64,000 nucleotides of DNA from Sphingobacteriia bacterium RIFOXYC2_FULL_35_18 (GCA_001829005.1 MIAG01000002.1:564837-628836); one strand, 5' to 3'; positions 1 through 64,000 are shown, numbered from the stretch's first letter. Numbers and translations are program-made. The notes: generated from the letters alone by a model not told the origin.

Positions 1-780
1 AAAGAATTTACCCGATTGTATAATCGAATTAAAATCTTCTTTATTTAGCATCTTTGGATTTTTGTTTCCTTCTGACCAATCTATATATCTTAAGTTGTTC
101 CCTACAATATCATTCTTAAAGGAAGAATTATATAATAGTGTTTGAAAAATAAGCTCATCTGGCGCCCATGTGTATTGGAAAAACTTAACAAGACTAGGAG
201 AAGTTTCTAAACGTTTAATAAGAAAAACAACATGTTTTAGTGTAATAGTGAACCATTGTGAGCGACCAACAGGAATAAGGCCTTCAGGCATTTTTCTATT
301 TGGCAGAATGAAATTAACTAAATTCTGGATTTTGAATTTCCCAGGAAAATTCCAATGATTAAAATGATATTCTTTAACCCTAGAAATAGCTTCTGTCCAT
401 TCTGTTTCAACATCTAGACAATGCATAAAAGCTTTACCTGGATTTTCATTTAAAAAAGAATGGAATTCCTTTAAAGGTTTAATAGGATAATCTTGGGCAC
501 TAAGTAAGTTTACGTATTCAATATTCAATCCAGATGCCGCTATTTCTTTAAACCCATTAACAGTTGCTTCCACCATACTATAAGTAGCCCATTGTATATC
601 TACTCTTTTCTGAATGAAATACACATTTGAATTATTAGCTAATGCTAATTCGAAATCTTGAATATTCGATTTTAAATCTACATGAATAAAGAAAACACTT
701 TCTTGATAGGACAGCCTATTAACCAACCGACTTAATTGGTCGGGATTATTATGAACTAATATAAAATGGGCTACCATCAT
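1..780 (-). CDS. Core-2/I-branching beta-1,6-N-acetylglucosaminyltransferase-like protein (GT14-like), C-terminus off window
   Basis: Open - strand frame from ATG at 780 to the window edge (not in ORF track). Translation MMVAHFILVHNNPDQLSRLVNRL...YFIQKRVDIQWATYSMVEATVNGFKEI...LLSAQDYPIKPL...WAPDELIFQTLLYNS resembles the ORF at 36469-37341. Confidence 0.8.
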   Translation of the reverse strand, partial: MMVAHFILVHNNPDQLSRLVNRLSYQESVFFIHVDLKSNIQDFELALANNSNVYFIQKRVDIQWATYSMVEATVNGFKEIAASGLNIEYVNLLSAQDYPIKPLKEFHSFLNENPGKAFMHCLDVETEWTEAISRVKEYHFNHWNFPGKFKIQNLVNFILPNRKMPEGLIPVGRSQWFTITLKHVVFLIKRLETSPSLVKFFQYTWAPDELIFQTLLYNSSFKNDIVGNNLRYIDWSEGNKNPKMLNKEDFNSIIQSGKFF

Positions 781-783
781 TCG

Positions 784-2124
784 CTACTTTTTAAACAGAT
801 TTTTGCGTACCATTTTTCTAATATTAATGTACCCTGAAGTAAAAACTAAAGACAATTTAAAGGGTATATGTTTATTAAAACAATAATACCCATAAAATAT
901 TCCAACAACTAGGGGCAATGTAGTGGCAAATGCTGCTCCGTATAAATTACCCGTCAAATATATACCTATAAAATCGCCAAGGATATTTACAAAAAGCATT
1001 AATAATACTTTGATGAAATTGGCTTTTGGCTGATGAATAATGTCTAAGGAAACAGCAATAAAACGATCAATTGGATAAAATATGGCTAACACCATCATAA
1101 TTCTCAACAAGTTTGCAGCTTCAGAATCTACATATTTACCCCCTCCTAATAACCCTGTTGCAATATCAGCAAATAAGATGGCTCCAAAGGCAAGTGGAAC
1201 GAATGCTAAAGTTAATGTTCCTGCATATTTTTGTAAAATATAAGCTACTTCCCTTTTATTCCCGTTATTGAAGGCCTTTGCCAAAGAAGACATAGCTGTT
1301 GCCAAAGTACTACGCAAAGGAATTTCAATGATTTCCATTAATCTACCTGGTAAATTATAAATAGCTACAGCCGCAGGGCCTAACATATAGGCAACTATAA
1401 AAGTATCTGCACTTCTTAACATATTAGCACTAATAGTAGTGCCAACACTAAACTTTCCAAAATGGTAGATCTCTTTTACACAAGCTTTTGTTTTTGAAAA
1501 GAAGGCGGATATCCCAGACCATCCAAATAAGATTGCAATGATACTTGCTAATGACGCAGAGGCAAGATTTACAATGAAGACAGATCGCAAATTCATTTGG
1601 TCAAAGAGAATCAGTGCAACTATTGACAAAATAAAACTGCCTTGTGTAATGACTCTAAGTATTAATAGTTTGTCAAACTTTTGATCAGCTTGTAAAATCC
1701 AAGAAGTAATTCCTGAAGGTAAAGTAGCTAAAAAGCTTAATCCAAACCATTGTATAATTACCAACACCGCCGGGTCTTTAAAATATCCGATGAATGGCAC
1801 AAAAGCCAAGTTAAATAAACCCATTGCTAAAGTAATCAATACAGCTAAGTACCATACAGACCCAAGCACTTCGTTGGCTCTTTCTTTTGAAGTGCCTGTA
1901 TAAAATTTCACTAAAGCAATTTGCAAAAATCCAGTTCTGAAAGTATCTAACAAAACTGCAACAGTCTGGAAGAAAACCCAATACCCAATCTCTTCAACTG
2001 TTAATGCCCTATATAATACAGCTACTGTAATCATTGCCAAAACCGACATAGCCCCATTACCTGCCAAGGATAAAAAGTGTTTATTGTTGAGCTTATGAAT
2101 CAGTTTTTTCAGCATAGCTTTCAA
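784..2124 (-). CDS. Polysaccharide flippase (Wzx/MATE-like oligosaccharide flippase family)
   Basis: 446 aa, about 12 hydrophobic segments, flippase-like N-terminus, located in an EPS cluster. Confidence 0.8.
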   Translation of the reverse strand: MKAMLKKLIHKLNNKHFLSLAGNGAMSVLAMITVAVLYRALTVEEIGYWVFFQTVAVLLDTFRTGFLQIALVKFYTGTSKERANEVLGSVWYLAVLITLAMGLFNLAFVPFIGYFKDPAVLVIIQWFGLSFLATLPSGITSWILQADQKFDKLLILRVITQGSFILSIVALILFDQMNLRSVFIVNLASASLASIIAILFGWSGISAFFSKTKACVKEIYHFGKFSVGTTISANMLRSADTFIVAYMLGPAAVAIYNLPGRLMEIIEIPLRSTLATAMSSLAKAFNNGNKREVAYILQKYAGTLTLAFVPLAFGAILFADIATGLLGGGKYVDSEAANLLRIMMVLAIFYPIDRFIAVSLDIIHQPKANFIKVLLMLFVNILGDFIGIYLTGNLYGAAFATTLPLVVGIFYGYYCFNKHIPFKLSLVFTSGYINIRKMVRKNLFKK

Positions 2125-2153
2125 GTAAATATATAAATTAAATTAATATAATT

Positions 2154-3347
2154 TTATAAATGATTTTGCATTGCTTTATATATTTCAGCAACACTATTCT
2201 CCCAAGTATGTGTTGAAGCAAAAGTCTTACGGGCATTCGCTAATTCTATATTGTTTTCAGTTTGGGCTCTTTCAATTAACTCAATATAATCAGCTGCTGA
2301 TTTAGCTAAATAAGTATGATCACTAAACACTGCTTCCATAAATGGGGTGCTTGTAGCTACAACTGGTTTACCCATAGCTAGATATTCATCAATTTTTCTT
2401 GGATAATTACCAATGGTGACTTGACTCACTACTTGGGGATTTAAACAAATATCGAAAGCATGAATATATTCAGGTAAAAGCAAAGGATTTTTTGAACCTA
2501 AAAAATATACATTACTTAATTCATGAAGTTCGCTTTTCAAAAACATTTCATCTTCAGGCCCCACTAATACAATACTCCAAATTGGTTTAGCTTTTGCAAT
2601 CTCCACCAATAGCTGAATATCTAACCGTAAACCGCTTAAAGCACCTACATACCCAATCTTTAAACCTGGTACTTGTTGAACATCATTTGGCAAAACGGTT
2701 GAACTATATTCCATAAACAAATCTAATTCACACCCCTGCCCTACATAATAAGAATTCGGATTAAACTTTCTGCAGTAATCGGCTAAATAAGTAGAATTTG
2801 CAACACATATATCAGAATCAGCAATCAAAATAGGTTCTAACTTTTCGCCATGTCTTTTCCAATAATCCACTGCTAACATATAATCACGAGAGTAATACAC
2901 AGACAAAGCAGGCCTCAATAATTCCTTTAAGTGAAAACTTCTAAACATATCGTTATCATTAAATAAGATATAATTTGAAAAGCCTAATTCTTGAATTGCA
3001 TTTAAAATAGATTTAGCAAATCGTTCATTATTAATTCTATTTAAAAATTTGAAAACAGCATGAATTTTAATCCAATTGATTGACTCAACTATTATATCTG
3101 GATAAAGATTCCACATGGAGGGATTAATCTGTACAAGACCTGGCTCTTTATGCTTGATAATATTATGTCTTTTTACAATTTTAGGATCGGTTGCTCCTTT
3201 AAGTAAGCTCACCCTATCTAATGCAGAATTTACATAAAGCACTCTATTATGCTTACTAAACTCTAAGGCAATATTTTTACAATTACTTCCAATTTCCACA
3301 TCCCAAGGTTGCTGACCTACAATTATGATATCCCTTCCTTTTATCAT
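2154..3347 (-). CDS. Glycosyltransferase, GT4/GT1-like
   Basis: 397 aa; KIGYVGALSGLRLDIQLLVEIAKAKPIWSIVLVGPE...NPQVVSQVTIGNYPRKIDEYLAMGKPVVAT motif. Confidence 0.8.
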   Translation of the reverse strand: MIKGRDIIIVGQQPWDVEIGSNCKNIALEFSKHNRVLYVNSALDRVSLLKGATDPKIVKRHNIIKHKEPGLVQINPSMWNLYPDIIVESINWIKIHAVFKFLNRINNERFAKSILNAIQELGFSNYILFNDNDMFRSFHLKELLRPALSVYYSRDYMLAVDYWKRHGEKLEPILIADSDICVANSTYLADYCRKFNPNSYYVGQGCELDLFMEYSSTVLPNDVQQVPGLKIGYVGALSGLRLDIQLLVEIAKAKPIWSIVLVGPEDEMFLKSELHELSNVYFLGSKNPLLLPEYIHAFDICLNPQVVSQVTIGNYPRKIDEYLAMGKPVVATSTPFMEAVFSDHTYLAKSAADYIELIERAQTENNIELANARKTFASTHTWENSVAEIYKAMQNHL

Positions 3348-4861
3348 TTTGAAGTTTTATTAAGAGTAAATGTTTGTTGTTGTTCGTTGTCTAATCTTTT
3401 AGTAATTACAATAATTGCAGCAACTAAATAAAAGAGTGTATTAGAAGGAAACTGCACAATTGCTTCTTGCGGATAATTTCCAACATGGTAAGCAAATGCA
3501 ACTAGAATCATGGCTAAACAAATGGATTTTAACGTAGGGTCTTTAATGGTATAATAATTATTAATCCCTTCTTTCAGAATAATAAACATTAAAGTGCAAA
3601 AAACCAATAACCCCAGCCATCCTGCTTCTACTGCAACTCGAACATAACCACTATCTGGGGGGAAATTCGCTAAAAAGGAATTAGGAGAAAAACGCTTACC
3701 CCACATACCAGTTGAACCAAGTCCACCACCTAATGGATGACTCTGAATAAATGGTTGTATACGTTTCTGATTTATTTTTCGCACATTAAATGAGGCATCA
3801 TCGGATGGTTTAAATGCTGTTTGAAATCGATAAATAGTTGGATTAGTAGTAGGAATAAAAATCAAAGCGGCAAATCCAATAGCCCCAACCAAGGCGCCAA
3901 TCATGACTCGTTTATTAAACTTTAAAATAGAATACAATGCCAAAGCAACTGGCGGTAGTACATATGCACCTCGAGTACCTGAAAATAACATAGAAGTGAA
4001 ACATAAAAAAAGGGTTATCCCTAATAAAATCTTAGTTCTCATTGAGAAAGGACCAGAAAGTAATCCTATACACATTAATCCACTCACGACCATATTATAA
4101 GAGAATGCAACTGGATCTGTAAAAATGGAGAACTTTCTCCATTGCCCACCAATAAAAAGTAATCCAGCAATTTCAGGATCTGAATACAACCAAGCTTCTT
4201 CGAAAGAGGTGAAACCAATAAATTGTTGTTTATATGCGTATAAAGCTGCAATTACAGAAAGTCCAAGCCACAACTTTAAAACCAATTTTAAAAATTGTAT
4301 GGTTCTAATATTATACAGAAACACAAAGAATATTAGCATAATAACAGCAACTGAACGCACTGTATATACCCATGCCAATTTTGATTCCGCAGTTGGATTA
4401 ATTACTTCAACAAAGTTGTACAAAATCCAAATAAGTATAATTACACTGATAGGGCCTTTAAATAAAGCCCAATTGGATTGTTTCTTTTGCTGAATAAAAA
4501 TACCCAACACTAATAGAACTTCCATTCCGTCCATCAATGTCCCCAAGGGGAAGTCGATAATATTCATCCTGCCTATATACATGATGAAATAGGCGGCTAC
4601 AATAAATGTAAGTACCCCAAATTCAGGATAGAAAATGACCCCAAAAACAAAAGGAATACCCACCATTAAAAGAACCAATAACACACCCGGCACCATTCCC
4701 AACTTCGCAACTACCAATGAAAAGAATACTGCAGCTCCAATAAAAATCAATAACCCTATTGGGCCACCCATTTTATTGACCAGAAAAAAATCATGAAGTA
4801 CATTAAGAAGCCCTCTCTTCTTTTTATCTTGTCCTATTGGTATTTGAAAAGGTTCTTCCAT
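3344..4861 (-). CDS. O-antigen ligase/polymerase family membrane protein (Wzy-like)
   Basis: 505 aa polytopic protein; SGTRGAYVLPPVALALY and SHPLGGGLGSTGMWG...FPPDSGYVRVAVEAGWLGLLVF are typical of the O-antigen ligase domain. Confidence 0.85.
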   Translation of the reverse strand: MEEPFQIPIGQDKKKRGLLNVLHDFFLVNKMGGPIGLLIFIGAAVFFSLVVAKLGMVPGVLLVLLMVGIPFVFGVIFYPEFGVLTFIVAAYFIMYIGRMNIIDFPLGTLMDGMEVLLVLGIFIQQKKQSNWALFKGPISVIILIWILYNFVEVINPTAESKLAWVYTVRSVAVIMLIFFVFLYNIRTIQFLKLVLKLWLGLSVIAALYAYKQQFIGFTSFEEAWLYSDPEIAGLLFIGGQWRKFSIFTDPVAFSYNMVVSGLMCIGLLSGPFSMRTKILLGITLFLCFTSMLFSGTRGAYVLPPVALALYSILKFNKRVMIGALVGAIGFAALIFIPTTNPTIYRFQTAFKPSDDASFNVRKINQKRIQPFIQSHPLGGGLGSTGMWGKRFSPNSFLANFPPDSGYVRVAVEAGWLGLLVFCTLMFIILKEGINNYYTIKDPTLKSICLAMILVAFAYHVGNYPQEAIVQFPSNTLFYLVAAIIVITKRLDNEQQQTFTLNKTSK

Positions 4862-5010
4862 TATAGAAACAGCAGTTTAACAAAGAAATAATAAACACTT
4901 ACGCCAGCAAGTGTAAGGGCAGCCAATCTCGTTAAATAATCTAATCTTTGTTGATCATATATTTCCTGCTCTTCTTTTGTAAGTCTTTTTGTGGCTGGCT
5001 TTGTTTTCAT
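4861..5010 (-). CDS. Small membrane protein, 49 aa
   Basis: ATG at 5010; MKTKPATKRLTKEEQEIYDQQRLDYLTRLAALTLAGVSVYYFFVKLLFL; stop overlaps the next start (TAATG); fills the only gap in the operon. Confidence 0.6.
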   Translation of the reverse strand: MKTKPATKRLTKEEQEIYDQQRLDYLTRLAALTLAGVSVYYFFVKLLFL

Positions 5011-5020
5011 CCTAATAAAT

Positions 5021-5800
5021 TCAATCTGTATTAAAGTTATTCTTATTTGGTATAAAAAAATAATTCAAAGATTGCTGATTGGTGTAATCTATTAAGGCCT
5101 TATTTCTGATGACCTTAACTCGATAACCCAAACTCTCCATTAATTCAATACAAGCATTTTTCCTTTCATTATCCCAAAGCTCAGCCATAACTAATGGCTT
5201 ATATAATTTAATTAGCTCTACAGTGCCTTGCAAAACAAAAAATTCGAAATTCTCAACATCCACTTTTATACCTACTATAGGATTTAAAACATTACCTATC
5301 AAATCAGCATCAAGTGTTACCATTTGCACCTGCTCTTCTAAAAAATTATTTAACAAATTGGCATCTTCTCTTTCTACAGCAACATCAATAAAACTAAGCC
5401 CCTGTTTTTTGACTCCACTGATTATTGGTGTTTTAATGGAAACTTTATTATTGGCATTACCAAGAGCCAACTGCTTTACTGTAACATTTCGAACATTAAA
5501 AAAAAGAACAACTTTTTTGATAATTGTTGATAACAAAGAAACTGGTTCGTAAGCAATTATAGAATAATGAGGAAATTCCTTTGCAAAAATAACTGCTGTA
5601 TAGCCCACATTCGCCCCAGCATCTATAATAGTAGCTGGTTGATGTGACTTAACTAAATCAATAAAAATATTGAAGTCAGCATCATCCCTTAATAATCGAA
5701 ATTTTAAGGTTCTATAAATACTAAAGACGTATAAATAAGTACGATAACCCAAAATATTTTGAATAATCAATTGAACAAAGCTTTTGAGTTTCTGTAACAT
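5021..5800 (-). CDS. FkbM family methyltransferase
   Basis: IIDAGANVGYTAVIFAKEFPHYSIIAYEPV and VGIKVDVENFEFFVLQGT motifs. Confidence 0.85.
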   Translation of the reverse strand: MLQKLKSFVQLIIQNILGYRTYLYVFSIYRTLKFRLLRDDADFNIFIDLVKSHQPATIIDAGANVGYTAVIFAKEFPHYSIIAYEPVSLLSTIIKKVVLFFNVRNVTVKQLALGNANNKVSIKTPIISGVKKQGLSFIDVAVEREDANLLNNFLEEQVQMVTLDADLIGNVLNPIVGIKVDVENFEFFVLQGTVELIKLYKPLVMAELWDNERKNACIELMESLGYRVKVIRNKALIDYTNQQSLNYFFIPNKNNFNTD

Positions 5801-5810
5801 TTTATTTGCT

Positions 5811-6995
5811 TTATTTAGAATTTTTATCGGCGTGAAAGTGTTTCGTAGCTACTGAATGTTTATTTGCATTCCGAACTTTCAAGAGCGACAAAACCTGATA
5901 AAAAATAAATTTAGGGATACCCCAAAGTGATTTATAAATACGTGCATCCGTATTATTGATTGCTAATGCCAATATAAATCCAAGAATAAATATTACAAAT
6001 CCTAGAAACCAAATAAACGCAATAAAAGGATTAAGAATCAAGTTCAAGAACATGCAAAACAATCCAATCAGTAAAAAAATAAATAGTGGCGGTCTAAGCA
6101 ATATGAGACCAAATAAAACCATATTCCAATTTAATTTAAGCACTCCTTTTCCAATTAATCCAAATCCAAACGAAAAGTATCTAAACCAAGTATTAATCCA
6201 CCTTGCTCTTTGATTAACCAACTGATCGCTTTTAGAGGTCTTTTCATCATAAACAATTGCGTTATCAGCAAATGCAATACGAAACCCTCTTGATACTATT
6301 TCTTTCTGTAAAATTTTATCAAAACCAGCACCAGTTATATCCTGATGACCTAAACAGTCTTTATATAATTGGGTAGTAAAAGCCATTCCTGAACCAGCTA
6401 ATGTTGCAGAAGACCCTACATTAAATAAGACTTTCCCGTCAAAAAAATGATAATATATATCTCTTGCCCCATCCAATGCAGCATAAAGCGTATCTAGGTT
6501 TTTAGCATCGCGCACACCTTGAACAGCGCTAAAACCTTGATCAAATAACTTATTTAATTCTAACAAATAATTGGGGTCAACTAAATTATCACTATCAATA
6601 ATTGTTAACCGCTCATGCGATCTTTTAAATCTGTTGATTGCATAAAAATGAGACCTTGTATTGCTAGATAAAGTCTGCTCAGGCCGTAATACAATAACTC
6701 GTTCATCGTCAAACTTTAAACTGGAAACATCGCACTTGTCGGCAACAATATAAATCAGATAATTACTATAATTAAGCTTTAATAACGAAGAAACTACAGA
6801 AGGTATTAAAGTAGTTTGCTCATATGCAGTTACAATTATTGCATAATCTGCTTCAACTATAGAAGTCAATTTTTTTCTCCCATGAGATTTTACCAATGCA
6901 TAAAGCATCAATAATAAAAAAGGTAATACTAAGTTGTACCCAATTGCTATTTGAAAAATATACCAAATCAAAGTGATGATATCTTGAAAACTCAT
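5811..6995 (-). CDS. Glycosyltransferase family 2, membrane-anchored
   Basis: DYAIIVTAYEQTTLIPSVVSSLLKLNY...IIDSDNLVDPNYL...QRARWINTWFRYF plus C-terminal TM segments. Confidence 0.85.
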   Translation of the reverse strand: MSFQDIITLIWYIFQIAIGYNLVLPFLLLMLYALVKSHGRKKLTSIVEADYAIIVTAYEQTTLIPSVVSSLLKLNYSNYLIYIVADKCDVSSLKFDDERVIVLRPEQTLSSNTRSHFYAINRFKRSHERLTIIDSDNLVDPNYLLELNKLFDQGFSAVQGVRDAKNLDTLYAALDGARDIYYHFFDGKVLFNVGSSATLAGSGMAFTTQLYKDCLGHQDITGAGFDKILQKEIVSRGFRIAFADNAIVYDEKTSKSDQLVNQRARWINTWFRYFSFGFGLIGKGVLKLNWNMVLFGLILLRPPLFIFLLIGLFCMFLNLILNPFIAFIWFLGFVIFILGFILALAINNTDARIYKSLWGIPKFIFYQVLSLLKVRNANKHSVATKHFHADKNSK

Positions 6996-7010
6996 AGCAG
7001 GGTATTTAAA

Positions 7011-9173
7011 TTATTTTGGAATCTTATTCAGGCGATTGATAATTAACTTGTTTAAGGCCCAACCAGCAAAACTGTCACCCAAATCATTCAAGTATTCAAT
7101 GCTTTGTATTTTACCATTTTTAATGGTTGAACCTGCTGCAAATATTGCAACGACCTTATCGGCAAGAACAATCCATTCTCTCGACTTATTCAACTTGTCC
7201 ATTGCAGGGGCTTCTATAATAATAATGTCAAAAACATCTCTTAGAAACGCTAATTTGGGCTTTACTATAGACTCATCACAGAATTCAAAAATAGAAGTAT
7301 CTCCGCCTCTATTTCCCAAAACACTTACCCTCCCTTCTTTAATGATTTCAGAAAGGGTAATTCGATTTTTCAAATAATCTTCTAAATAACAATTGGTCCC
7401 TGTAGTTGCAGTTATTGTAGGTTGATCAAAGTTGCCATCTATAACTAGCACTCTCTTATTAACCATTGAATAAGCATATGCAAGGCCAAGCGATATCAAT
7501 GTTTTACCTTCTCCATCCGCTAAACTGGTAATAACTAATTGCTTTTTGTGCCCCATTTCTCTTTCAATTTCAAAGCGAAGAGAACGCAGCAAATTCTTAA
7601 AAGCAATGGTTACTTTATTCCCTTCTCCATTCTTCCAAAGATTAGTTAAGTCTAACATGGAAGTATTTATATAAGGCAGATAGGCTAAAACTGCTAAGTT
7701 GGTTTTATTGGCTAAATCAGTAGCATTTTGAATGCTGTCATCTAAATAGAAAATAACAAACAATGCAGCTAAACAAAATATAAAACTGATGATACCCGCT
7801 AATGCAACAAGTATTAATTTTTTTGAAGGTTGAGCAGGTCCAGGCATGGCCATTTCAATCTGTCTTAATTGAACAGTCATACTAGACTCTAAAGAAGTTT
7901 GATTAAACCTATTTTGAATATCTAAGTACTCTTTACCGGCAACATCAACTAGTCCTTCATAGTTTTGAATAAGTGCTTCATGCGGAACAAGCATATCAAA
8001 CTTTTCGTTTAATCTTCTTAATTCATCGGTTAGCGGAATAATGCTGCTCCTAGACTGGTCTAAGGCAATTTCTAAATTGAATCTTTGCTGCACCAATAAT
8101 TGCTTATTGGCCAAAGGGCTAACCAGTAATCGATCGGTAGATTGTAAAACTTGTTGCTCCAATAAAGCTTTTAATGAGTCTTGCTTCTGTTTAATTCTTG
8201 GATCAAAATTGCTTTTAACTAAATCATTGGTCACTACCCTGAGTCGTTCTCTGGTGGCTAATACTGACTGATTAATATCTACCACCACACTTTCCAAATA
8301 CCGTCTATCTTGAGGACTAAATTTTTGATCAATTCCTTTTATTGCACCTTCAAAAGACTCCACATCTTTTTTAGCAACCTGCAGTCTTGACTCAAAATCG
8401 GCAATCTGAGTATATAAACTCTTTGCTTGTTCATTTAAATTGAGAACCCTATTCCTGATTTTATAATCACGTAACAAACGAGTTTTAGCAGACAAAGAGT
8501 CAAACTTCTTTTTCATCAACATGTCTAAGAAGTTTACTGCCTTTTCTTGATTGCCTTTAATATAGTTGGAGTAGAAATCAATAAATTCATCTATTAAAGT
8601 ATTGATTACGAAAGCAGATAAAAATGGATTTTCTGATTCATATTCAAAATCTATAAAGTCACTATTATTGACCCTATAAATAAATACTTTCTTTTGTAAA
8701 GTTGCTTCGTCATATCCCATAGATATGAGCAACTGATTAATTCCAAACTGGTCTTTATCAAACAACGACAAAGGCTGTTTAGAAGCAATATGCGCCTTAA
8801 ATACTTCTAAAGCGTGTGCCCTTGCATCTGGGCCTATTTCTTTTAGCAATTTACTTTGAGGCCTAAATGGCTTGTTACTGGTTAAATCGTGCACCATTAA
8901 GTGAAAAGAAACCTGATCAAAATTTCTTTTCAGCCTATTCATTTCGATTAGGTTGCTAAATTGTTGTGATGCTTTGTTTTCGTCTTGTCCACTATTTTTT
9001 TCTAGAAATTGTTGAGACTGATCAACTAGCCCTGTAGAAATTCTAGAACGAGATTTAAAAGTATCAGGGAGTTTACGAACTAGAAAATAGGTTATAAACA
9101 CTGCTATCATTGGAACAATGACCAGTATATATTTCCTTTTGTATAGCAGTAATAAAAACTTCTGTAATTCCAT
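7011..9173 (-). CDS. Wzz/Wzc-like polysaccharide co-polymerase with C-terminal CpsD-like ATPase domain
   Basis: N-terminal Wzz-type TM region, coiled coil, second TM, then Walker A-like SLADGEGKTLISLGLAYA and VLVIDGNFDQP. Confidence 0.85.
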   Translation of the reverse strand: MELQKFLLLLYKRKYILVIVPMIAVFITYFLVRKLPDTFKSRSRISTGLVDQSQQFLEKNSGQDENKASQQFSNLIEMNRLKRNFDQVSFHLMVHDLTSNKPFRPQSKLLKEIGPDARAHALEVFKAHIASKQPLSLFDKDQFGINQLLISMGYDEATLQKKVFIYRVNNSDFIDFEYESENPFLSAFVINTLIDEFIDFYSNYIKGNQEKAVNFLDMLMKKKFDSLSAKTRLLRDYKIRNRVLNLNEQAKSLYTQIADFESRLQVAKKDVESFEGAIKGIDQKFSPQDRRYLESVVVDINQSVLATRERLRVVTNDLVKSNFDPRIKQKQDSLKALLEQQVLQSTDRLLVSPLANKQLLVQQRFNLEIALDQSRSSIIPLTDELRRLNEKFDMLVPHEALIQNYEGLVDVAGKEYLDIQNRFNQTSLESSMTVQLRQIEMAMPGPAQPSKKLILVALAGIISFIFCLAALFVIFYLDDSIQNATDLANKTNLAVLAYLPYINTSMLDLTNLWKNGEGNKVTIAFKNLLRSLRFEIEREMGHKKQLVITSLADGEGKTLISLGLAYAYSMVNKRVLVIDGNFDQPTITATTGTNCYLEDYLKNRITLSEIIKEGRVSVLGNRGGDTSIFEFCDESIVKPKLAFLRDVFDIIIIEAPAMDKLNKSREWIVLADKVVAIFAAGSTIKNGKIQSIEYLNDLGDSFAGWALNKLIINRLNKIPK

Positions 9174-9923
9174 TTACTTTATCTCTTCCAGTTTTTTCCC
9201 AACTAATTCTTCCAATGTGGTCTTTGCAATTAAAACAGCACTTTCCGCATCAATTATTTTTTGCTTTTGATCTGCATTTTGAATCATCAGTTTTGTGTAA
9301 TTCTCTAATGTTTCTTCCCCCCGCTCGTACTTAAATTTTATCTGCTTAAACAATGCTTCAATATCAATCGCATTCTGATTTTGAACCCTTAGCACACTTA
9401 AAGCTTGCATATACCTAAAATACCTATTCTTTACGTCGGTTTCTAAGGTTATTACATATTGATCTGCAGTTAATTGGGCAATCGCCAGTTCTTCTTTCGA
9501 TTGTTTTATAACCGTGGGTTTCTGTATGATATTACTAAAATTGATAAATAAACCTATTTGAACCCCTGTTAATGTAGCATTGGTTAAAGTCACAGAAGTA
9601 TTTGGACTATAAAATGCAGAGAGTGTAAAAAAATCAAACCAAGAAAGTTGGGCTTTTTTAAGATTATAATTAGCAAAATTGACTTTACGCAAATTAGCGG
9701 CCATCAATGGGTAATTCTGCTTGGCAGAATAAATCAATTTCTCTAAAAAAGGATAAGACAATTCCGGAATCATCGACTCCTGGGCCTGGGCTTCCTTTGG
9801 ATTGAATAACAAAAAGCACGCGAATATTATGCTCAAACTAACCTTTTTAATAGGATGAAGCAAATACCCGAATTTAGAACAAAGTGAAAATGAAATATTT
9901 ATATCTAAACCAATGATTTTCAT
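9174..9923 (-). CDS. TolC/OEP-like outer-membrane protein, single repeat (half length)
   Basis: 249 aa; signal-like N-terminus; YPLMAANLRKVNFANYNLKKAQLSWF...FRYMQALSVLRVQNQ...FKYERGEETLENYTKLMIQNADQKQKIIDAESAVLIAKTTLEELVG matches one OEP hairpin. Confidence 0.65.
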   Translation of the reverse strand: MKIIGLDINISFSLCSKFGYLLHPIKKVSLSIIFACFLLFNPKEAQAQESMIPELSYPFLEKLIYSAKQNYPLMAANLRKVNFANYNLKKAQLSWFDFFTLSAFYSPNTSVTLTNATLTGVQIGLFINFSNIIQKPTVIKQSKEELAIAQLTADQYVITLETDVKNRYFRYMQALSVLRVQNQNAIDIEALFKQIKFKYERGEETLENYTKLMIQNADQKQKIIDAESAVLIAKTTLEELVGKKLEEIK

Positions 9924-10028
9924 AAAGATTAAAGATAAATAATATAGTTAAAACCATGAGCATAGATATCCCCACTTTATCCAATAAATGAATGAAAAAA
10001 CAAGAAGTTTGAATAATTAAGCAAAAGC

Positions 10029-11225
10029 TTACACAGATTCTTTTTGCAATAATGCGGGTATGGTTCGTAGAATCAATTTGATATCGTACCAAAAACTATG
10101 GTTTTCAGCATATTTATTGTCTAACATCAACCTTTCCTCCTCAGACATTTCCCCTTTTCCTCTTTTCTCAACCTGCCATAACCCGGTTATCCCAGCAGGG
10201 GCCATAAAACGCATCGCATACTTGTCTGTAGTCAGTTTTTCAGCTTCATACAACGGCAGAGGTCTATTTCCTACAATACTCATGTCTCCAATAATCACAT
10301 TCCATAATTGAGGCAATTCATCTATACTACTATTTCGAATAAACTTACCCACTTTGGTAATTCTGGGGTCATCTTTTAATTTAAAAAAGGCAGACCCTGC
10401 TTTTGCCTTTCTATTTTCACTGTATTGCTTTTCACACCATTGAATGGTATCAGAATAAATAGGGAATTTACATCCTGTTCCGGCAGCTTTACACTCGTCG
10501 CACAAGTATTCTTCTTCTTCGGTTTTGGCAACTGAATCATCCGCATTTGGTGCATATTGATTTAAATGTTTTAAATCTTTTAAGCGCTTATCAGCATTTA
10601 CGAACATAGACCTGAACTTATAGAACTTAAATGTTCTATACCCAGAACCAACCCTTAAAGCATAATAAAAAATGGGGCCTCTAGACTCTAACCTTAATAG
10701 AATACAAATAATGAGTAAAAGCGGAGAAAGCATTATCAATGCCAACCCTGCGAAGAAAATATCAAAAACCCGCTTAATAAATGGGGTCTTGTACTTGTGA
10801 AAGTCTAAGACATTATTAGTGTGTTTTAACTGACTCCATTGATTGATCAAAAAGGGAATTCTAGTTTCAATATTCTCTTTCTTGATAGGCAGCTTGAAAA
10901 CATCTGCTACCCCTGCCTTTAAAGTCATTTTGACTGTGCTTTCACTTAATTGCTGACTAACTAAAAAAAAGGGAACCGTTATATTTTTTTTGCTAACTAA
11001 AGTTTCTAGTAAAGAAATACCACCCGTGCCCAATACTTCGCTTTGCGAAACAATTGCAACTAAATTGAATTTATTTTTCTCCCAGTCTGCAAAAAAAAGC
11101 AGTGGATTAGCAAACCGCTTAACTTCTCGTCCACCCAAATTTGCTTCTGAAAAGATGGTGAAAATAAAGTCATCACAATTGAGTAGTACAATAACTTGAT
11201 CTTGGGGAGGTAATTGGGTGTTCAT
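10029..11225 (-). CDS. Bacterial sugar transferase (undecaprenyl-phosphate sugar-1-P transferase) with N-terminal receiver-like domain
   Basis: C-terminal FKRVFDIFFAGLALIMLSPLLL...FKFYKFRSM...RNSSIDELPQLWNVIIGDMSIVGNRPLPLYEAE...GITGLWQV; N-terminal about 130 aa with REC-like strand pattern. Confidence 0.88.
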   Translation of the reverse strand: MNTQLPPQDQVIVLLNCDDFIFTIFSEANLGGREVKRFANPLLFFADWEKNKFNLVAIVSQSEVLGTGGISLLETLVSKKNITVPFFLVSQQLSESTVKMTLKAGVADVFKLPIKKENIETRIPFLINQWSQLKHTNNVLDFHKYKTPFIKRVFDIFFAGLALIMLSPLLLIICILLRLESRGPIFYYALRVGSGYRTFKFYKFRSMFVNADKRLKDLKHLNQYAPNADDSVAKTEEEEYLCDECKAAGTGCKFPIYSDTIQWCEKQYSENRKAKAGSAFFKLKDDPRITKVGKFIRNSSIDELPQLWNVIIGDMSIVGNRPLPLYEAEKLTTDKYAMRFMAPAGITGLWQVEKRGKGEMSEEERLMLDNKYAENHSFWYDIKLILRTIPALLQKESV

Positions 11226-11243
11226 TGAGGCAATTTGATGAAA

Positions 11244-11639
11244 TTATTTTCTAATCCTGCGTAAAACCACTCTTAATCTTGCTTCTAGCTCTTTAGGATT
11301 AAAAGGCTTTACTAGGTAATCATCGGCTCCAGCTTCCAAACATTGAATGATCATTTCAGAACTTTCTTCCCCTGACAAGATGATAATTGGAATAGCATTA
11401 AAAAAATCACTTGCACGGAGCTGTTTGGTTAAAGCAAGCCCTCCCATTACTGGCGTATTTAAATCTGAGATGATTAAATCAGGCACATTTCCTTGTTGCA
11501 AAAAAGCCATTGCATCTACTCCATCTTTAAAGATTTCCACTTGATAATGGGTGCTTAAATATTTTTTTTAAATCAGTTGCATGGTCATCTCATCTTCCAC
11601 CACAACAATTTTTAAAGTATCAGAATCGGTGAATGCCAT
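11244..11639 (-). pseudogene. Single-domain response regulator interrupted by an in-frame TAA
   Basis: Continuous frame MAFTDSDTLKIVVVEDEMTMQLI*KKYLSTHYQVEIFKDGVDAMAFLQQGNVPDLIISDLNTPVMGG...LSGEESSEMIIQCLEAGADDYLVKPFNPKELEARLRVVLRRIRK; only the stop breaks the REC fold (track lists 11244-11540 from a GTG). Confidence 0.75.
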
Positions 11640-11741
11640 ATTTTAAAATTTTGCTAATGTATGAAATCTAAATATATTTAAATATGTAATAAGCGAATTT
11701 ATATAGTTTTTAATCATTTTCTTGCTTAATTTTTAAAATTC

Positions 11742-12548
11742 ATGAGACCCATTTCAATCCCCCCGTATATTAGTCAGCTATTCAATACCAATCCGGCGGC
11801 AACTACAACCAGTTCCTTGGTAAAAGAAAGATACCAGCAATTATCGAAGGGTGAGCCAATCGTATCGATTGTAATGCCTGCCTATAATGAAGAAGCTAAT
11901 ATTTTACAGACCCTATTATCATTAAGTAATAACGATACCCAATGGCCTGTAGAAATTATTGTTGTCAACAACAATTCTAAAGACAAAACAGAGGAAATGG
12001 TGCTTAATACGGGTATTCCATGTATCAGGGAAACACAACAAGGCATAACCAATGCCAGAAATGCTGGATTGTCAGTAGCAAAGGGCATGTATATTTTGAA
12101 TGCAGATGCCGATACTATTTACCCAAAGGATTGGATTGAAGAAATGGTAAAACCATTAGCCAATAACAATCAAATATGCTCTGTTTATGGAAGATTCTCA
12201 TTTATTCCCATAGGAAGTACAGGTAGATTAACCTATTTTTTCTACGAATATTTTGCCGATTTAATGAGATGGATCAATAAACTATTTAGAGATGAAGCCA
12301 TGAATGCATATGGCTTTAATTCTGGCTTTAGGAGAGAGCAAGGTCTCAGTGTTGAAGGGTTTAATCACCCACCAGGCACCAATGAAGATGGATGGTTGGC
12401 CCTTAAATTGAGAGAGAAGGGATACGGAAAATTATTTTATGTAACCAACATTAAAGCCTTGGTTTGGACCACAGATAGAAGAATACAAATTGATGGAGGA
12501 CTTCTCAAAGGGACCATTAAAAGACTTAAAAGAATGATTGGGCTTTAA
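11742..12548 (+). CDS. Glycosyltransferase family 2
   Basis: VSIVMPAYNEEANILQTLLSL...IIVVNNNSKDKTEEMV...LNADADTIYPKDWIEEM. Confidence 0.88.
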   Translation: MRPISIPPYISQLFNTNPAATTTSSLVKERYQQLSKGEPIVSIVMPAYNEEANILQTLLSLSNNDTQWPVEIIVVNNNSKDKTEEMVLNTGIPCIRETQQGITNARNAGLSVAKGMYILNADADTIYPKDWIEEMVKPLANNNQICSVYGRFSFIPIGSTGRLTYFFYEYFADLMRWINKLFRDEAMNAYGFNSGFRREQGLSVEGFNHPPGTNEDGWLALKLREKGYGKLFYVTNIKALVWTTDRRIQIDGGLLKGTIKRLKRMIGL

Positions 12549-12580
12549 ATTGAGGGAATGGTTGTACATTAACTGTACAT

Positions 12581-14101
12581 ATGAAAGCGATAATTTGCTC
12601 CCAACATGGAGGCCCTGAATTACTGGAATTAATTGAAACACCAATCCCGGAAATTGGAGAAGATCAAGTATTAATTGAAGTGTATTACTGTGGAGTCAAT
12701 TTCCCTGACACACTTATAATTCAAGACAAATATCAATTTAAACCTCCACTACCCTTTTCGCCAGGAGGTGAAATAGCAGGAATAGTTACACATATTGGCA
12801 AAGGAGTGCATAATTGCAAAATAGGCGATCGAGTGGTAGCACTTTGTGGTTGGGGTGGAATGGCAGAACAAGTAAGTGTGAAAGCCTCCCATGTTTTTAC
12901 AATACCAGCTGAATTAGATTTGTTAGATGCTTCCATATGCATGTATACATTTGGAACCGCATTTTTTGCATTAAAAAATAAAGCTCAGTTAAAAGCAGGC
13001 CAAACAGTATTGATATTAGGAGCTGCTGGTGGTGTAGGATCTGCTGCCATTATGTTGGCAAAACTAATGGGGGCTAAAGTAATAGCAGCTGCATCTAACA
13101 ATGAAAAATTGGACTATTGCAAGTTGATTGGTGCAGATGAAACCATAAATTATACTTCTGAAAACTTGAGACAAAAGATCAAAGAAATCACTAGTAACAA
13201 GGGAGTAGAAGTGGTATTTGATACCATTGGAGGGCCATTAGCAGAAGAGTCCTTAAAAAGTTTATCATGGAATGGTCAATATTTAATTATAGGCTTTGCT
13301 TCGGGAATTATACCGCAACTTCCTTTTAATCTTGCCTTACTCAAAGGAAGTTCGGTGCATGGAATTTTTTGGGGTGCATTTGCCGAAAAAGAACCTTATT
13401 CAAACAAAGAAAATTTTATTCAAATTATACAATGGATTTTACAAGGAATTTTAAAGCAACATATTCATCAACTTTATTCTCTTGAAGATGCTCCAAAAGC
13501 GATTGCCGATATGATACAGAGGAGAATCAATGGAAAAGCAGTTATTCAAATTAAAGCGGAACCAATCAGCACTAAGAGAAATAATAATACTACTATTTCA
13601 AAGGAAAAAAATAATAACCAAAATATTACGAATGATGCAGTAGGTAAATTAATCATTAACGGGAAAGATGCAATTCATCAATATATTGGCAACACCATTG
13701 GACCTGGGAAATGGATGATTATAACTCAAAAAATGATTAATGAGTTTGCTTCTACCACTCAAGACAATCAATGGGTACATATTGATGAAGTTAAGGCGGC
13801 TAAATATTTACCTGAGGGGAAAACAGTTGCCCACGGATACCTTACCATGTCATTGGTTTCACATTTACTATTTGAATTGATTGAATTAAAAGGGGTGAAT
13901 TCTTTTTACAATTACGGCTTAAACAAAGCTCGTTTCATTAGTCCAGTTAAGGTAAATGACAAAATGAGATTAAGTGCGATTTTAGAAAAAGCAGAAGTAC
14001 AATTAAATGGTTCAATTAAATTATTTTTAAACTGTACCATTGAAATAGAAGGAATAGAAAAGCCTGCTTATGTTGCAGAAATAATCAGTATTATCAATTA
14101 A
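12581..14101 (+). CDS. Fusion: zinc-type/quinone oxidoreductase (MDR) + MaoC-like hydratase domain
   Basis: N-term SQHGGPELLELIETPIPEIGEDQVLIEVYYCGVNFPDTL...VLILGAAGGVGSAAIMLAKLMGA; C-term FASTTQDNQWVHIDEVKAAKYLPEGKTVAHGYLTMSLVSHLL (MaoC/NodN motif). Confidence 0.88.
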   Translation: MKAIICSQHGGPELLELIETPIPEIGEDQVLIEVYYCGVNFPDTLIIQDKYQFKPPLPFSPGGEIAGIVTHIGKGVHNCKIGDRVVALCGWGGMAEQVSVKASHVFTIPAELDLLDASICMYTFGTAFFALKNKAQLKAGQTVLILGAAGGVGSAAIMLAKLMGAKVIAAASNNEKLDYCKLIGADETINYTSENLRQKIKEITSNKGVEVVFDTIGGPLAEESLKSLSWNGQYLIIGFASGIIPQLPFNLALLKGSSVHGIFWGAFAEKEPYSNKENFIQIIQWILQGILKQHIHQLYSLEDAPKAIADMIQRRINGKAVIQIKAEPISTKRNNNTTISKEKNNNQNITNDAVGKLIINGKDAIHQYIGNTIGPGKWMIITQKMINEFASTTQDNQWVHIDEVKAAKYLPEGKTVAHGYLTMSLVSHLLFELIELKGVNSFYNYGLNKARFISPVKVNDKMRLSAILEKAEVQLNGSIKLFLNCTIEIEGIEKPAYVAEIISIIN

Positions 14102-14111
14102 AATATTAAAT

Positions 14112-15920
14112 ATGGCCAAGTATACGAATATGGAATTCTTGAAATTCTTATTATTTAATGTTCATCCTATAAATCAACTATTTAAACATGAACGATTTGC
14201 CCATTTAAATGAAGAACAAGCTTGGATGATGATTGAATCTGCTAAGCAATTGGCAGACCAAGAGTTTGCACCTTATTTTAAAGAAATGGATACTACACCT
14301 GCTTCTTATGATGGCAAAGGAAATGTTTTAACGCATCCAGCACTAAAGAAAATGATTAATACCGCCGCAGAACAAGGTTGGATTGGAGGCAGTGCATTGT
14401 TTGAACACGGAGGAATGCAATTGCCCGAGATGATTTTTGGAACGGCACATCATTTATTTCAAGCTGCCAATAATGGAGTACAAGGGTATTTAGGTTTATC
14501 AGCAGGTGCTGCTGGTCTAATCACCAGCTTTGGCACCATTGAACAATTGGAGCAATATGTGCCAAAAATATACGCAGGAGAATGGCAAGGAACAATGGCG
14601 CTTACAGAACCTCAAGCAGGAAGTTCATTAACAGATATTACGACTGCTGCAAAACCATTGACCGAAAACAGTTATTTAATAAAAGGCCAAAAAATATTTA
14701 TTTCTGGTGGACAGCATGAAGCTTGTTCAAATTTTATACATCTCACACTTGCAAGAATTGAAGGGGCACCTGCGGGAGTAAAAGGAATTTCACTTTTTAT
14801 TGTTCCAAAATTTAGGCCAAATAAAGATGGCAGTTTAGAATATAACGACGTTTATTGTGCAGGTGATTTTCAAAAAATGGGGCAAAGAGGATATGCAACC
14901 ACACACCTTTCATTTGGAGACAATAATGACTGCATAGGATACTTAGTAGGAGAACCCCACAAGGGATTGAGCTATATGTTTCAAATGATGAATGGCGCTA
15001 GAATTAGTGTTGGCCTTTGCGCTGCATCAGTTGCTATGGCCGCATATCAAGCATCTCTCCAATATTGCACTGAACGCCCACAAGGAAGATTACCCGGTGA
15101 AAAAGATCCAAGCAAACCTCCTGTAAATATTATACAACATGCCGACATTCAAAGAATGTTATTTACACAAAAAGCCATATCGGAAGGTTCAATCTCCTTG
15201 GGAATTGAATGCAATAAATTATACGATTTATATCATGCTTGTAATAATGAAGAAGAAAAAAATAAATATTTTTTATTGCTAGAAATTTTAACTCCTATAG
15301 TTAAAACCTATCCTTCTGAACAAGGAAGCAGATCTGCAGCTTTAGCAATACAAACCCTGGGAGGATATGGATTTACCACAGATTTCCCAGTACAACAACA
15401 TTACCGAGACTTAAAAATCATGTCTTTATATGAAGGCACAACTGGTATTCAGTCAATTGATTTATTAGGTAGGAAGGTTTTAATGGAAAAAGGAAAAGCC
15501 TTAAACTTATTATTAGATGAAATTCAATTCACCATAACAAGTGCCAGCCAATTCGAAACTATAAAAGAGAATGCTGAAACATTAAACAATGAACTATCTA
15601 GAATTAATTGGACCATTAAACATTTGAATAAATATTTAATAGAAGGTAAAATAGAAAAATACTTAGCTGATGCAACTGTATTTTTAGAAATGATGAGCTA
15701 TTGTGTAATTGGATGGCAATGGCTTAAAATGGCAACCAAAGCTTCAGAAATGATTCAATCTGGAGAAATTCCTGCTAATAATAAGGCTTTTTATGAAGGT
15801 AAAATTCATACTTGTCAATTTTACTTTAAGTATGAAATGCCTCATACAGCCGCTTGTGCTGCTACATTACTAGATGAATCCGAATTGACATTCATTGCCA
15901 ATTTTGACGTATTCCACTGA
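14112..15920 (+). CDS. Acyl-CoA dehydrogenase, long form (602 aa)
   Basis: GTMALTEPQAGSSLTDITTAA, ISGGQHE, GARISVGLCAASVAMAAYQASLQYCTERPQGR, QTLGGYGFTTDFPVQQHYRDLKIMSLYEGTTGIQSIDLLGRK. Confidence 0.92.
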   Translation: MAKYTNMEFLKFLLFNVHPINQLFKHERFAHLNEEQAWMMIESAKQLADQEFAPYFKEMDTTPASYDGKGNVLTHPALKKMINTAAEQGWIGGSALFEHGGMQLPEMIFGTAHHLFQAANNGVQGYLGLSAGAAGLITSFGTIEQLEQYVPKIYAGEWQGTMALTEPQAGSSLTDITTAAKPLTENSYLIKGQKIFISGGQHEACSNFIHLTLARIEGAPAGVKGISLFIVPKFRPNKDGSLEYNDVYCAGDFQKMGQRGYATTHLSFGDNNDCIGYLVGEPHKGLSYMFQMMNGARISVGLCAASVAMAAYQASLQYCTERPQGRLPGEKDPSKPPVNIIQHADIQRMLFTQKAISEGSISLGIECNKLYDLYHACNNEEEKNKYFLLLEILTPIVKTYPSEQGSRSAALAIQTLGGYGFTTDFPVQQHYRDLKIMSLYEGTTGIQSIDLLGRKVLMEKGKALNLLLDEIQFTITSASQFETIKENAETLNNELSRINWTIKHLNKYLIEGKIEKYLADATVFLEMMSYCVIGWQWLKMATKASEMIQSGEIPANNKAFYEGKIHTCQFYFKYEMPHTAACAATLLDESELTFIANFDVFH

Positions 15921-15979
15921 TAATTTGTAATATGGCTTTTGAATTATTTATATTTACCAATCATTTGATACATTAAGTT

Positions 15980-16954
15980 ATGCTGAAAGTAGGCGTTTTT
16001 GGAGTAGGTCACTTAGGTAAGTTCCACCTAAACAATTGGAAAGAAATAGAAGGGATTAAATTAGTTGGATTTTTTGATCCCAACAATGATAACGCCAAAG
16101 AGGTAACGGAAAAATATGGCCTGAAGCGATTTATGGATGAAGACAAGTTGATGGATGCTTGTGATATCATTGATGTGATTACGCCTACCAATCAACACTA
16201 CGAAATATGCATGAAAGCGGTAAGAAAAGGAAAGCATGTTTTTGTTGAAAAACCAATCACCCATACTTTACAGGAAGGAAAGAACTTGGTAAATATGGTT
16301 AGAGAGGCCAATGTAAAATTACAAGTAGGTCATGTTGAGAGATTTAACCCCGCATATTTAGCGGTAAAAGACCTCAACTTAAACCCAATGTTTATTGAAG
16401 TGCACAGATTGGCTCAGTTTAATCCTAGAGGAACTGAAGTAAGTGTGATTTTAGATTTAATGATTCATGATATAGACATTATTTTGAGTTTAGTTAAAAG
16501 TGATGTAAAAAGTATTGCAGCAAGCGGAGTAGCTGTAATGACAGAAACTCCCGATATTGCTAATGTGAGAATTGAATTTAATAATGGATGTGTAGCTAAT
16601 TTAACCAGCAGTAGAATTAGCATGAAAAAAATGAGAAAGATGCGTCTTTTTCAAAAAGATGCATATATAGGAATCGACTTCTTAGAAAAAAAGACAGAAA
16701 TTATTAAACTCAAGCAGCCGGAAGATGAAAATGTATTTTCATTTGATATAGACACCCCTAATGGCAAGAAAACAATTGCAATTGCTACACCCTCTATTGA
16801 GCCGCTCAATGCAATAAAATTAGAGTTAACTTCATTTGTAGATGCAATATTAAATAACAAGCCAACTCAGGTAAATGAAATTGATGGGTATCTTGCTATG
16901 GAAGTAGCTCATCAAATTTTAGAAAAAATAAACAATACCAGCATACTGGTTTAA
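15980..16954 (+). CDS. Gfo/Idh/MocA family oxidoreductase
   Basis: LKVGVFGVGHLGKFHLNNWKEI...GKHVFVEKPITHTLQEGKNLV...QVGHVERFNPA. Confidence 0.9.
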   Translation: MLKVGVFGVGHLGKFHLNNWKEIEGIKLVGFFDPNNDNAKEVTEKYGLKRFMDEDKLMDACDIIDVITPTNQHYEICMKAVRKGKHVFVEKPITHTLQEGKNLVNMVREANVKLQVGHVERFNPAYLAVKDLNLNPMFIEVHRLAQFNPRGTEVSVILDLMIHDIDIILSLVKSDVKSIAASGVAVMTETPDIANVRIEFNNGCVANLTSSRISMKKMRKMRLFQKDAYIGIDFLEKKTEIIKLKQPEDENVFSFDIDTPNGKKTIAIATPSIEPLNAIKLELTSFVDAILNNKPTQVNEIDGYLAMEVAHQILEKINNTSILV

Positions 16955-16970
16955 TTATTATTAAGAAAGT

Positions 16971-18377
16971 ATGCAAACCAGAAGAAGAAATATTAGTTTA
17001 TATATACTTAGCGACTTCGTTTTTTCTTTGGTTGTGCTAATTTTATATGTCCTTATTTATCCTGAAAAAAATCATAGTTCACTTTCCTTTTTAAACATTA
17101 ATATAGTTGGAATTGATACAATCCTAAGTCTTTTCATTATTCCACTATTTTGGATTTGCTTTTATTTTATTACGGGAAGTTACAATAGGTCATTATACGA
17201 TAAATCTAGACTAAGTGAGCTTACTGCAACATTGCTGCACTCCATGTTAGGAACATTATTGCTATACTTTTTTCCCAGATTTAGTCATATTATATCTGCT
17301 AACCAGTTTTTCATTTATTTTCTTTTACAATTTTTACTTGTTGCAAGCGCTAGAACACTTTTACTTTTTCAAACAAAGAAAACACTTAAAAGAGGTGAAG
17401 TCTATTTTAAAACATTAATTGCTGGTAATAATAACAATGCAATCAAAGTTTTTGAAGCACTAAATCGCAATTTTAAATACTTAGGATTTAAAACAATTGG
17501 ATTTGTTTCAGTTTACGGTGAAGATTCAAAAAATGGGTTATCCAAATGGATACCTCATTTAGGGCCAGTTCAATTGATTAAAAAAATTGTAGAAGAACAT
17601 CAAATAGAAAGAGTCATCATTTCAATAGAAAAAAAAGACAAACAAATTATTGAAGAATTAGTTAGTGCATTAACTGAAAAAGAAATTGATATAAAAATGG
17701 TTCCAGATACCATTGACATATTAGCCGGATCTGTAAAAACCAGCAATGTATTAGGAGCAATGTTGATGGATATTCAAACAGCCGCAATGTCTCCAGAAGA
17801 GCAACATGTGAAACGTTTAATGGATTTAATAGCAGCATTACTAGGATTAATTTTACTTAGCCCATTGATGTTGTATTTAGCTTTGAGAACCGCATTGGGA
17901 ACCAAAGGTGGCGCCATTTATAAACAAGAACGTATAGGATTTAGAGGGGAACCATTTATCATCTACAAGTTTAGAAGCATGTATGAAAATGCTGAAAAAG
18001 ACGGACCAGCATTATCAAGCGACCATGATCCAAGAATAACTCCCTGGGGTAAATTCATGAGAAAATGGAGACTAGACGAATTACCACAGTTGTGGAATAT
18101 ACTAAAGGGAGATATGAGTTTAGTTGGCCCTAGACCTGAAAGGAAAACTTATATTGATTTACTTCTAAAAAAATCTCCCTACTATAGATATTTATTAAAA
18201 GCTAAACCAGGCCTTACTTCTTGGGGAATGGTTCAATTTGGTTATGCATCAACAATAGATGAAATGTTAGATCGTATGCAATACGATTTAATTTATGTTG
18301 AAAATGCGTCCATCTTACTAGACTTTAAAATTTTAATGCACACGCTTAGAATTATACTTTCGGGAAAAGGAAAATAA
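16971..18377 (+). CDS. Exopolysaccharide biosynthesis polyprenyl glycosylphosphotransferase
   Basis: N-terminal TM bundle, CoA-binding-like middle, C-terminal KRLMDLIAALLGLILLSPLMLYLALRTALGTKGGAIYKQERIGFRGEPFIIYKFRSMYENAEKDGPALSS...RKWRLDELPQLWNILKGDMSLVGPRPER. Confidence 0.92.
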   Translation: MQTRRRNISLYILSDFVFSLVVLILYVLIYPEKNHSSLSFLNINIVGIDTILSLFIIPLFWICFYFITGSYNRSLYDKSRLSELTATLLHSMLGTLLLYFFPRFSHIISANQFFIYFLLQFLLVASARTLLLFQTKKTLKRGEVYFKTLIAGNNNNAIKVFEALNRNFKYLGFKTIGFVSVYGEDSKNGLSKWIPHLGPVQLIKKIVEEHQIERVIISIEKKDKQIIEELVSALTEKEIDIKMVPDTIDILAGSVKTSNVLGAMLMDIQTAAMSPEEQHVKRLMDLIAALLGLILLSPLMLYLALRTALGTKGGAIYKQERIGFRGEPFIIYKFRSMYENAEKDGPALSSDHDPRITPWGKFMRKWRLDELPQLWNILKGDMSLVGPRPERKTYIDLLLKKSPYYRYLLKAKPGLTSWGMVQFGYASTIDEMLDRMQYDLIYVENASILLDFKILMHTLRIILSGKGK

Positions 18378-18383
18378 GCTTAC

Positions 18384-19301
18384 TTGAAATATAAAATTGA
18401 AATATTACCATCAAAGCAAATTAATAGAGAGAAGTGGGACCATCAAGTTACAGAATCAACTAATGGTTTAATCTATGCACAAAGCAATTATTTAGACTTT
18501 GTTTCGGACCAATGGGATGGATTAATCATTAATGACTATGAAACGATAATGCCTGTTCCATGGAGAACCAAAGCAGGTATAAAATATGCTTATACACCTG
18601 CATTTACACAACAACTTGGGTTTATTGGCTCTCCGTTAAATGAGCATACAGAGAGAATAGTTAAAAGAATTTATTCTACCTATAGATATGGGAGTATTTT
18701 GTTAAATGCAGGCAATAGTATAACAGCAAAAATTGTTCAAGCCTACCCAAAACCAAACCTGCTATTAAATTTAGAACGTCCATTTAATGAAATTAAATTG
18801 ATGTTTAGAAAAGACCATATTCAAAATGCCCAAAAAGCAGCAAACAACGGATTAATTTATACTGAAATCATACCCATTGAAAAAGCTGTATTATTTTATG
18901 AATTAATTAATGGTACTAAAACACCACATATAGCCGCTTCCAATTATCAACAATTAGAAAAATATTGCAACTCAATTTTAAAATTCAACCAAAACTGTTT
19001 TACAAGGGCTGTACTCAATGATTATGGAGACTTGTTGTCGTCTGCATTATTTTTAAAGGATGAAAAACGCATTTATAATATCATGAATGCTACTAGCGAA
19101 ATGGGAAGAGCAGAAAAAGCCAATCATTTATTATTTCATCATGTAATTCAAGAGTTTGCTGAAAAAAAATTAATTCTTGATTTCGAAGGGTCATCTATTC
19201 CTGGAATTAAACATTTTTATGAAGGATTCGGATGTTCCGTAGAAGTTTATTTTCTCTGGCATTATAATAAATTGCCTTTCCCTCTATCCTTAATTCCCTA
19301 A
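18384..19301 (+). CDS. GNAT/FemAB-like acyltransferase-fold protein (hypothetical)
   Basis: 305 aa, TTG start; overall layout suggests GNAT/FemX-like (LILDFEGSSIPGIKHFYEGFGC). Confidence 0.5.
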   Translation: MKYKIEILPSKQINREKWDHQVTESTNGLIYAQSNYLDFVSDQWDGLIINDYETIMPVPWRTKAGIKYAYTPAFTQQLGFIGSPLNEHTERIVKRIYSTYRYGSILLNAGNSITAKIVQAYPKPNLLLNLERPFNEIKLMFRKDHIQNAQKAANNGLIYTEIIPIEKAVLFYELINGTKTPHIAASNYQQLEKYCNSILKFNQNCFTRAVLNDYGDLLSSALFLKDEKRIYNIMNATSEMGRAEKANHLLFHHVIQEFAEKKLILDFEGSSIPGIKHFYEGFGCSVEVYFLWHYNKLPFPLSLIP

Positions 19302-19303
19302 GT

Positions 19304-19978
19304 TTATTTTTTTCGCTCATCTAAAATAGCCCTTGCTAACAATAGATCTGTTGGCCTTGTAACCTTAAGATTACTATATTCTCCTTCAATTAAATGAACA
19401 GATTCCCCTGAAGCCTCAACCACTGTTGCTTCATCAGTAAAAGAATCTTGATAAGATCGATTGAAAGCAGTTACTAAAATAGATGATAAAAAAGTTTGTG
19501 GTGTCTGCACTATTTTAACCTGATCTCTATTTATTGCAGAATGATCATTGTTATTGACTATCCGAACACTATCCGTGCAAGTGACAACAGGAATAGCCGA
19601 ACCTTTTTCAATGGTTTGCTCAAAACATCGCTTGATTAAATTAGGCGTTAGTAAACACCTTACTCCGTCATGTACAAAAACAACTGCAGGATTTTTAATC
19701 TGTAGGATACCATTTTGAACGGAATGAAATCTGGTTGAGCCTCCCACCACAAGGCTTGCTTGTTGGGTGATCCCCATTTCATTGATTAATTCTTGCCCCG
19801 CAGTTAAATAATCTTTAGGCAATACCAATAAAATGGAAATATCTTGATATGCTTCTAAAAAAGCAGAAATGGTATACCACAACAAAGGCTTTTCATTCAG
19901 CAATAAAAACTGTTTAGGAATTGGACTACCCATTCTTGTTCCAGAGCCACCTGCCGTTATAATCGCGATTTTTTGCAC
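19304..19978 (-). CDS. ispD: 2-C-methyl-D-erythritol 4-phosphate cytidylyltransferase
   Basis: IAIITAGGSGTRMGSPIPKQFLLLNEKPLLWYTI...VFVHDGVRCLLTPNLI...VTCTDSV...QTPQTF...FTDEATVVEASGESVHLIEGEYSNLKVTRPTDLLLA. Confidence 0.93.
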   Translation of the reverse strand: MQKIAIITAGGSGTRMGSPIPKQFLLLNEKPLLWYTISAFLEAYQDISILLVLPKDYLTAGQELINEMGITQQASLVVGGSTRFHSVQNGILQIKNPAVVFVHDGVRCLLTPNLIKRCFEQTIEKGSAIPVVTCTDSVRIVNNNDHSAINRDQVKIVQTPQTFLSSILVTAFNRSYQDSFTDEATVVEASGESVHLIEGEYSNLKVTRPTDLLLARAILDERKK

Positions 19979-19987
19979 GGTTGCAAG

Positions 19988-20935
19988 TTATTTATAAATT
20001 GATACCATATTAACACCTTTACTAGTTTTTACTCCACGATACATACCAGCACTATTAAAAACCATTGCAGCATTTCCCTTAGCATCAACCCCTATCATAC
20101 CTCCTTCGCCTTGTATAGCCATCAATTTGTCGTGCACTACTATATTCATTGCTTCTTCTAAAGAACAGCCTTTGTATTCCATTAAACAGCTTACATCATA
20201 TGAAGCTACCGATCTAATAAACATTTCTCCATGACCCGTACAACTAATTGCACAGGTTTTATTATTAGCATAAGTACCTGCCCCTATTAAAGGGCTATCC
20301 CCTATTCTACCGTACTTTTTATTGGTCATTCCACCTGTAGAAGTTGCAGCTGCTATATTTCCCATCCCGTCAAGTGCTACAGCGCCAATGGTTCCAAATT
20401 TTTTATCTCTCATCAATTCCTCTAATTGATGGTTGGTATGATCTAAAGAGTAATTATCTGAATCGCGAATGGCTTTCCATTGATCGTACCGGAACTGGGA
20501 GAAAAAATATTCATCTGGTTCTAATTTAACCCCTTGCTTAATGGCAAAATCATTTGCTCCTTTACCACTTAAAAAAACATGATTACTATGAAGCATTACT
20601 TCAGTTGCCAATTCAATAGGATTACGCACATTCCGAACGCCACATACAGCCCCTGCTGCCAAATTAGATCCATCCATTATAGCCGCATCCATTTCTTGAA
20701 CACCTTTTTTTGTAAAAACTGATCCTCTACCTGCATTAAACAATACATTGTCTTCTAGTACAATTAATGCAGCTTTAACTGCATCAACAGCTGTTCCCCC
20801 TTTTTCTAAAAGGATATAACTTTTATCTAATGCCTCTTGCAACACTTCTGAATAAGCCAGCTCTAAAGAAGGAGTCATATCTTCTTTTAAAATGGTGCCT
20901 GCACCACCATGAACAACTATAGTAAAATTCGACAT
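19988..20935 (-). CDS. iaaA: Isoaspartyl peptidase/L-asparaginase (Ntn hydrolase, type 2)
   Basis: FTIVVHGGAGTI...NAGRGSVFTKKGVQEMDAAIMDG...KFGTIGAVALDGMGNIAAATSTGGMTNKKYGRIGDSPLIGAGTYANN...CTGHGEMFIR. Confidence 0.92.
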   Translation of the reverse strand: MSNFTIVVHGGAGTILKEDMTPSLELAYSEVLQEALDKSYILLEKGGTAVDAVKAALIVLEDNVLFNAGRGSVFTKKGVQEMDAAIMDGSNLAAGAVCGVRNVRNPIELATEVMLHSNHVFLSGKGANDFAIKQGVKLEPDEYFFSQFRYDQWKAIRDSDNYSLDHTNHQLEELMRDKKFGTIGAVALDGMGNIAAATSTGGMTNKKYGRIGDSPLIGAGTYANNKTCAISCTGHGEMFIRSVASYDVSCLMEYKGCSLEEAMNIVVHDKLMAIQGEGGMIGVDAKGNAAMVFNSAGMYRGVKTSKGVNMVSIYK

Positions 20936-21086
20936 TGTAATAATTTTAGGTACGAAAGTAGAAATTAAGGAGGCAAAAAGATTCTAAATTAAAGCAATCA
21001 ATATTAGATAGAATTAAAGATTCAATCGCATTTGCTAACAAATCACTAATAACCCGTTAAATCTAAATATTTATAGACACCGTTGA

Positions 21087-22082
21087 TTAATTTTTTGTTG
21101 CTAGAAGTGCTTTACATTCTGCTAATAACTGATGTTGATTAATAGCAACAGTACCTACTTCCTCACAAACCAATCCACCCGCAATATTTGCCATTTCAGC
21201 AGCTAAACGAATATTTTGGGTTGCGGCATAAACCAATGAAGCTACAGCTATAACGGTATCCCCCGCTCCACTAACATCGGCTATATTTCTAATATGGGTA
21301 GGTATAATTAAAGAGTCCTCATCCTGTTGAAAGAATACCCCCTTTTCAGATAAAGTAATCAAAGAAATTGAATGCCCTAATATTTCTTTAAGCACATGAT
21401 GAATATGCTGCATTCGTTCTAGATTTGTTTGATCCACATTAATATTTAGCCCCTCTTTTACTTCTTTTAAGTTGGGTTTAAATAATGTTACATCTTTATA
21501 TGCTAGAAAATTTTTCTTCTTTGGATCTACTGCTGTAAAAATTTGGTGTTGTTTACAAAGTTTTGTTATTGCAGCAATTAAATTTTGAGTGAGTACTCCT
21601 TTATTATAGTCTTCAAAAATCAAAATAGCAGGTTTATAATGCTCAATATGATTTTCAATAGCTTTTAATAATTGATTTTCTAATTCGTGGGTTATATCAT
21701 TCACCATTTCCGCATCTAATCTCATCATCTGCTGATTCCTTCCCATGATTCGCATTTTATTGGTTGTGATGCGATCTGTAGAACGAATAATATTTGAAGT
21801 ATTAATTCCATTCTGTTCCATTAATTGAAGCAGTTGGTCTCCATCTGCATCTTCGCCAATAATTGAAATTATAGCGGTATTAGCTCCTAATGATGCTGTA
21901 TTTAAAGCCACATTAGCAGCTCCACCCACTCTATATTCTTTTCTATTTAATGCTACTACGGGAACAGGGGCTTCAGGCGAAATTCTGTCTACATTACCCC
22001 ACCAATAAGTATCAAGCATAACATCCCCAACAATCAACACTTGGGTGTTTTTGAAATTTGCAAACAACTGATCAAAATTCAT
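21087..22082 (-). CDS. rfaE1: D-glycero-D-manno-heptose-7-phosphate kinase-like PfkB-family kinase (RfaE domain I)
   Basis: VLIVGDVMLDTYWWGNVDRISPEAPVPVVALNRKEYRVGGAANVALN...DVSGAGDTVIAVASL. Confidence 0.87.
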   Translation of the reverse strand: MNFDQLFANFKNTQVLIVGDVMLDTYWWGNVDRISPEAPVPVVALNRKEYRVGGAANVALNTASLGANTAIISIIGEDADGDQLLQLMEQNGINTSNIIRSTDRITTNKMRIMGRNQQMMRLDAEMVNDITHELENQLLKAIENHIEHYKPAILIFEDYNKGVLTQNLIAAITKLCKQHQIFTAVDPKKKNFLAYKDVTLFKPNLKEVKEGLNINVDQTNLERMQHIHHVLKEILGHSISLITLSEKGVFFQQDEDSLIIPTHIRNIADVSGAGDTVIAVASLVYAATQNIRLAAEMANIAGGLVCEEVGTVAINQHQLLAECKALLATKN

Positions 22083-22085
22083 TTG

Positions 22086-23519
22086 TTATTTTTTTGCATT
22101 ACGAACAGCAATATAATACAAAGGTATACCGAGTAAAGTGATTATTAATCCTGGCCAAGTAAATTGAGGTTTGTAAATGATTAATAACACACAAAAACTA
22201 ATTCCCATCAACATATAAATGGCAGGTAAAATTGGATAACCAAAGGCTTTATACGGTCTTGGTATTTCTGGTCTAGTTTTTCTTAAGATAAAAATTCCTG
22301 CGATTGTTAATACATAAAATATCACTACAATAAAAGATACCATGTCTAATAAATCTCCATACCTACCACTTAAGCACAACAAAGAAGCAACAATACATTG
22401 TGCCCATAAAGCCCACTCAGGAACAGCATTCTTGTTTAATTGGCCTGCTTTTTTGAAGAACAAACCATCCTGTGCCATGGTATAATATACTCTTGCACCT
22501 GCCAGTATTAATCCATTATTACAACCGAAAGTGGAAACCATTATCATTGCAGCAATAATATAAGTACCTATACCTCCAAAAATAATATTAGATGCAGTTA
22601 CCGCAACTCTATCAGATTGAGCAAAAGCAATTTGATCTAAAGGAAGTACACTTAAATACATCAAGTTGGCCGAAACATAAATAAGGGTTACAATTAATGT
22701 TCCTAAAAACAAACTTAATCCAATATTTTTCTGCGGATTTTTAATTTCTCCAGCAATAAAAGTGACATTATTCCATGCATCGCTACTAAAGATTGAACCT
22801 ACCATTGACGCTGCAATAGCGCCTAATGCGCCAGCACCCAAAACAGGCATAATAATGGCTGCAGACAATTCTCCTGTACCCTTAGTCATCGACTTCATTG
22901 TCCAAGCATCCGTCCAATTGGCATTCCATACTTCTGCATTAGCGCCTAGTAAAAATCCAAATACAATCAGTCCAAATAAAGAAAGCAATTTGGTTACTGT
23001 AAAAACGGTTTGAATCATTTTACCACCTTGAACCCCTTTGGTGTTGATATAAGTAAGCAAAACAATAATGAATATAGAAACAAACTGTGCAGGATAAATT
23101 TTGAATGGTCCTAGTAAAAACAAAACATCCGATTCATTCATTTCTAAAAAAGGAAAAAAGTAGGCAGCGAACTTACAAAAAGCAACACCTACCGCAGCAA
23201 TGGTACCTGTTTGAATAACAGAGAAAAAACTCCACCCGTATAAAAAGCCCGTAAGCTTATTATAAGATTCTTTCAAATAAACATATTGACCTCCTGCTTT
23301 TGGAAACATTGCGCTTAACTCACCATAACTTAACGCTGCAGTTAAAGTCATAAAACCAGTTAATAACCATACAGCAATTAACCAGCCAGCACTCCCCACA
23401 TTTCGGGTAATATCTGCACTAACGATAAATATACCAGAGCCAATCATACTGCCTGCAACTAGCATGGTAGCATCAAGCAATCCCAAAGTGGGTTTAAAAG
23501 AAGTTGTTGTTTCTGCCAT
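22086..23519 (-). CDS. APC-family amino acid permease
   Basis: TLGLLDATMLVAGSMIGSGIFIVSADITRNVGSAGWLIAVW; 12 TM pattern. Confidence 0.9.
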   Translation of the reverse strand: MAETTTSFKPTLGLLDATMLVAGSMIGSGIFIVSADITRNVGSAGWLIAVWLLTGFMTLTAALSYGELSAMFPKAGGQYVYLKESYNKLTGFLYGWSFFSVIQTGTIAAVGVAFCKFAAYFFPFLEMNESDVLFLLGPFKIYPAQFVSIFIIVLLTYINTKGVQGGKMIQTVFTVTKLLSLFGLIVFGFLLGANAEVWNANWTDAWTMKSMTKGTGELSAAIIMPVLGAGALGAIAASMVGSIFSSDAWNNVTFIAGEIKNPQKNIGLSLFLGTLIVTLIYVSANLMYLSVLPLDQIAFAQSDRVAVTASNIIFGGIGTYIIAAMIMVSTFGCNNGLILAGARVYYTMAQDGLFFKKAGQLNKNAVPEWALWAQCIVASLLCLSGRYGDLLDMVSFIVVIFYVLTIAGIFILRKTRPEIPRPYKAFGYPILPAIYMLMGISFCVLLIIYKPQFTWPGLIITLLGIPLYYIAVRNAKK

Positions 23520-23525
23520 AAAAAA

Positions 23526-23552
23526 TCCCGCCCCTGTTTTGAAGAGGCGGGA
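23526..23552 (-). terminator. Intrinsic terminator after ompH-like gene, abutting the permease start codon
   Basis: - strand TCCCGCC-tcttcaaaacagg-GGCGGGA then TTTTTT then ATG of 22086-23519. Confidence 0.8.
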
Positions 23553-23579
23553 ATGAAGATAATAAATATGATTGAACCA

Positions 23580-24167
23580 TTATGGCTTCTTCGGATACAA
23601 CTTATTTAATCCTTTTACCAAATCATCCGTAATATTAAAAGCACTGTCTTTTAAATACATAAACTCAGGTGCACTTGAAAAAATATATGCATAGCCCTTG
23701 TCTTTATTATATTCTTTCAAATAGTCTTCTATCTTTTTCTTTACATCTTGTAATTTTTTAAAACTCTCATCTTGCATTTCTTGAGCCATCATTTGCTCTT
23801 TACCTTGATAAGTTCGTTCCATTTGCACCAATTCTTGTTGCTTACTAGCCAATTCCGCTTGAGAAAGATTTTGACCAACACGTTGCAACTCTTGGTATTT
23901 ATTGGTGAATACATTTTTCAACTCATTCAGTTGTTTGGCATTTGCCTGATCTTTTACTTGAAGTGCAGAACGAACTTCTTTAAAATATTCAAAATTATTT
24001 TGAATAGAATCAGACTCAAAATAAGCAATCCTAAATCCACCTGCACTGGCACTAACAGTGCTACCAGTTGAAGCAGCTGGAGATTTGCTACCAGAAAAAT
24101 GCAAATAAAATAATACAGCAACACCAATAGCAGTTGCAAGGCTTAGACCAGTTATAAAATTTTTCAT
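23580..24167 (-). CDS. OmpH/Skp family outer-membrane chaperone-like protein
   Basis: N-terminal TM/signal, FRIAYFESDSIQNNFEYFKEVRSAL, long charged coiled-coil, YIFSSAPEFMYLKDSAFNITDDLVKGLNKLY. Confidence 0.85.
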   Translation of the reverse strand: MKNFITGLSLATAIGVAVLFYLHFSGSKSPAASTGSTVSASAGGFRIAYFESDSIQNNFEYFKEVRSALQVKDQANAKQLNELKNVFTNKYQELQRVGQNLSQAELASKQQELVQMERTYQGKEQMMAQEMQDESFKKLQDVKKKIEDYLKEYNKDKGYAYIFSSAPEFMYLKDSAFNITDDLVKGLNKLYPKKP

Positions 24168-24222
24168 TTGAGTAAAGTTTTTCTTAAATAAGTTGGTTTT
24201 AATTACTAAGGGGTATTCAGTA

Positions 24223-24254
24223 AAAAAGTAGGAAGCTTTCGCTTCCTACTTTTT
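24223..24254 (-). terminator. Intrinsic terminator downstream of rpoC
   Basis: AAAAAGTAGGAAGC-GAAA-GCTTCCTACTTTTT on the - strand; perfect 14-bp stem. Confidence 0.9.
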
Positions 24255-24274
24255 AATATTTAATCAATGAATGA

Positions 24275-27200
24275 TTATTCTTCTTCATCAAAGCTCATTG
24301 CTTCTCTGGTTGTTGCTAATACTTCATATTCTTCTTTACTTCCTACAATCATATTCTCGAACTCTTTTTGTCCGGAACCAGCAGGAATTAAGTGACCAGT
24401 AATAACGTTTTCTTTTAGACCAAGCATTGCATCTGTTTTACCTTGGATGGCAGCCTGACTCAATACTTTGGTTGTTTCCTGGAATGAAGCAGCAGAGATC
24501 CAGCTTTGTACCCCTAAAGATGCTTTAGTGATACCTAATAATACTGGTCTTGCAGTTGCAGGCTTTGCATCTCTAACTTCTACTAGTTGCTTATCAGAAC
24601 GACGTAAGATAGAGTTCTCTTCTCTTAATTCGCGTAATGTGATAATTTGACCAGCTTTCATTTTAGCACTTTCGCCAGCGTTGGTTACAACTTTCTTATC
24701 ATAGATTCTATCGTTCTCTTCAATAAAGTCGAAGCGATCTTCTAGGTCTTCCTCTAAGAATTTGGTATCACCAGCGTCTACAATTTCCACTTTCTTCATC
24801 ATCTGACGCACAATTACTTCAACGTGCTTGTCATTGATTTTTACGCCCTGTAAACGGTATACTTCCTGAATTTCATTCACCACATACTCTTGAACTGCAA
24901 ATGGACCTTTAATAGCCAAAATATCAGCAGGAGCAGTTTGACCGTCAGACATTGGTGTACCAGCTTTTACAAAGTCTCCATCTTGAACCAGAATCTGGCG
25001 GGTCAATGGTACCAAGTATTTCTTAACCATTCCATCACGAGACTCAACAATAATCTCACGATTACCACGCTTCACGTTACCGAATGATACAACACCATCA
25101 ATTTCACAAACGATTGCAGGATTTCCTGGATTACGAGCTTCAAACAATTCAGTAACACGTGGAAGACCTCCAGTGATATCTCTTAGTTTACCTAAGATAC
25201 GTGGAATCTTCACCAATACCTGTCCTGCTTTTACTTCGTCTCCTTCTTCTACACCAATATGTGAACCAACTGGTAAGTTGTATTGCTTAATATCTTTTCC
25301 TTCTACAATAATGGTTGGAATCTTAGTCTTGTCTTTGGTTTCAATAACCACTTTCTCACGGTGACCAGTTTGCTCATCAGACTCATCACGGTATGTGATA
25401 CCATCTAAGATATTTTCGAATTTGATATTACCTAAAGTTTCCGCAACAATTACGTTATTGAACGGATCCCATGTACAGATAACATCTCCTTTTTTAACAA
25501 CAGCACCATCTTTTACATTCAAGGTTGCTCCGTAAGGAACGTTATTGGTAATCATCAAACGGTCGTTTTTCACGTCCATGATTCTTACTTCACCTGTACG
25601 ACCAATAACAATCTTAGATTTAGATCCATCATTATTCACCGTATCAACCGTTCTTAAACCATCAAACTGAATAGTACCATCAAACTTAGCTTGTAAAGTA
25701 GATTCAATTGAAGCAGATCCCGCAACACCACCCACGTGGAAAGTACGCAAAGTAAGCTGTGTACCAGGCTCACCAATTGATTGAGCTGCAATAATACCTA
25801 CTGCATCACCGCGCTGTGCTAAATAACCTGTTGCCAAGTTTTTACCATAACACTTCACACATACTCCACGCTTGCTTTCGCAGGTAAGTACCGAGCGAAT
25901 TTCAACAGTTTCTATTCCTACTTCTTCAATTAATTTAGCTACGTCAGAAGAAATTTCTTCACCAGCTAAAATGATCAATTCTTCGGTAATAGGATGGTAT
26001 ACGTTATGTAATGAAGTACGACCTTCAATTCTATCTGCCAATGGCTCAATAACATCTTCGTTGTCTTTTAACGCGCTGGTTGCAATACCACGAAGTGTTC
26101 CACAATCTTCTTCAGAAATAACCACGTCTTGAGATACGTCAACTAAACGACGAGTTAAGTAACCCGCATCCGCCGTTTTAAGTGCTGTATCCGCCAAACC
26201 TTTACGAGCACCGTGTGTAGAGATAAAGTAATCCAATACGTTCAATCCACCTTTAAAGTTAGAAAGAATCGGGTTCTCAATTACTTCAGAACCAGAGCTA
26301 CCACTCTTACGAGGTTTAGCCATTAGACCACGAATACCTACCAGCTGTTTAACCTGTGTTTTACTACCACGAGCACCAGAATCCAACATCATGAATACAG
26401 AGTTGAAACCTTGGTTGTCAATAGTCATTTCACGAATCAAAGACTCAGTGATCTTCATATCCACTCTACCCCAAATATCAATCACTTGGTTATAACGCTC
26501 ATTATTGGTAATTAAACCCATATTGTAGCTTTCCCAAACTTCTTCTACTTCTACCTTAGCACTATCCAATAATTGGTTTCTGATTTCAGGAACAATTAAG
26601 TCGTTTACACTAAAGCTTAATCCACCACGGAATGCCATACGGAAACCAAGTGTCTTAATATCATCTAAGAATTTAGCAGTCTTAGGCACATCGGTAATCT
26701 TAATGATATCACCAATGATTTCTCTTAAACTTTTCTTAGTTAATAAAGCATTTACAAATCCAACTTCATGAGGCACATGCTGGTTAAACAATACACGACC
26801 AACGGTAGTATCAATTAATTTCTTAACCAATACTCCTTTCTCACGCACATTGGTTTTAACCTTAATATTTGCATGTAAATCAACACGGTTTTCATTGTAT
26901 GCAATGATTACCTCATCCATACTATAGAAAGCCATTCCTTGACCTTTGATGGTCTCTGTTTCAGTAGACTTTCTACCTTTGGTAATGTAATACAATCCAA
27001 GTACCATGTCCTGAGAAGGAAGGGTAATAGGCGTACCATTCTGTGGATTTAAAATATTGTGTGAAGAAAGCATCAACAATTGTGCTTCTAATATAGCAGC
27101 ATTGCTCAATGGAACGTGCACGGCCATTTGGTCACCATCGAAATCGGCGTTGAATGAAGAGGTAACCAATGGGTGAAGTTGAATTGCTTTACCTTCTACT

Positions 27201-28558
27201 AATTTAGGCTGGAATGCCTGAATAGATAAACGGTGAAGTGTAGGGGCACGGTTTAACATTACCGGGTGACCCTTTAATATATTCTCGAGAATATCCCAAA
27301 TAACTGCTTCTTTGCGATCCACTAATTTCTTAGCAGACTTAACAGTTTTAACAATACCTCTTTCAATTAATTTACGAATAACAAATGGCTTAAATAATTC
27401 TGCAGCCATGTCTTTAGGTAAACCGCACTCATGTATTTTAAGTTCAGGTCCTACCACAATTACAGAACGACCAGAGTAGTCTACACGCTTACCCAATAAG
27501 TTCTGACGGAAACGACCTTGCTTACCCTTTAATACATCAGATAATGATTTCAACGCACGTCCACCTTCAGCTTTAACAGCATTAGACTTACGAGAGTTGT
27601 CGAACAAAGAGTCAATTGCTTCTTGCAACATTCTCTTCTCGTTACGTAAAATCACTTCAGGTGCTTTAATTTCTAACAAACGCTTTAAACGGTTGTTACG
27701 AATAATTACACGACGATATAAATCATTCAAATCAGAAGAAGCAAATCGGCCACCATCCAATGGCACCAATGGGCGTAATTCTGGAGGAATAACTGGAATA
27801 TATTGCATTACCATCCACTCTGGGCGGTTGGTAATTCTAGTGCTTGCATCACGGAAAGACTCTACTACGCTCAAACGCTTTAGGGCATCTGCTTTACGTT
27901 GTTGAGATGTTTCAGTTGCTGCTGCATTACGCAATGAGAAACTTAATTCATCCAAATCAATTCTTTCTAAAAGGGCATGAACTGCTTCAGCACCCATTTT
28001 AGCAATGAATTTTTGTGGATCTTCATCAGGTAGGTATTGGTTGTCTTTTGGCAACCCATCAATCAAATCAAGGTACTCTTCTTCAGTAAGAAGATCACCC
28101 ATGTTTAGATTTTCTTTAATACCACCTTGTATAACTACATAACGCTCATAGTAAATAATGGTCTCTAATTTCTTAGAACTCATTCCAAGGAGATAACCAA
28201 TTTTATTTGGTAAGCTCTTGAAATACCAAATATGAACTACAGGTACTACTAGTTTAATATGACCCATGCGTTCACGACGCACTTTCTTTTCAGTTACTTC
28301 CACACCACAACGATCACATACGATACCCTTATAACGGATACGCTTGTACTTTCCACAAGCACACTCGTAATCCTTAACAGGTCCGAAGATTCTTTCGCAG
28401 AATAAGCCATCACGTTCAGGCTTATACGTACGGTAGTTAATGGTTTCAGGTTTCAGTACTTCGCCAAAGCTTCTTTCCAGAATACTGTCTGGCGATGCCA
28501 AACTAATGGTGATCTGTGAAAAAGTTGGACGCTGTTTGTTTTCTCTTTTGATTGCCAT
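24275..28558 (-). CDS. rpoC: DNA-directed RNA polymerase subunit beta'
   Basis: [16 protein letters not shown] active-site motif, [15 protein letters not shown] zinc region, 1427 aa. Confidence 0.99.
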
Positions 28559-28587
28559 ATCGCGGTTGAGAATTTGAATTGTTTTTG

Positions 28588-31500
28588 TTAATCGAACTTA
28601 AGATCTAAACCAAGACCTCTCAGTTCATGCACCAGTACGTTGAATGATTCAGGAACACCTGCTCTAGGAATATTTTCTCCTTTAACGATGGCCTCATAGG
28701 TCTTCGCACGTCCAATGATATCATCAGACTTAAGAGTCAATAATTCTTGCAGGATATTTGCGGCACCATATGCTTCCAATGCCCAAACCTCCATCTCACC
28801 AAAACGCTGACCACCAAACTGTGCTTTACCACCCAACGGTTGTTGAGTAATTAAGCTATATGGTCCAATTGAACGTGCGTGCATTTTGTCATCCACCATA
28901 TGGTGTAGTTTAATCATATAGATTACACCTACAGTTGCTTTTTGGTGGAAGCGTTCTCCAGTTTCACCATCATACAAGTAAGTATGACCGTTTCTTGGAA
29001 TGCCTGCATCTTTACAATATTGTTCAATTTGATCTGTAGAAGCACCGTCAAAAATTGGAGTTGCAAAACGCACACCCAAACGTTTACCGGTCCATCCTAA
29101 GATGGTTTCATAAATCTGACCAAGGTTCATACGAGAAGGTACCCCTAATGGATTCAACACAATATCAACTGGTGTTCCATCTTCCATGAATGGCATATCT
29201 TCTGCACGTACAATTTTAGCCACAATACCTTTGTTACCGTGACGTCCAGCCATTTTATCACCCACTTTCAGCTTACGCTTAACAGCCAAGTAAACTTTAG
29301 CTAGTTTCAACACACCAGCAGGTAATTCATCTCCAATAGAGATATTGAATTTCTCGCGCTTGTATCTACCTAGTTCTTCGTTAAACTTAATGCTATAGTT
29401 ATGTAATAAGGTATTGATTTGGTCATCGGTTTTAGCATCACCAGTCCAACCCAAAGGATTTACGTTTTGGTAATCAATAGTGCTCAAATTCTTTTGATTG
29501 AACTTAGCACCCTTACCTATCAACATTTCTCCAAAGTTGTTGCTTACACCAGTAGAAGCTTTGTCTTTCAATAAGGTTTGTAACTTATCTAATAACAATT
29601 CTTTAATGGCTTCAACATTTTGCTGATGTACTTTTTCTACTTTTTCTAACAATGCTTTCTCACGAATCTTACCGTTCTTATCTTTCTTAGCACGCTGGAA
29701 TAGTTTCTTATCAATTACAACACCTTCTGTTCCGTTTGGCGCTTTCAAAGAAGCATCTTTTGCATCACCCGCTTTGTCACCAAAGATGGCACGCAATAGT
29801 TTTTCTTCAGGGGTTGGATCAGACTCGCCTTTTGGCGTGATCTTTCCAATTAAAATATCACCCTCTTTAATTGTTGCACCAATACGAATGATACCATTTT
29901 CATCCAAATCCTTAGTTGCTTCTTCAGAAACGTTTGGAATATCAGGAGTCAATTCTTCTTCACCTAATTTGGTATCACGAACTTCTAATTCGTATTCATC
30001 AATATGTACTGAAGTAAATAAATCTTCTCTAACTACTTTTTCGCTGATAACTATCGCATCTTCAAAGTTGTAGCCTTTCCATGGCATGAATGCCACTTGT
30101 AGGTTACGACCCAAAGCCAATTCGCCATCTTTAGTTGCATAACCTTCAGTTAAGAAATCACCTTTCTTCACTTTTTGGCCCTTCTTTACAGCAGGGTTAA
30201 GATTAATACAAGTAGCTTGGTTGGTTTTGATAAACTTCGTTAATCTATAAACTTGTAAATCATCATTGAAGCTTACCAAACGATCTAAATCATTTCTATC
30301 GTAACGAACATGAATTTCGTTTGCATCAACAAACTCAACAATACCATTACCTTCTGCGTGAATTTGGATACGTGCATCGCGCGCAGCTTTTCCTTCTAAA
30401 CCAGTACCAACAATTGGCACTTCAGGTACAATCAAAGGAACAGCTTGACGTTGCATGTTCGATCCCATCAACGCACGGTTGGCATCATCATGTTCTAAGA
30501 AAGGAATAAGAGATGCACTCAAACCAACAATTTGGTTAGGCGCAACGTCCATATATTCAACTTCTTCTTTATCAAGAATCGGGAAATCACCAGTTTGACG
30601 TGAAACAACTTTGTCTTCAGCAAATTCACCCTTCTCATTTAAAGGAGAGTTACTTTGCGCAATCTTAGCTGAATCTTCTTCTTCTGCACTCAAGAAAGTC
30701 AATTCTTTCATGTTTACTTTACCACTTTCTACTTTACGGTAAGGGGTTTCAATGAAGCCCATATCGTTAATAGCAGCATGAACGCAAAGAGTAGAAATCA
30801 ATCCAATGTTTGGACCTTCAGGTGTTTCAATAGTACATAAGCGACCGTAGTGAGAATAGTGTACGTCACGAACCTCAAAACCAGCACGCTCTCTACTTAA
30901 ACCGCCTGGCCCTAGCGCTGAAATACGACGCTTGTGCGTGATTTCACTCAAAGGATTGGTTTGATCTAAGAACTGAGACAATTGAGAAGTACCAAAGAAA
31001 GAGTTGATTACAGAACTCAAAGTTCTAGCGTTAATCAAATCTACTGGAGTAAATACCTCATTGTCACGAACGTTCATACGCTCACGGATGGTACGAGCCA
31101 TTCTGGCTAAACCAACACCAAATTGTGCATATAATTGTTCGCCTACTGTACGAACACGACGATTGCTCAAGTGATCAATATCGTCAATCTCTGCTTTAGC
31201 ATTGGTTAAACGAACCAAGTACTTGATGATCTCAATGATATCTTGCTTGGTTAATACCTTTTTAGTTAAAGGATATTCTAGACCTAGTTTACGGTTGATT
31301 TTATAACGACCAACTTCTCCTAAATCGTAACGCTTATCACTAAAGAATAATTTATCAATAATACCACGAGCAGTTTCATTATCAGGGGCATCAGCACCGC
31401 GCAATTGACGATAGATATGCTGAACCGCTTCTAATTCACTGTTAGAAGTATCTTTATTTAAAGTGTTGTAGATAATTGCATAATCACCACCAACGTCTTC

Positions 31501-32391
31501 TTTCTGAATAAATACACTCTTCACTTCCATTTCAATAATGGTAGCAATCGCTTCTTCATCCAAAACAGTGTCGCGTTCCATAACGATTTCGTTACGCTCA
31601 ATGCTCACTACTTCACCAGTATCTTCATCCACAAAATCTTCCACCCATGTTCTTAAAACACGTGCAGCTAATTTTCTACCAACCTGGTTAGCCAATGATT
31701 TTTTATCGGCTTTCACTTCATCAGCCATTCCAAATAATTCTAGAATGTCTTTATCAGTTTCGAAGCCAATTGAACGCAACAAAGTAGTAACCGGGAATTT
31801 CTTCTTACGGTCAATGTACGCATACATTACATTGTTGATATCGGTAGCAAACTCCATCCATGCACCTTTGAAAGGAATTACACGAGCAGAGTAAATTTTT
31901 GTACCGTTGGGGTGAACAGACTGTCCGAAGAACACGCCTGGAGAACGATGTAGCTGAGAAACTACAACACGTTCTGCACCGTTAATTACAAAAGTACCAC
32001 GTGGAGTCATGTAAGGGATATTTCCTAAGAATACATCCTGTACAATGGTTTGGAAATCTACGTGTTCCTCATCGTTACAACTTAAACGCAATTTTGCTTT
32101 TAAGGGTACGGCATAGGTTAATCCACGTTCCATACACTCTTCAATAGTGTAACGGGGTGGATCAATAAAATAATCCAGGAATTCCAGCACAAAGATGTTA
32201 CGCGTGTCTGTAATAGGAAAGTTTTCCTTAAACACACGGAACAGCCCTTCAACGTTGCGTTTGTCGGGGGTTGTCTCTAACTGAAAAAACTCTTTAAAAG
32301 ATTCTAACTGGATGTCGAGCAGGTCAGGGGCATCAGCCAAATGTTTAGTTTTACCGAAGCCGACCCTGTTGTTCAATGTTGTAGTAGACAT
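28588..32391 (-). CDS. rpoB: DNA-directed RNA polymerase subunit beta
   Basis: [78 protein letters not shown]. Confidence 0.99.
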
Positions 32392-32529
32392 ATGTATGTA
32401 AAACCGGTTTTTGATACGAAAAATATTGGGGAGAACGGTGAAATTCTCTTAACGTACAATCGGCTCATTCATCATTTAAACTAAACGATAAAAATGTCCA
32501 CCCGCTAAATTGCCCAAAATTAAGGTTGG

Positions 32530-32559
32530 CAAAGTTAAGGAATGTAATAGAACCGCAAA
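32530..32559 (-). promoter_or_regulatory. Bacteroidota-type promoter for rpoBC
   Basis: - strand TTTG-N18-TAACTTTG, about 140 nt upstream of the rpoB ATG and downstream of the rplL terminator. Confidence 0.7.
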
Positions 32560-32612
32560 AACAAATTTTGCGCCAAACTACCATTTGGGGATAAATTAAC
32601 TAAAAATAAAAA

Positions 32613-32641
32613 CCTTCCCGCTCGTTTTACCGAGGGGAAGG
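32613..32641 (-). terminator. Terminator/attenuator hairpin between rplL and rpoB
   Basis: - strand CCTTCCCCTCGGTAAAACGAGCGGGAAGGTTTTTATTTTT. Confidence 0.8.
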
Positions 32642-32663
32642 TCAATAGTATGGTAGAAGTTGA

Positions 32664-33038
32664 TTACTTAATTTCTACTTCAGCACCAGCTTCTTTTAAC
32701 TTAGTAGCTACATCTTCAGCTTCAGCTTTAGATACACCTTCTTTAACTGGCTTTGGAGCGCCATCAACTAAGTCTTTAGCTTCTTTCAAGCCTAAACCAG
32801 TTAATTCTTTAACGATTTTAACTACACCTAATTTGCTAGCACCGCCAGAAACTAAGATAACGTCAAATGCTGTTTTTTCTTCAACAGCAGCTGCGCCACC
32901 GCCGTCACCAGCTGAAACCACTACTGCAGCAGCAGCTGGCTCAATACCGTAATCAGCTTTTAATACATCAGCTAATTCTTGAACTTCTTTTACTGTTAAG
33001 CCTACTAATTGTTCGGCTAATGCTTTTACGTCTGCCAT
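32664..33038 (-). CDS. rplL: 50S ribosomal protein L7/L12
   Basis: [41 protein letters not shown]...[40 protein letters not shown]; start corrected from the 33101 extension in the track. Confidence 0.97.
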
Positions 33039-33136
33039 TTTTTTACTTTTTAAACCGCTTTCAAAGCAATTGCTCCAGCGGATGGTTATAAATATTGCCA
33101 CGTTTTAACCTCAGTGGCGTTGGGAATAAACCTTGA

Positions 33137-33649
33137 TTATTGAGCAGCAGCTTCAGCTTGCTTCTCGTGGTGGTGTAACAATCCAGCCAATACACGCTTA
33201 GCAGGAGATTGTAATAAGCCAATAACTTCACCAATAAGCTCATTCTTAGTCTTGATTTGAGTAAGCGCTTTAAGGTTGTTATCTCCGCTATAAATATCAC
33301 CATTGATGAAAGCAGCTTTTAATACTGGCTTTTCAACATTTCCTTTTTTACGGAAAGAGCTGATAATAAGGGCTGGCTCCTTTGGATTCTCAGAGAACAT
33401 CAAAGCAGTTACATTGTGTAAAGAATCAAAAACACCAGCATATTTCTCCGCATCTAATGATTCCAATGCTTTACGGATTAGGGTGTTTTTAGCAACTTTC
33501 ATTTCAACATTCTTGTCAAAACAAGTTCTACGTAAGTTCGAAACTTGTTCAACAGTCAATGATTCAGTATCGGTGATATAGAAGTTGTTGTACTGAGAAA
33601 ATTTTTCCTTCAGTACTTCAATTACTTCGTTTTTTTGCGTTTTGTTCAT
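33137..33649 (-). CDS. rplJ: 50S ribosomal protein L10
   Basis: FYITDTESLTVEQVSNLRRTCFDKNVEMKVAKNTLIRKAL; position between rplA and rplL. Confidence 0.96.
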   Translation of the reverse strand: MNKTQKNEVIEVLKEKFSQYNNFYITDTESLTVEQVSNLRRTCFDKNVEMKVAKNTLIRKALESLDAEKYAGVFDSLHNVTALMFSENPKEPALIISSFRKKGNVEKPVLKAAFINGDIYSGDNNLKALTQIKTKNELIGEVIGLLQSPAKRVLAGLLHHHEKQAEAAAQ

Positions 33650-33702
33650 AACTAATTTTTTTTAAAACCCGGGTCATTTCCCACAAAGCAGGATCGCCAG
33701 GA

Positions 33703-34395
33703 TTAGTTCATTAATGATTTGGTGTCTAGAGCAATACCAGGACTCATGGTGCTAGCCATGCTTGCCGCTTTAAGGTAAGTACCTTTAGCAGAAGAAGGCT
33801 TCAACTTGATGATTGCATTGATTAGTTCAGTACTATTTTCAGTCAATTTCTCAGGAGAGAAAGAGATACGGCCAATAGAAGCATGAACAATACCAGTTTT
33901 GTCTACCTTAAATGCAATCTTACCACCTTTCACTTCATTAACAGCAGCAGCAACATCATTTGTTACTGTTCCAGTTTTAGGGTTAGGCATTAAGTTACGA
34001 GGTCCAAGTACTTTACCTAGTTTACCAATTTTAGGCATAACTGCAGGAGTAGCAATGATTACATCAATATCTACCCAACCGCTTTCAATTTTAGCAATGA
34101 ACTCATCTAAACCAACATAATCAGCACCTGCTTCGTTTGCAGCTGCTTCTTTATCTGGAGTACATAAAACCAATACTTTCTTGGTTTTACCAGTACCATG
34201 AGGTAATGATACAGTACCACGGACTTGCTGGTCTGCTTTCTTAGGATCAACGCCTAAGCGGATATGTAAATCAACAGAACTGTCAAACTTAGTACAGTTA
34301 ATTTCTTTTACGAGTGAAGCAGCTTCTTTTAGGGAATAAACTTTTGATTTATCCACCTTCGTGTTCGCTACTTTTCTTTTTTTAGTAATTGACAT
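33703..34395 (-). CDS. rplA: 50S ribosomal protein L1
   Basis: [31 protein letters not shown]...[15 protein letters not shown]. Confidence 0.98.
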
Positions 34396-34421
34396 TTGAA
34401 TTAGTTAAGTAGGTGAATAAA

Positions 34422-34865
34422 TTAGTTTTCCCAAGGAGCTTTACCATCAACAGTGATACCCATACTGCGTGCAGTACCAGCAACCATGCTCATAGCGCTA
34501 TTCAATGTGAATGCATTAAGGTCAGTCATTTTGTCTTTAGCAATAACTTCAACTTGTTCCCAAGTTACTTTACCTACTTTTTGACGATTGCTTTCCTTAG
34601 AACCTTTCTGAATCTTAGCAGCTTCCATTAACTGTACAGCAGCAGGAGCAGTTTTGATTACAAAGTCGAAAGATTTGTCTGAATAAACAGTAATTAAAAC
34701 AGGAACAACTTTTCCCATTTTGTCTTGAGTTCTAGCATTGAATTGCTTACAGAACTCCATAATGTTCACACCCTTAGAACCGAGTGCGGGGCCTACTGGA
34801 GGCGCAGGATTGGCTTGACCACCTTTCACCTGCAGCTTCACAAAGCCAGAGATTTCTTTTGCCAT
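34422..34865 (-). CDS. rplK: 50S ribosomal protein L11
   Basis: [39 protein letters not shown]. Confidence 0.98.
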
Positions 34866-34952
34866 TTTATTTGATTTATTGGTTATAGCGTCCTGATTTT
34901 AATCGGGACTCCCAAATTCAATCGCTCTTTTAAAAAAGAACTTTTGGGGCGG

Positions 34953-34983
34953 CAAAGGTAATAAATAAAACTATTCCACCAAA
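34953..34983 (-). promoter_or_regulatory. Bacteroidota-type promoter for rplK-rplA-rplJ-rplL
   Basis: - strand TTTG-N19-TACCTTTG, starting right after the TAG stop of 34984-36069. Confidence 0.75.
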
Positions 34984-36069
34984 CTAAAATGCATTTAATG
35001 CATCAATTACCTGCTGTATCGCCAATTCAGAGTGGCATGCTGAGCAAGGCAAACTTAAAGTGGTCTCATGAATGGTTTCTGCAATAGGGAAATGCAAATG
35101 GCCTAATAATTGGGCCATCGCTTTTTGCTTATTAGGGGGAACAGGGTAATGAATTTCGGTTCCAATATCTAATTTTTGCAAATATTCCTTGAGTTCTGCT
35201 CTTTTAGGATGGCGGATATTAAAAATATGGTATACATCATGGTAATCGGGATGTACTACTGGCAAAATAAAATCTTCTTTTAATTGCTCCAAATACATAG
35301 AAGCCAATTTGCGCTTATGATTATTCACATTGTCTAAATAAGGCAATTTAATTTCAAGAAACATTGCTTGAATTTCATCTAATCGGCTATTATACCCTAC
35401 TACTTCATTATAATATTTACCGTGTGAACCATAATTGCGAATCATTTTAAGGTCTTCGCAGAGTTCAGAACTATTGGTCAGTACTGCTCCCCCATCACCT
35501 AACGCACCTAGGTTTTTACTGGGATAAAAACTAAAACCACTCATCACTCCAAATGTTCCAGCCATTCTACCTTTGTACTTGGCTCCATGTGATTGGGCGC
35601 AATCTTCAATTATTTGTAACCCATGTTTATCCGCAATTTCAAGAATGGCATCCATTTCACAACACTTACCATATAAATGGACCACCATAATCGCTTTAGT
35701 TTTAGCAGTTATTGCAGCCTCAATTTTTGTTGGGTCAATATTGTAAGTAGCTATATCAGGTTCTACTAATACAGGTTTATGACCTGCATGAATAATGGAA
35801 ATAATGGATGCTATATAAGTATTAGAAGGAACAATAATTTCTGAGCCTTTGGGTAAATGCAAAGCCCAAATAGCAAGAATCAACGCATCCAATCCGTTGG
35901 CTACACCTACACAATAATTCATTTGATTGTATGTAGCAAAGTCTTCTTGGAACTTTTTTACATGATCCCCTAGTATATACCAACCCTTATCTAAAAATTC
36001 GCGAAATCTTTTTTCGAATAAGAGGGTATATGGTTCATTTACTTTAGATAAACAGTCGTACGGTATCAT
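34984..36069 (-). CDS. DegT/DnrJ/EryC1/StrS family sugar aminotransferase (FdtB-like)
   Basis: VGVANGLDALILAIWAL...EIIVPSNTYIASI...IIEDCAQSHGAKYKGRMAGTFGVMSGFSFYPSKNLGALGDGGAVLTN. Confidence 0.93.
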   Translation of the reverse strand: MIPYDCLSKVNEPYTLLFEKRFREFLDKGWYILGDHVKKFQEDFATYNQMNYCVGVANGLDALILAIWALHLPKGSEIIVPSNTYIASIISIIHAGHKPVLVEPDIATYNIDPTKIEAAITAKTKAIMVVHLYGKCCEMDAILEIADKHGLQIIEDCAQSHGAKYKGRMAGTFGVMSGFSFYPSKNLGALGDGGAVLTNSSELCEDLKMIRNYGSHGKYYNEVVGYNSRLDEIQAMFLEIKLPYLDNVNNHKRKLASMYLEQLKEDFILPVVHPDYHDVYHIFNIRHPKRAELKEYLQKLDIGTEIHYPVPPNKQKAMAQLLGHLHFPIAETIHETTLSLPCSACHSELAIQQVIDALNAF

Positions 36070-36449
36070 ACTTTTTCAGGATAAGGCTCGTAGATATAAT
36101 CGGATGAATCAAATGTAGTTGAGGCAAAAACCAACAAAACGGCATCAGGAGTAAAGTCGTACATCTTATGCCAATCCTTTGTTTCTAAAATCAAACATTT
36201 AGAAGGATTGTCTAAATGGTATTCGTGAATGGTTTCCCCATCATTATTCCACACTTTACAAGAACCATGGATGCAAATGGCTGCCTGTATAGTTTCATGG
36301 TGCCGATGCCCTCCCCTAGCCGTTTCATCTACATTATAAATATAGAAAACACGTTTTATTTTAAAGGGGAGCAAACGCTCTGCATTGTCGAGCACGGTTA
36401 ACTCTCCTCGAGTATCTTTAAAGTTGACCAAGTTCAATAAATAAGCCAT
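36066..36449 (-). CDS. FdtA/QdtA-like cupin dTDP-hexose 3,4-ketoisomerase
   Basis: KDTRGELTVLDNAERLLPFKIKRVFYIYNVDETARGGHRHHETIQAAICIHGSCKV; 4-nt overlap with the aminotransferase. Confidence 0.88.
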   Translation of the reverse strand: MAYLLNLVNFKDTRGELTVLDNAERLLPFKIKRVFYIYNVDETARGGHRHHETIQAAICIHGSCKVWNNDGETIHEYHLDNPSKCLILETKDWHKMYDFTPDAVLLVFASTTFDSSDYIYEPYPEKV

Positions 36450-36468
36450 AAAAGGTTATATTCTAAAA

Positions 36469-37326
36469 TTATTTTTTTGATTTATTTTCTAAATATGCAT
36501 CAATTTTATCAAGCAATAAAGGTTCTTTATTCATATCAAATTTACGTGCATATAATCTATCCGAAGCCAATATATCGTCATAATCTTCCAATAAAAAAGT
36601 TTTAGGGCTAGGTGTATGTGGAGGATGTTTGTAATAATGAACATTTTCATTAATAACTTGATCGGCAAAAGGAGAATTCAATAAAATTGTTTGAAACAAA
36701 AATTCATCTGGCGCCCAAGATAATTTGAAAAAACGTTTCATTTTAGGATCTCGATCAACGGTAGCTAAAACATATTCAGCAGCTTGAGGAGAAATTACCC
36801 AGAACATGGAACTACCATAAAATTTCATCCCTGTAGGTTGGTCTTTTCGTTTTACAAAATTATTGATGATGCGTTCTAAAAAATGCTGCCCTTTAAATTT
36901 ATAATCCGTTAAATGGTATCGATTAACCCTAATCATCCCTTCTTCCCATTCACCGGAAAACGAACGGTATTTGAGTAGTAGCTTCCCCTTTCTTGCTTCA
37001 AAAAAGTCTTGCATTTCTTCCACCGTTTTAATGGGATAATCTTGACCACTCATTAAACTAATGAAATCATAGGTACGGGCTGAATTTAAAATTTCTTGTA
37101 ACCCATTAAATTCAGCTTGAATAGTGCTAAATGCAGCCCATTGAACATCTACCCGGTTTTGAATCAAATACACATTGGGGATTTTAGCAACTTCTGCATG
37201 TGATTCAATGGGAAATTTTGCATCTACATGAATATAGAAATCAAAATCGGGATGATGCATCCTTTTGATCATTCGTGCTGTTTGAGCAGGATTGGTATAA
37301 GTAATAATCAAATGTGCAACTCTCAT
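36469..37326 (-). CDS. Core-2/I-branching beta-1,6-N-acetylglucosaminyltransferase-like protein (GT14-like)
   Basis: MRVAHLIITYTNPAQTARMIKRMHHPDFDFYIHVDAK...VYLIQNRVDVQWAAFSTIQAEFNGLQEIL...SGQDYPIKT...WAPDEFLFQTIL; ATG at 37326 preferred over TTG at 37341. Confidence 0.82.
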   Translation of the reverse strand: MRVAHLIITYTNPAQTARMIKRMHHPDFDFYIHVDAKFPIESHAEVAKIPNVYLIQNRVDVQWAAFSTIQAEFNGLQEILNSARTYDFISLMSGQDYPIKTVEEMQDFFEARKGKLLLKYRSFSGEWEEGMIRVNRYHLTDYKFKGQHFLERIINNFVKRKDQPTGMKFYGSSMFWVISPQAAEYVLATVDRDPKMKRFFKLSWAPDEFLFQTILLNSPFADQVINENVHYYKHPPHTPSPKTFLLEDYDDILASDRLYARKFDMNKEPLLLDKIDAYLENKSKK

Positions 37327-37359
37327 ATTAATAGAAATCAAATATATTAAATATAAATT

Positions 37360-37389
37360 AAAAAGCCACTTCGATTGAAGTGGCTTTTT
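37360..37389 (-). terminator. Intrinsic terminator downstream of nusG
   Basis: - strand AAAAAGCCACTTC-AATC-GAAGTGGCTTTTT. Confidence 0.9.
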
Positions 37390-37408
37390 AAAATAATTAT
37401 TTGAGTGG

Positions 37409-38008
37409 TTAAGATAATTTTTCCACTTGCATATAACTTAACTCCACAGGAGTAGATCTTCCAAATATTTTTACGGTTACTTTTAATTTTTTCTTCTCGT
37501 CGTTTACTTCTTCAATAACACCATTAAAATCATTGAATGGACCTTCAATAATCTTTATTGTTTCACCAACAATGAATGGTTCGCTCATGCTAACACCCAT
37601 ATCATTCATCTCATCTACCTTACCCAACATCTTATTTACTTCAGATTTGCGCAAAGAGATGATGATGCCTTTAGAACCTTTACCATCAGTTAAGAAGTGC
37701 ATTACATTACTGATATTGCTGATATGCTGAACCATATCATCATTCAATTTACCATCAAGTACCTCCATCATCACATAACCTGGGAAGTAGTTTTTTTCGC
37801 GCATTACTTTTTTACCATTCTGCACTTTATAAACCTTTTCCATTGGAAGGAAAATCTGCTTGATAATATCTTGCCAACCATTTCTGATGATATCTTTATC
37901 AAGGTATTCCTTTACTTTTCTCTCCTTACCACTCACTACTCTCAACACATACCATTTGGTTTCTTGTTGAGGCACTTCGTTGGCTTGAACTGTTTCTACT
38001 GCTTCCAT
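37409..38008 (-). CDS. nusG: Transcription termination/antitermination protein NusG
   Basis: KWYVLRVVSGKERKVKEYL...FPGYVMMEV...VGETIKIIEGPFNDFNGVIEEVNDEKKKLKVTVKIFGRSTPVELSYMQVEKL. Confidence 0.97.
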   Translation of the reverse strand: MEAVETVQANEVPQQETKWYVLRVVSGKERKVKEYLDKDIIRNGWQDIIKQIFLPMEKVYKVQNGKKVMREKNYFPGYVMMEVLDGKLNDDMVQHISNISNVMHFLTDGKGSKGIIISLRKSEVNKMLGKVDEMNDMGVSMSEPFIVGETIKIIEGPFNDFNGVIEEVNDEKKKLKVTVKIFGRSTPVELSYMQVEKLS

Positions 38009-38015
38009 GTTGCTG

Positions 38016-38210
38016 TTACTTGAATAATGAGTAAACTAACTTTAATAACTGGTTGCTGGAGAAATCCATCACCCAAACCATTGCAGTGATAATTACGGTT
38101 GCTACCAAAACGATTACAGTACTTTGCTGTAATTGCATCCAGGTAGGCCAGGTTACTTTTTCCAGTAACTCTTGGTAGCTTTCTTTAAAGTATAACGCTA
38201 TTTTGTTCAT
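38016..38210 (-). CDS. secE: Preprotein translocase subunit SecE
   Basis: 64 aa, single TM, YFKESYQELLEKVTWPTWMQLQQSTVIVLVAT; adjacent to nusG. Confidence 0.95.
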   Translation of the reverse strand: MNKIALYFKESYQELLEKVTWPTWMQLQQSTVIVLVATVIITAMVWVMDFSSNQLLKLVYSLFK

Positions 38211-38247
38211 TTCCGTGATTGATCGTTTGTTCAGTGAACGATTTTTG

Positions 38248-38318
38248 CACGGGCACTAGGATTCGAACCCAGATCAAAGGTTTTGGAGACCCGTATGCTA
38301 CCGTTGCACCATGCCCGT
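38248..38318 (-). tRNA. tRNA-Trp (CCA)
   Basis: ACGGGCA...CTCCAAA anticodon loop...GGTTCGAATCC...TGCCCGT-G. Confidence 0.93.
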
Positions 38319-38420
38319 TTTTAGACTTCTTTTTACAAACAAAGTACCTAGCGGATGCTAAGTACTTTGTTCTGTAAAGATATAGTTTTTTGCCTTACGC
38401 CCCTAAAGACGTATCGCAAT

Positions 38421-39611
38421 TTATTTGATGATTTCAGTAACTTGACCAGCACCTACAGTACGGCCACCTTCACGAATCGCAAACTTCAAACCTTTTTCCA
38501 TTGCGATTGGTTGAATCAACTTAACAGTTAAACCGATGTTATCACCAGGCATAACCATTTCAGTTCCTTCAGGTAAAGTACACTCACCAGTTACGTCTGT
38601 AGTTCTGAAATAGAACTGAGGACGGTACTTGTTAAAGAATGGAGTATGACGACCACCTTCTTCTTTGCTTAGTACGTAAACTTCACCTTTGAAATCTGTG
38701 TGAGGAGTAATAGAACCTGGCTTACAGATAACCATACCACGACGGATATCTTTCTTTTCAATACCACGTAATAATAAACCTGCGTTGTCACCAGCTTGAC
38801 CTTCGTCCAATAACTTCTTGAACATCTCAACACCAGTTACAGTAGAAGATAATGGAGACTCCATTAAACCTACGATTTCAACAGCTTCACCTACTTTGAT
38901 AATACCACGCTCAATACGACCAGTAGCAACAGTACCACGACCAGTGATTGAGAAAACGTCTTCTACAGACATCAAGAAAGGCATATCAATTGGGCGAGGA
39001 GGCAATGGAATATAGGTATCAACCGCTTCCATTAACTCATCAATTTTACCAACCCACTTTGGATCTTCAGCTAGCGCGCCAGTTGCAGAACCTTGGATGA
39101 TTGGGGTATTATCTCCGTCAAATCCATAAGAAGTCAATAACTCACGGATTTCCATTTCTACTAGTTCAAGTAATTCAGGATCATCAACAAGGTCAACCTT
39201 GTTCATGAATACTACAATACGAGGTACACCTACCTGACGAGCCAATAAGATATGCTCTTTGGTTTGAGGCATTGGACCATCTGTAGCAGCCACAACTAAA
39301 ATAGCACCGTCCATTTGAGCAGCACCAGTAATCATGTTCTTCACATAGTCAGCGTGACCAGGACAGTCAACGTGTGCATAGTGACGATTTTCAGTCTGAT
39401 ACTCAACGTGAGCAGTATTGATGGTAATACCACGCTCTCTTTCTTCAGGAGCACCGTCAATTTCATCATATTTCTTTGCAACGTTACCCATACCTTTTTT
39501 AGACAAGGTAATAGTAATAGCTGCGGTTAAAGTAGTTTTACCATGGTCAACGTGACCAATGGTACCTACGTTTACGTGAGGTTTTTCCCTCTTAAAGGTC
39601 TCTTTTGCCAT
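38421..39611 (-). CDS. tuf: Elongation factor Tu
   Basis: [46 protein letters not shown]. Confidence 0.99.
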
Positions 39612-39772
39612 TTGTATCGGTTTTTAGTTGTGTTTTTAAAAATTTATGTTTTTGTCTTTCCCTAAAGACAATATTATTATCTCCTTTCTCACTTATCCCG
39701 TTGTTACCTGACTTATCCAGTTGAACGGGATATCACCAGGGAATTTTAATTGAGCCATTTGTTCGAGTGCAG

Positions 39773-39844
<72 letters not shown>

Positions 39845-39861
39845 AGACTCAAAAAAAATGG

Positions 39862-39934
39862 AGCGGAAGACGAGGGTCGAACTCGCGACCTATAGCTTGG
39901 AAGGCTATCGCTCTACCAATTGAGCTACTTCCGC
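39862..39934 (-). tRNA. tRNA-Gly (TCC)
   Basis: GCGGAAG...ATAGC-CTTCCAA-GCTAT...GAGTTCGACCCTC...CTTCCGC-T followed by genomic CCA. Confidence 0.93.
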
Positions 39935-39976
39935 TTATTAACCATAAAAAAAGAACTACAACCTTTCGATTGTTTG

Positions 39977-40059
<83 letters not shown>

Positions 40060-40108
40060 GTAATATAAAATTTGCCTGATTCAGCAAGCTGAATCCTCAT
40101 CAAATTAG

Positions 40109-40181
40109 AGCCGAAGATGGGACTCGAACCCGCGACCTGCTGATTACAAATCAGCTGCTCTACCAACTGAGCTACTTCGGC
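40109..40181 (-). tRNA. tRNA-Thr (TGT)
   Basis: GCCGAAG...GCTGA-TTTGTAA-TCAGC...GGTTCGAGTCC...CTTCGGC-T. Confidence 0.93.
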
Positions 40182-40212
40182 AAACAAAGAACTTCCCTAT
40201 TTTTTGGGATGG

Positions 40213-40242
40213 CAAAGGTAATGGAATTCTTTATTTGGCAAA
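40213..40242 (-). promoter_or_regulatory. Bacteroidota-type promoter for the tRNA(Thr-Tyr-Gly-Thr)-tuf unit
   Basis: - strand TTTG-N18-TACCTTTG upstream of tRNA-Thr(TGT); same ATTACCTTTGCC context as the rplK promoter except flanks. Confidence 0.7.
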
Positions 40243-40337
40243 ATTTTGAAATGATTTTTTTCAATGAAATTGAAGAGAATTTATCAACAATAAAAAAAAA
40301 CGCCCAAAATGCAGCGTTTTAAAGGGTTTCAAATAAA

Positions 40338-40360
40338 AAAGGCTCCCATTGGGAGCCTTT
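40338..40360 (-). terminator. Intrinsic terminator downstream of hpf
   Basis: - strand AAAGGCTCCC-AAT-GGGAGCCTTTTTT. Confidence 0.88.
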
Positions 40361-40362
40361 GA

Positions 40363-40662
40363 TTAGGCGGCTAATTTTTCTTTTTTGCGTTTAATTTGAT
40401 TAATCAGTGCTTCCAAGGCACTTTCAAAGGACTCTTCAAAGGACTTAGAAGAAGCTTTTGTAAAGAATTCATGTTTGGGAACATGCACTTTAATTTCCGC
40501 TACTTTGTCTTTGATGTTGTGAACCACATTATCCAGTTTCAAGAAAACATCCACTTTAAGAATCTTGTCGTGAAACGTAGGCAACTTGGCCAATTTCTTG
40601 TTTACGAACTCAACTAGTTTTTCATCTGCATCAAAGTGGACTGTTTGAATGTTAACGTTCAT
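40363..40662 (-). CDS. hpf: Ribosome hibernation promoting factor (short HPF/RaiA family)
   Basis: MNVNIQTVHFDADEKLVEFVNKKLAKLPTFHDKILKVDVFLKLDN...KVAEIKVHVPKHEFFTKASSKSFEESFESALEALINQIKRKKEK. Confidence 0.9.
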   Translation of the reverse strand: MNVNIQTVHFDADEKLVEFVNKKLAKLPTFHDKILKVDVFLKLDNVVHNIKDKVAEIKVHVPKHEFFTKASSKSFEESFESALEALINQIKRKKEKLAA

Positions 40663-40808
40663 GGTGTTAAACATTTAATCGGTGAAACAATTAATTAAAA
40701 AGAACTACTTGTTAAAGAAATTTCAACTACTTCAACAAGACCATTAAGTTAATAATAATTGGTAGAAAAAACAATAATTGGAGCCTTTTTTTACGACTAT
40801 TTAACAGT

Positions 40809-41705
40809 CTAAGCTTTGGGATGCGCTTTTTTATACACGGCTTTTAATTGTTCAATAGAATTATGCGTATAAACCTGTGTAGCAGCCAAACTACTATGGC
40901 CTAATAACTCTTTAACAGCGTTAATATCTGCCCCATTATTCATTAGATGAGTTGCAAAACTATGTCGTAATACGTGAGGACTTTTCTTTTCAATAGTGGT
41001 GATTTCCTTTAAACGAGCATTCACAAAACCATAGACAGATCTTGGCTGTAAAGGCATCCCCTTTTCAGTAATAAAAAACTGTGGAACAGACACCCATTCA
41101 ACAGGTCGTTCATTTTTATAAGCAACTAATTGTTCCATTAATGGGGAAGCAATAGGCAGAATGCGTTCCTTATTCCCCTTACCCAAAACTTTTAACTGAC
41201 CATTTGCCGGATCAATTTGAGATTGTTTTAAATGAATTAACTCACTCAAACGCATACCCGTACTATAAAAAAGCAAAAGCACCAGTCGTTCTGTTCTTCC
41301 CTTCCAGTCATCTGAAAAAGGCAAATAGGCAAACAATTGTTCCATGTCTTTTTTTTCTACATACACCGGCAAACGCTTGCTGGTTCTAGGAGAAACAATG
41401 GACCCCATTGGGCTTTGGTTAATCGCTTCTGTTTTTAAACAGTATTTAAAAAAGGATTTTAGAGAAGATATTTTTCTATTAATCGTTCTGGAACTGATCT
41501 TGTCTTCTTTTAATTCAGCCAACCAAGATCGAATGAAAGTTGCCGTAACTGTCCCCAAAGCTGGACCCTCGAACTGACTAATTAAATATTGCGCAAACTG
41601 CTCTAAATCGTTTTGATAGGCAATGAGGGTATGCTCAGAATACCGTCTTTCAAACCTTAAATGGTTTAAAAACTCTTGCAACTGGGGATATTGGTATATG
41701 GGCAT
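40809..41705 (-). CDS. xerC: Tyrosine recombinase XerC/XerD family
   Basis: FLNHLRFERRYSEHTLIAYQNDL...LLLFYSTGMRLSELIHLK...PHVLRHSFATHLMNNGADINAVKELLGHSSLAATQVYTHNSIEQLKAVYKKAHPK; ATG at 41705 preferred over TTG at 41720. Confidence 0.9.
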   Translation of the reverse strand: MPIYQYPQLQEFLNHLRFERRYSEHTLIAYQNDLEQFAQYLISQFEGPALGTVTATFIRSWLAELKEDKISSRTINRKISSLKSFFKYCLKTEAINQSPMGSIVSPRTSKRLPVYVEKKDMEQLFAYLPFSDDWKGRTERLVLLLFYSTGMRLSELIHLKQSQIDPANGQLKVLGKGNKERILPIASPLMEQLVAYKNERPVEWVSVPQFFITEKGMPLQPRSVYGFVNARLKEITTIEKKSPHVLRHSFATHLMNNGADINAVKELLGHSSLAATQVYTHNSIEQLKAVYKKAHPKA

Positions 41706-41744
41706 AAAAAAAGTAGTCAAGACTCTAACGAATCTAGACTACTT
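41706..41744 (-). terminator. Intrinsic terminator downstream of rpsU, abutting the xerC start
   Basis: - strand AAGTAGTC...GACTACTTTTTTT immediately followed by ATG. Confidence 0.75.
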
Positions 41745-41768
41745 AATCGTATGATGAATGGGAAAAAA

Positions 41769-41966
41769 TTATCCCTCAATCTTTCCGCTGGCGATCTGCT
41801 GCTTGTAGATAGCTTTCAACACTTGACCACGACGTACAACAGACGGTTTGGTAAATGCTTGACGCTCTCTCAACTGTAACAAAGTCTTACTTTTCTCGAA
41901 TTTCTTCTTGTACTTTTTAAGTGCCTTGTCGATGTTTTCGCAGTCTTTAGAATCGATAATTAACAT
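41769..41966 (-). CDS. rpsU: 30S ribosomal protein S21
   Basis: MLIIDSKDCENIDKALKKYKKKFEKSKTLLQLRERQAFTKPSVVRRGQVLKAIYKQQ. Confidence 0.94.
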   Translation of the reverse strand: MLIIDSKDCENIDKALKKYKKKFEKSKTLLQLRERQAFTKPSVVRRGQVLKAIYKQQIASGKIEG

Positions 41967-41976
41967 AGCTTATATA

Positions 41977-41983
41977 CCTCCTC
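41977..41983 (-). promoter_or_regulatory. Strong Shine-Dalgarno upstream of rpsU
   Basis: - strand GAGGAGG-TATATAAGCT-ATG. Confidence 0.75.
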
Positions 41984-42000
41984 AGGTTATTTTTAGGCGG

Positions 42001-42031
42001 CGAAGATAAGCAGCCTAAATTAATTGACAAA
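42001..42031 (-). promoter_or_regulatory. Candidate promoter for rpsU
   Basis: - strand TTTG-N19-TATCTTCG (one mismatch to TAnnTTTG). Confidence 0.5.
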
Positions 42032-42035
42032 ATAA

Positions 42036-42629
42036 TTATGTATTTTTTAGTGCAATAGTTCTTTGAACATATTTACCCAATATATCAAACTCAATATTCA
42101 CCTTATCCCCCACTTGAAGCTGATGAATACCAGTATTAGCATAGGTATAGGGGATTATAGCCACCGTAAACGCAGATTCGCTCACATTAAAACAAGTTAA
42201 ACTAGTCCCATTAACCGCCACAGAGCCCTTTTCGATGACTAATGCCGCAAATGCAGGATCAAACTCAAAACGATATTCCCAACTGCCATCTAGCGTTATA
42301 GCTTCTGTACATGTAGCTGTGCAATCTACATGCCCTTGAACAATATGACCATCCAAACGACCATTCATTTGCATACATCGTTCCAGATTAATTTTTTTAC
42401 CTACCACCCAATCCAATAAATTGGTTTTGCGAATGGTTTCTTCAATAGCAGTAACCTGGTATTGATTGCCATTGATTTGTTCAACTGTTAAGCAAACCCC
42501 ATCATGGGCCAAACTCTGGTCTACTTTTAATTCAGAAGCCATTGCTGCACTAATTGTATAAGTAATATTGGATCCATTTTGTGCAATGGACTCCACAGTA
42601 CCCAATTGTTCTATAATTCCAGTAAACAT
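42036..42629 (-). CDS. ribE: Riboflavin synthase alpha chain
   Basis: MFTGIIEQLGTVESI...HDGVCLTVE...GRLDGHIVQGHVDCTA...VEKGSVAVNGTSLTCFNV-like lumazine-binding repeats. Confidence 0.95.
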   Translation of the reverse strand: MFTGIIEQLGTVESIAQNGSNITYTISAAMASELKVDQSLAHDGVCLTVEQINGNQYQVTAIEETIRKTNLLDWVVGKKINLERCMQMNGRLDGHIVQGHVDCTATCTEAITLDGSWEYRFEFDPAFAALVIEKGSVAVNGTSLTCFNVSESAFTVAIIPYTYANTGIHQLQVGDKVNIEFDILGKYVQRTIALKNT

Positions 42630-42652
42630 ATCGTTCTTAATTGTGGCGATTA

Positions 42653-44509
42653 TTAAATCTGTTTTCCTTTTAATGCCCCACTTACCGCCTGATCCATAGC
42701 TCTTTCCGCAAAAGGTCTACTGATTTCATTCAATTCTTCTATTTTAGATTGAATTAAATTTTTATCATCCATCGTTAAAGCCATCTGCAAATTTTGCATG
42801 GCACCAGCAGTTGCAATCATTTCTTCTTTGGTTAGTAACAAAGCATTCTTCGCAATAAACTTTTCGGTCACAGAAAGAATTTGCTCCGCTTCGGTTCTGG
42901 CTTCAACCAATGCACGAGTAACCATATCGTCTTTGGCATGCGTAATACTATCCATGAGCATTTGCTCTACCTCTGCATCAGTTAATCCATACTGAGGCTT
43001 CACTTCAATACTTTGCTCTACCCCACTTCTTAATTCTTTTGCCCTAACCGATAAAATTCCATCTGCATTTATGAGGAAGCTCACTTCTACTTTAGGCATG
43101 CCAGCGGGCATACCTGGTATGCCTTTAAAATTAAACTCCGCTAGTTTTCGATTGTGTTGAACTAAATCTCGCTCACCTTGAAAAACGGAGATTCGCATAG
43201 AACCCTGACCATCAATTTGCGTGGTGTATTGTCTAGCAGCCCTATTGGGAATTTTAGCATTTCTTGGAATCAACACATCCATCAATCCACCCATAGTCTC
43301 GATCCCTAAACTGAGTGGCGTAATATCTAATAATAAAAAATCTTTATTGTTTCCTGCCAAAATATCTGCTTGCACTGCAGCACCAATTGCTACCACTTCA
43401 TCTGGATTTACAGAATCATTCACAGGCCTATTAAAATAGGCACTCACTTTTTCTTTTACTAGTGGAACACGTGTACTTCCCCCAACCATAATAACTGAAT
43501 CAATTTCAGCAACCTGCAAACCCGCATCAGCTAGGGCTTTGCGGCAACAATCGATGGTTTTTATAACCAAAGGAAGCAAGCATTGCTCAAGTTCTGCTTT
43601 AGTTATTGAAACGTTGTAGCCACTCCAATCTGCTTTAAAATCAGCTGAATTACTCAAGGTCTTTTTAGCTTCTTCCGCTAATAAACGCAGCGATTGTAAT
43701 ACCGCTTTATCGTTTTGCACCGCATTAAATGGAACCCCAATTTGATTCAACCAAAACTCCATAATGGCTCTATCAAAATCGTCTCCACCTAAATAAGTGT
43801 CTCCATTAGTACTTAGCACTTCAAAAATTCCATTGGTAATTTTTAAAATGGATACATCAAATGTACCTCCTCCTAAATCGTACACAGCAATGGTTTTCTC
43901 TTCTTCTTTATTTAAACCCAACCCATAAGCCAAGCTCGCTGCAGTAGGTTCATTTACAATGCGTAGTACATCTAATCCTGCCAACTTACCCGCATCTCTG
44001 GTAGCCTGCCTTTGTGCATCATTAAAATAAGCTGGAACCGTAATTACCGCTTTAGTAACAGGCGTTTTAAGAATATGTTCCGCCCTCGATTTTAACTCTT
44101 TTAAAATAAAGGAACTGAGTTCAATGGGCGAATAGAAACGATCCCCAATCTGTACTTTCACTAAACTATCGGTATCGTCGTCAATTACTTTGTAGGTGAA
44201 AAATCCAGCATTATCTTTTACATCTTTATAGCTTTTGCCCATCAAGCGTTTGGCGCTAAAAATGGTGTTAGATGGATCAGATTCTAAATACAATTTAGCC
44301 TGTTCACCCACTTCAGCATTACCAAACGCATCAAAGTGCACCACACTAGGAACCAAACTGCTGCTATTGAATTCTTTCAAAGCCACAGGCTGTTTGCTTT
44401 CTGGGTGAATGATCGCTACTAAACTATTGGTAGTGCCTAAATCAATCCCTACAATAACTTCTGCCTGTTGCAAACTACCGGTTGCTATATTAATGCCAAT
44501 TTTAGCCAT
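42653..44509 (-). CDS. hscA: Hsp70-family Fe-S cluster assembly chaperone HscA-like
   Basis: [74 protein letters not shown]; 618 aa and N-terminus differ from DnaK. Confidence 0.87.
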
Positions 44510-44583
44510 AATGATTCTTTCAAAAAATAAAGTACAAAAATACTACAAATGGCCACCGCAGTTGTTGCGATTTGCGAAATCAA

Positions 44584-44970
44584 TTAATGAGTAGGATCCT
44601 GAACAACGGTTGTTGAACTGGCAAAATCGTGTAAGGGACCACCTAAAAAAGGACCAAAAAAAAGGTCAACAATGGTTAGCCTCATCATACTTCTTAGTAA
44701 AATCATGAACCAAGCTGCTCTCTTTCCGTTTTTTGCAACTACCCTTGAATGGGTAAACCATTTGCCTGGTGTTTTAGCAAAAATCAATTCGAAAAAACTA
44801 TAATACCCAAACATAGTAGGAAAAAAGAACCAACCGAAATGCAAAGGCGTATAGCGCCAATAAACTACATAAAAATTATACCACCGAAAAAGTAGCATTG
44901 CTAAAATGGTCAACAAAATCGTATCAATAAAAAAATTCAATGAACGTGTGCCGTCGCCAACTTTTAACAT
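44584..44970 (-). CDS. RDD family membrane protein
   Basis: RSLNFFIDTILLTILAMLLFRW...PTMFGYYSFFELIFAKTPGKWFTHSRVVAKNGKRA. Confidence 0.82.
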   Translation of the reverse strand: MLKVGDGTRSLNFFIDTILLTILAMLLFRWYNFYVVYWRYTPLHFGWFFFPTMFGYYSFFELIFAKTPGKWFTHSRVVAKNGKRAAWFMILLRSMMRLTIVDLFFGPFLGGPLHDFASSTTVVQDPTH

Positions 44971-45052
44971 AAGTACCTATTTACAAAGCAAATTTAAGGC
45001 AATGATTCCATGCGGGTAACTTTTGTACATTTGCCACTCAAATTTGAATGCA

Positions 45053-46336
45053 ATGAATTTAGTTGAGGAATTACGTTGGAGGGGAATGCTCCAGGATATC
45101 ATGCCAGGTACAGAAGAATTATTAAACAAAGAAATGGTGTCGGGCTATATTGGTTTTGACCCAACATCAGACAGTTTACATATTGGGAGCTTGGTTCCTA
45201 TTTTATTATTGGTTCATTTACAAAAAGCAGGACACAAGCCATATGCACTAGTAGGCGGTGCAACAGGCATGATTGGAGACCCTAGCTTTAAAAGTGAAGA
45301 AAGAAATTTATTGAGTGAAGAAACTTTGCAACATAATTTAGCGGGCATCAAAAAACAACTAAGCAAGTTTTTAGACTTTACTGGAGAAGCGCCCAACAAA
45401 GCGGAGATGGTAAACAACTATGATTGGTTCAAAGATTTTAGTTTTTTACATTTTATAAGAGATGTAGGTAAGCATATAACAGTAAACTACATGATGAGTA
45501 AAGACAGTGTTCGTAAGCGGCTAGATGGCAATACGGGCATGAGTTTTACAGAGTTTACTTACCAATTGATTCAGGGATATGATTTTTACTGGTTGTACCA
45601 AAACAAAAATTGCAAATTGCAAATGGGCGGTAGTGACCAATGGGGAAATATTGTTACTGGAACAGAAATCATCAGAAGAAAAGCAGGCGGGGAAGCATTC
45701 GCGTTTACTTGTCCATTGCTAACTAAAGCAGATGGTGGAAAATTTGGGAAAACAGAAAGAGGAAATGTTTGGTTAGATCCAGAAAAAACATCTCCATATC
45801 AGTTTTATCAATTCTGGCTAAATGCCAGTGATGAAGATGCCACTAAATGGATTAAAATTTTCACACTATTGCCAAAGGAACAGATCAACCAATTAATTGC
45901 CGAACATGCAACTGCTCCACATGCCAGGGCTTTACAGAAAAAATTAGCAGAAGAAATTACTTGCTTTGTACACAGCAAGGAAGACTATGAATTTGCAGTA
46001 AAAGCATCAGAAATTCTTTTTGGTAACGCTTCTACTGAATTATTGACTTCATTGAACGAAAAACAATTATTGCAAGTAATGGAGGGTGTTCCTACTGCAG
46101 AAATAGGACGTACACAAGTAAATGATGGATATGATTTAATTAGCTTGTTAGCAGATGCAGGCATTACGCCAAGTAAAGGAGAAGCTAAAAAATTATTAGC
46201 AGCTGGAGGAATAGCCATCAACAAAGAAAAATTGACTGCAGAGAAAACAACAGTCAACGCACAAGACTTGCTACAAGACAAATATATCTTGGTACAAAAA
46301 GGAAAGAAAAACTATTTCTTACTAAAAGTTATTTAA
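45053..46336 (+). CDS. tyrS: Tyrosyl-tRNA synthetase
   Basis: [20 protein letters not shown] (HIGH), [13 protein letters not shown] (KMSKS-like), C-terminal S4 domain; ATG 45053 preferred over 45023. Confidence 0.97.
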
Positions 46337-47023
46337 GCATTTTAGTTCTTTCCAAATAGTCTGAGCTACAAACAAATTTCCTTTTGCGTTTAAATGCACA
46401 CGATCTGAAGTCAACAACCCTTTCTCATCATTGGAAGGGTTGTTTGCTATTAGGTAGTTTTGAAATTCAGTCCTTAAATCTACACAAGGCAATTGGTTTG
46501 TTTTGGCATAGTATCGCAACCAATTACTGTACATATTCAATTCACCATCTTGTTCATTAGAATTGTCTTTTCTTTCCCCTATAACAGATGGAGTACAAAC
46601 CATTACTTTAATATTTGCAGCTTGTAGTTTTTTTACAATCACATCATAGAACTCGCCAAATTTTACATAATCCGTTCCTGTACCTGCTAAGCGCTTATGC
46701 CATATATCGTTAATGCCAACATAAATTACTACAATATCTGGCTGCTTACTCAATACATCTTTTTCTAACCTTAAGTACAAATCGGTTACTTTATTACCAC
46801 TAATTCCAGCACCCACTAATTCAAATTCTTCGGATTTATTTTCTGACTTAATAATATCTTCCATCAAACGTATGTATCCACCAGCACCTGCACCCATTTG
46901 TGTTATAGAATCGCCAAAAAAGACTACTTTTTTCTTTTTATGCAACGTAAAACTCATTAATAAAATTGAAGTAAAAAATACAGATAGAGCAATCCATTTT
47001 TTCATGGTGGTAATTTTGTACAA
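46322..47023 (-). CDS. SGNH/GDSL hydrolase family lipase/esterase
   Basis: [52 protein letters not shown]. Confidence 0.9.
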
Positions 47024-47047
47024 TTTAATTGAACTATAAGTAACAGA

Positions 47048-47938
47048 CTAATAAATATCTGTCATAACAGGAGTGGTATGTTCTCCCATCAATTCAACAA
47101 AGGTTCTTTCTTTCACTTTAAATCCATTCCCTTTCGCACAAAAATGAACATGCAAATTTTCGATACTCAACGGATTGCCTTCAGGAATATCGGCCAAGTT
47201 GCTGTGTTTAACATCATGGCCATCCACTATAATCACTGGACCGCTCCCTATTGCTTCCATATTATTTCCTTGGGTAATCAACATGCCCGTATCTTCTCCC
47301 AATCCAATACCAATACAAGAAGGGTTAGCAGACACCGCTTGGGCCAATCTTGCGAAACGCCCTCTTTTTTCAAAATGCGAATCAAAAATAACGCCATCCA
47401 TAAAACCCAAACCAGTAGTGATTTTCACTTCCCCTTTTAAATGGGCACGCGTAGCATTGCCTTCATAAATCATGGTACTGCTCATGGCCATTGCACCCGC
47501 AGAAGTACCTGCTATTACAAAATTTTCCTTTCGATATCTGTCTTGTATAATATCTAGAAAACGAGTCCCGCCAAAAATAGTGGTCAATCTTAATTGATTG
47601 CCCCCACTAAACATAACACAATTGCATTGTTGAATTCTTTCAATGTATTCGGGCTTTTGCGCGTCTTCTCTGTTTCTGATATGAATGATGTGCACATTGG
47701 TGCAACCTATTTTACCAAATGCATCCAAGTAATTTTCTCCTACTTCATAAGGAATGGTAGAAGCCGTAGTAACTACCTCTATATTAGCGTCTGATCCCCC
47801 AGCTTCTGCTACAATTCTTCTTAATATGCCTAATTCAAAAAAATTAAGGTTGTTTCTGAAAATCGCCCCTTTCTCTAAATCTGACCCTTTATCTTCTGCG
47901 CCACCGATGGCGATTAATTTACCTTTTGGAATTTGCAT
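47048..47938 (-). CDS. cphB: Cyanophycinase
   Basis: KGKLIAIGGAEDKG, NCVMFSGGNQLRLTTIFGGT, VIAGTSAGAMAMSSTMIYEG, GLGFMDGVIFDSHFEKRGRFARL, GIGLGEDTGMLI. Confidence 0.93.
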   Translation of the reverse strand: MQIPKGKLIAIGGAEDKGSDLEKGAIFRNNLNFFELGILRRIVAEAGGSDANIEVVTTASTIPYEVGENYLDAFGKIGCTNVHIIHIRNREDAQKPEYIERIQQCNCVMFSGGNQLRLTTIFGGTRFLDIIQDRYRKENFVIAGTSAGAMAMSSTMIYEGNATRAHLKGEVKITTGLGFMDGVIFDSHFEKRGRFARLAQAVSANPSCIGIGLGEDTGMLITQGNNMEAIGSGPVIIVDGHDVKHSNLADIPEGNPLSIENLHVHFCAKGNGFKVKERTFVELMGEHTTPVMTDIY

Positions 47939-48032
47939 GCTTTACTATTATCGTTCCACAAAAATAAGCGTTTTGATTTCCCCCCGCTTATACAAAAATT
48001 CAATATATTCAATGTTCCCCAAATAATGGTAT

Positions 48033-50651
48033 ATGAAAATAGAGGAATTAAAAATATTAAGAGGGCCCAATTATTGGAGCATTCGTCGTACAAAGCTGAT
48101 TCAAATGAAATTGGATTTGCAAGAAATGGAGCAAAGACCCACCAATACTATTGAAGGGTTTGGCGATCGCTTAGCTGCTTTATTTCCTAGCATGTATGCG
48201 CATCGTTGTAGTGTAGGACAACCTGGAGGATTTTTTCAACGAGTAGCAGAAGGCACTTGGATGGGGCATGTAATTGAGCATATTGCACTAGAATTACAAA
48301 CATTGGCTGGAATGAATACCGGATTTGGAAGAACCAGAGGAACCGGCGAGCCAGGAAAATATTTTGTAGTCATCAGTTATTTAGAAGAAGATGCAGGTAT
48401 ATATGCAGCAAAAGCTGCTGTTAAAATTGCTGAAGCATTAACAGATGGCACCCCTTATGATTTAACAGAAGACATACAACAGTTAAGAGAAATCAGAGAA
48501 GATACTCGCTTAGGACCTTCTACAGGTTGTATTGTTGAAGAAGCGGCCAAAAGAGGTATTCCGCATTTAAGATTGAACAAACATAGCTTAGTACAACTGG
48601 GTTATGGCGTAAATCAAAAAAGAATTCGCGCAACCATTGCTTCTACTACAGGAAATATTGCAGTGGATATTGCTTGTGATAAAGAAGAAACTAAAAATTT
48701 ATTAGGGGCTGCGGAAATTCCTGTTCCAAGAGGAACCGTTGTTAGAACCATTGCAGGTTTAGAAGAAGCTGTTGAAAAATTTGGCTACCCATTAGTAATT
48801 AAACCAATTGATGGCAATCACGGCAAGGGTAACACTACCAATATTACCACTTGGGAGCAAGCAGAAAAAGCATTTGAAAGTGCCAAACTATATGGTCGCT
48901 CAGTGATTGTAGAAAAATTTATTACTGGGTTTGATTTTAGAATTTTGGTGATCAATTATAAATTCATTTGTGCAGCGTTAAGAACTCCTGCATCTGTAGT
49001 TGGAGATGGTATTCATACCATTCAATGGCTCATTGATGAAACCAATAAAGATCCACGTAGAGGATATGGGCACGAGAAAGTGTTGACTCAAATTACAGTT
49101 GATGATAGCACCATGAAAATGTTGGATGAAAAGGGCTACACACTTGAGACGATTCCGCCCGTTGGCGAATTGGTGCTACTCAAAACAACAGCCAATTTAT
49201 CTACTGGTGGTACATCAACAGATGTGACCGATGAAGTGCATCCAGAAAATATTGTGATGTGCGAACGCATTGCCAAAATCATTGGCTTAGATATTTGTGG
49301 CATTGATATTATGGCGCAAGATTTACAAACACCTGTTTCATCAAATGGAGGTGCCATACTAGAAGTGAATGCTGCTCCAGGTTTCAGAATGCATATTGAT
49401 CCTACGGAAGGCTTGGGCCGAAATGTAGCAGAGCCAGTGATTGATATGTTGTTCCCCGACCGGAGTAATGGAAGAATCCCTATCATTGCTATTACGGGTA
49501 CAAATGGTAAAACCACCACTACTAGATTAACTGCGCATATTTCTAAAACGGCAGGTAAAAAAGTAGGCTATACCACCAGTGATGGCGTATACATACAAAA
49601 TCAATTATTAATGAAGGGGGATTGTACCGGTCCTATTTCGGCACAGTTTGTTTTAAAGGATCCCACTGTAGATTTTGCCGTATTGGAATGTGCAAGAGGG
49701 GGTATATTAAAAAATGGTTTAGCATTTGAACACTGTGATGTTGGTATTGTAACCAATGTTGCAAGTGATCATATAGGCTTAGGCGGCATCAATAGTGTAG
49801 AACAAATGGCCCGCGTAAAAGCAGTAGTGCCTGAAACAGTTTACCCGCATGGCTATGCAGTATTAAATGCGGAAGATGATTTGGTGTATGCCATGAAAAA
49901 AGACCTGAAGTGCAATGTGGCGCTGTTTAGTATGGACGAAAATAATCCACGCATTCAAGAACATTGTAAAAAAGGAGGATTGGCAACCGTATACGAAAAT
50001 GGATACATCAGTATTTTAAAAGGGACCTGGAAAATCAGGGTATGCCATGTAAAAGACATCCCCCTAACTTTTGAAGGTAAAGCAGTACACAATATTGCCA
50101 ACTGTTTGCCAAGTGTGATGGCCACTTATTTGTTTAAGAGCATTACCATTGAAGACATTAGAACGGGATTACAAACATTTATTTCCAGCAGTATCACCAC
50201 GCCTGGTCGATTGAATTTTTTCCATTTTAAGCATTTTACTTTCTTGGCCGATTTTGCACATAATCCACATGGATTAAAATTACTTTGCCAGTTTGTAGAG
50301 CAGCTAGACTACCCTTATAAAGTGGGGGTCATCAGTGGAACAGGCGACAGAAGAGACGAGGATATTCGTGAATTGGGGAGCATATCCGCCGCTTATTTTG
50401 ACGAAATCATCATTCGCTGCGATAAGAACTTGCGAGGAAGAACTGCAGAAGAAATTATTGCTTTATTGCAAGAAGGGGTTAATTCAGTGAACCCAAATAT
50501 CCCTCAAACTGTTATAGCTAATGAGAATTTGGCGCTGGAACATATTTACGCCAATTACAAACCAGGCGCTTTGTATACCATCATGTGTGATGTGGTAGCG
50601 GGAGCTTTGGATAAGATTAAAGAATTGAAAGACAGGGAGTCTGCAAGCTAA
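48033..50651 (+). CDS. cphA: Cyanophycin synthetase
   Basis: 872 aa: N-terminal domain, ATP-grasp (YPLVIKPIDGNHGKGNTTNI), Mur-ligase-like domain (IIAITGTNGKTTTTRLTAHI). Confidence 0.96.
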   Translation: MKIEELKILRGPNYWSIRRTKLIQMKLDLQEMEQRPTNTIEGFGDRLAALFPSMYAHRCSVGQPGGFFQRVAEGTWMGHVIEHIALELQTLAGMNTGFGRTRGTGEPGKYFVVISYLEEDAGIYAAKAAVKIAEALTDGTPYDLTEDIQQLREIREDTRLGPSTGCIVEEAAKRGIPHLRLNKHSLVQLGYGVNQKRIRATIASTTGNIAVDIACDKEETKNLLGAAEIPVPRGTVVRTIAGLEEAVEKFGYPLVIKPIDGNHGKGNTTNITTWEQAEKAFESAKLYGRSVIVEKFITGFDFRILVINYKFICAALRTPASVVGDGIHTIQWLIDETNKDPRRGYGHEKVLTQITVDDSTMKMLDEKGYTLETIPPVGELVLLKTTANLSTGGTSTDVTDEVHPENIVMCERIAKIIGLDICGIDIMAQDLQTPVSSNGGAILEVNAAPGFRMHIDPTEGLGRNVAEPVIDMLFPDRSNGRIPIIAITGTNGKTTTTRLTAHISKTAGKKVGYTTSDGVYIQNQLLMKGDCTGPISAQFVLKDPTVDFAVLECARGGILKNGLAFEHCDVGIVTNVASDHIGLGGINSVEQMARVKAVVPETVYPHGYAVLNAEDDLVYAMKKDLKCNVALFSMDENNPRIQEHCKKGGLATVYENGYISILKGTWKIRVCHVKDIPLTFEGKAVHNIANCLPSVMATYLFKSITIEDIRTGLQTFISSSITTPGRLNFFHFKHFTFLADFAHNPHGLKLLCQFVEQLDYPYKVGVISGTGDRRDEDIRELGSISAAYFDEIIIRCDKNLRGRTAEEIIALLQEGVNSVNPNIPQTVIANENLALEHIYANYKPGALYTIMCDVVAGALDKIKELKDRESAS

Positions 50652-50698
50652 TAGCAGTCGGGATTTTGAAAGAAAATGAGAAATTTCGAATTAAAAAA

Positions 50699-50730
50699 TT
50701 TGGAACAATTGACTCCTAGTCCTATTTTTG
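50699..50730 (+). promoter_or_regulatory. Bacteroidota-type promoter for tRNA-Gln
   Basis: TTTG-N20-TATTTTTG, about 29 nt upstream of the mature tRNA 5' end. Confidence 0.75.
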
Positions 50731-50758
50731 CAGCCCATTCCAAAAGAATGGGTCGGAT

Positions 50759-50829
50759 TGCCTGATAGTATAAGGGTAGTACAACTGATTTTGGTTCAGT
50801 ATGTCTTGGTTCGAATCCAGGTCGGGCAA
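50759..50829 (+). tRNA. tRNA-Gln (TTG)
   Basis: TGCCTGA...ACTGA-TTTTGGT-TCAGT...GGTTCGAATCC...TCGGGCA-A. Confidence 0.92.
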
Positions 50830-50833
50830 CAAG

Positions 50834-50866
50834 AAACCCGCAGCGAAAGCTGCGGGTTTTGTTTTT
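50834..50866 (+). terminator. Intrinsic terminator of tRNA-Gln
   Basis: AAACCCGCAGC-GAAA-GCTGCGGGTTT then TGTTTTTT. Confidence 0.92.
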
Positions 50867-50945
50867 TAAGCGAGCGACATGAGCTTGCTCAATGGAGCGA
50901 GTGAAAAAACAAAACGAGCGCCGCGTTTACACGGTGCGTAGTTTC

Positions 50946-51128
50946 TTGGGTAATGCAAAGCGGTGTTGGATGGCCGAAGGCAATCCGTTTACGCGGTGCG
51001 CGGTTTCTTGGGTAATGTAAAGCGGGGTTGGATGGCCGAAGGCAATCCAAGCTTGCGAATTCAATCGCCTTCGGCAACGAGAGGCGTTTGGGTAATGCAA
51101 AGCGGGGTTGGATGGCCGAAGGCAATCC
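50946..51128. repeat. Three 41-bp direct repeats with REP-like imperfect hairpins
   Basis: TTGGGTAATGYAAAGCGGKGTTGGATGGCCGAAGGCAATCC at 50946-50986, 51008-51048, 51088-51128. Confidence 0.9.
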
Positions 51129-51198
51129 AAATCAGCGAAGCTAATCCAAAGGCAAGGCCGCAGTCAATCCATAACCCCTATTCTCATATCTTTATCGA

Positions 51199-52113
51199 AT
51201 GAGATTATGCCTATTCCTACTCATTATTTTTCCTGCTTATATTTTACAAGCACAACCCAGCATCATCATCTTAGGCACAACCCAAGATGCAGGTTCCCCC
51301 CAAATAGGATGCACCAAAGACTGTTGCAAAAATCTTTTTAATCAACCTGACCATTCAAGGCAAGTTGTATCAGTAGGATTATTTGACCCTAATAAAAAAA
51401 TAAGCTACCTATTTGAAGCCACTCCAGATATTAGTAAGCAATTAAGACTTTTAAAAACATACAGTAAATCACCTACAGATTTGCCCAATGGTATATTTTT
51501 AACGCATGCACATATTGGACATTATACTGGACTGATGTACCTAGGAAAAGAAGCAATGAATGCAAAACAATTACCAGTTTATGCAATGCCCAAAATGAAA
51601 TCTTTTCTTGAACAAAATGGCCCTTGGAGTCAATTGGTGACTCAACAAAATATATTGATTAAAGACCTATCATTTAACCAACCTTTGCGCTTAAGTGATT
51701 CCCTATCGGTTACGCCGATTTTAGTTCCTCACCGAGATGAATATTCAGAAACGGTTGGTTACCTTATCAGTGGCCCTAGAAAAAAATTACTCTTTATTCC
51801 TGATATAGATAAATGGGAAAAATGGAATCAAGATATTAATACATTAATTAAACAAGTAGACTTTGCGTTAATTGATGCCACTTTTTTTGATGCAGCTGAA
51901 ATCAATAACAGACCCATCAGTGAAATACCACACCCGTTTGTTGTAGAAAGTATGGAACGATTTGCAGTGATGCCATTAAAAGAAAAACAGAAAATACATT
52001 TCATTCATTTTAATCATACCAATCCGTTATTGAACATCAACAGTGAAGCCAGTGAACAAATATTGAAAGCGGGTTTCAAAATTGCAAAACAAGGCCTTGA
52101 GTTTAAACTATAA
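51199..52113 (+). CDS. Secreted MBL-fold metallo-hydrolase (PqqB-like)
   Basis: Signal peptide; IIILGTTQDAGSPQIGCTKDCCKN; FLTHAHIGHYTGLMYLGKEAM; FIPDIDKWEKW; IHFIHFNHTNPLL. Confidence 0.85.
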   Translation: MRLCLFLLIIFPAYILQAQPSIIILGTTQDAGSPQIGCTKDCCKNLFNQPDHSRQVVSVGLFDPNKKISYLFEATPDISKQLRLLKTYSKSPTDLPNGIFLTHAHIGHYTGLMYLGKEAMNAKQLPVYAMPKMKSFLEQNGPWSQLVTQQNILIKDLSFNQPLRLSDSLSVTPILVPHRDEYSETVGYLISGPRKKLLFIPDIDKWEKWNQDINTLIKQVDFALIDATFFDAAEINNRPISEIPHPFVVESMERFAVMPLKEKQKIHFIHFNHTNPLLNINSEASEQILKAGFKIAKQGLEFKL

Positions 52114-52143
52114 TTAATAAACTAATTCTTATCAACCAAAGAA

Positions 52144-52177
52144 TATAATTTCTGCTGTAGATTAAGCTGAAATTATA
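52144..52177. terminator. Inverted repeat between convergent genes, possible bidirectional terminator
   Basis: TATAATTTCTGCT-gtagatta-AGCTGAAATTATA, near-perfect 13-bp arms, no long T tract. Confidence 0.45.
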
Positions 52178-52199
52178 CATGCTTGTTTATTTTTGCAGT

Positions 52200-54269
52200 C
52201 TAATAATCAACATTAATTTTTTCTAAATCACTGCTACCACCTGTTTTAAATACAGCTTTGATGTAGTAGGTATACCGTGTATTTTCACGAACATCATCGT
52301 CGTCAAATATTGTTGCATTACCGGGAATAACAGATTGTAAAGCGATGTCTTCTTCATTACCATTCATTACACGATAAATCCAAAACTCCCGGATATTATT
52401 TGACACCTGTTTATTGATATTCCAGTTCAGCTCAATATATTTTTTTTCTCCACGCGATGAATATGCATTTAGGTTAGAAAGTATTTTGACTTTCCCAGCC
52501 GCTTTCGCTGGAGCTTTGTAAGAACGCTCATTAGAGAATTCACTTTTTAAACCACCCTTATCTACTGCTTGTATTTTATACACATAAGAAATGGTTGGAT
52601 CTACATTTATATCCATATAAACAGAATCCGAAGCTGATGGCGTTACAATTTCTGTCCATGTTGCTAAGCTGTCATCTCCAGCTTTACGTGAAAGGGCATA
52701 ACTCAAAACATCTTTACTGAAACTTTTCTTCCATCGTACTTCAATACTTTTATTGTTATTCAACTTTACGCTAAGCAATGTTGCAATGGCAGGCGGAATG
52801 GTATCGGGCCTATTAAGGCGTATGGGTTCTGATAATGCAGATTCATTATACCTGTTATCCAAAGCGGATACTTTATAAAAAATATCAGTATTAAGCTGGT
52901 TAAGCGGAAGTTTTTCTTTAAATATAATTTCGCTTACTGGTTCGCCCGTAAGCAACGCGTATGTTTCTGTATCGTTAAACGAACGATATACTTTATAAGC
53001 TAAGATATCTGGTTCTTTATTGCCCGCCCAAACGAGGATCACATTGCCGTTTGTATCTATTATTCCGTTAAGACTAATGGGAGGTGCGGGAGGCATGGAA
53101 TCGTTCAATTGGTACAGATAAGGAAAAGATTCTACATATTGATTGCCTTTCTTGTTGATGGCTCGCAATCTAAAATAATTAGACGGCGATGGCTTAAAAT
53201 CAAATGCCTCAATAGAATCTTTCGTTGCCAGAAATGTAAATATTTTCTTGTAGCTACTGTCGTTCCCGGTTTCAGATACTCTTATCTCATATTGCCTCAC
53301 CAGTTTTTTTACTGAGTCTGGCATCGTCCAATTAACAACAAATTTGCCTGCTAGTGTATCGATTGATTTGATCTTAGGCAGGGTACGTATATCGGGTAGA
53401 CAAATGCCTGAAACAACCGCACCGGGATTACTAGTGATGCCAAATACATTCACTGCTTTTATTCTGTAGTAATACTTTTTATTTTGGAGTACATTTGTGT
53501 CTTGATAAAGCATCATTTTTTTTGTAGTATCTATTTCTATTTCATTTACGTTTTTTAAGCTCGTCAAAAGGGGAGGGTTAGTAAGGGTACTAAAGTTAAT
53601 ACTGTCAGTAGATCGCTCTACCAGCACCCCTATATAATCATCCATCACAGGTTTAATATTCCATTCAAGATTTACACTTTTCTCCTTGAACTCTGCCTCA
53701 ACAGTAGGAAGTATAGGTAATTTATTATCATCTTGAACTATTACCACTGAAGCCGTTTGTTTCTCCTGAGCTATAGTTGCTACCGTTATACGGTATGTAT
53801 ATTTTTTTCCAGGTATAGTAGTAGAGTCTGTGAAAGCGGATGCTGACAATACTGCTGCTTCGGCATTATAAGAAGACATTAGCAGATAATAACCGTATAA
53901 TTCCTTATCATCGGGCACATTTTTATCTTTTGGATCAGGCTTCTGTTGAAGCAAGGCCGTAACAGTATACACTGCGCTCTTAGTCCCGTATTTCTGTGCT
54001 GCAATAAGTGTAATTGGCTTCAAGGGAGTTTTATTCAACAACTGAAAATTCGTTGATCCGTTCTCTAATCTTTCTACATTATACCCTAAACTATTTGCCT
54101 TCCTCCATTGCGCTGCGTTGCCTAGCGTCCATCGAAGGAATACTTTATGACCCGCCCTATAAGCAACTGGTTTAGTTTCAAAATTCATAGCGGTTTGTGC
54201 ATGAATATCCGATATGGCCAAACAAAACAAAAGCAATATTCCTAGGTTAACTATTTTCATTATACTCAT
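52200..54269 (-). CDS. Exported multi-domain fibronectin type III protein
   Basis: 689 aa with signal peptide; repeated Fn3-like blocks, e.g. IRTLPKIKSIDTLAGKFVVNWTMPDS and PAIATLLSVKLNNNKSIEVRWKKSFSKDVLSYALSRK. Confidence 0.8.
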   Translation of the reverse strand: MSIMKIVNLGILLLFCLAISDIHAQTAMNFETKPVAYRAGHKVFLRWTLGNAAQWRKANSLGYNVERLENGSTNFQLLNKTPLKPITLIAAQKYGTKSAVYTVTALLQQKPDPKDKNVPDDKELYGYYLLMSSYNAEAAVLSASAFTDSTTIPGKKYTYRITVATIAQEKQTASVVIVQDDNKLPILPTVEAEFKEKSVNLEWNIKPVMDDYIGVLVERSTDSINFSTLTNPPLLTSLKNVNEIEIDTTKKMMLYQDTNVLQNKKYYYRIKAVNVFGITSNPGAVVSGICLPDIRTLPKIKSIDTLAGKFVVNWTMPDSVKKLVRQYEIRVSETGNDSSYKKIFTFLATKDSIEAFDFKPSPSNYFRLRAINKKGNQYVESFPYLYQLNDSMPPAPPISLNGIIDTNGNVILVWAGNKEPDILAYKVYRSFNDTETYALLTGEPVSEIIFKEKLPLNQLNTDIFYKVSALDNRYNESALSEPIRLNRPDTIPPAIATLLSVKLNNNKSIEVRWKKSFSKDVLSYALSRKAGDDSLATWTEIVTPSASDSVYMDINVDPTISYVYKIQAVDKGGLKSEFSNERSYKAPAKAAGKVKILSNLNAYSSRGEKKYIELNWNINKQVSNNIREFWIYRVMNGNEEDIALQSVIPGNATIFDDDDVRENTRYTYYIKAVFKTGGSSDLEKINVDY

Positions 54270-54271
54270 TA

Positions 54272-57200
54272 TTAGAATTTAATATTATCGCATTTCGATC
54301 CTTCTTCCCAAGGGATCTCCTTGTTTCCCCTATATCCGAGCACATTATAATCGAAACGTACAGTACCAGACATATACAGCGGCCAAGGCCCTTTAACAGT
54401 TAATGTCAGTCCTATGTTTCCGCTCAATATTTCATAATTTTGTCCTGCAATGATAACACCTGCAGCTCCGTTAAGACTAGCATATACCTTCCCTTGTCCA
54501 TACCATCCATACAAACCACCGCTACTCGCTCCATTGCAAATGAAATTATCAAAACGTTTCAACGCCAAGTCCATCCCGAACTTCCCGTTTAAATAGGCGT
54601 AAGCACCAAACCCACCAATTGATGCTCTAAAGCCAAAAGAGGCGCCAATCCCAAACCCGGTTTTTACTGAGAAATTAGAACCATCATCACCCTGAGCATT
54701 GGTCACCTGCAAGTAGAATGACCCTTCTGCATTTATATGTTTGACTTTCGGTAAAAGGAACGTCACCCCTAATGGTTCTTCTTGGGTTCCTACATTCAAC
54801 TTAAATGTACTTCCGGATATATATAATTCTGCAAGTCCTGCCCTAAAATTGGCACCACTGCCCTCCACTATACTCTGCCCTCCTGCCTCCATTGCCACGT
54901 AGGCTTGTAGTACAAAACTAAAAGTGTTATTGGCGATGTCCATCTTGGCTATAAAGTCGCCCCAAATAACTGGGTCTCCATCGGGCCTTGCATATGCAGG
55001 CAATGCGACACCGCTCGATTTATCGGAAACAGTGGTTGTTTTTGTAGCCGCTGTGGCTACAGCAGCACTTTGTAATGCGCTGTCGGCAATTTCAAGCATA
55101 GCAACGGCCACACCTACATGCTTCTTCCTGTTTTCCATTTCCGTAAAGACGTACTTTTCATAGTAGCTCTTTTGGCTTTTCTTAAGATCGTCATATATCA
55201 CCATATCAATGGCGATTTGCACAGACATATCAACAGGGTTTCTCAATATTTGCAAACCGCCCAGTGTATCAAAATTCTTATTTCTAGCATAGTTCTTTTC
55301 GAGATAATTCATTTGTTCTTTAGAAGGATTGAACAACAACTCTCCTCTAGAAAGAGATTTGCCTTCCTGCGCAATTTTTGTATTGAGTATCTCTAACTTA
55401 TTTACTAAGGGTTTTTTAAGATCTGCATTACGGGTATAGTTTATATCCATGATTAATTTGGCTCTTGCAACTACATCATCATAAAGTGTTTGTTGCTGTT
55501 TAACCGCCCGAACACGATTCGCTTCTTTCAAAAATGCGGCATATTTATCATTCGCCTCATCAGAAGCGTCGATGGCAGATAACTCAGTAGCTGAAAGGGT
55601 AAGACCACCATCTTTTTTAATTCTTGCAGATCTTGCTTTTACTGCTAAATCATATACAGTCGTATTGACTTTAACCATTCCTTCATAGGTGAAAAGAGAA
55701 TCTCTAACTGTTGTACCCCCCATAACAGCTGCAGTATCATAACTTTTGGAGCCTCTTAGTTTAGCATAATTACTACCAGCGAGTGTAGAAAGACCTATAT
55801 AAGCATTTCTTAAATCGGGATTATTTTTTGTAATACCCAGTGTTCGCATCAAATCACCCGAAGCTCTCTCGTAAGGACGCATTCCGACTTCATTTATCCA
55901 ATAGCGCTCTAAGGCCTCATATCTATCGGTAGAGTCCAATTTCTTCATATTATAATCAAAAACGTCATTATAATATGGCACTAATAATTTAGCCACTGTT
56001 ATTACACCGTATTCATTGGAGTTTTCTGCTTTAAATAATAATAAAGATGGAAGCTCGCCAGGTGCTGCCCTTGCCTCCCTTTCAATAGTTGCTGGAGTAG
56101 GAATTACATATTTATTCTCATAAGTAAAACTATTGTCCTTTTGAAGGGGGGTAATCATGTACGGAAGCTTAATTCTTTTACATATCTCCTTCCAAGCATT
56201 GGTATTATCTACCAACTTTGAGAATGCTTGATGGCTTTTCGAAAATTGCACATATGGGTGGGTATCAAAACGTGTATCCCACTTTCTTGAACTTTCTTTG
56301 AGTCTATAATAGGTATTGCTCACAGTAACACCAATATTTGCCATAGAATCAAATACAACAACTGCTCTATCATAGATCGGTTTATTAATCACATATCTCG
56401 ATTTCATTTTGGCCATAGTTGCTGAATCGAATTTTGCAGGCAGATCATATTTATTGGCAGGAAATAGTGTTTCAATCTTATTGGTTGTAGTACTAGTAAC
56501 TGCTTCTTCAGCACCGATAATTGCACCCTGACTAGAGCCTTCTGCTTCTTCTTTTCCACCTGAGTATCTTGCCAGTTTATCAATAAGTGGCGATCCTTCC
56601 TCTACTTCATTGTCTTCTTTGTCATCTTCTTTTTTCTTACTACTCTTGGAGCCCTTAGAAGAAACACTTTTATCATCACCATTCTTTATTGGATTAATTT
56701 CGGGTTTTTTAATCACCACATCCGGTTTGGAAAATATTTGTGCCCTTCCACTGAGGGACACTTCATTTACCCCACCGTTTTTGTTAAATACAATTTCAAG
56801 TCCGGCCCAACCTGTAAACAACTGTTCTTTTCCTATTTCAAGATAAACACCTGCTCTTACTCGCAGGAAAGATTGTTGATTCGGTTTATAAGAAATACCT
56901 GAGAGAGAAACCGGCAGCACACCGTCTGGCGTTATAGGGTCCATTCGGTAAGTTACACCGCCACTGAAACCAGTAATAGTTAGTTTACCAACTTGGTACC
57001 TTACCTTTTTCACCATGGCGTCTACATTAAAATAGTCATATTGCTGCCCATTATTAATGTCCCTATTAATTCCAAATAAAACAGAAGCACCCATTTCTAC
57101 TTTATCCAACACTGTTAATGTAATAGTTCCACCATAGGCCATCCCATAGGTTTTATCCTTTATCAAATTGATCTCTCCCTTAAACTTTACTTTCCCGCCT

Positions 57201-59026
57201 TCGTAACCAACTTTCACTTTTGAAATACGATAATCTGCATATTTCCATTTCTTTGTTGTTGTATCATATTTCATGTAAAGGTCAAATGTGGTACCGCCAT
57301 TTACCTTACCCCCACCTAATTGCAGATTGGCGTCAAAATGTAAACAAGCATACTCTGCCGTGTTAGCATCCGAAGCGTTATTCGGAGCAGAGTTGCTGTT
57401 GTATTCAACCGCAACAACTGCTGAAAAGCCGCCAAGCGTAATCTGCCTAACTGTGCCCATTGAGCCTATTGTCAATAATGTGCCCTCTGTCTGCAGCACC
57501 ATATCTTCTACTTCTATGTCTTCAGCGCTGAAATTTGCTTTTTTCTCTCTCCCCTCCTGTTTCTTAGTAGGTATATAAGGGGCATTATCTCCGCTCATAC
57601 TAAAATCGAATTTGCCAGAGAGTGTGACTTTCGGCAGGAGTATATTTCGCTTTAAATCTATATTCATGGAGAGTTCAATATTCTCAGGATGAATATATCC
57701 ATACCAAGGCTTCATGGTGATGTATGCAATATCACCTTCACCCTGCTCTGTTTCTATTGAACCGTCATCATTGATCGTTGTTTCAAAAGGAATGCCTTTT
57801 ATATTAAAACCTGGATCCTCAATAGGCAAAATCAACTTTCCTGAAAATGCTCCTCCGGTAAGTTCTCCTTTCAATACAGAAATATTGAATTTAGTAATGC
57901 TCATATCCCAACCGTTGGCACTACCTGTATTATAATCAAACACGTTACTAGCGTCAACAGAAAAGCTGAACCCATTATCATCTATCACACCATATTTAAT
58001 GCCTACTACTTTGGACGTTTTTTTGCCTGTATAAAAATAGCCAGGCAAGCTTACCTCCATTTTATTAATAGCTATTCCGCGCCATAAACTAGGCTTTGAA
58101 TTGTCTTTTGAAATATATGCACCGAGATCACCACCGGAAGGACTTTTATTATCATTCATGTCTAGCGTTGCTTCCGAAATACGAAATGCATACCCCCCTA
58201 ATAATGGAACTGAAGTTGCTGTGAAATAACCATTGAACTGTAATTTCTCTACATATATTTCCTCCCATTTTGTTAAGCCAGTTACTGATATTGTCGATTT
58301 CAACTGCTCGTCTTTCGCAGTGACTCCGTTAGCTGTAATAGGTTTGTATTTATCCTTATTCAGGTTTATAGACCCATTAATATCCAAACCAGTAAACCCA
58401 TTGCAATCAAAGCTCATGGTCGTGGGTGAAGTACTTCCTTCTCCATTCAATATAAAACTCCAATCAACGCTATTATTTACTGTTTGGTCGCCGATTAGTG
58501 TAAGCTTATTGCCACTACCCGCTCCACCAATTCTTGAGAGATTTACAAATCCCTGGAAATAGATTGCCGAATTCTGCGAACCATTTAGCAACATTCTACC
58601 AAAAACCCTTGCAACAGCACCCGATTTTGTAATGCTTACGCTGTTAAAGGCAAGTTGATAAACAGTAGAATAGTTCGGCACTTTCTTCAGCATACCAAAA
58701 GGGAACTTGACAGAAGAATTCTCTGTTAGCAAGTTTACCCAAGAACCATTTCTAGTTATCTGCTCGAATGCAGTTTTCGCAGAATCAATCACTAAAACAT
58801 CTTCCTGACCTAATGGTGTTTCAGGTATCACAAGGTTGGAAAGCATTTCTGGAGACCATATTGGCACTGCTGCGGGTAATGGAGTTTTCGATGGCGACAG
58901 TTTATTGGTTTTGTTTTTTTCAGTACTAGACTTTTCTTTCTCGTTTTCGTGAGAAAAAGCATTCAGTCCAGAAAATAATAAAAAACAAAGCGACAAATAT
59001 TTGATGATAGCTATTTTCTTTCGCAT
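54272..59026 (-). CDS. Very large exported beta-rich protein of unknown function (1584 aa)
   Basis: Signal peptide; N- and C-terminal alternating beta-strand/Gly-rich regions; central charged (KSSKKKEDDKEDNEVEEG) and helix-rich segment; no family recognised. Confidence 0.8.
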   Translation of the reverse strand: MRKKIAIIKYLSLCFLLFSGLNAFSHENEKEKSSTEKNKTNKLSPSKTPLPAAVPIWSPEMLSNLVIPETPLGQEDVLVIDSAKTAFEQITRNGSWVNLLTENSSVKFPFGMLKKVPNYSTVYQLAFNSVSITKSGAVARVFGRMLLNGSQNSAIYFQGFVNLSRIGGAGSGNKLTLIGDQTVNNSVDWSFILNGEGSTSPTTMSFDCNGFTGLDINGSINLNKDKYKPITANGVTAKDEQLKSTISVTGLTKWEEIYVEKLQFNGYFTATSVPLLGGYAFRISEATLDMNDNKSPSGGDLGAYISKDNSKPSLWRGIAINKMEVSLPGYFYTGKKTSKVVGIKYGVIDDNGFSFSVDASNVFDYNTGSANGWDMSITKFNISVLKGELTGGAFSGKLILPIEDPGFNIKGIPFETTINDDGSIETEQGEGDIAYITMKPWYGYIHPENIELSMNIDLKRNILLPKVTLSGKFDFSMSGDNAPYIPTKKQEGREKKANFSAEDIEVEDMVLQTEGTLLTIGSMGTVRQITLGGFSAVVAVEYNSNSAPNNASDANTAEYACLHFDANLQLGGGKVNGGTTFDLYMKYDTTTKKWKYADYRISKVKVGYEGGKVKFKGEINLIKDKTYGMAYGGTITLTVLDKVEMGASVLFGINRDINNGQQYDYFNVDAMVKKVRYQVGKLTITGFSGGVTYRMDPITPDGVLPVSLSGISYKPNQQSFLRVRAGVYLEIGKEQLFTGWAGLEIVFNKNGGVNEVSLSGRAQIFSKPDVVIKKPEINPIKNGDDKSVSSKGSKSSKKKEDDKEDNEVEEGSPLIDKLARYSGGKEEAEGSSQGAIIGAEEAVTSTTTNKIETLFPANKYDLPAKFDSATMAKMKSRYVINKPIYDRAVVVFDSMANIGVTVSNTYYRLKESSRKWDTRFDTHPYVQFSKSHQAFSKLVDNTNAWKEICKRIKLPYMITPLQKDNSFTYENKYVIPTPATIEREARAAPGELPSLLLFKAENSNEYGVITVAKLLVPYYNDVFDYNMKKLDSTDRYEALERYWINEVGMRPYERASGDLMRTLGITKNNPDLRNAYIGLSTLAGSNYAKLRGSKSYDTAAVMGGTTVRDSLFTYEGMVKVNTTVYDLAVKARSARIKKDGGLTLSATELSAIDASDEANDKYAAFLKEANRVRAVKQQQTLYDDVVARAKLIMDINYTRNADLKKPLVNKLEILNTKIAQEGKSLSRGELLFNPSKEQMNYLEKNYARNKNFDTLGGLQILRNPVDMSVQIAIDMVIYDDLKKSQKSYYEKYVFTEMENRKKHVGVAVAMLEIADSALQSAAVATAATKTTTVSDKSSGVALPAYARPDGDPVIWGDFIAKMDIANNTFSFVLQAYVAMEAGGQSIVEGSGANFRAGLAELYISGSTFKLNVGTQEEPLGVTFLLPKVKHINAEGSFYLQVTNAQGDDGSNFSVKTGFGIGASFGFRASIGGFGAYAYLNGKFGMDLALKRFDNFICNGASSGGLYGWYGQGKVYASLNGAAGVIIAGQNYEILSGNIGLTLTVKGPWPLYMSGTVRFDYNVLGYRGNKEIPWEEGSKCDNIKF

Positions 59027-59031
59027 AGGGA

Positions 59032-60531
59032 TTACTGATTTGATAAATTAACTGCCCCGTCAATCACTTCTTTATTTTTATTGATCTTAATACTTCTGAA
59101 TGTAACATCGGTTTTAAATACACGACCTCCCAACCACATTTCAATTATTCCATCACCACTGAATGTACCGCCACCGCCTGTAGCGTTACTAATAGTAACG
59201 GTGAAGTCGCCAGCTTTAATAACATCATTTTGCACCAACGTTGTTAACAAATTGCTTTCATCTAACTTAGCAATAACCGGTTTTGCCCCACAGGAGGCCT
59301 TGATAGCACTCGCCCCTGTTGTGTTTGAAGACTTCTCTTGTTTAACTGCTACAACTAAGCCCTTTGAATCATTTGTTGAGAATTTTGTCACATTGGAAGT
59401 TGCTGTAACAGCAGACGAAAAACTTGTTGCTGCCACACATGTTCTCAACGCCCTTACTTCGTAAGTAGTGGCGGACTTAAGATTGGGAATTGTAATATTA
59501 TCACCTATTATTGCTGGCATTTTCATAACAGTCCAATTGGCATCTGATTCTTTTCTATAGCTTAATTGTAAATTCAAGGGATCACTATCAAAATTTAACC
59601 AACTTACTGTTGCTTTCGTGCTATCCAAGTCTCCCATAAACAATGCTACTGCCTGACAGGGAGATGAATATTTAAAAGTTGCCACATTACTATATCCATT
59701 ATTTGCAAAAACCGTGGCGGTAAATCCACCATTATCATTTGATTTTGCCTGTACCCTCCATGCGTATGTTCTATTAGATAATAATGGCGGTGTTTTAGTA
59801 ATATCATAATTATATCCAGTATTGATTGTACTATCAGTGTAATAAATAGGATTAGTGATAAATGCCGTTAGTGGGTTCTGTCCATCATAAAGTAATTGCA
59901 CCACTTGTAATACATAGATAACACCTCCTGCTGCTGAACCTTGTCTTGGTTGCCATTGAAAAAAAATATTTTGCGACCCTTGAGAAGTTTGTAGCGACTT
60001 ATCTAATGGGGCTGTGGTAATTGGAGGAGTATTCATAGTAAAAGTAAGGCTATATGAAGATTCCTCACTAATCTGCCTCTGGGTTATAGCATCAAATAAT
60101 GTAAAGCTGTATGTAATTTTTGATTGCGGAAAGGTATTATTATATTGGTCGAGTGAGATGCCAGAGAGTCTACTGAAATTAAAAATTGAAGCCATATCTA
60201 AATTAGATAATCGAACAGGCGTATTACCAACTAAACTAACTGGTAATGCCATTGAAAGTGAACTAGTCTGCGCCACAAATGAACCCGCAGTAATCTTTAC
60301 TTTAAGCAATGCATTTAATACACCCGCATTTGAAGATTTATTGGTGATAGTAACATACATAAATGGCAAATTAGCATTCCCAATATATTGCAAGGAAACA
60401 GGAAACGGTGGGTATATTACTGGAGTAACACTAATTGGATAATTAATATTTACCTGTGCATTACCGTGTTGTTGCAATACTAAAAAAGAAACTAGCAAAC
60501 AAATGGTATTGTATATTTTACGAGGATTCAT
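59032..60531 (-). CDS. Exported Fn3-containing protein, possibly TANFOR-domain-like
   Basis: Signal peptide; N-term PVIYPPFPVSLQYIGNANLPFMYVTITNKS; Fn3 ISWLNFDSDPLNLQLSYRKESDANW...SATTYEVRALRTC-like. Confidence 0.65.
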   Translation of the reverse strand: MNPRKIYNTICLLVSFLVLQQHGNAQVNINYPISVTPVIYPPFPVSLQYIGNANLPFMYVTITNKSSNAGVLNALLKVKITAGSFVAQTSSLSMALPVSLVGNTPVRLSNLDMASIFNFSRLSGISLDQYNNTFPQSKITYSFTLFDAITQRQISEESSYSLTFTMNTPPITTAPLDKSLQTSQGSQNIFFQWQPRQGSAAGGVIYVLQVVQLLYDGQNPLTAFITNPIYYTDSTINTGYNYDITKTPPLLSNRTYAWRVQAKSNDNGGFTATVFANNGYSNVATFKYSSPCQAVALFMGDLDSTKATVSWLNFDSDPLNLQLSYRKESDANWTVMKMPAIIGDNITIPNLKSATTYEVRALRTCVAATSFSSAVTATSNVTKFSTNDSKGLVVAVKQEKSSNTTGASAIKASCGAKPVIAKLDESNLLTTLVQNDVIKAGDFTVTISNATGGGGTFSGDGIIEMWLGGRVFKTDVTFRSIKINKNKEVIDGAVNLSNQ

Positions 60532-60532
60532 A

Positions 60533-62269
60533 TCAGAAACTGTAATTATAATTTAATGAAAACATACCTGTAGAAGTACTGCTCGTTGGAGTAGTAATTC
60601 CGCTCCTTGCATTATTCTGCACAATAGCATTAAGATTGAATACATGTTTTTTCTTGTACGTATATGAAGCTGTTACTTTAAAATTAACTACGTTCACCCG
60701 CTGTGCATCAGCAACTGTTTTTGTAGTATTATATCCTGATCCAATCATTAGCATTACCTGTTTATTAAAAATTTTTTTTCCAAAATTGAAATTAAATCCT
60801 AGCGCCTTTGTATTATTAGAATCAGGACCCTGTTTTACAGCACTATAATTCAGATTCATATTCCATTTTACCCCTGTTTTAGGATAGGCAGTAAAGAGAC
60901 TCACTGTTGCATTCTGAAATGCAGTACCCTGTAAATCCAAAAAGAAATCACCCTGCTGTTGGTCCCCTTTCTGATATGAATAACTGGCACTTAATGCCCG
61001 ACTTTCTTCAGGCGTTGATAGTATTTGATAATTCGCATTAACACTCATATTAGTATTCAATTGAACCAAACGCAAAGAATCCAAGTAAACCGGCACAAGG
61101 TTATTTTGGTTGGCAATATTATTTAGATTGCGAAAGTCAGTTACTCCTTTATTATTAGAGTAAGACCCATTGAAAGATAATTTTTGCGATGGAGTATAGG
61201 TAATACTAATATTGGTAAGTTGAGAATTGGTTTCCTGACTAACTGTTGTATCTTCTTTATTCGCTAGCATATGCTGAATACCTAACTGAGCACTTAAATC
61301 TACTTTTCTATTGAATAAAGGCACATGAAAAGTAAGTGCAGTATTTTCGAATCCATTTGTAACGTACAATGAACCCAGTGTTTCGTAGTTGAAGTCTACC
61401 TTCTCATAACTCATCCCAATTGTTGCAGTTTTAATATTTCTTGTAAGTTTAATATTTTGAGCTTGTTTATTATTTGTAGTACCATTTCTGTTTATCATTC
61501 CTGAAAAAAATGCATTCCCCTTATATAATAAAGGAGATTTCTGATCAGAAGTCATCAAGCTATTGGCTAATTCAACATTGTATTTAAATCCTTTCCAATC
61601 ACCATTTGTAACAAGACTGGCTACTAAATTTTGTTTAGGCTTTATTCCCTGCTCAACAGGAATATTCTGAGCAGAGGATGTATCATCCTTGGCATAAAAA
61701 ACGTTCACACCAAGAAACATTTTTTCAAACTGATAGCTACTTGCAATACCCATTCCAGTTCTTGAATATGTAGGGGGTGCATCAGGGTTCTGGAAATAGT
61801 CGCCACTTCCTCTTAAAAATTTTCCACCCAGCACCGAAAGTTTAAATTTACCAGGCGCATAATCTACACCCGCCCCATTAAACTGAAACCCATTTAATGT
61901 ATATGGTGTGAATGTCATAGCGATGGTACCTGCATGAAAAGTAAATGACTTGTACCTCGGGTGTATCGCTATTTTATTAAAAGGGATTGGTTGAAACCTA
62001 ACTGCTACTTGTGCATTAGAATACGTAAAATCCAGCGGTATATTGATCCCTTTCACATATAAGTTTAAATTTCCACCTAACACATAAGTGAAAGGTGTGC
62101 CGCCAAAACTATTATTGGATGAGTAATTGTAAAGCATTGAAGCATTAACTCCCCCATTAAGTTTAAAAAGTTTTCCTTTCCCAATAAGACTAAATGGATC
62201 AAAAGTCTGTCCGTTCATATGTAGGCATCCCGCTGTCAATATGGCTACGAGTGTTATAATCCTTTTCAT
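60533..62269 (-). CDS. Outer-membrane beta-barrel protein
   Basis: Signal peptide MKRIITLVAILTAGCLHMNGQ; alternating amphipathic strands; C-terminal FSLNYNYSF with terminal Phe. Confidence 0.75.
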   Translation of the reverse strand: MKRIITLVAILTAGCLHMNGQTFDPFSLIGKGKLFKLNGGVNASMLYNYSSNNSFGGTPFTYVLGGNLNLYVKGINIPLDFTYSNAQVAVRFQPIPFNKIAIHPRYKSFTFHAGTIAMTFTPYTLNGFQFNGAGVDYAPGKFKLSVLGGKFLRGSGDYFQNPDAPPTYSRTGMGIASSYQFEKMFLGVNVFYAKDDTSSAQNIPVEQGIKPKQNLVASLVTNGDWKGFKYNVELANSLMTSDQKSPLLYKGNAFFSGMINRNGTTNNKQAQNIKLTRNIKTATIGMSYEKVDFNYETLGSLYVTNGFENTALTFHVPLFNRKVDLSAQLGIQHMLANKEDTTVSQETNSQLTNISITYTPSQKLSFNGSYSNNKGVTDFRNLNNIANQNNLVPVYLDSLRLVQLNTNMSVNANYQILSTPEESRALSASYSYQKGDQQQGDFFLDLQGTAFQNATVSLFTAYPKTGVKWNMNLNYSAVKQGPDSNNTKALGFNFNFGKKIFNKQVMLMIGSGYNTTKTVADAQRVNVVNFKVTASYTYKKKHVFNLNAIVQNNARSGITTPTSSTSTGMFSLNYNYSF

Positions 62270-62290
62270 GTTATTATTCAACGGATTTAA

Positions 62291-64000
62291 TTAGTTTTTG
62301 ATAATGGCTCTTATTTCGTATCCCCCATCCGTTTGCACTATTAATACATAGGTTCTTTGCGACGGCTGTGTTGAAATATCAATGTCTTTTGAAAATTTGG
62401 CTACAGACTCTTGGTAAATGTTCTGAAATACAGAAGTCCCATTCAAGTCAAAAATTCTGACGGAAGTTTTACCAGGTCGATTCAGTTCTACATTAATTTT
62501 GAAAAGACCAGAAGTCGGATTGGGGCCTACAGTCAAGTTCCTAACTATCGTTGCATTGTTAGAAGCAACATTAGAGGAATCATTGGTTGTAATAACAATT
62601 GTGGCCGTATCGCTGCTTCTACAAATATTATAAGATGTATTATTAAGATACAACTTATAGGAACCTGGGTTGGCGAATTTAACAACTAATTCATTTGGAG
62701 TATTATTGAGCACATCAGCTCCTGTTGGTACCACCCATTGCTGCGATTGTGGAATAGAGCTGGTTAGGTTCACTGCTTTTATTTGTTGATTCACAAAAGC
62801 TTGCTTTGACACTACCATACGCGCCTTGATTGCAGTATCAGCCGTTGTTCTAAAGTTGACTGTGTCATTGATAATACATCCATTATTTAACACAACTGTT
62901 ACGCTATAAAAATCTTGATTTACTAAGCCCACAGTTTGTGTAGAAGCAGTGAATCCAGTATTTCTTGATATCCATGTATAACTTCTAACTGGTTCGATGG
63001 AGTTAACCGTTACAGGAATTACATTCGCCTTACACACCATCGTATCGCGTAAAGAGATCCTCGTACCAACTGTACTCAGGTACTGAGTAGTAACAGGCGT
63101 TGAGACAGAATAACAATTTAAATTATTCGTAACACGAACTGTATACGTGTTTAGCCCTAAAGCTTTTGTATACAAGAACCTACTCGTTTCGCCAGTGATA
63201 TCATTACCGTTTAATACCCATTGGTTATTAGTTATCGCTGAAGATTGAAGTAAAATACTATCACCAGTACAGAAAGAGGCTGCTGAGCGAATGATTACAG
63301 GAATAGTTGGAACAGGGTTAAATCTTAATACTAGCCCTGCTGTACTATCTGTGCCCTCGCTATTGACAAGTTTAACATTGTAGCGACCCGTATCTTTAAA
63401 TTGATTATTGTTCCATGAATATGGGAATGACGTGGGGCAAATACTTGTAACAGTGGAAGATGCCGCTCTAGTTATACCTTTATTTCCTGCAAGGTCATAA
63501 TAAACGATTGAGTAAGACTGAAGATCTGCAGCATCTCGGCTAGTCATATTATAAGAAGCGGTCCAGTTGTTGCCAGATACATTGGTTGCATTCACCGTTT
63601 TGCCTAAAATACTTACTGTTGGTGTTAGCAATGATTCGTTTGATATGAAGTTAACCGTTATGATATCACCTGGCTGAGCTTTATCACTATCAATATTATT
63701 TGACGAAAGACTTATGCTATTTAAAACTGGAGCTGTTTTGTCAAATACTACGTTGCTGCCATCGGTCACTTTACTAACCGACGTTCCAGCTATACCTGAA
63801 GAATCTTTAAAAGAAATATTAAAAGTTACATTTCCCTCCTGATCTGTATTTACCATAGAATATGTTGCAGACCAATTAAGACCAGAACCTGATGCAGTAA
63901 CAGTACGGCCTGCGATAGTAACAGCCGGTGGCTGTATTATCTCACTTGATACAAAACGTAAAGTAATCTGGTTTCCTATTTTTGCCTTACCAACTACCGA
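62291..64000 (-). CDS. Ig-like repeat protein with T9SS type A C-terminal sorting domain, N-terminus off window
   Basis: Frame stays open from 63856 to the window edge (SVVGKAKIGNQITLRFVSSEIIQPPAVTIAGRTVTASGSGLNWSATYSMV); tandem repeat with GDIITVNFISNESLLTPTVSILGKTVNATNVSGNNWTASYNM; C-term LTVGPNPTSGLFKINVELNRPGKTSVRIFDLNGTSVFQN...GGYEIRAIIKN. Confidence 0.85.
   Translation of the reverse strand, partial: SVVGKAKIGNQITLRFVSSEIIQPPAVTIAGRTVTASGSGLNWSATYSMVNTDQEGNVTFNISFKDSSGIAGTSVSKVTDGSNVVFDKTAPVLNSISLSSNNIDSDKAQPGDIITVNFISNESLLTPTVSILGKTVNATNVSGNNWTASYNMTSRDAADLQSYSIVYYDLAGNKGITRAASSTVTSICPTSFPYSWNNNQFKDTGRYNVKLVNSEGTDSTAGLVLRFNPVPTIPVIIRSAASFCTGDSILLQSSAITNNQWVLNGNDITGETSRFLYTKALGLNTYTVRVTNNLNCYSVSTPVTTQYLSTVGTRISLRDTMVCKANVIPVTVNSIEPVRSYTWISRNTGFTASTQTVGLVNQDFYSVTVVLNNGCIINDTVNFRTTADTAIKARMVVSKQAFVNQQIKAVNLTSSIPQSQQWVVPTGADVLNNTPNELVVKFANPGSYKLYLNNTSYNICRSSDTATIVITTNDSSNVASNNATIVRNLTVGPNPTSGLFKINVELNRPGKTSVRIFDLNGTSVFQNIYQESVAKFSKDIDISTQPSQRTYVLIVQTDGGYEIRAIIKN

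What the first reader, a model, noticed from the sequence alone, without database searches (positions are those of the whole stretch)
52200..64000. Compact exported-protein operon: T9SS Ig-like protein, OM barrel, Fn3/TANFOR-like protein, 1584-aa protein, Fn3 protein
Five consecutive - strand genes with gaps of only 2 to about 21 bp over about 11.8 kb. All with visible N-termini start with signal peptides; one has a T9SS sorting domain and another looks like an outer-membrane barrel. None is a housekeeping protein. The layout (surface-sorted partner, barrel, large beta-rich protein, Fn3 scaffolds) suggests a co-assembled cell-envelope apparatus or secreted matrix. This is the strongest candidate for an undescribed system here; the function is inference.
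Basis: partly seen in the sequence, partly recalled or inferred. Interest (0 to 1): 0.8.

Follow-up and report, generated by a model that had tools for sequence, protein, structure and literature searches.

The report
Toxin-less TANFOR surface apparatus operon
Five adjacent exported-protein genes of a Sediminibacterium-like bacterium are a toxin-less copy of the gene set that sits beside "TANFOR" toxins across Bacteroidota, and they expose an outer-membrane barrel that almost always accompanies TANFOR proteins but is not mentioned in the one paper on them.

Summary
In detail: five same-strand genes (gaps 9, 1, 5, 2 bp); the first is a 3,263-aa gene running past the window. The genome is Sediminibacterium-like and has a T9SS (SprA). 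Profiles built without the window identify the genes as a divergent TANFOR locus: the 499-aa protein carries the TANFOR N-terminal module (E 1e-34), the 582-aa gene a barrel family (2e-75), the 689-aa gene an Fn3 family (3e-92), and the 1584-aa protein a ~950-aa domain fused to TANFOR in many other genomes (4e-66). In 297 Bacteroidota genomes the barrel occurs in 69 and TANFOR in 68, both in 68; 96 of 114 TANFOR loci have a barrel within 25 kb, always on the same strand. Where TANFOR proteins carry toxins (AHH, colicin/pyocin DNase, phage lysozyme), the same barrel, core and Fn3 proteins are in the same locus or genome. In the window the toxin half and immunity gene are missing. TANFOR toxins are known (Jana 2020); the near-obligate barrel and the core are not described there. 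Best reading: conserved surface/delivery apparatus of the TANFOR class in a toxin-less, split-gene form. How its parts move or display TANFOR proteins is inference; both AlphaFold models failed.

The parts
62291..64000 (-). C-terminal 569 aa of a 3263-aa exported protein: NHL/virginiamycin-lyase-like propeller region, long array of Ig-like repeats, T9SS type A sorting domain at about 62309-62524; gene continues past the window (G000:C2 to about 636918)
60533..62281 (-). 582-aa outer-membrane barrel of the TANFOR-partner family (TTG start; ATG at 62269)
   Evidence: profile of distant relatives without the window E=1.8e-75; family ends in F in 27/38 vs 8/141 other proteins, p=2e-16; no Pfam/PDB family
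59032..60531 (-). 499-aa TANFOR N-terminal module + Fn3 + about 110-aa segment ('GDF' motif); ends where toxin-bearing relatives continue
   Evidence: TANFOR profile without the window E=9.5e-35; alignments; below detection by TIGR02542 itself
54272..59026 (-). 1584-aa class-I TANFOR 'core' protein, beta-rich by periodicity, matched in three colinear blocks (residues 167-404, 455-768, 1441-1581)
   Evidence: core profile without the window E=3.7e-66; phylum survey
54707..56722 (-). about 670-aa lineage-specific insertion in the core (residues 769-1440), present in L018, absent from distant relatives
   Evidence: purifying selection, dN/dS 0.18
52200..54269 (-). 689-aa Fn3 protein of the TANFOR-partner Fn3 family
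   Evidence: PF00041 E=8e-12; partner-family profile E=2.8e-92

Best explanation
The five genes are one operon encoding the conserved surface apparatus of the TANFOR class, in a toxin-less form. SHOWN by homology and gene order: the locus consists of a T9SS-sorted adhesin-like protein, the near-obligate TANFOR barrel, a TANFOR module, the class-I core and the partner Fn3 protein. In many other Bacteroidota TANFOR and core are one polypeptide; here they are two adjacent genes. In toxin-type loci the TANFOR module instead carries an exchangeable C-terminal toxin followed by an immunity-like gene, with the core as a separate gene. INFERRED mechanism: all proteins pass the inner membrane by Sec; the barrel inserts in the outer membrane; the TANFOR module docks on the barrel; core and Fn3 protein assemble with it into a beta-rich surface structure; the Ig-repeat protein leaves by T9SS and extends outwards for contact. 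In toxin-type relatives this assembly presents or delivers the toxin attached to TANFOR. In the window no toxin is attached or found, so the assembly most likely acts in surface contact or adhesion, or is a launcher whose cargo was lost. My confidence is about 0.85 for the identity (toxin-less TANFOR apparatus) and about 0.35 for the docking and assembly steps.
For: Homology with the window excluded from the profiles: barrel 1.8e-75, Fn3 2.8e-92, TANFOR 9.5e-35, core 3.7e-66. TANFOR and core are one protein in L020, L022, L041, L046-L048, L052, L055-L057, L063. Phylum survey of 297 genomes: barrel in 69, TANFOR in 68, both in 68 (Fisher 5e-67); 96/114 TANFOR loci have a same-strand barrel within 25 kb and no opposite-strand case; class-I core in 31 genomes, all with both; 64 of 70 strong Fn3-family hits lie within 25 kb of TANFOR, same strand. 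Toxins with the same parts: L059 barrel-core-Fn3-TANFOR with AHH nuclease (5e-12) then Imm11-like gene (8e-4); L075/L054 (one genome) colicin/pyocin DNase C-terminus (6e-42); L065, same genus as the window, phage lysozyme C-terminus (1e-13) plus an orphan cassette sharing 421 bp at 97.9% with another toxin end, that genome's barrel-core-Fn3-SprB cluster being on another contig (L021, L025). Polymorphism: toxin-type TANFOR proteins share 76-85% in the first 500 aa but no similarity in the last 250 aa in 5/6 pairs; toxin-less ones share 69-88% in the last 250 aa. SprA present.
Against: TIGR02542 does not detect the window protein; membership rests on profiles of intermediate relatives. No toxin or immunity gene in the operon and no second TANFOR in the genome, so a toxin-delivery role for this copy is unsupported. 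Docking, export route and assembly were not tested; both structure models failed (pLDDT 25 and 28). The T9SS adhesin is next to toxin-type loci but missing from many toxin-less cassettes, so it may be an optional part.
Confidence: 0.65

Rival explanations
1. It is a stable adhesion or cell-contact complex with no link to toxins: TANFOR-core-barrel-Fn3 is the ancestral surface assembly, and toxins were secondarily attached to TANFOR in some lineages, for example Flavobacteriaceae-type loci.
For: Most sampled cassettes are toxin-less with conserved C-termini; window and L018 keep all genes under purifying selection without a toxin.
Against: Toxin-type loci keep the whole apparatus; the cassette is patchy within the genus, 5 of 81 genomes, as for conflict-related accessory genes.
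Confidence: 0.4
2. It is a decayed toxin locus: the window's TANFOR protein lost its toxin and immunity gene.
For: The 499-aa protein stops exactly after the segment shared with toxin-type proteins; the core is a separate gene as in toxin-type loci.
Against: The relative L018, dS about 1 away, ends at the same point, and all genes are under purifying selection (dN/dS 0.05-0.18); the fused toxin-less form shows that TANFOR plus core without toxin is a normal state.
Confidence: 0.15
3. The roughly 670-aa insertion in the core (residues 769-1440) is the effector domain of this lineage.
For: Lineage-specific, no beta periodicity, lies in an otherwise conserved protein.
Against: No family match, internal rather than C-terminal, no immunity-like gene, and 72% conserved with L018 under purifying selection rather than exchanged.
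Confidence: 0.08
4. Generic operon of unrelated secreted proteins placed together by chance.
For: Fn3 and Ig-like proteins are common in Bacteroidota (general knowledge).
Against: Phylum-wide same-strand co-occurrence and gene fusions.
Confidence: 0.01

Closest known systems
TANFOR polymorphic toxins of Bacteroidetes (Jana, Salomon and Bosis 2020, PMC7073777; domain TIGR02542)
   Same: TANFOR N-terminal module, Fn3 domain, Sec-type N-terminus, Fn3 and T9SS-CTD neighbours, T9SS genome
   Different: No toxin or immunity gene; TANFOR module too divergent for TIGR02542; TANFOR and core split; the barrel and the core family are not mentioned in the paper's main text (one search finds no 'barrel')
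TANFOR-core fused proteins of other Bacteroidota (L020, L022, L041, L046-L048, L052, L055-L057, L063)
   Same: Same barrel, TANFOR, core, Fn3 set, colinear core
   Different: One polypeptide instead of two genes; no 670-aa insertion; most lack the T9SS adhesin
SprB/SprF-type T9SS adhesin systems
   Same: Large repetitive T9SS-sorted surface protein beside an outer-membrane barrel; SprB repeats in the same-genus relative L025
   Different: No match of the barrel to PorP/SprF or any other characterised Pfam family; the window adhesin has Ig-like and NHL repeats, a type A sorting domain and no SprB repeats

Membership tests
TANFOR polymorphic toxin class | N-terminal TANFOR domain by the curated model TIGR02542 | tested here: not met
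   no hit in G000 or in hmmscan of the 499-aa protein; note that no genome exceeds the cut-off, best relative 7.5e-15
TANFOR polymorphic toxin class | Homology to TANFOR modules by a profile of relatives, some of which hit TIGR02542 | tested here: met
   E=9.5e-35 with window and L018 excluded; shared PP, G, W and F.N.G.S columns
TANFOR polymorphic toxin class | C-terminal toxin domain | tested here: not met
   protein ends after the shared module; no toxin family in any of the five proteins (the HNH_4 line in the 3263-aa repeat array has no stretch passing on its own and covers 21 residues)
TANFOR polymorphic toxin class | Immunity gene downstream | tested here: not met
   next gene is a convergent metallo-beta-lactamase-like protein at 51199-52113 (fold name by eye)
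TANFOR polymorphic toxin class | Sec signal and T9SS genome | tested here: met
   hydrophobic N-termini (crude test); SprA 2383 bits
TANFOR neighbourhood (barrel, core, Fn3 partner set defined here) | Barrel, class-I core and Fn3 partner families adjacent on one strand | tested here: met
SprB/SprF gliding adhesin system | PorP/SprF-family barrel and SprB repeats | tested here: not met
   no PorP_SprF or SprB match; the sorting domain is type A
T9SS substrate (3263-aa protein) | Por_Secre_tail at the C-terminus | tested here: met

The most novel reading that the evidence does not exclude
The barrel (with core and Fn3 protein) is a dedicated outer-membrane conduit or launcher for TANFOR proteins, a two-step delivery system of its own rather than TANFOR proteins being ordinary T9SS cargo; the window shows that launcher without cargo.
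Probability: 0.22. Interest if true: 0.85.

Novelty: new variant of a known kind. Interest (0 to 1): 0.55.

Why it matters
How TANFOR toxins leave the cell has been an open question since 2020, with T9SS export proposed only by association. A barrel family that accompanies TANFOR in essentially every genome examined, plus a core domain that is either fused to TANFOR or encoded beside TANFOR toxins, gives concrete candidate parts that can be deleted and tested. It also shows that many TANFOR proteins are probably not toxins: a toxin-less form with a conserved C-terminus is common.

Tried and rejected
PDB sequence search with the barrel, core and TANFOR profiles: nothing usable (one barrel match at E=0.057 to a prenyltransferase, judged chance). 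PADLOC: none. A single profile for all TANFOR-attached cores was rejected: it mixes two classes, and the window matches class I only. Weak barrel hits below 60 bits (mostly 750-950-aa ORFs in other families) were treated as another family and left out of the counts; TANFOR hits below 40 bits likewise; these limits were set after seeing the lists. HNH_4, SecD and similar Pfam lines in the 3263-aa protein have no stretch passing on its own and lie in the repeat array: rejected. Sigma-70 scan of the operon: fewer sites than shuffles.

Full report
OBSERVATION. The window is G000:C2:564837-628836 of a 3.30-Mb, complete genome. The nearest named relative is the MAG 'Sediminibacterium sp. Gen4' (L018; core protein 75-76% identical). 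All five reported ORFs exist at the stated places, with gaps of 9, 1, 5 and 2 bp. The first gene is 3263 aa in full and starts with a signal-like segment. Upstream, after a further 273 bp, lies a 589-aa gene on the same strand; within that gap is a match to the Bacteroidetes promoter form, TTTG-N21-TAAGTTTG (the consensus is from general knowledge). Downstream is a convergent gene. All five genes are kept in L018 in the same order, with dN/dS 0.05-0.18 at dS about 1; for the 3263-aa gene only the C-terminal 569 aa were measured.

IDENTITY. Pfam and NCBIfam name only Fn3 in the 689-aa protein, a weak Fn3 in the 499-aa protein and the T9SS sorting domain. A whole-genome search with the 1584-aa protein found weak matches in four other genomes. 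Their neighbourhoods all contain a ~570-600-aa barrel-like gene and a ~670-750-aa Fn3 gene beside the match. In one of them (L019/L024) the neighbour is a 1915-aa protein with a metallopeptidase-like segment and a nuclease-like C-terminus followed by a 238-aa gene (read by eye, no family match). Searching the literature for TANFOR led to Jana et al. 2020 (PMC7073777): TANFOR proteins are polymorphic toxins, their neighbourhoods are enriched in SprB, Fn3 and T9SS sorting domains, and T9SS export is proposed. The word 'barrel' does not occur in that paper's text. Supplementary files could not be read.

Profiles built without the window or L018 then gave: barrel to the 582-aa protein 1.8e-75; Fn3 to the 689-aa protein 2.8e-92; TANFOR module to the 499-aa protein 9.5e-35; class-I core to the 1584-aa protein 3.7e-66, in three colinear blocks around a ~670-aa insertion. 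TIGR02542 itself does not detect the window protein, so this is a divergent TANFOR module. In L020, L022, L041 and eight further loci TANFOR and core are one polypeptide. The window therefore carries that protein split into two adjacent genes. A second class (L034, L036-L040) has TANFOR fused to a different ~1000-aa region but the same barrel and Fn3 families.

CO-OCCURRENCE. In 297 Bacteroidota genomes at least 90% complete, drawn evenly, the barrel (65 bits or more) is in 69, TANFOR (40 bits or more) in 68, both in 68 (Fisher p 5e-67). 96 of 114 TANFOR loci have a barrel within 25 kb, all on the same strand, 64 of them within 1 kb. The class-I core is in 31 genomes, all with both; 34 of 35 core loci have a barrel within 25 kb, the exception lying near a contig start. 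Of 70 Fn3-family hits of 117 bits or more, 64 are within 25 kb of TANFOR on the same strand. Three of the 297 genomes contributed to the profiles; leaving them out does not change the picture. Eighteen TANFOR loci lack a barrel within 25 kb, most of them on contigs without one. The seeds of the profiles came from TANFOR or core loci, but each search was blind to the other families. Within the genus the barrel is in 5 of 81 genomes and TANFOR in 5, four of them shared: an accessory locus.

TOXINS AND THE SAME APPARATUS. L059 reads barrel, core, Fn3, then a TANFOR protein ending in an AHH nuclease (5e-12) and an Imm11-like gene (8e-4, just under the family cut-off). In the window's own genus (L065) a TANFOR protein ends in a phage lysozyme (1e-13), followed by a possible immunity gene and an orphan cassette that repeats 421 bp at 97.9% identity but leads into a GH19-type end; that genome's core, Fn3, barrel and SprB adhesin are on another contig (L021, L025). 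In four same-genus loci (L069, L072, L073, L074) the first 500 aa of TANFOR proteins are 76-85% identical while the last 250 aa are unrelated in 5 of 6 pairs; in four toxin-less loci (L036, L037, L039, L040) the last 250 aa are 69-88% identical. So TANFOR proteins fall into a toxin-bearing polymorphic form and a toxin-less conserved form, and both use the same barrel and Fn3 families. In L069 and L072-L074 a T9SS sorting domain ends directly upstream of the barrel, the same order as in the window.

WHAT THE WINDOW HAS. TANFOR module, core, barrel, Fn3 protein and T9SS adhesin; no toxin domain, no immunity gene, no second TANFOR in the genome. The 499-aa protein stops after the segment shared with toxin-type proteins. 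The T9SS translocon gene sprA is present.

MECHANISM. Shown: homology, gene order, co-occurrence, presence of T9SS, toxin-type relatives with the same parts. The barrel assignment rests on size, signal-like N-terminus, a C-terminal phenylalanine in 27 of 38 family members against 8 of 141 other proteins (p 2e-16) and beta periodicity; the core is also strongly beta-periodic, its insertion is not. Inferred: the TANFOR module docks on the barrel; core and Fn3 protein build a surface structure; the adhesin extends from it by T9SS; toxin-type relatives present or deliver the attached toxin. Both structure predictions failed because only two sequences could be used.

VERDICT. A new variant of a known kind: a toxin-less, split-gene TANFOR locus. 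The added value is the near-obligate barrel and the shared core, which make the export question of TANFOR proteins directly testable. Later work on TANFOR in journals outside the library searched cannot be excluded.

Noticed in passing
L065:5341-5761 and 7550-7970: 421-bp direct repeat (97.9%) joins a TANFOR-lysozyme gene to an orphan cassette with a GH19-type end: a toxin-swap footprint in the same genus.
   Followed up: partly
L018:17944-21294: In the closest relative an Rhs-type protein (874 aa, Rhs core motif by eye, no Pfam hit) and a 240-aa lipoprotein-like gene lie 1.1 kb downstream of the Fn3 gene; the window lacks them.
   Followed up: partly
L045:948-2963, L049:17165-19198, L050:16531-18540: Loci with giant TANFOR proteins (3940-4137 aa) carry an extra similar-looking ~670-aa gene next to the Fn3 gene.
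   Followed up: no
L062, L069, L072-L074, L076: Barrels of one family are 815-819 aa, with a ~250-aa C-terminal extension after the barrel.
   Followed up: no
L034, L036-L040: Class II TANFOR proteins carry a different ~1000-aa conserved region in place of the class-I core, with the same barrel and Fn3 partners.
   Followed up: partly
L054:631-5484 and L075:6697-7707: In one genome the core gene is interrupted by a stop and a second barrel copy is truncated.
   Followed up: no
L025:578-7591: The SprB-repeat adhesin next to the barrel in the same-genus relative is split into 1909- and 418-aa ORFs, possibly a frameshift or assembly error.
   Followed up: no
window 62291-64000 and beyond (L023:291-10082): The 3263-aa adhesin holds many near-identical Ig-like repeats, some almost exact copies, so the array is probably length-variable.
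   Followed up: no
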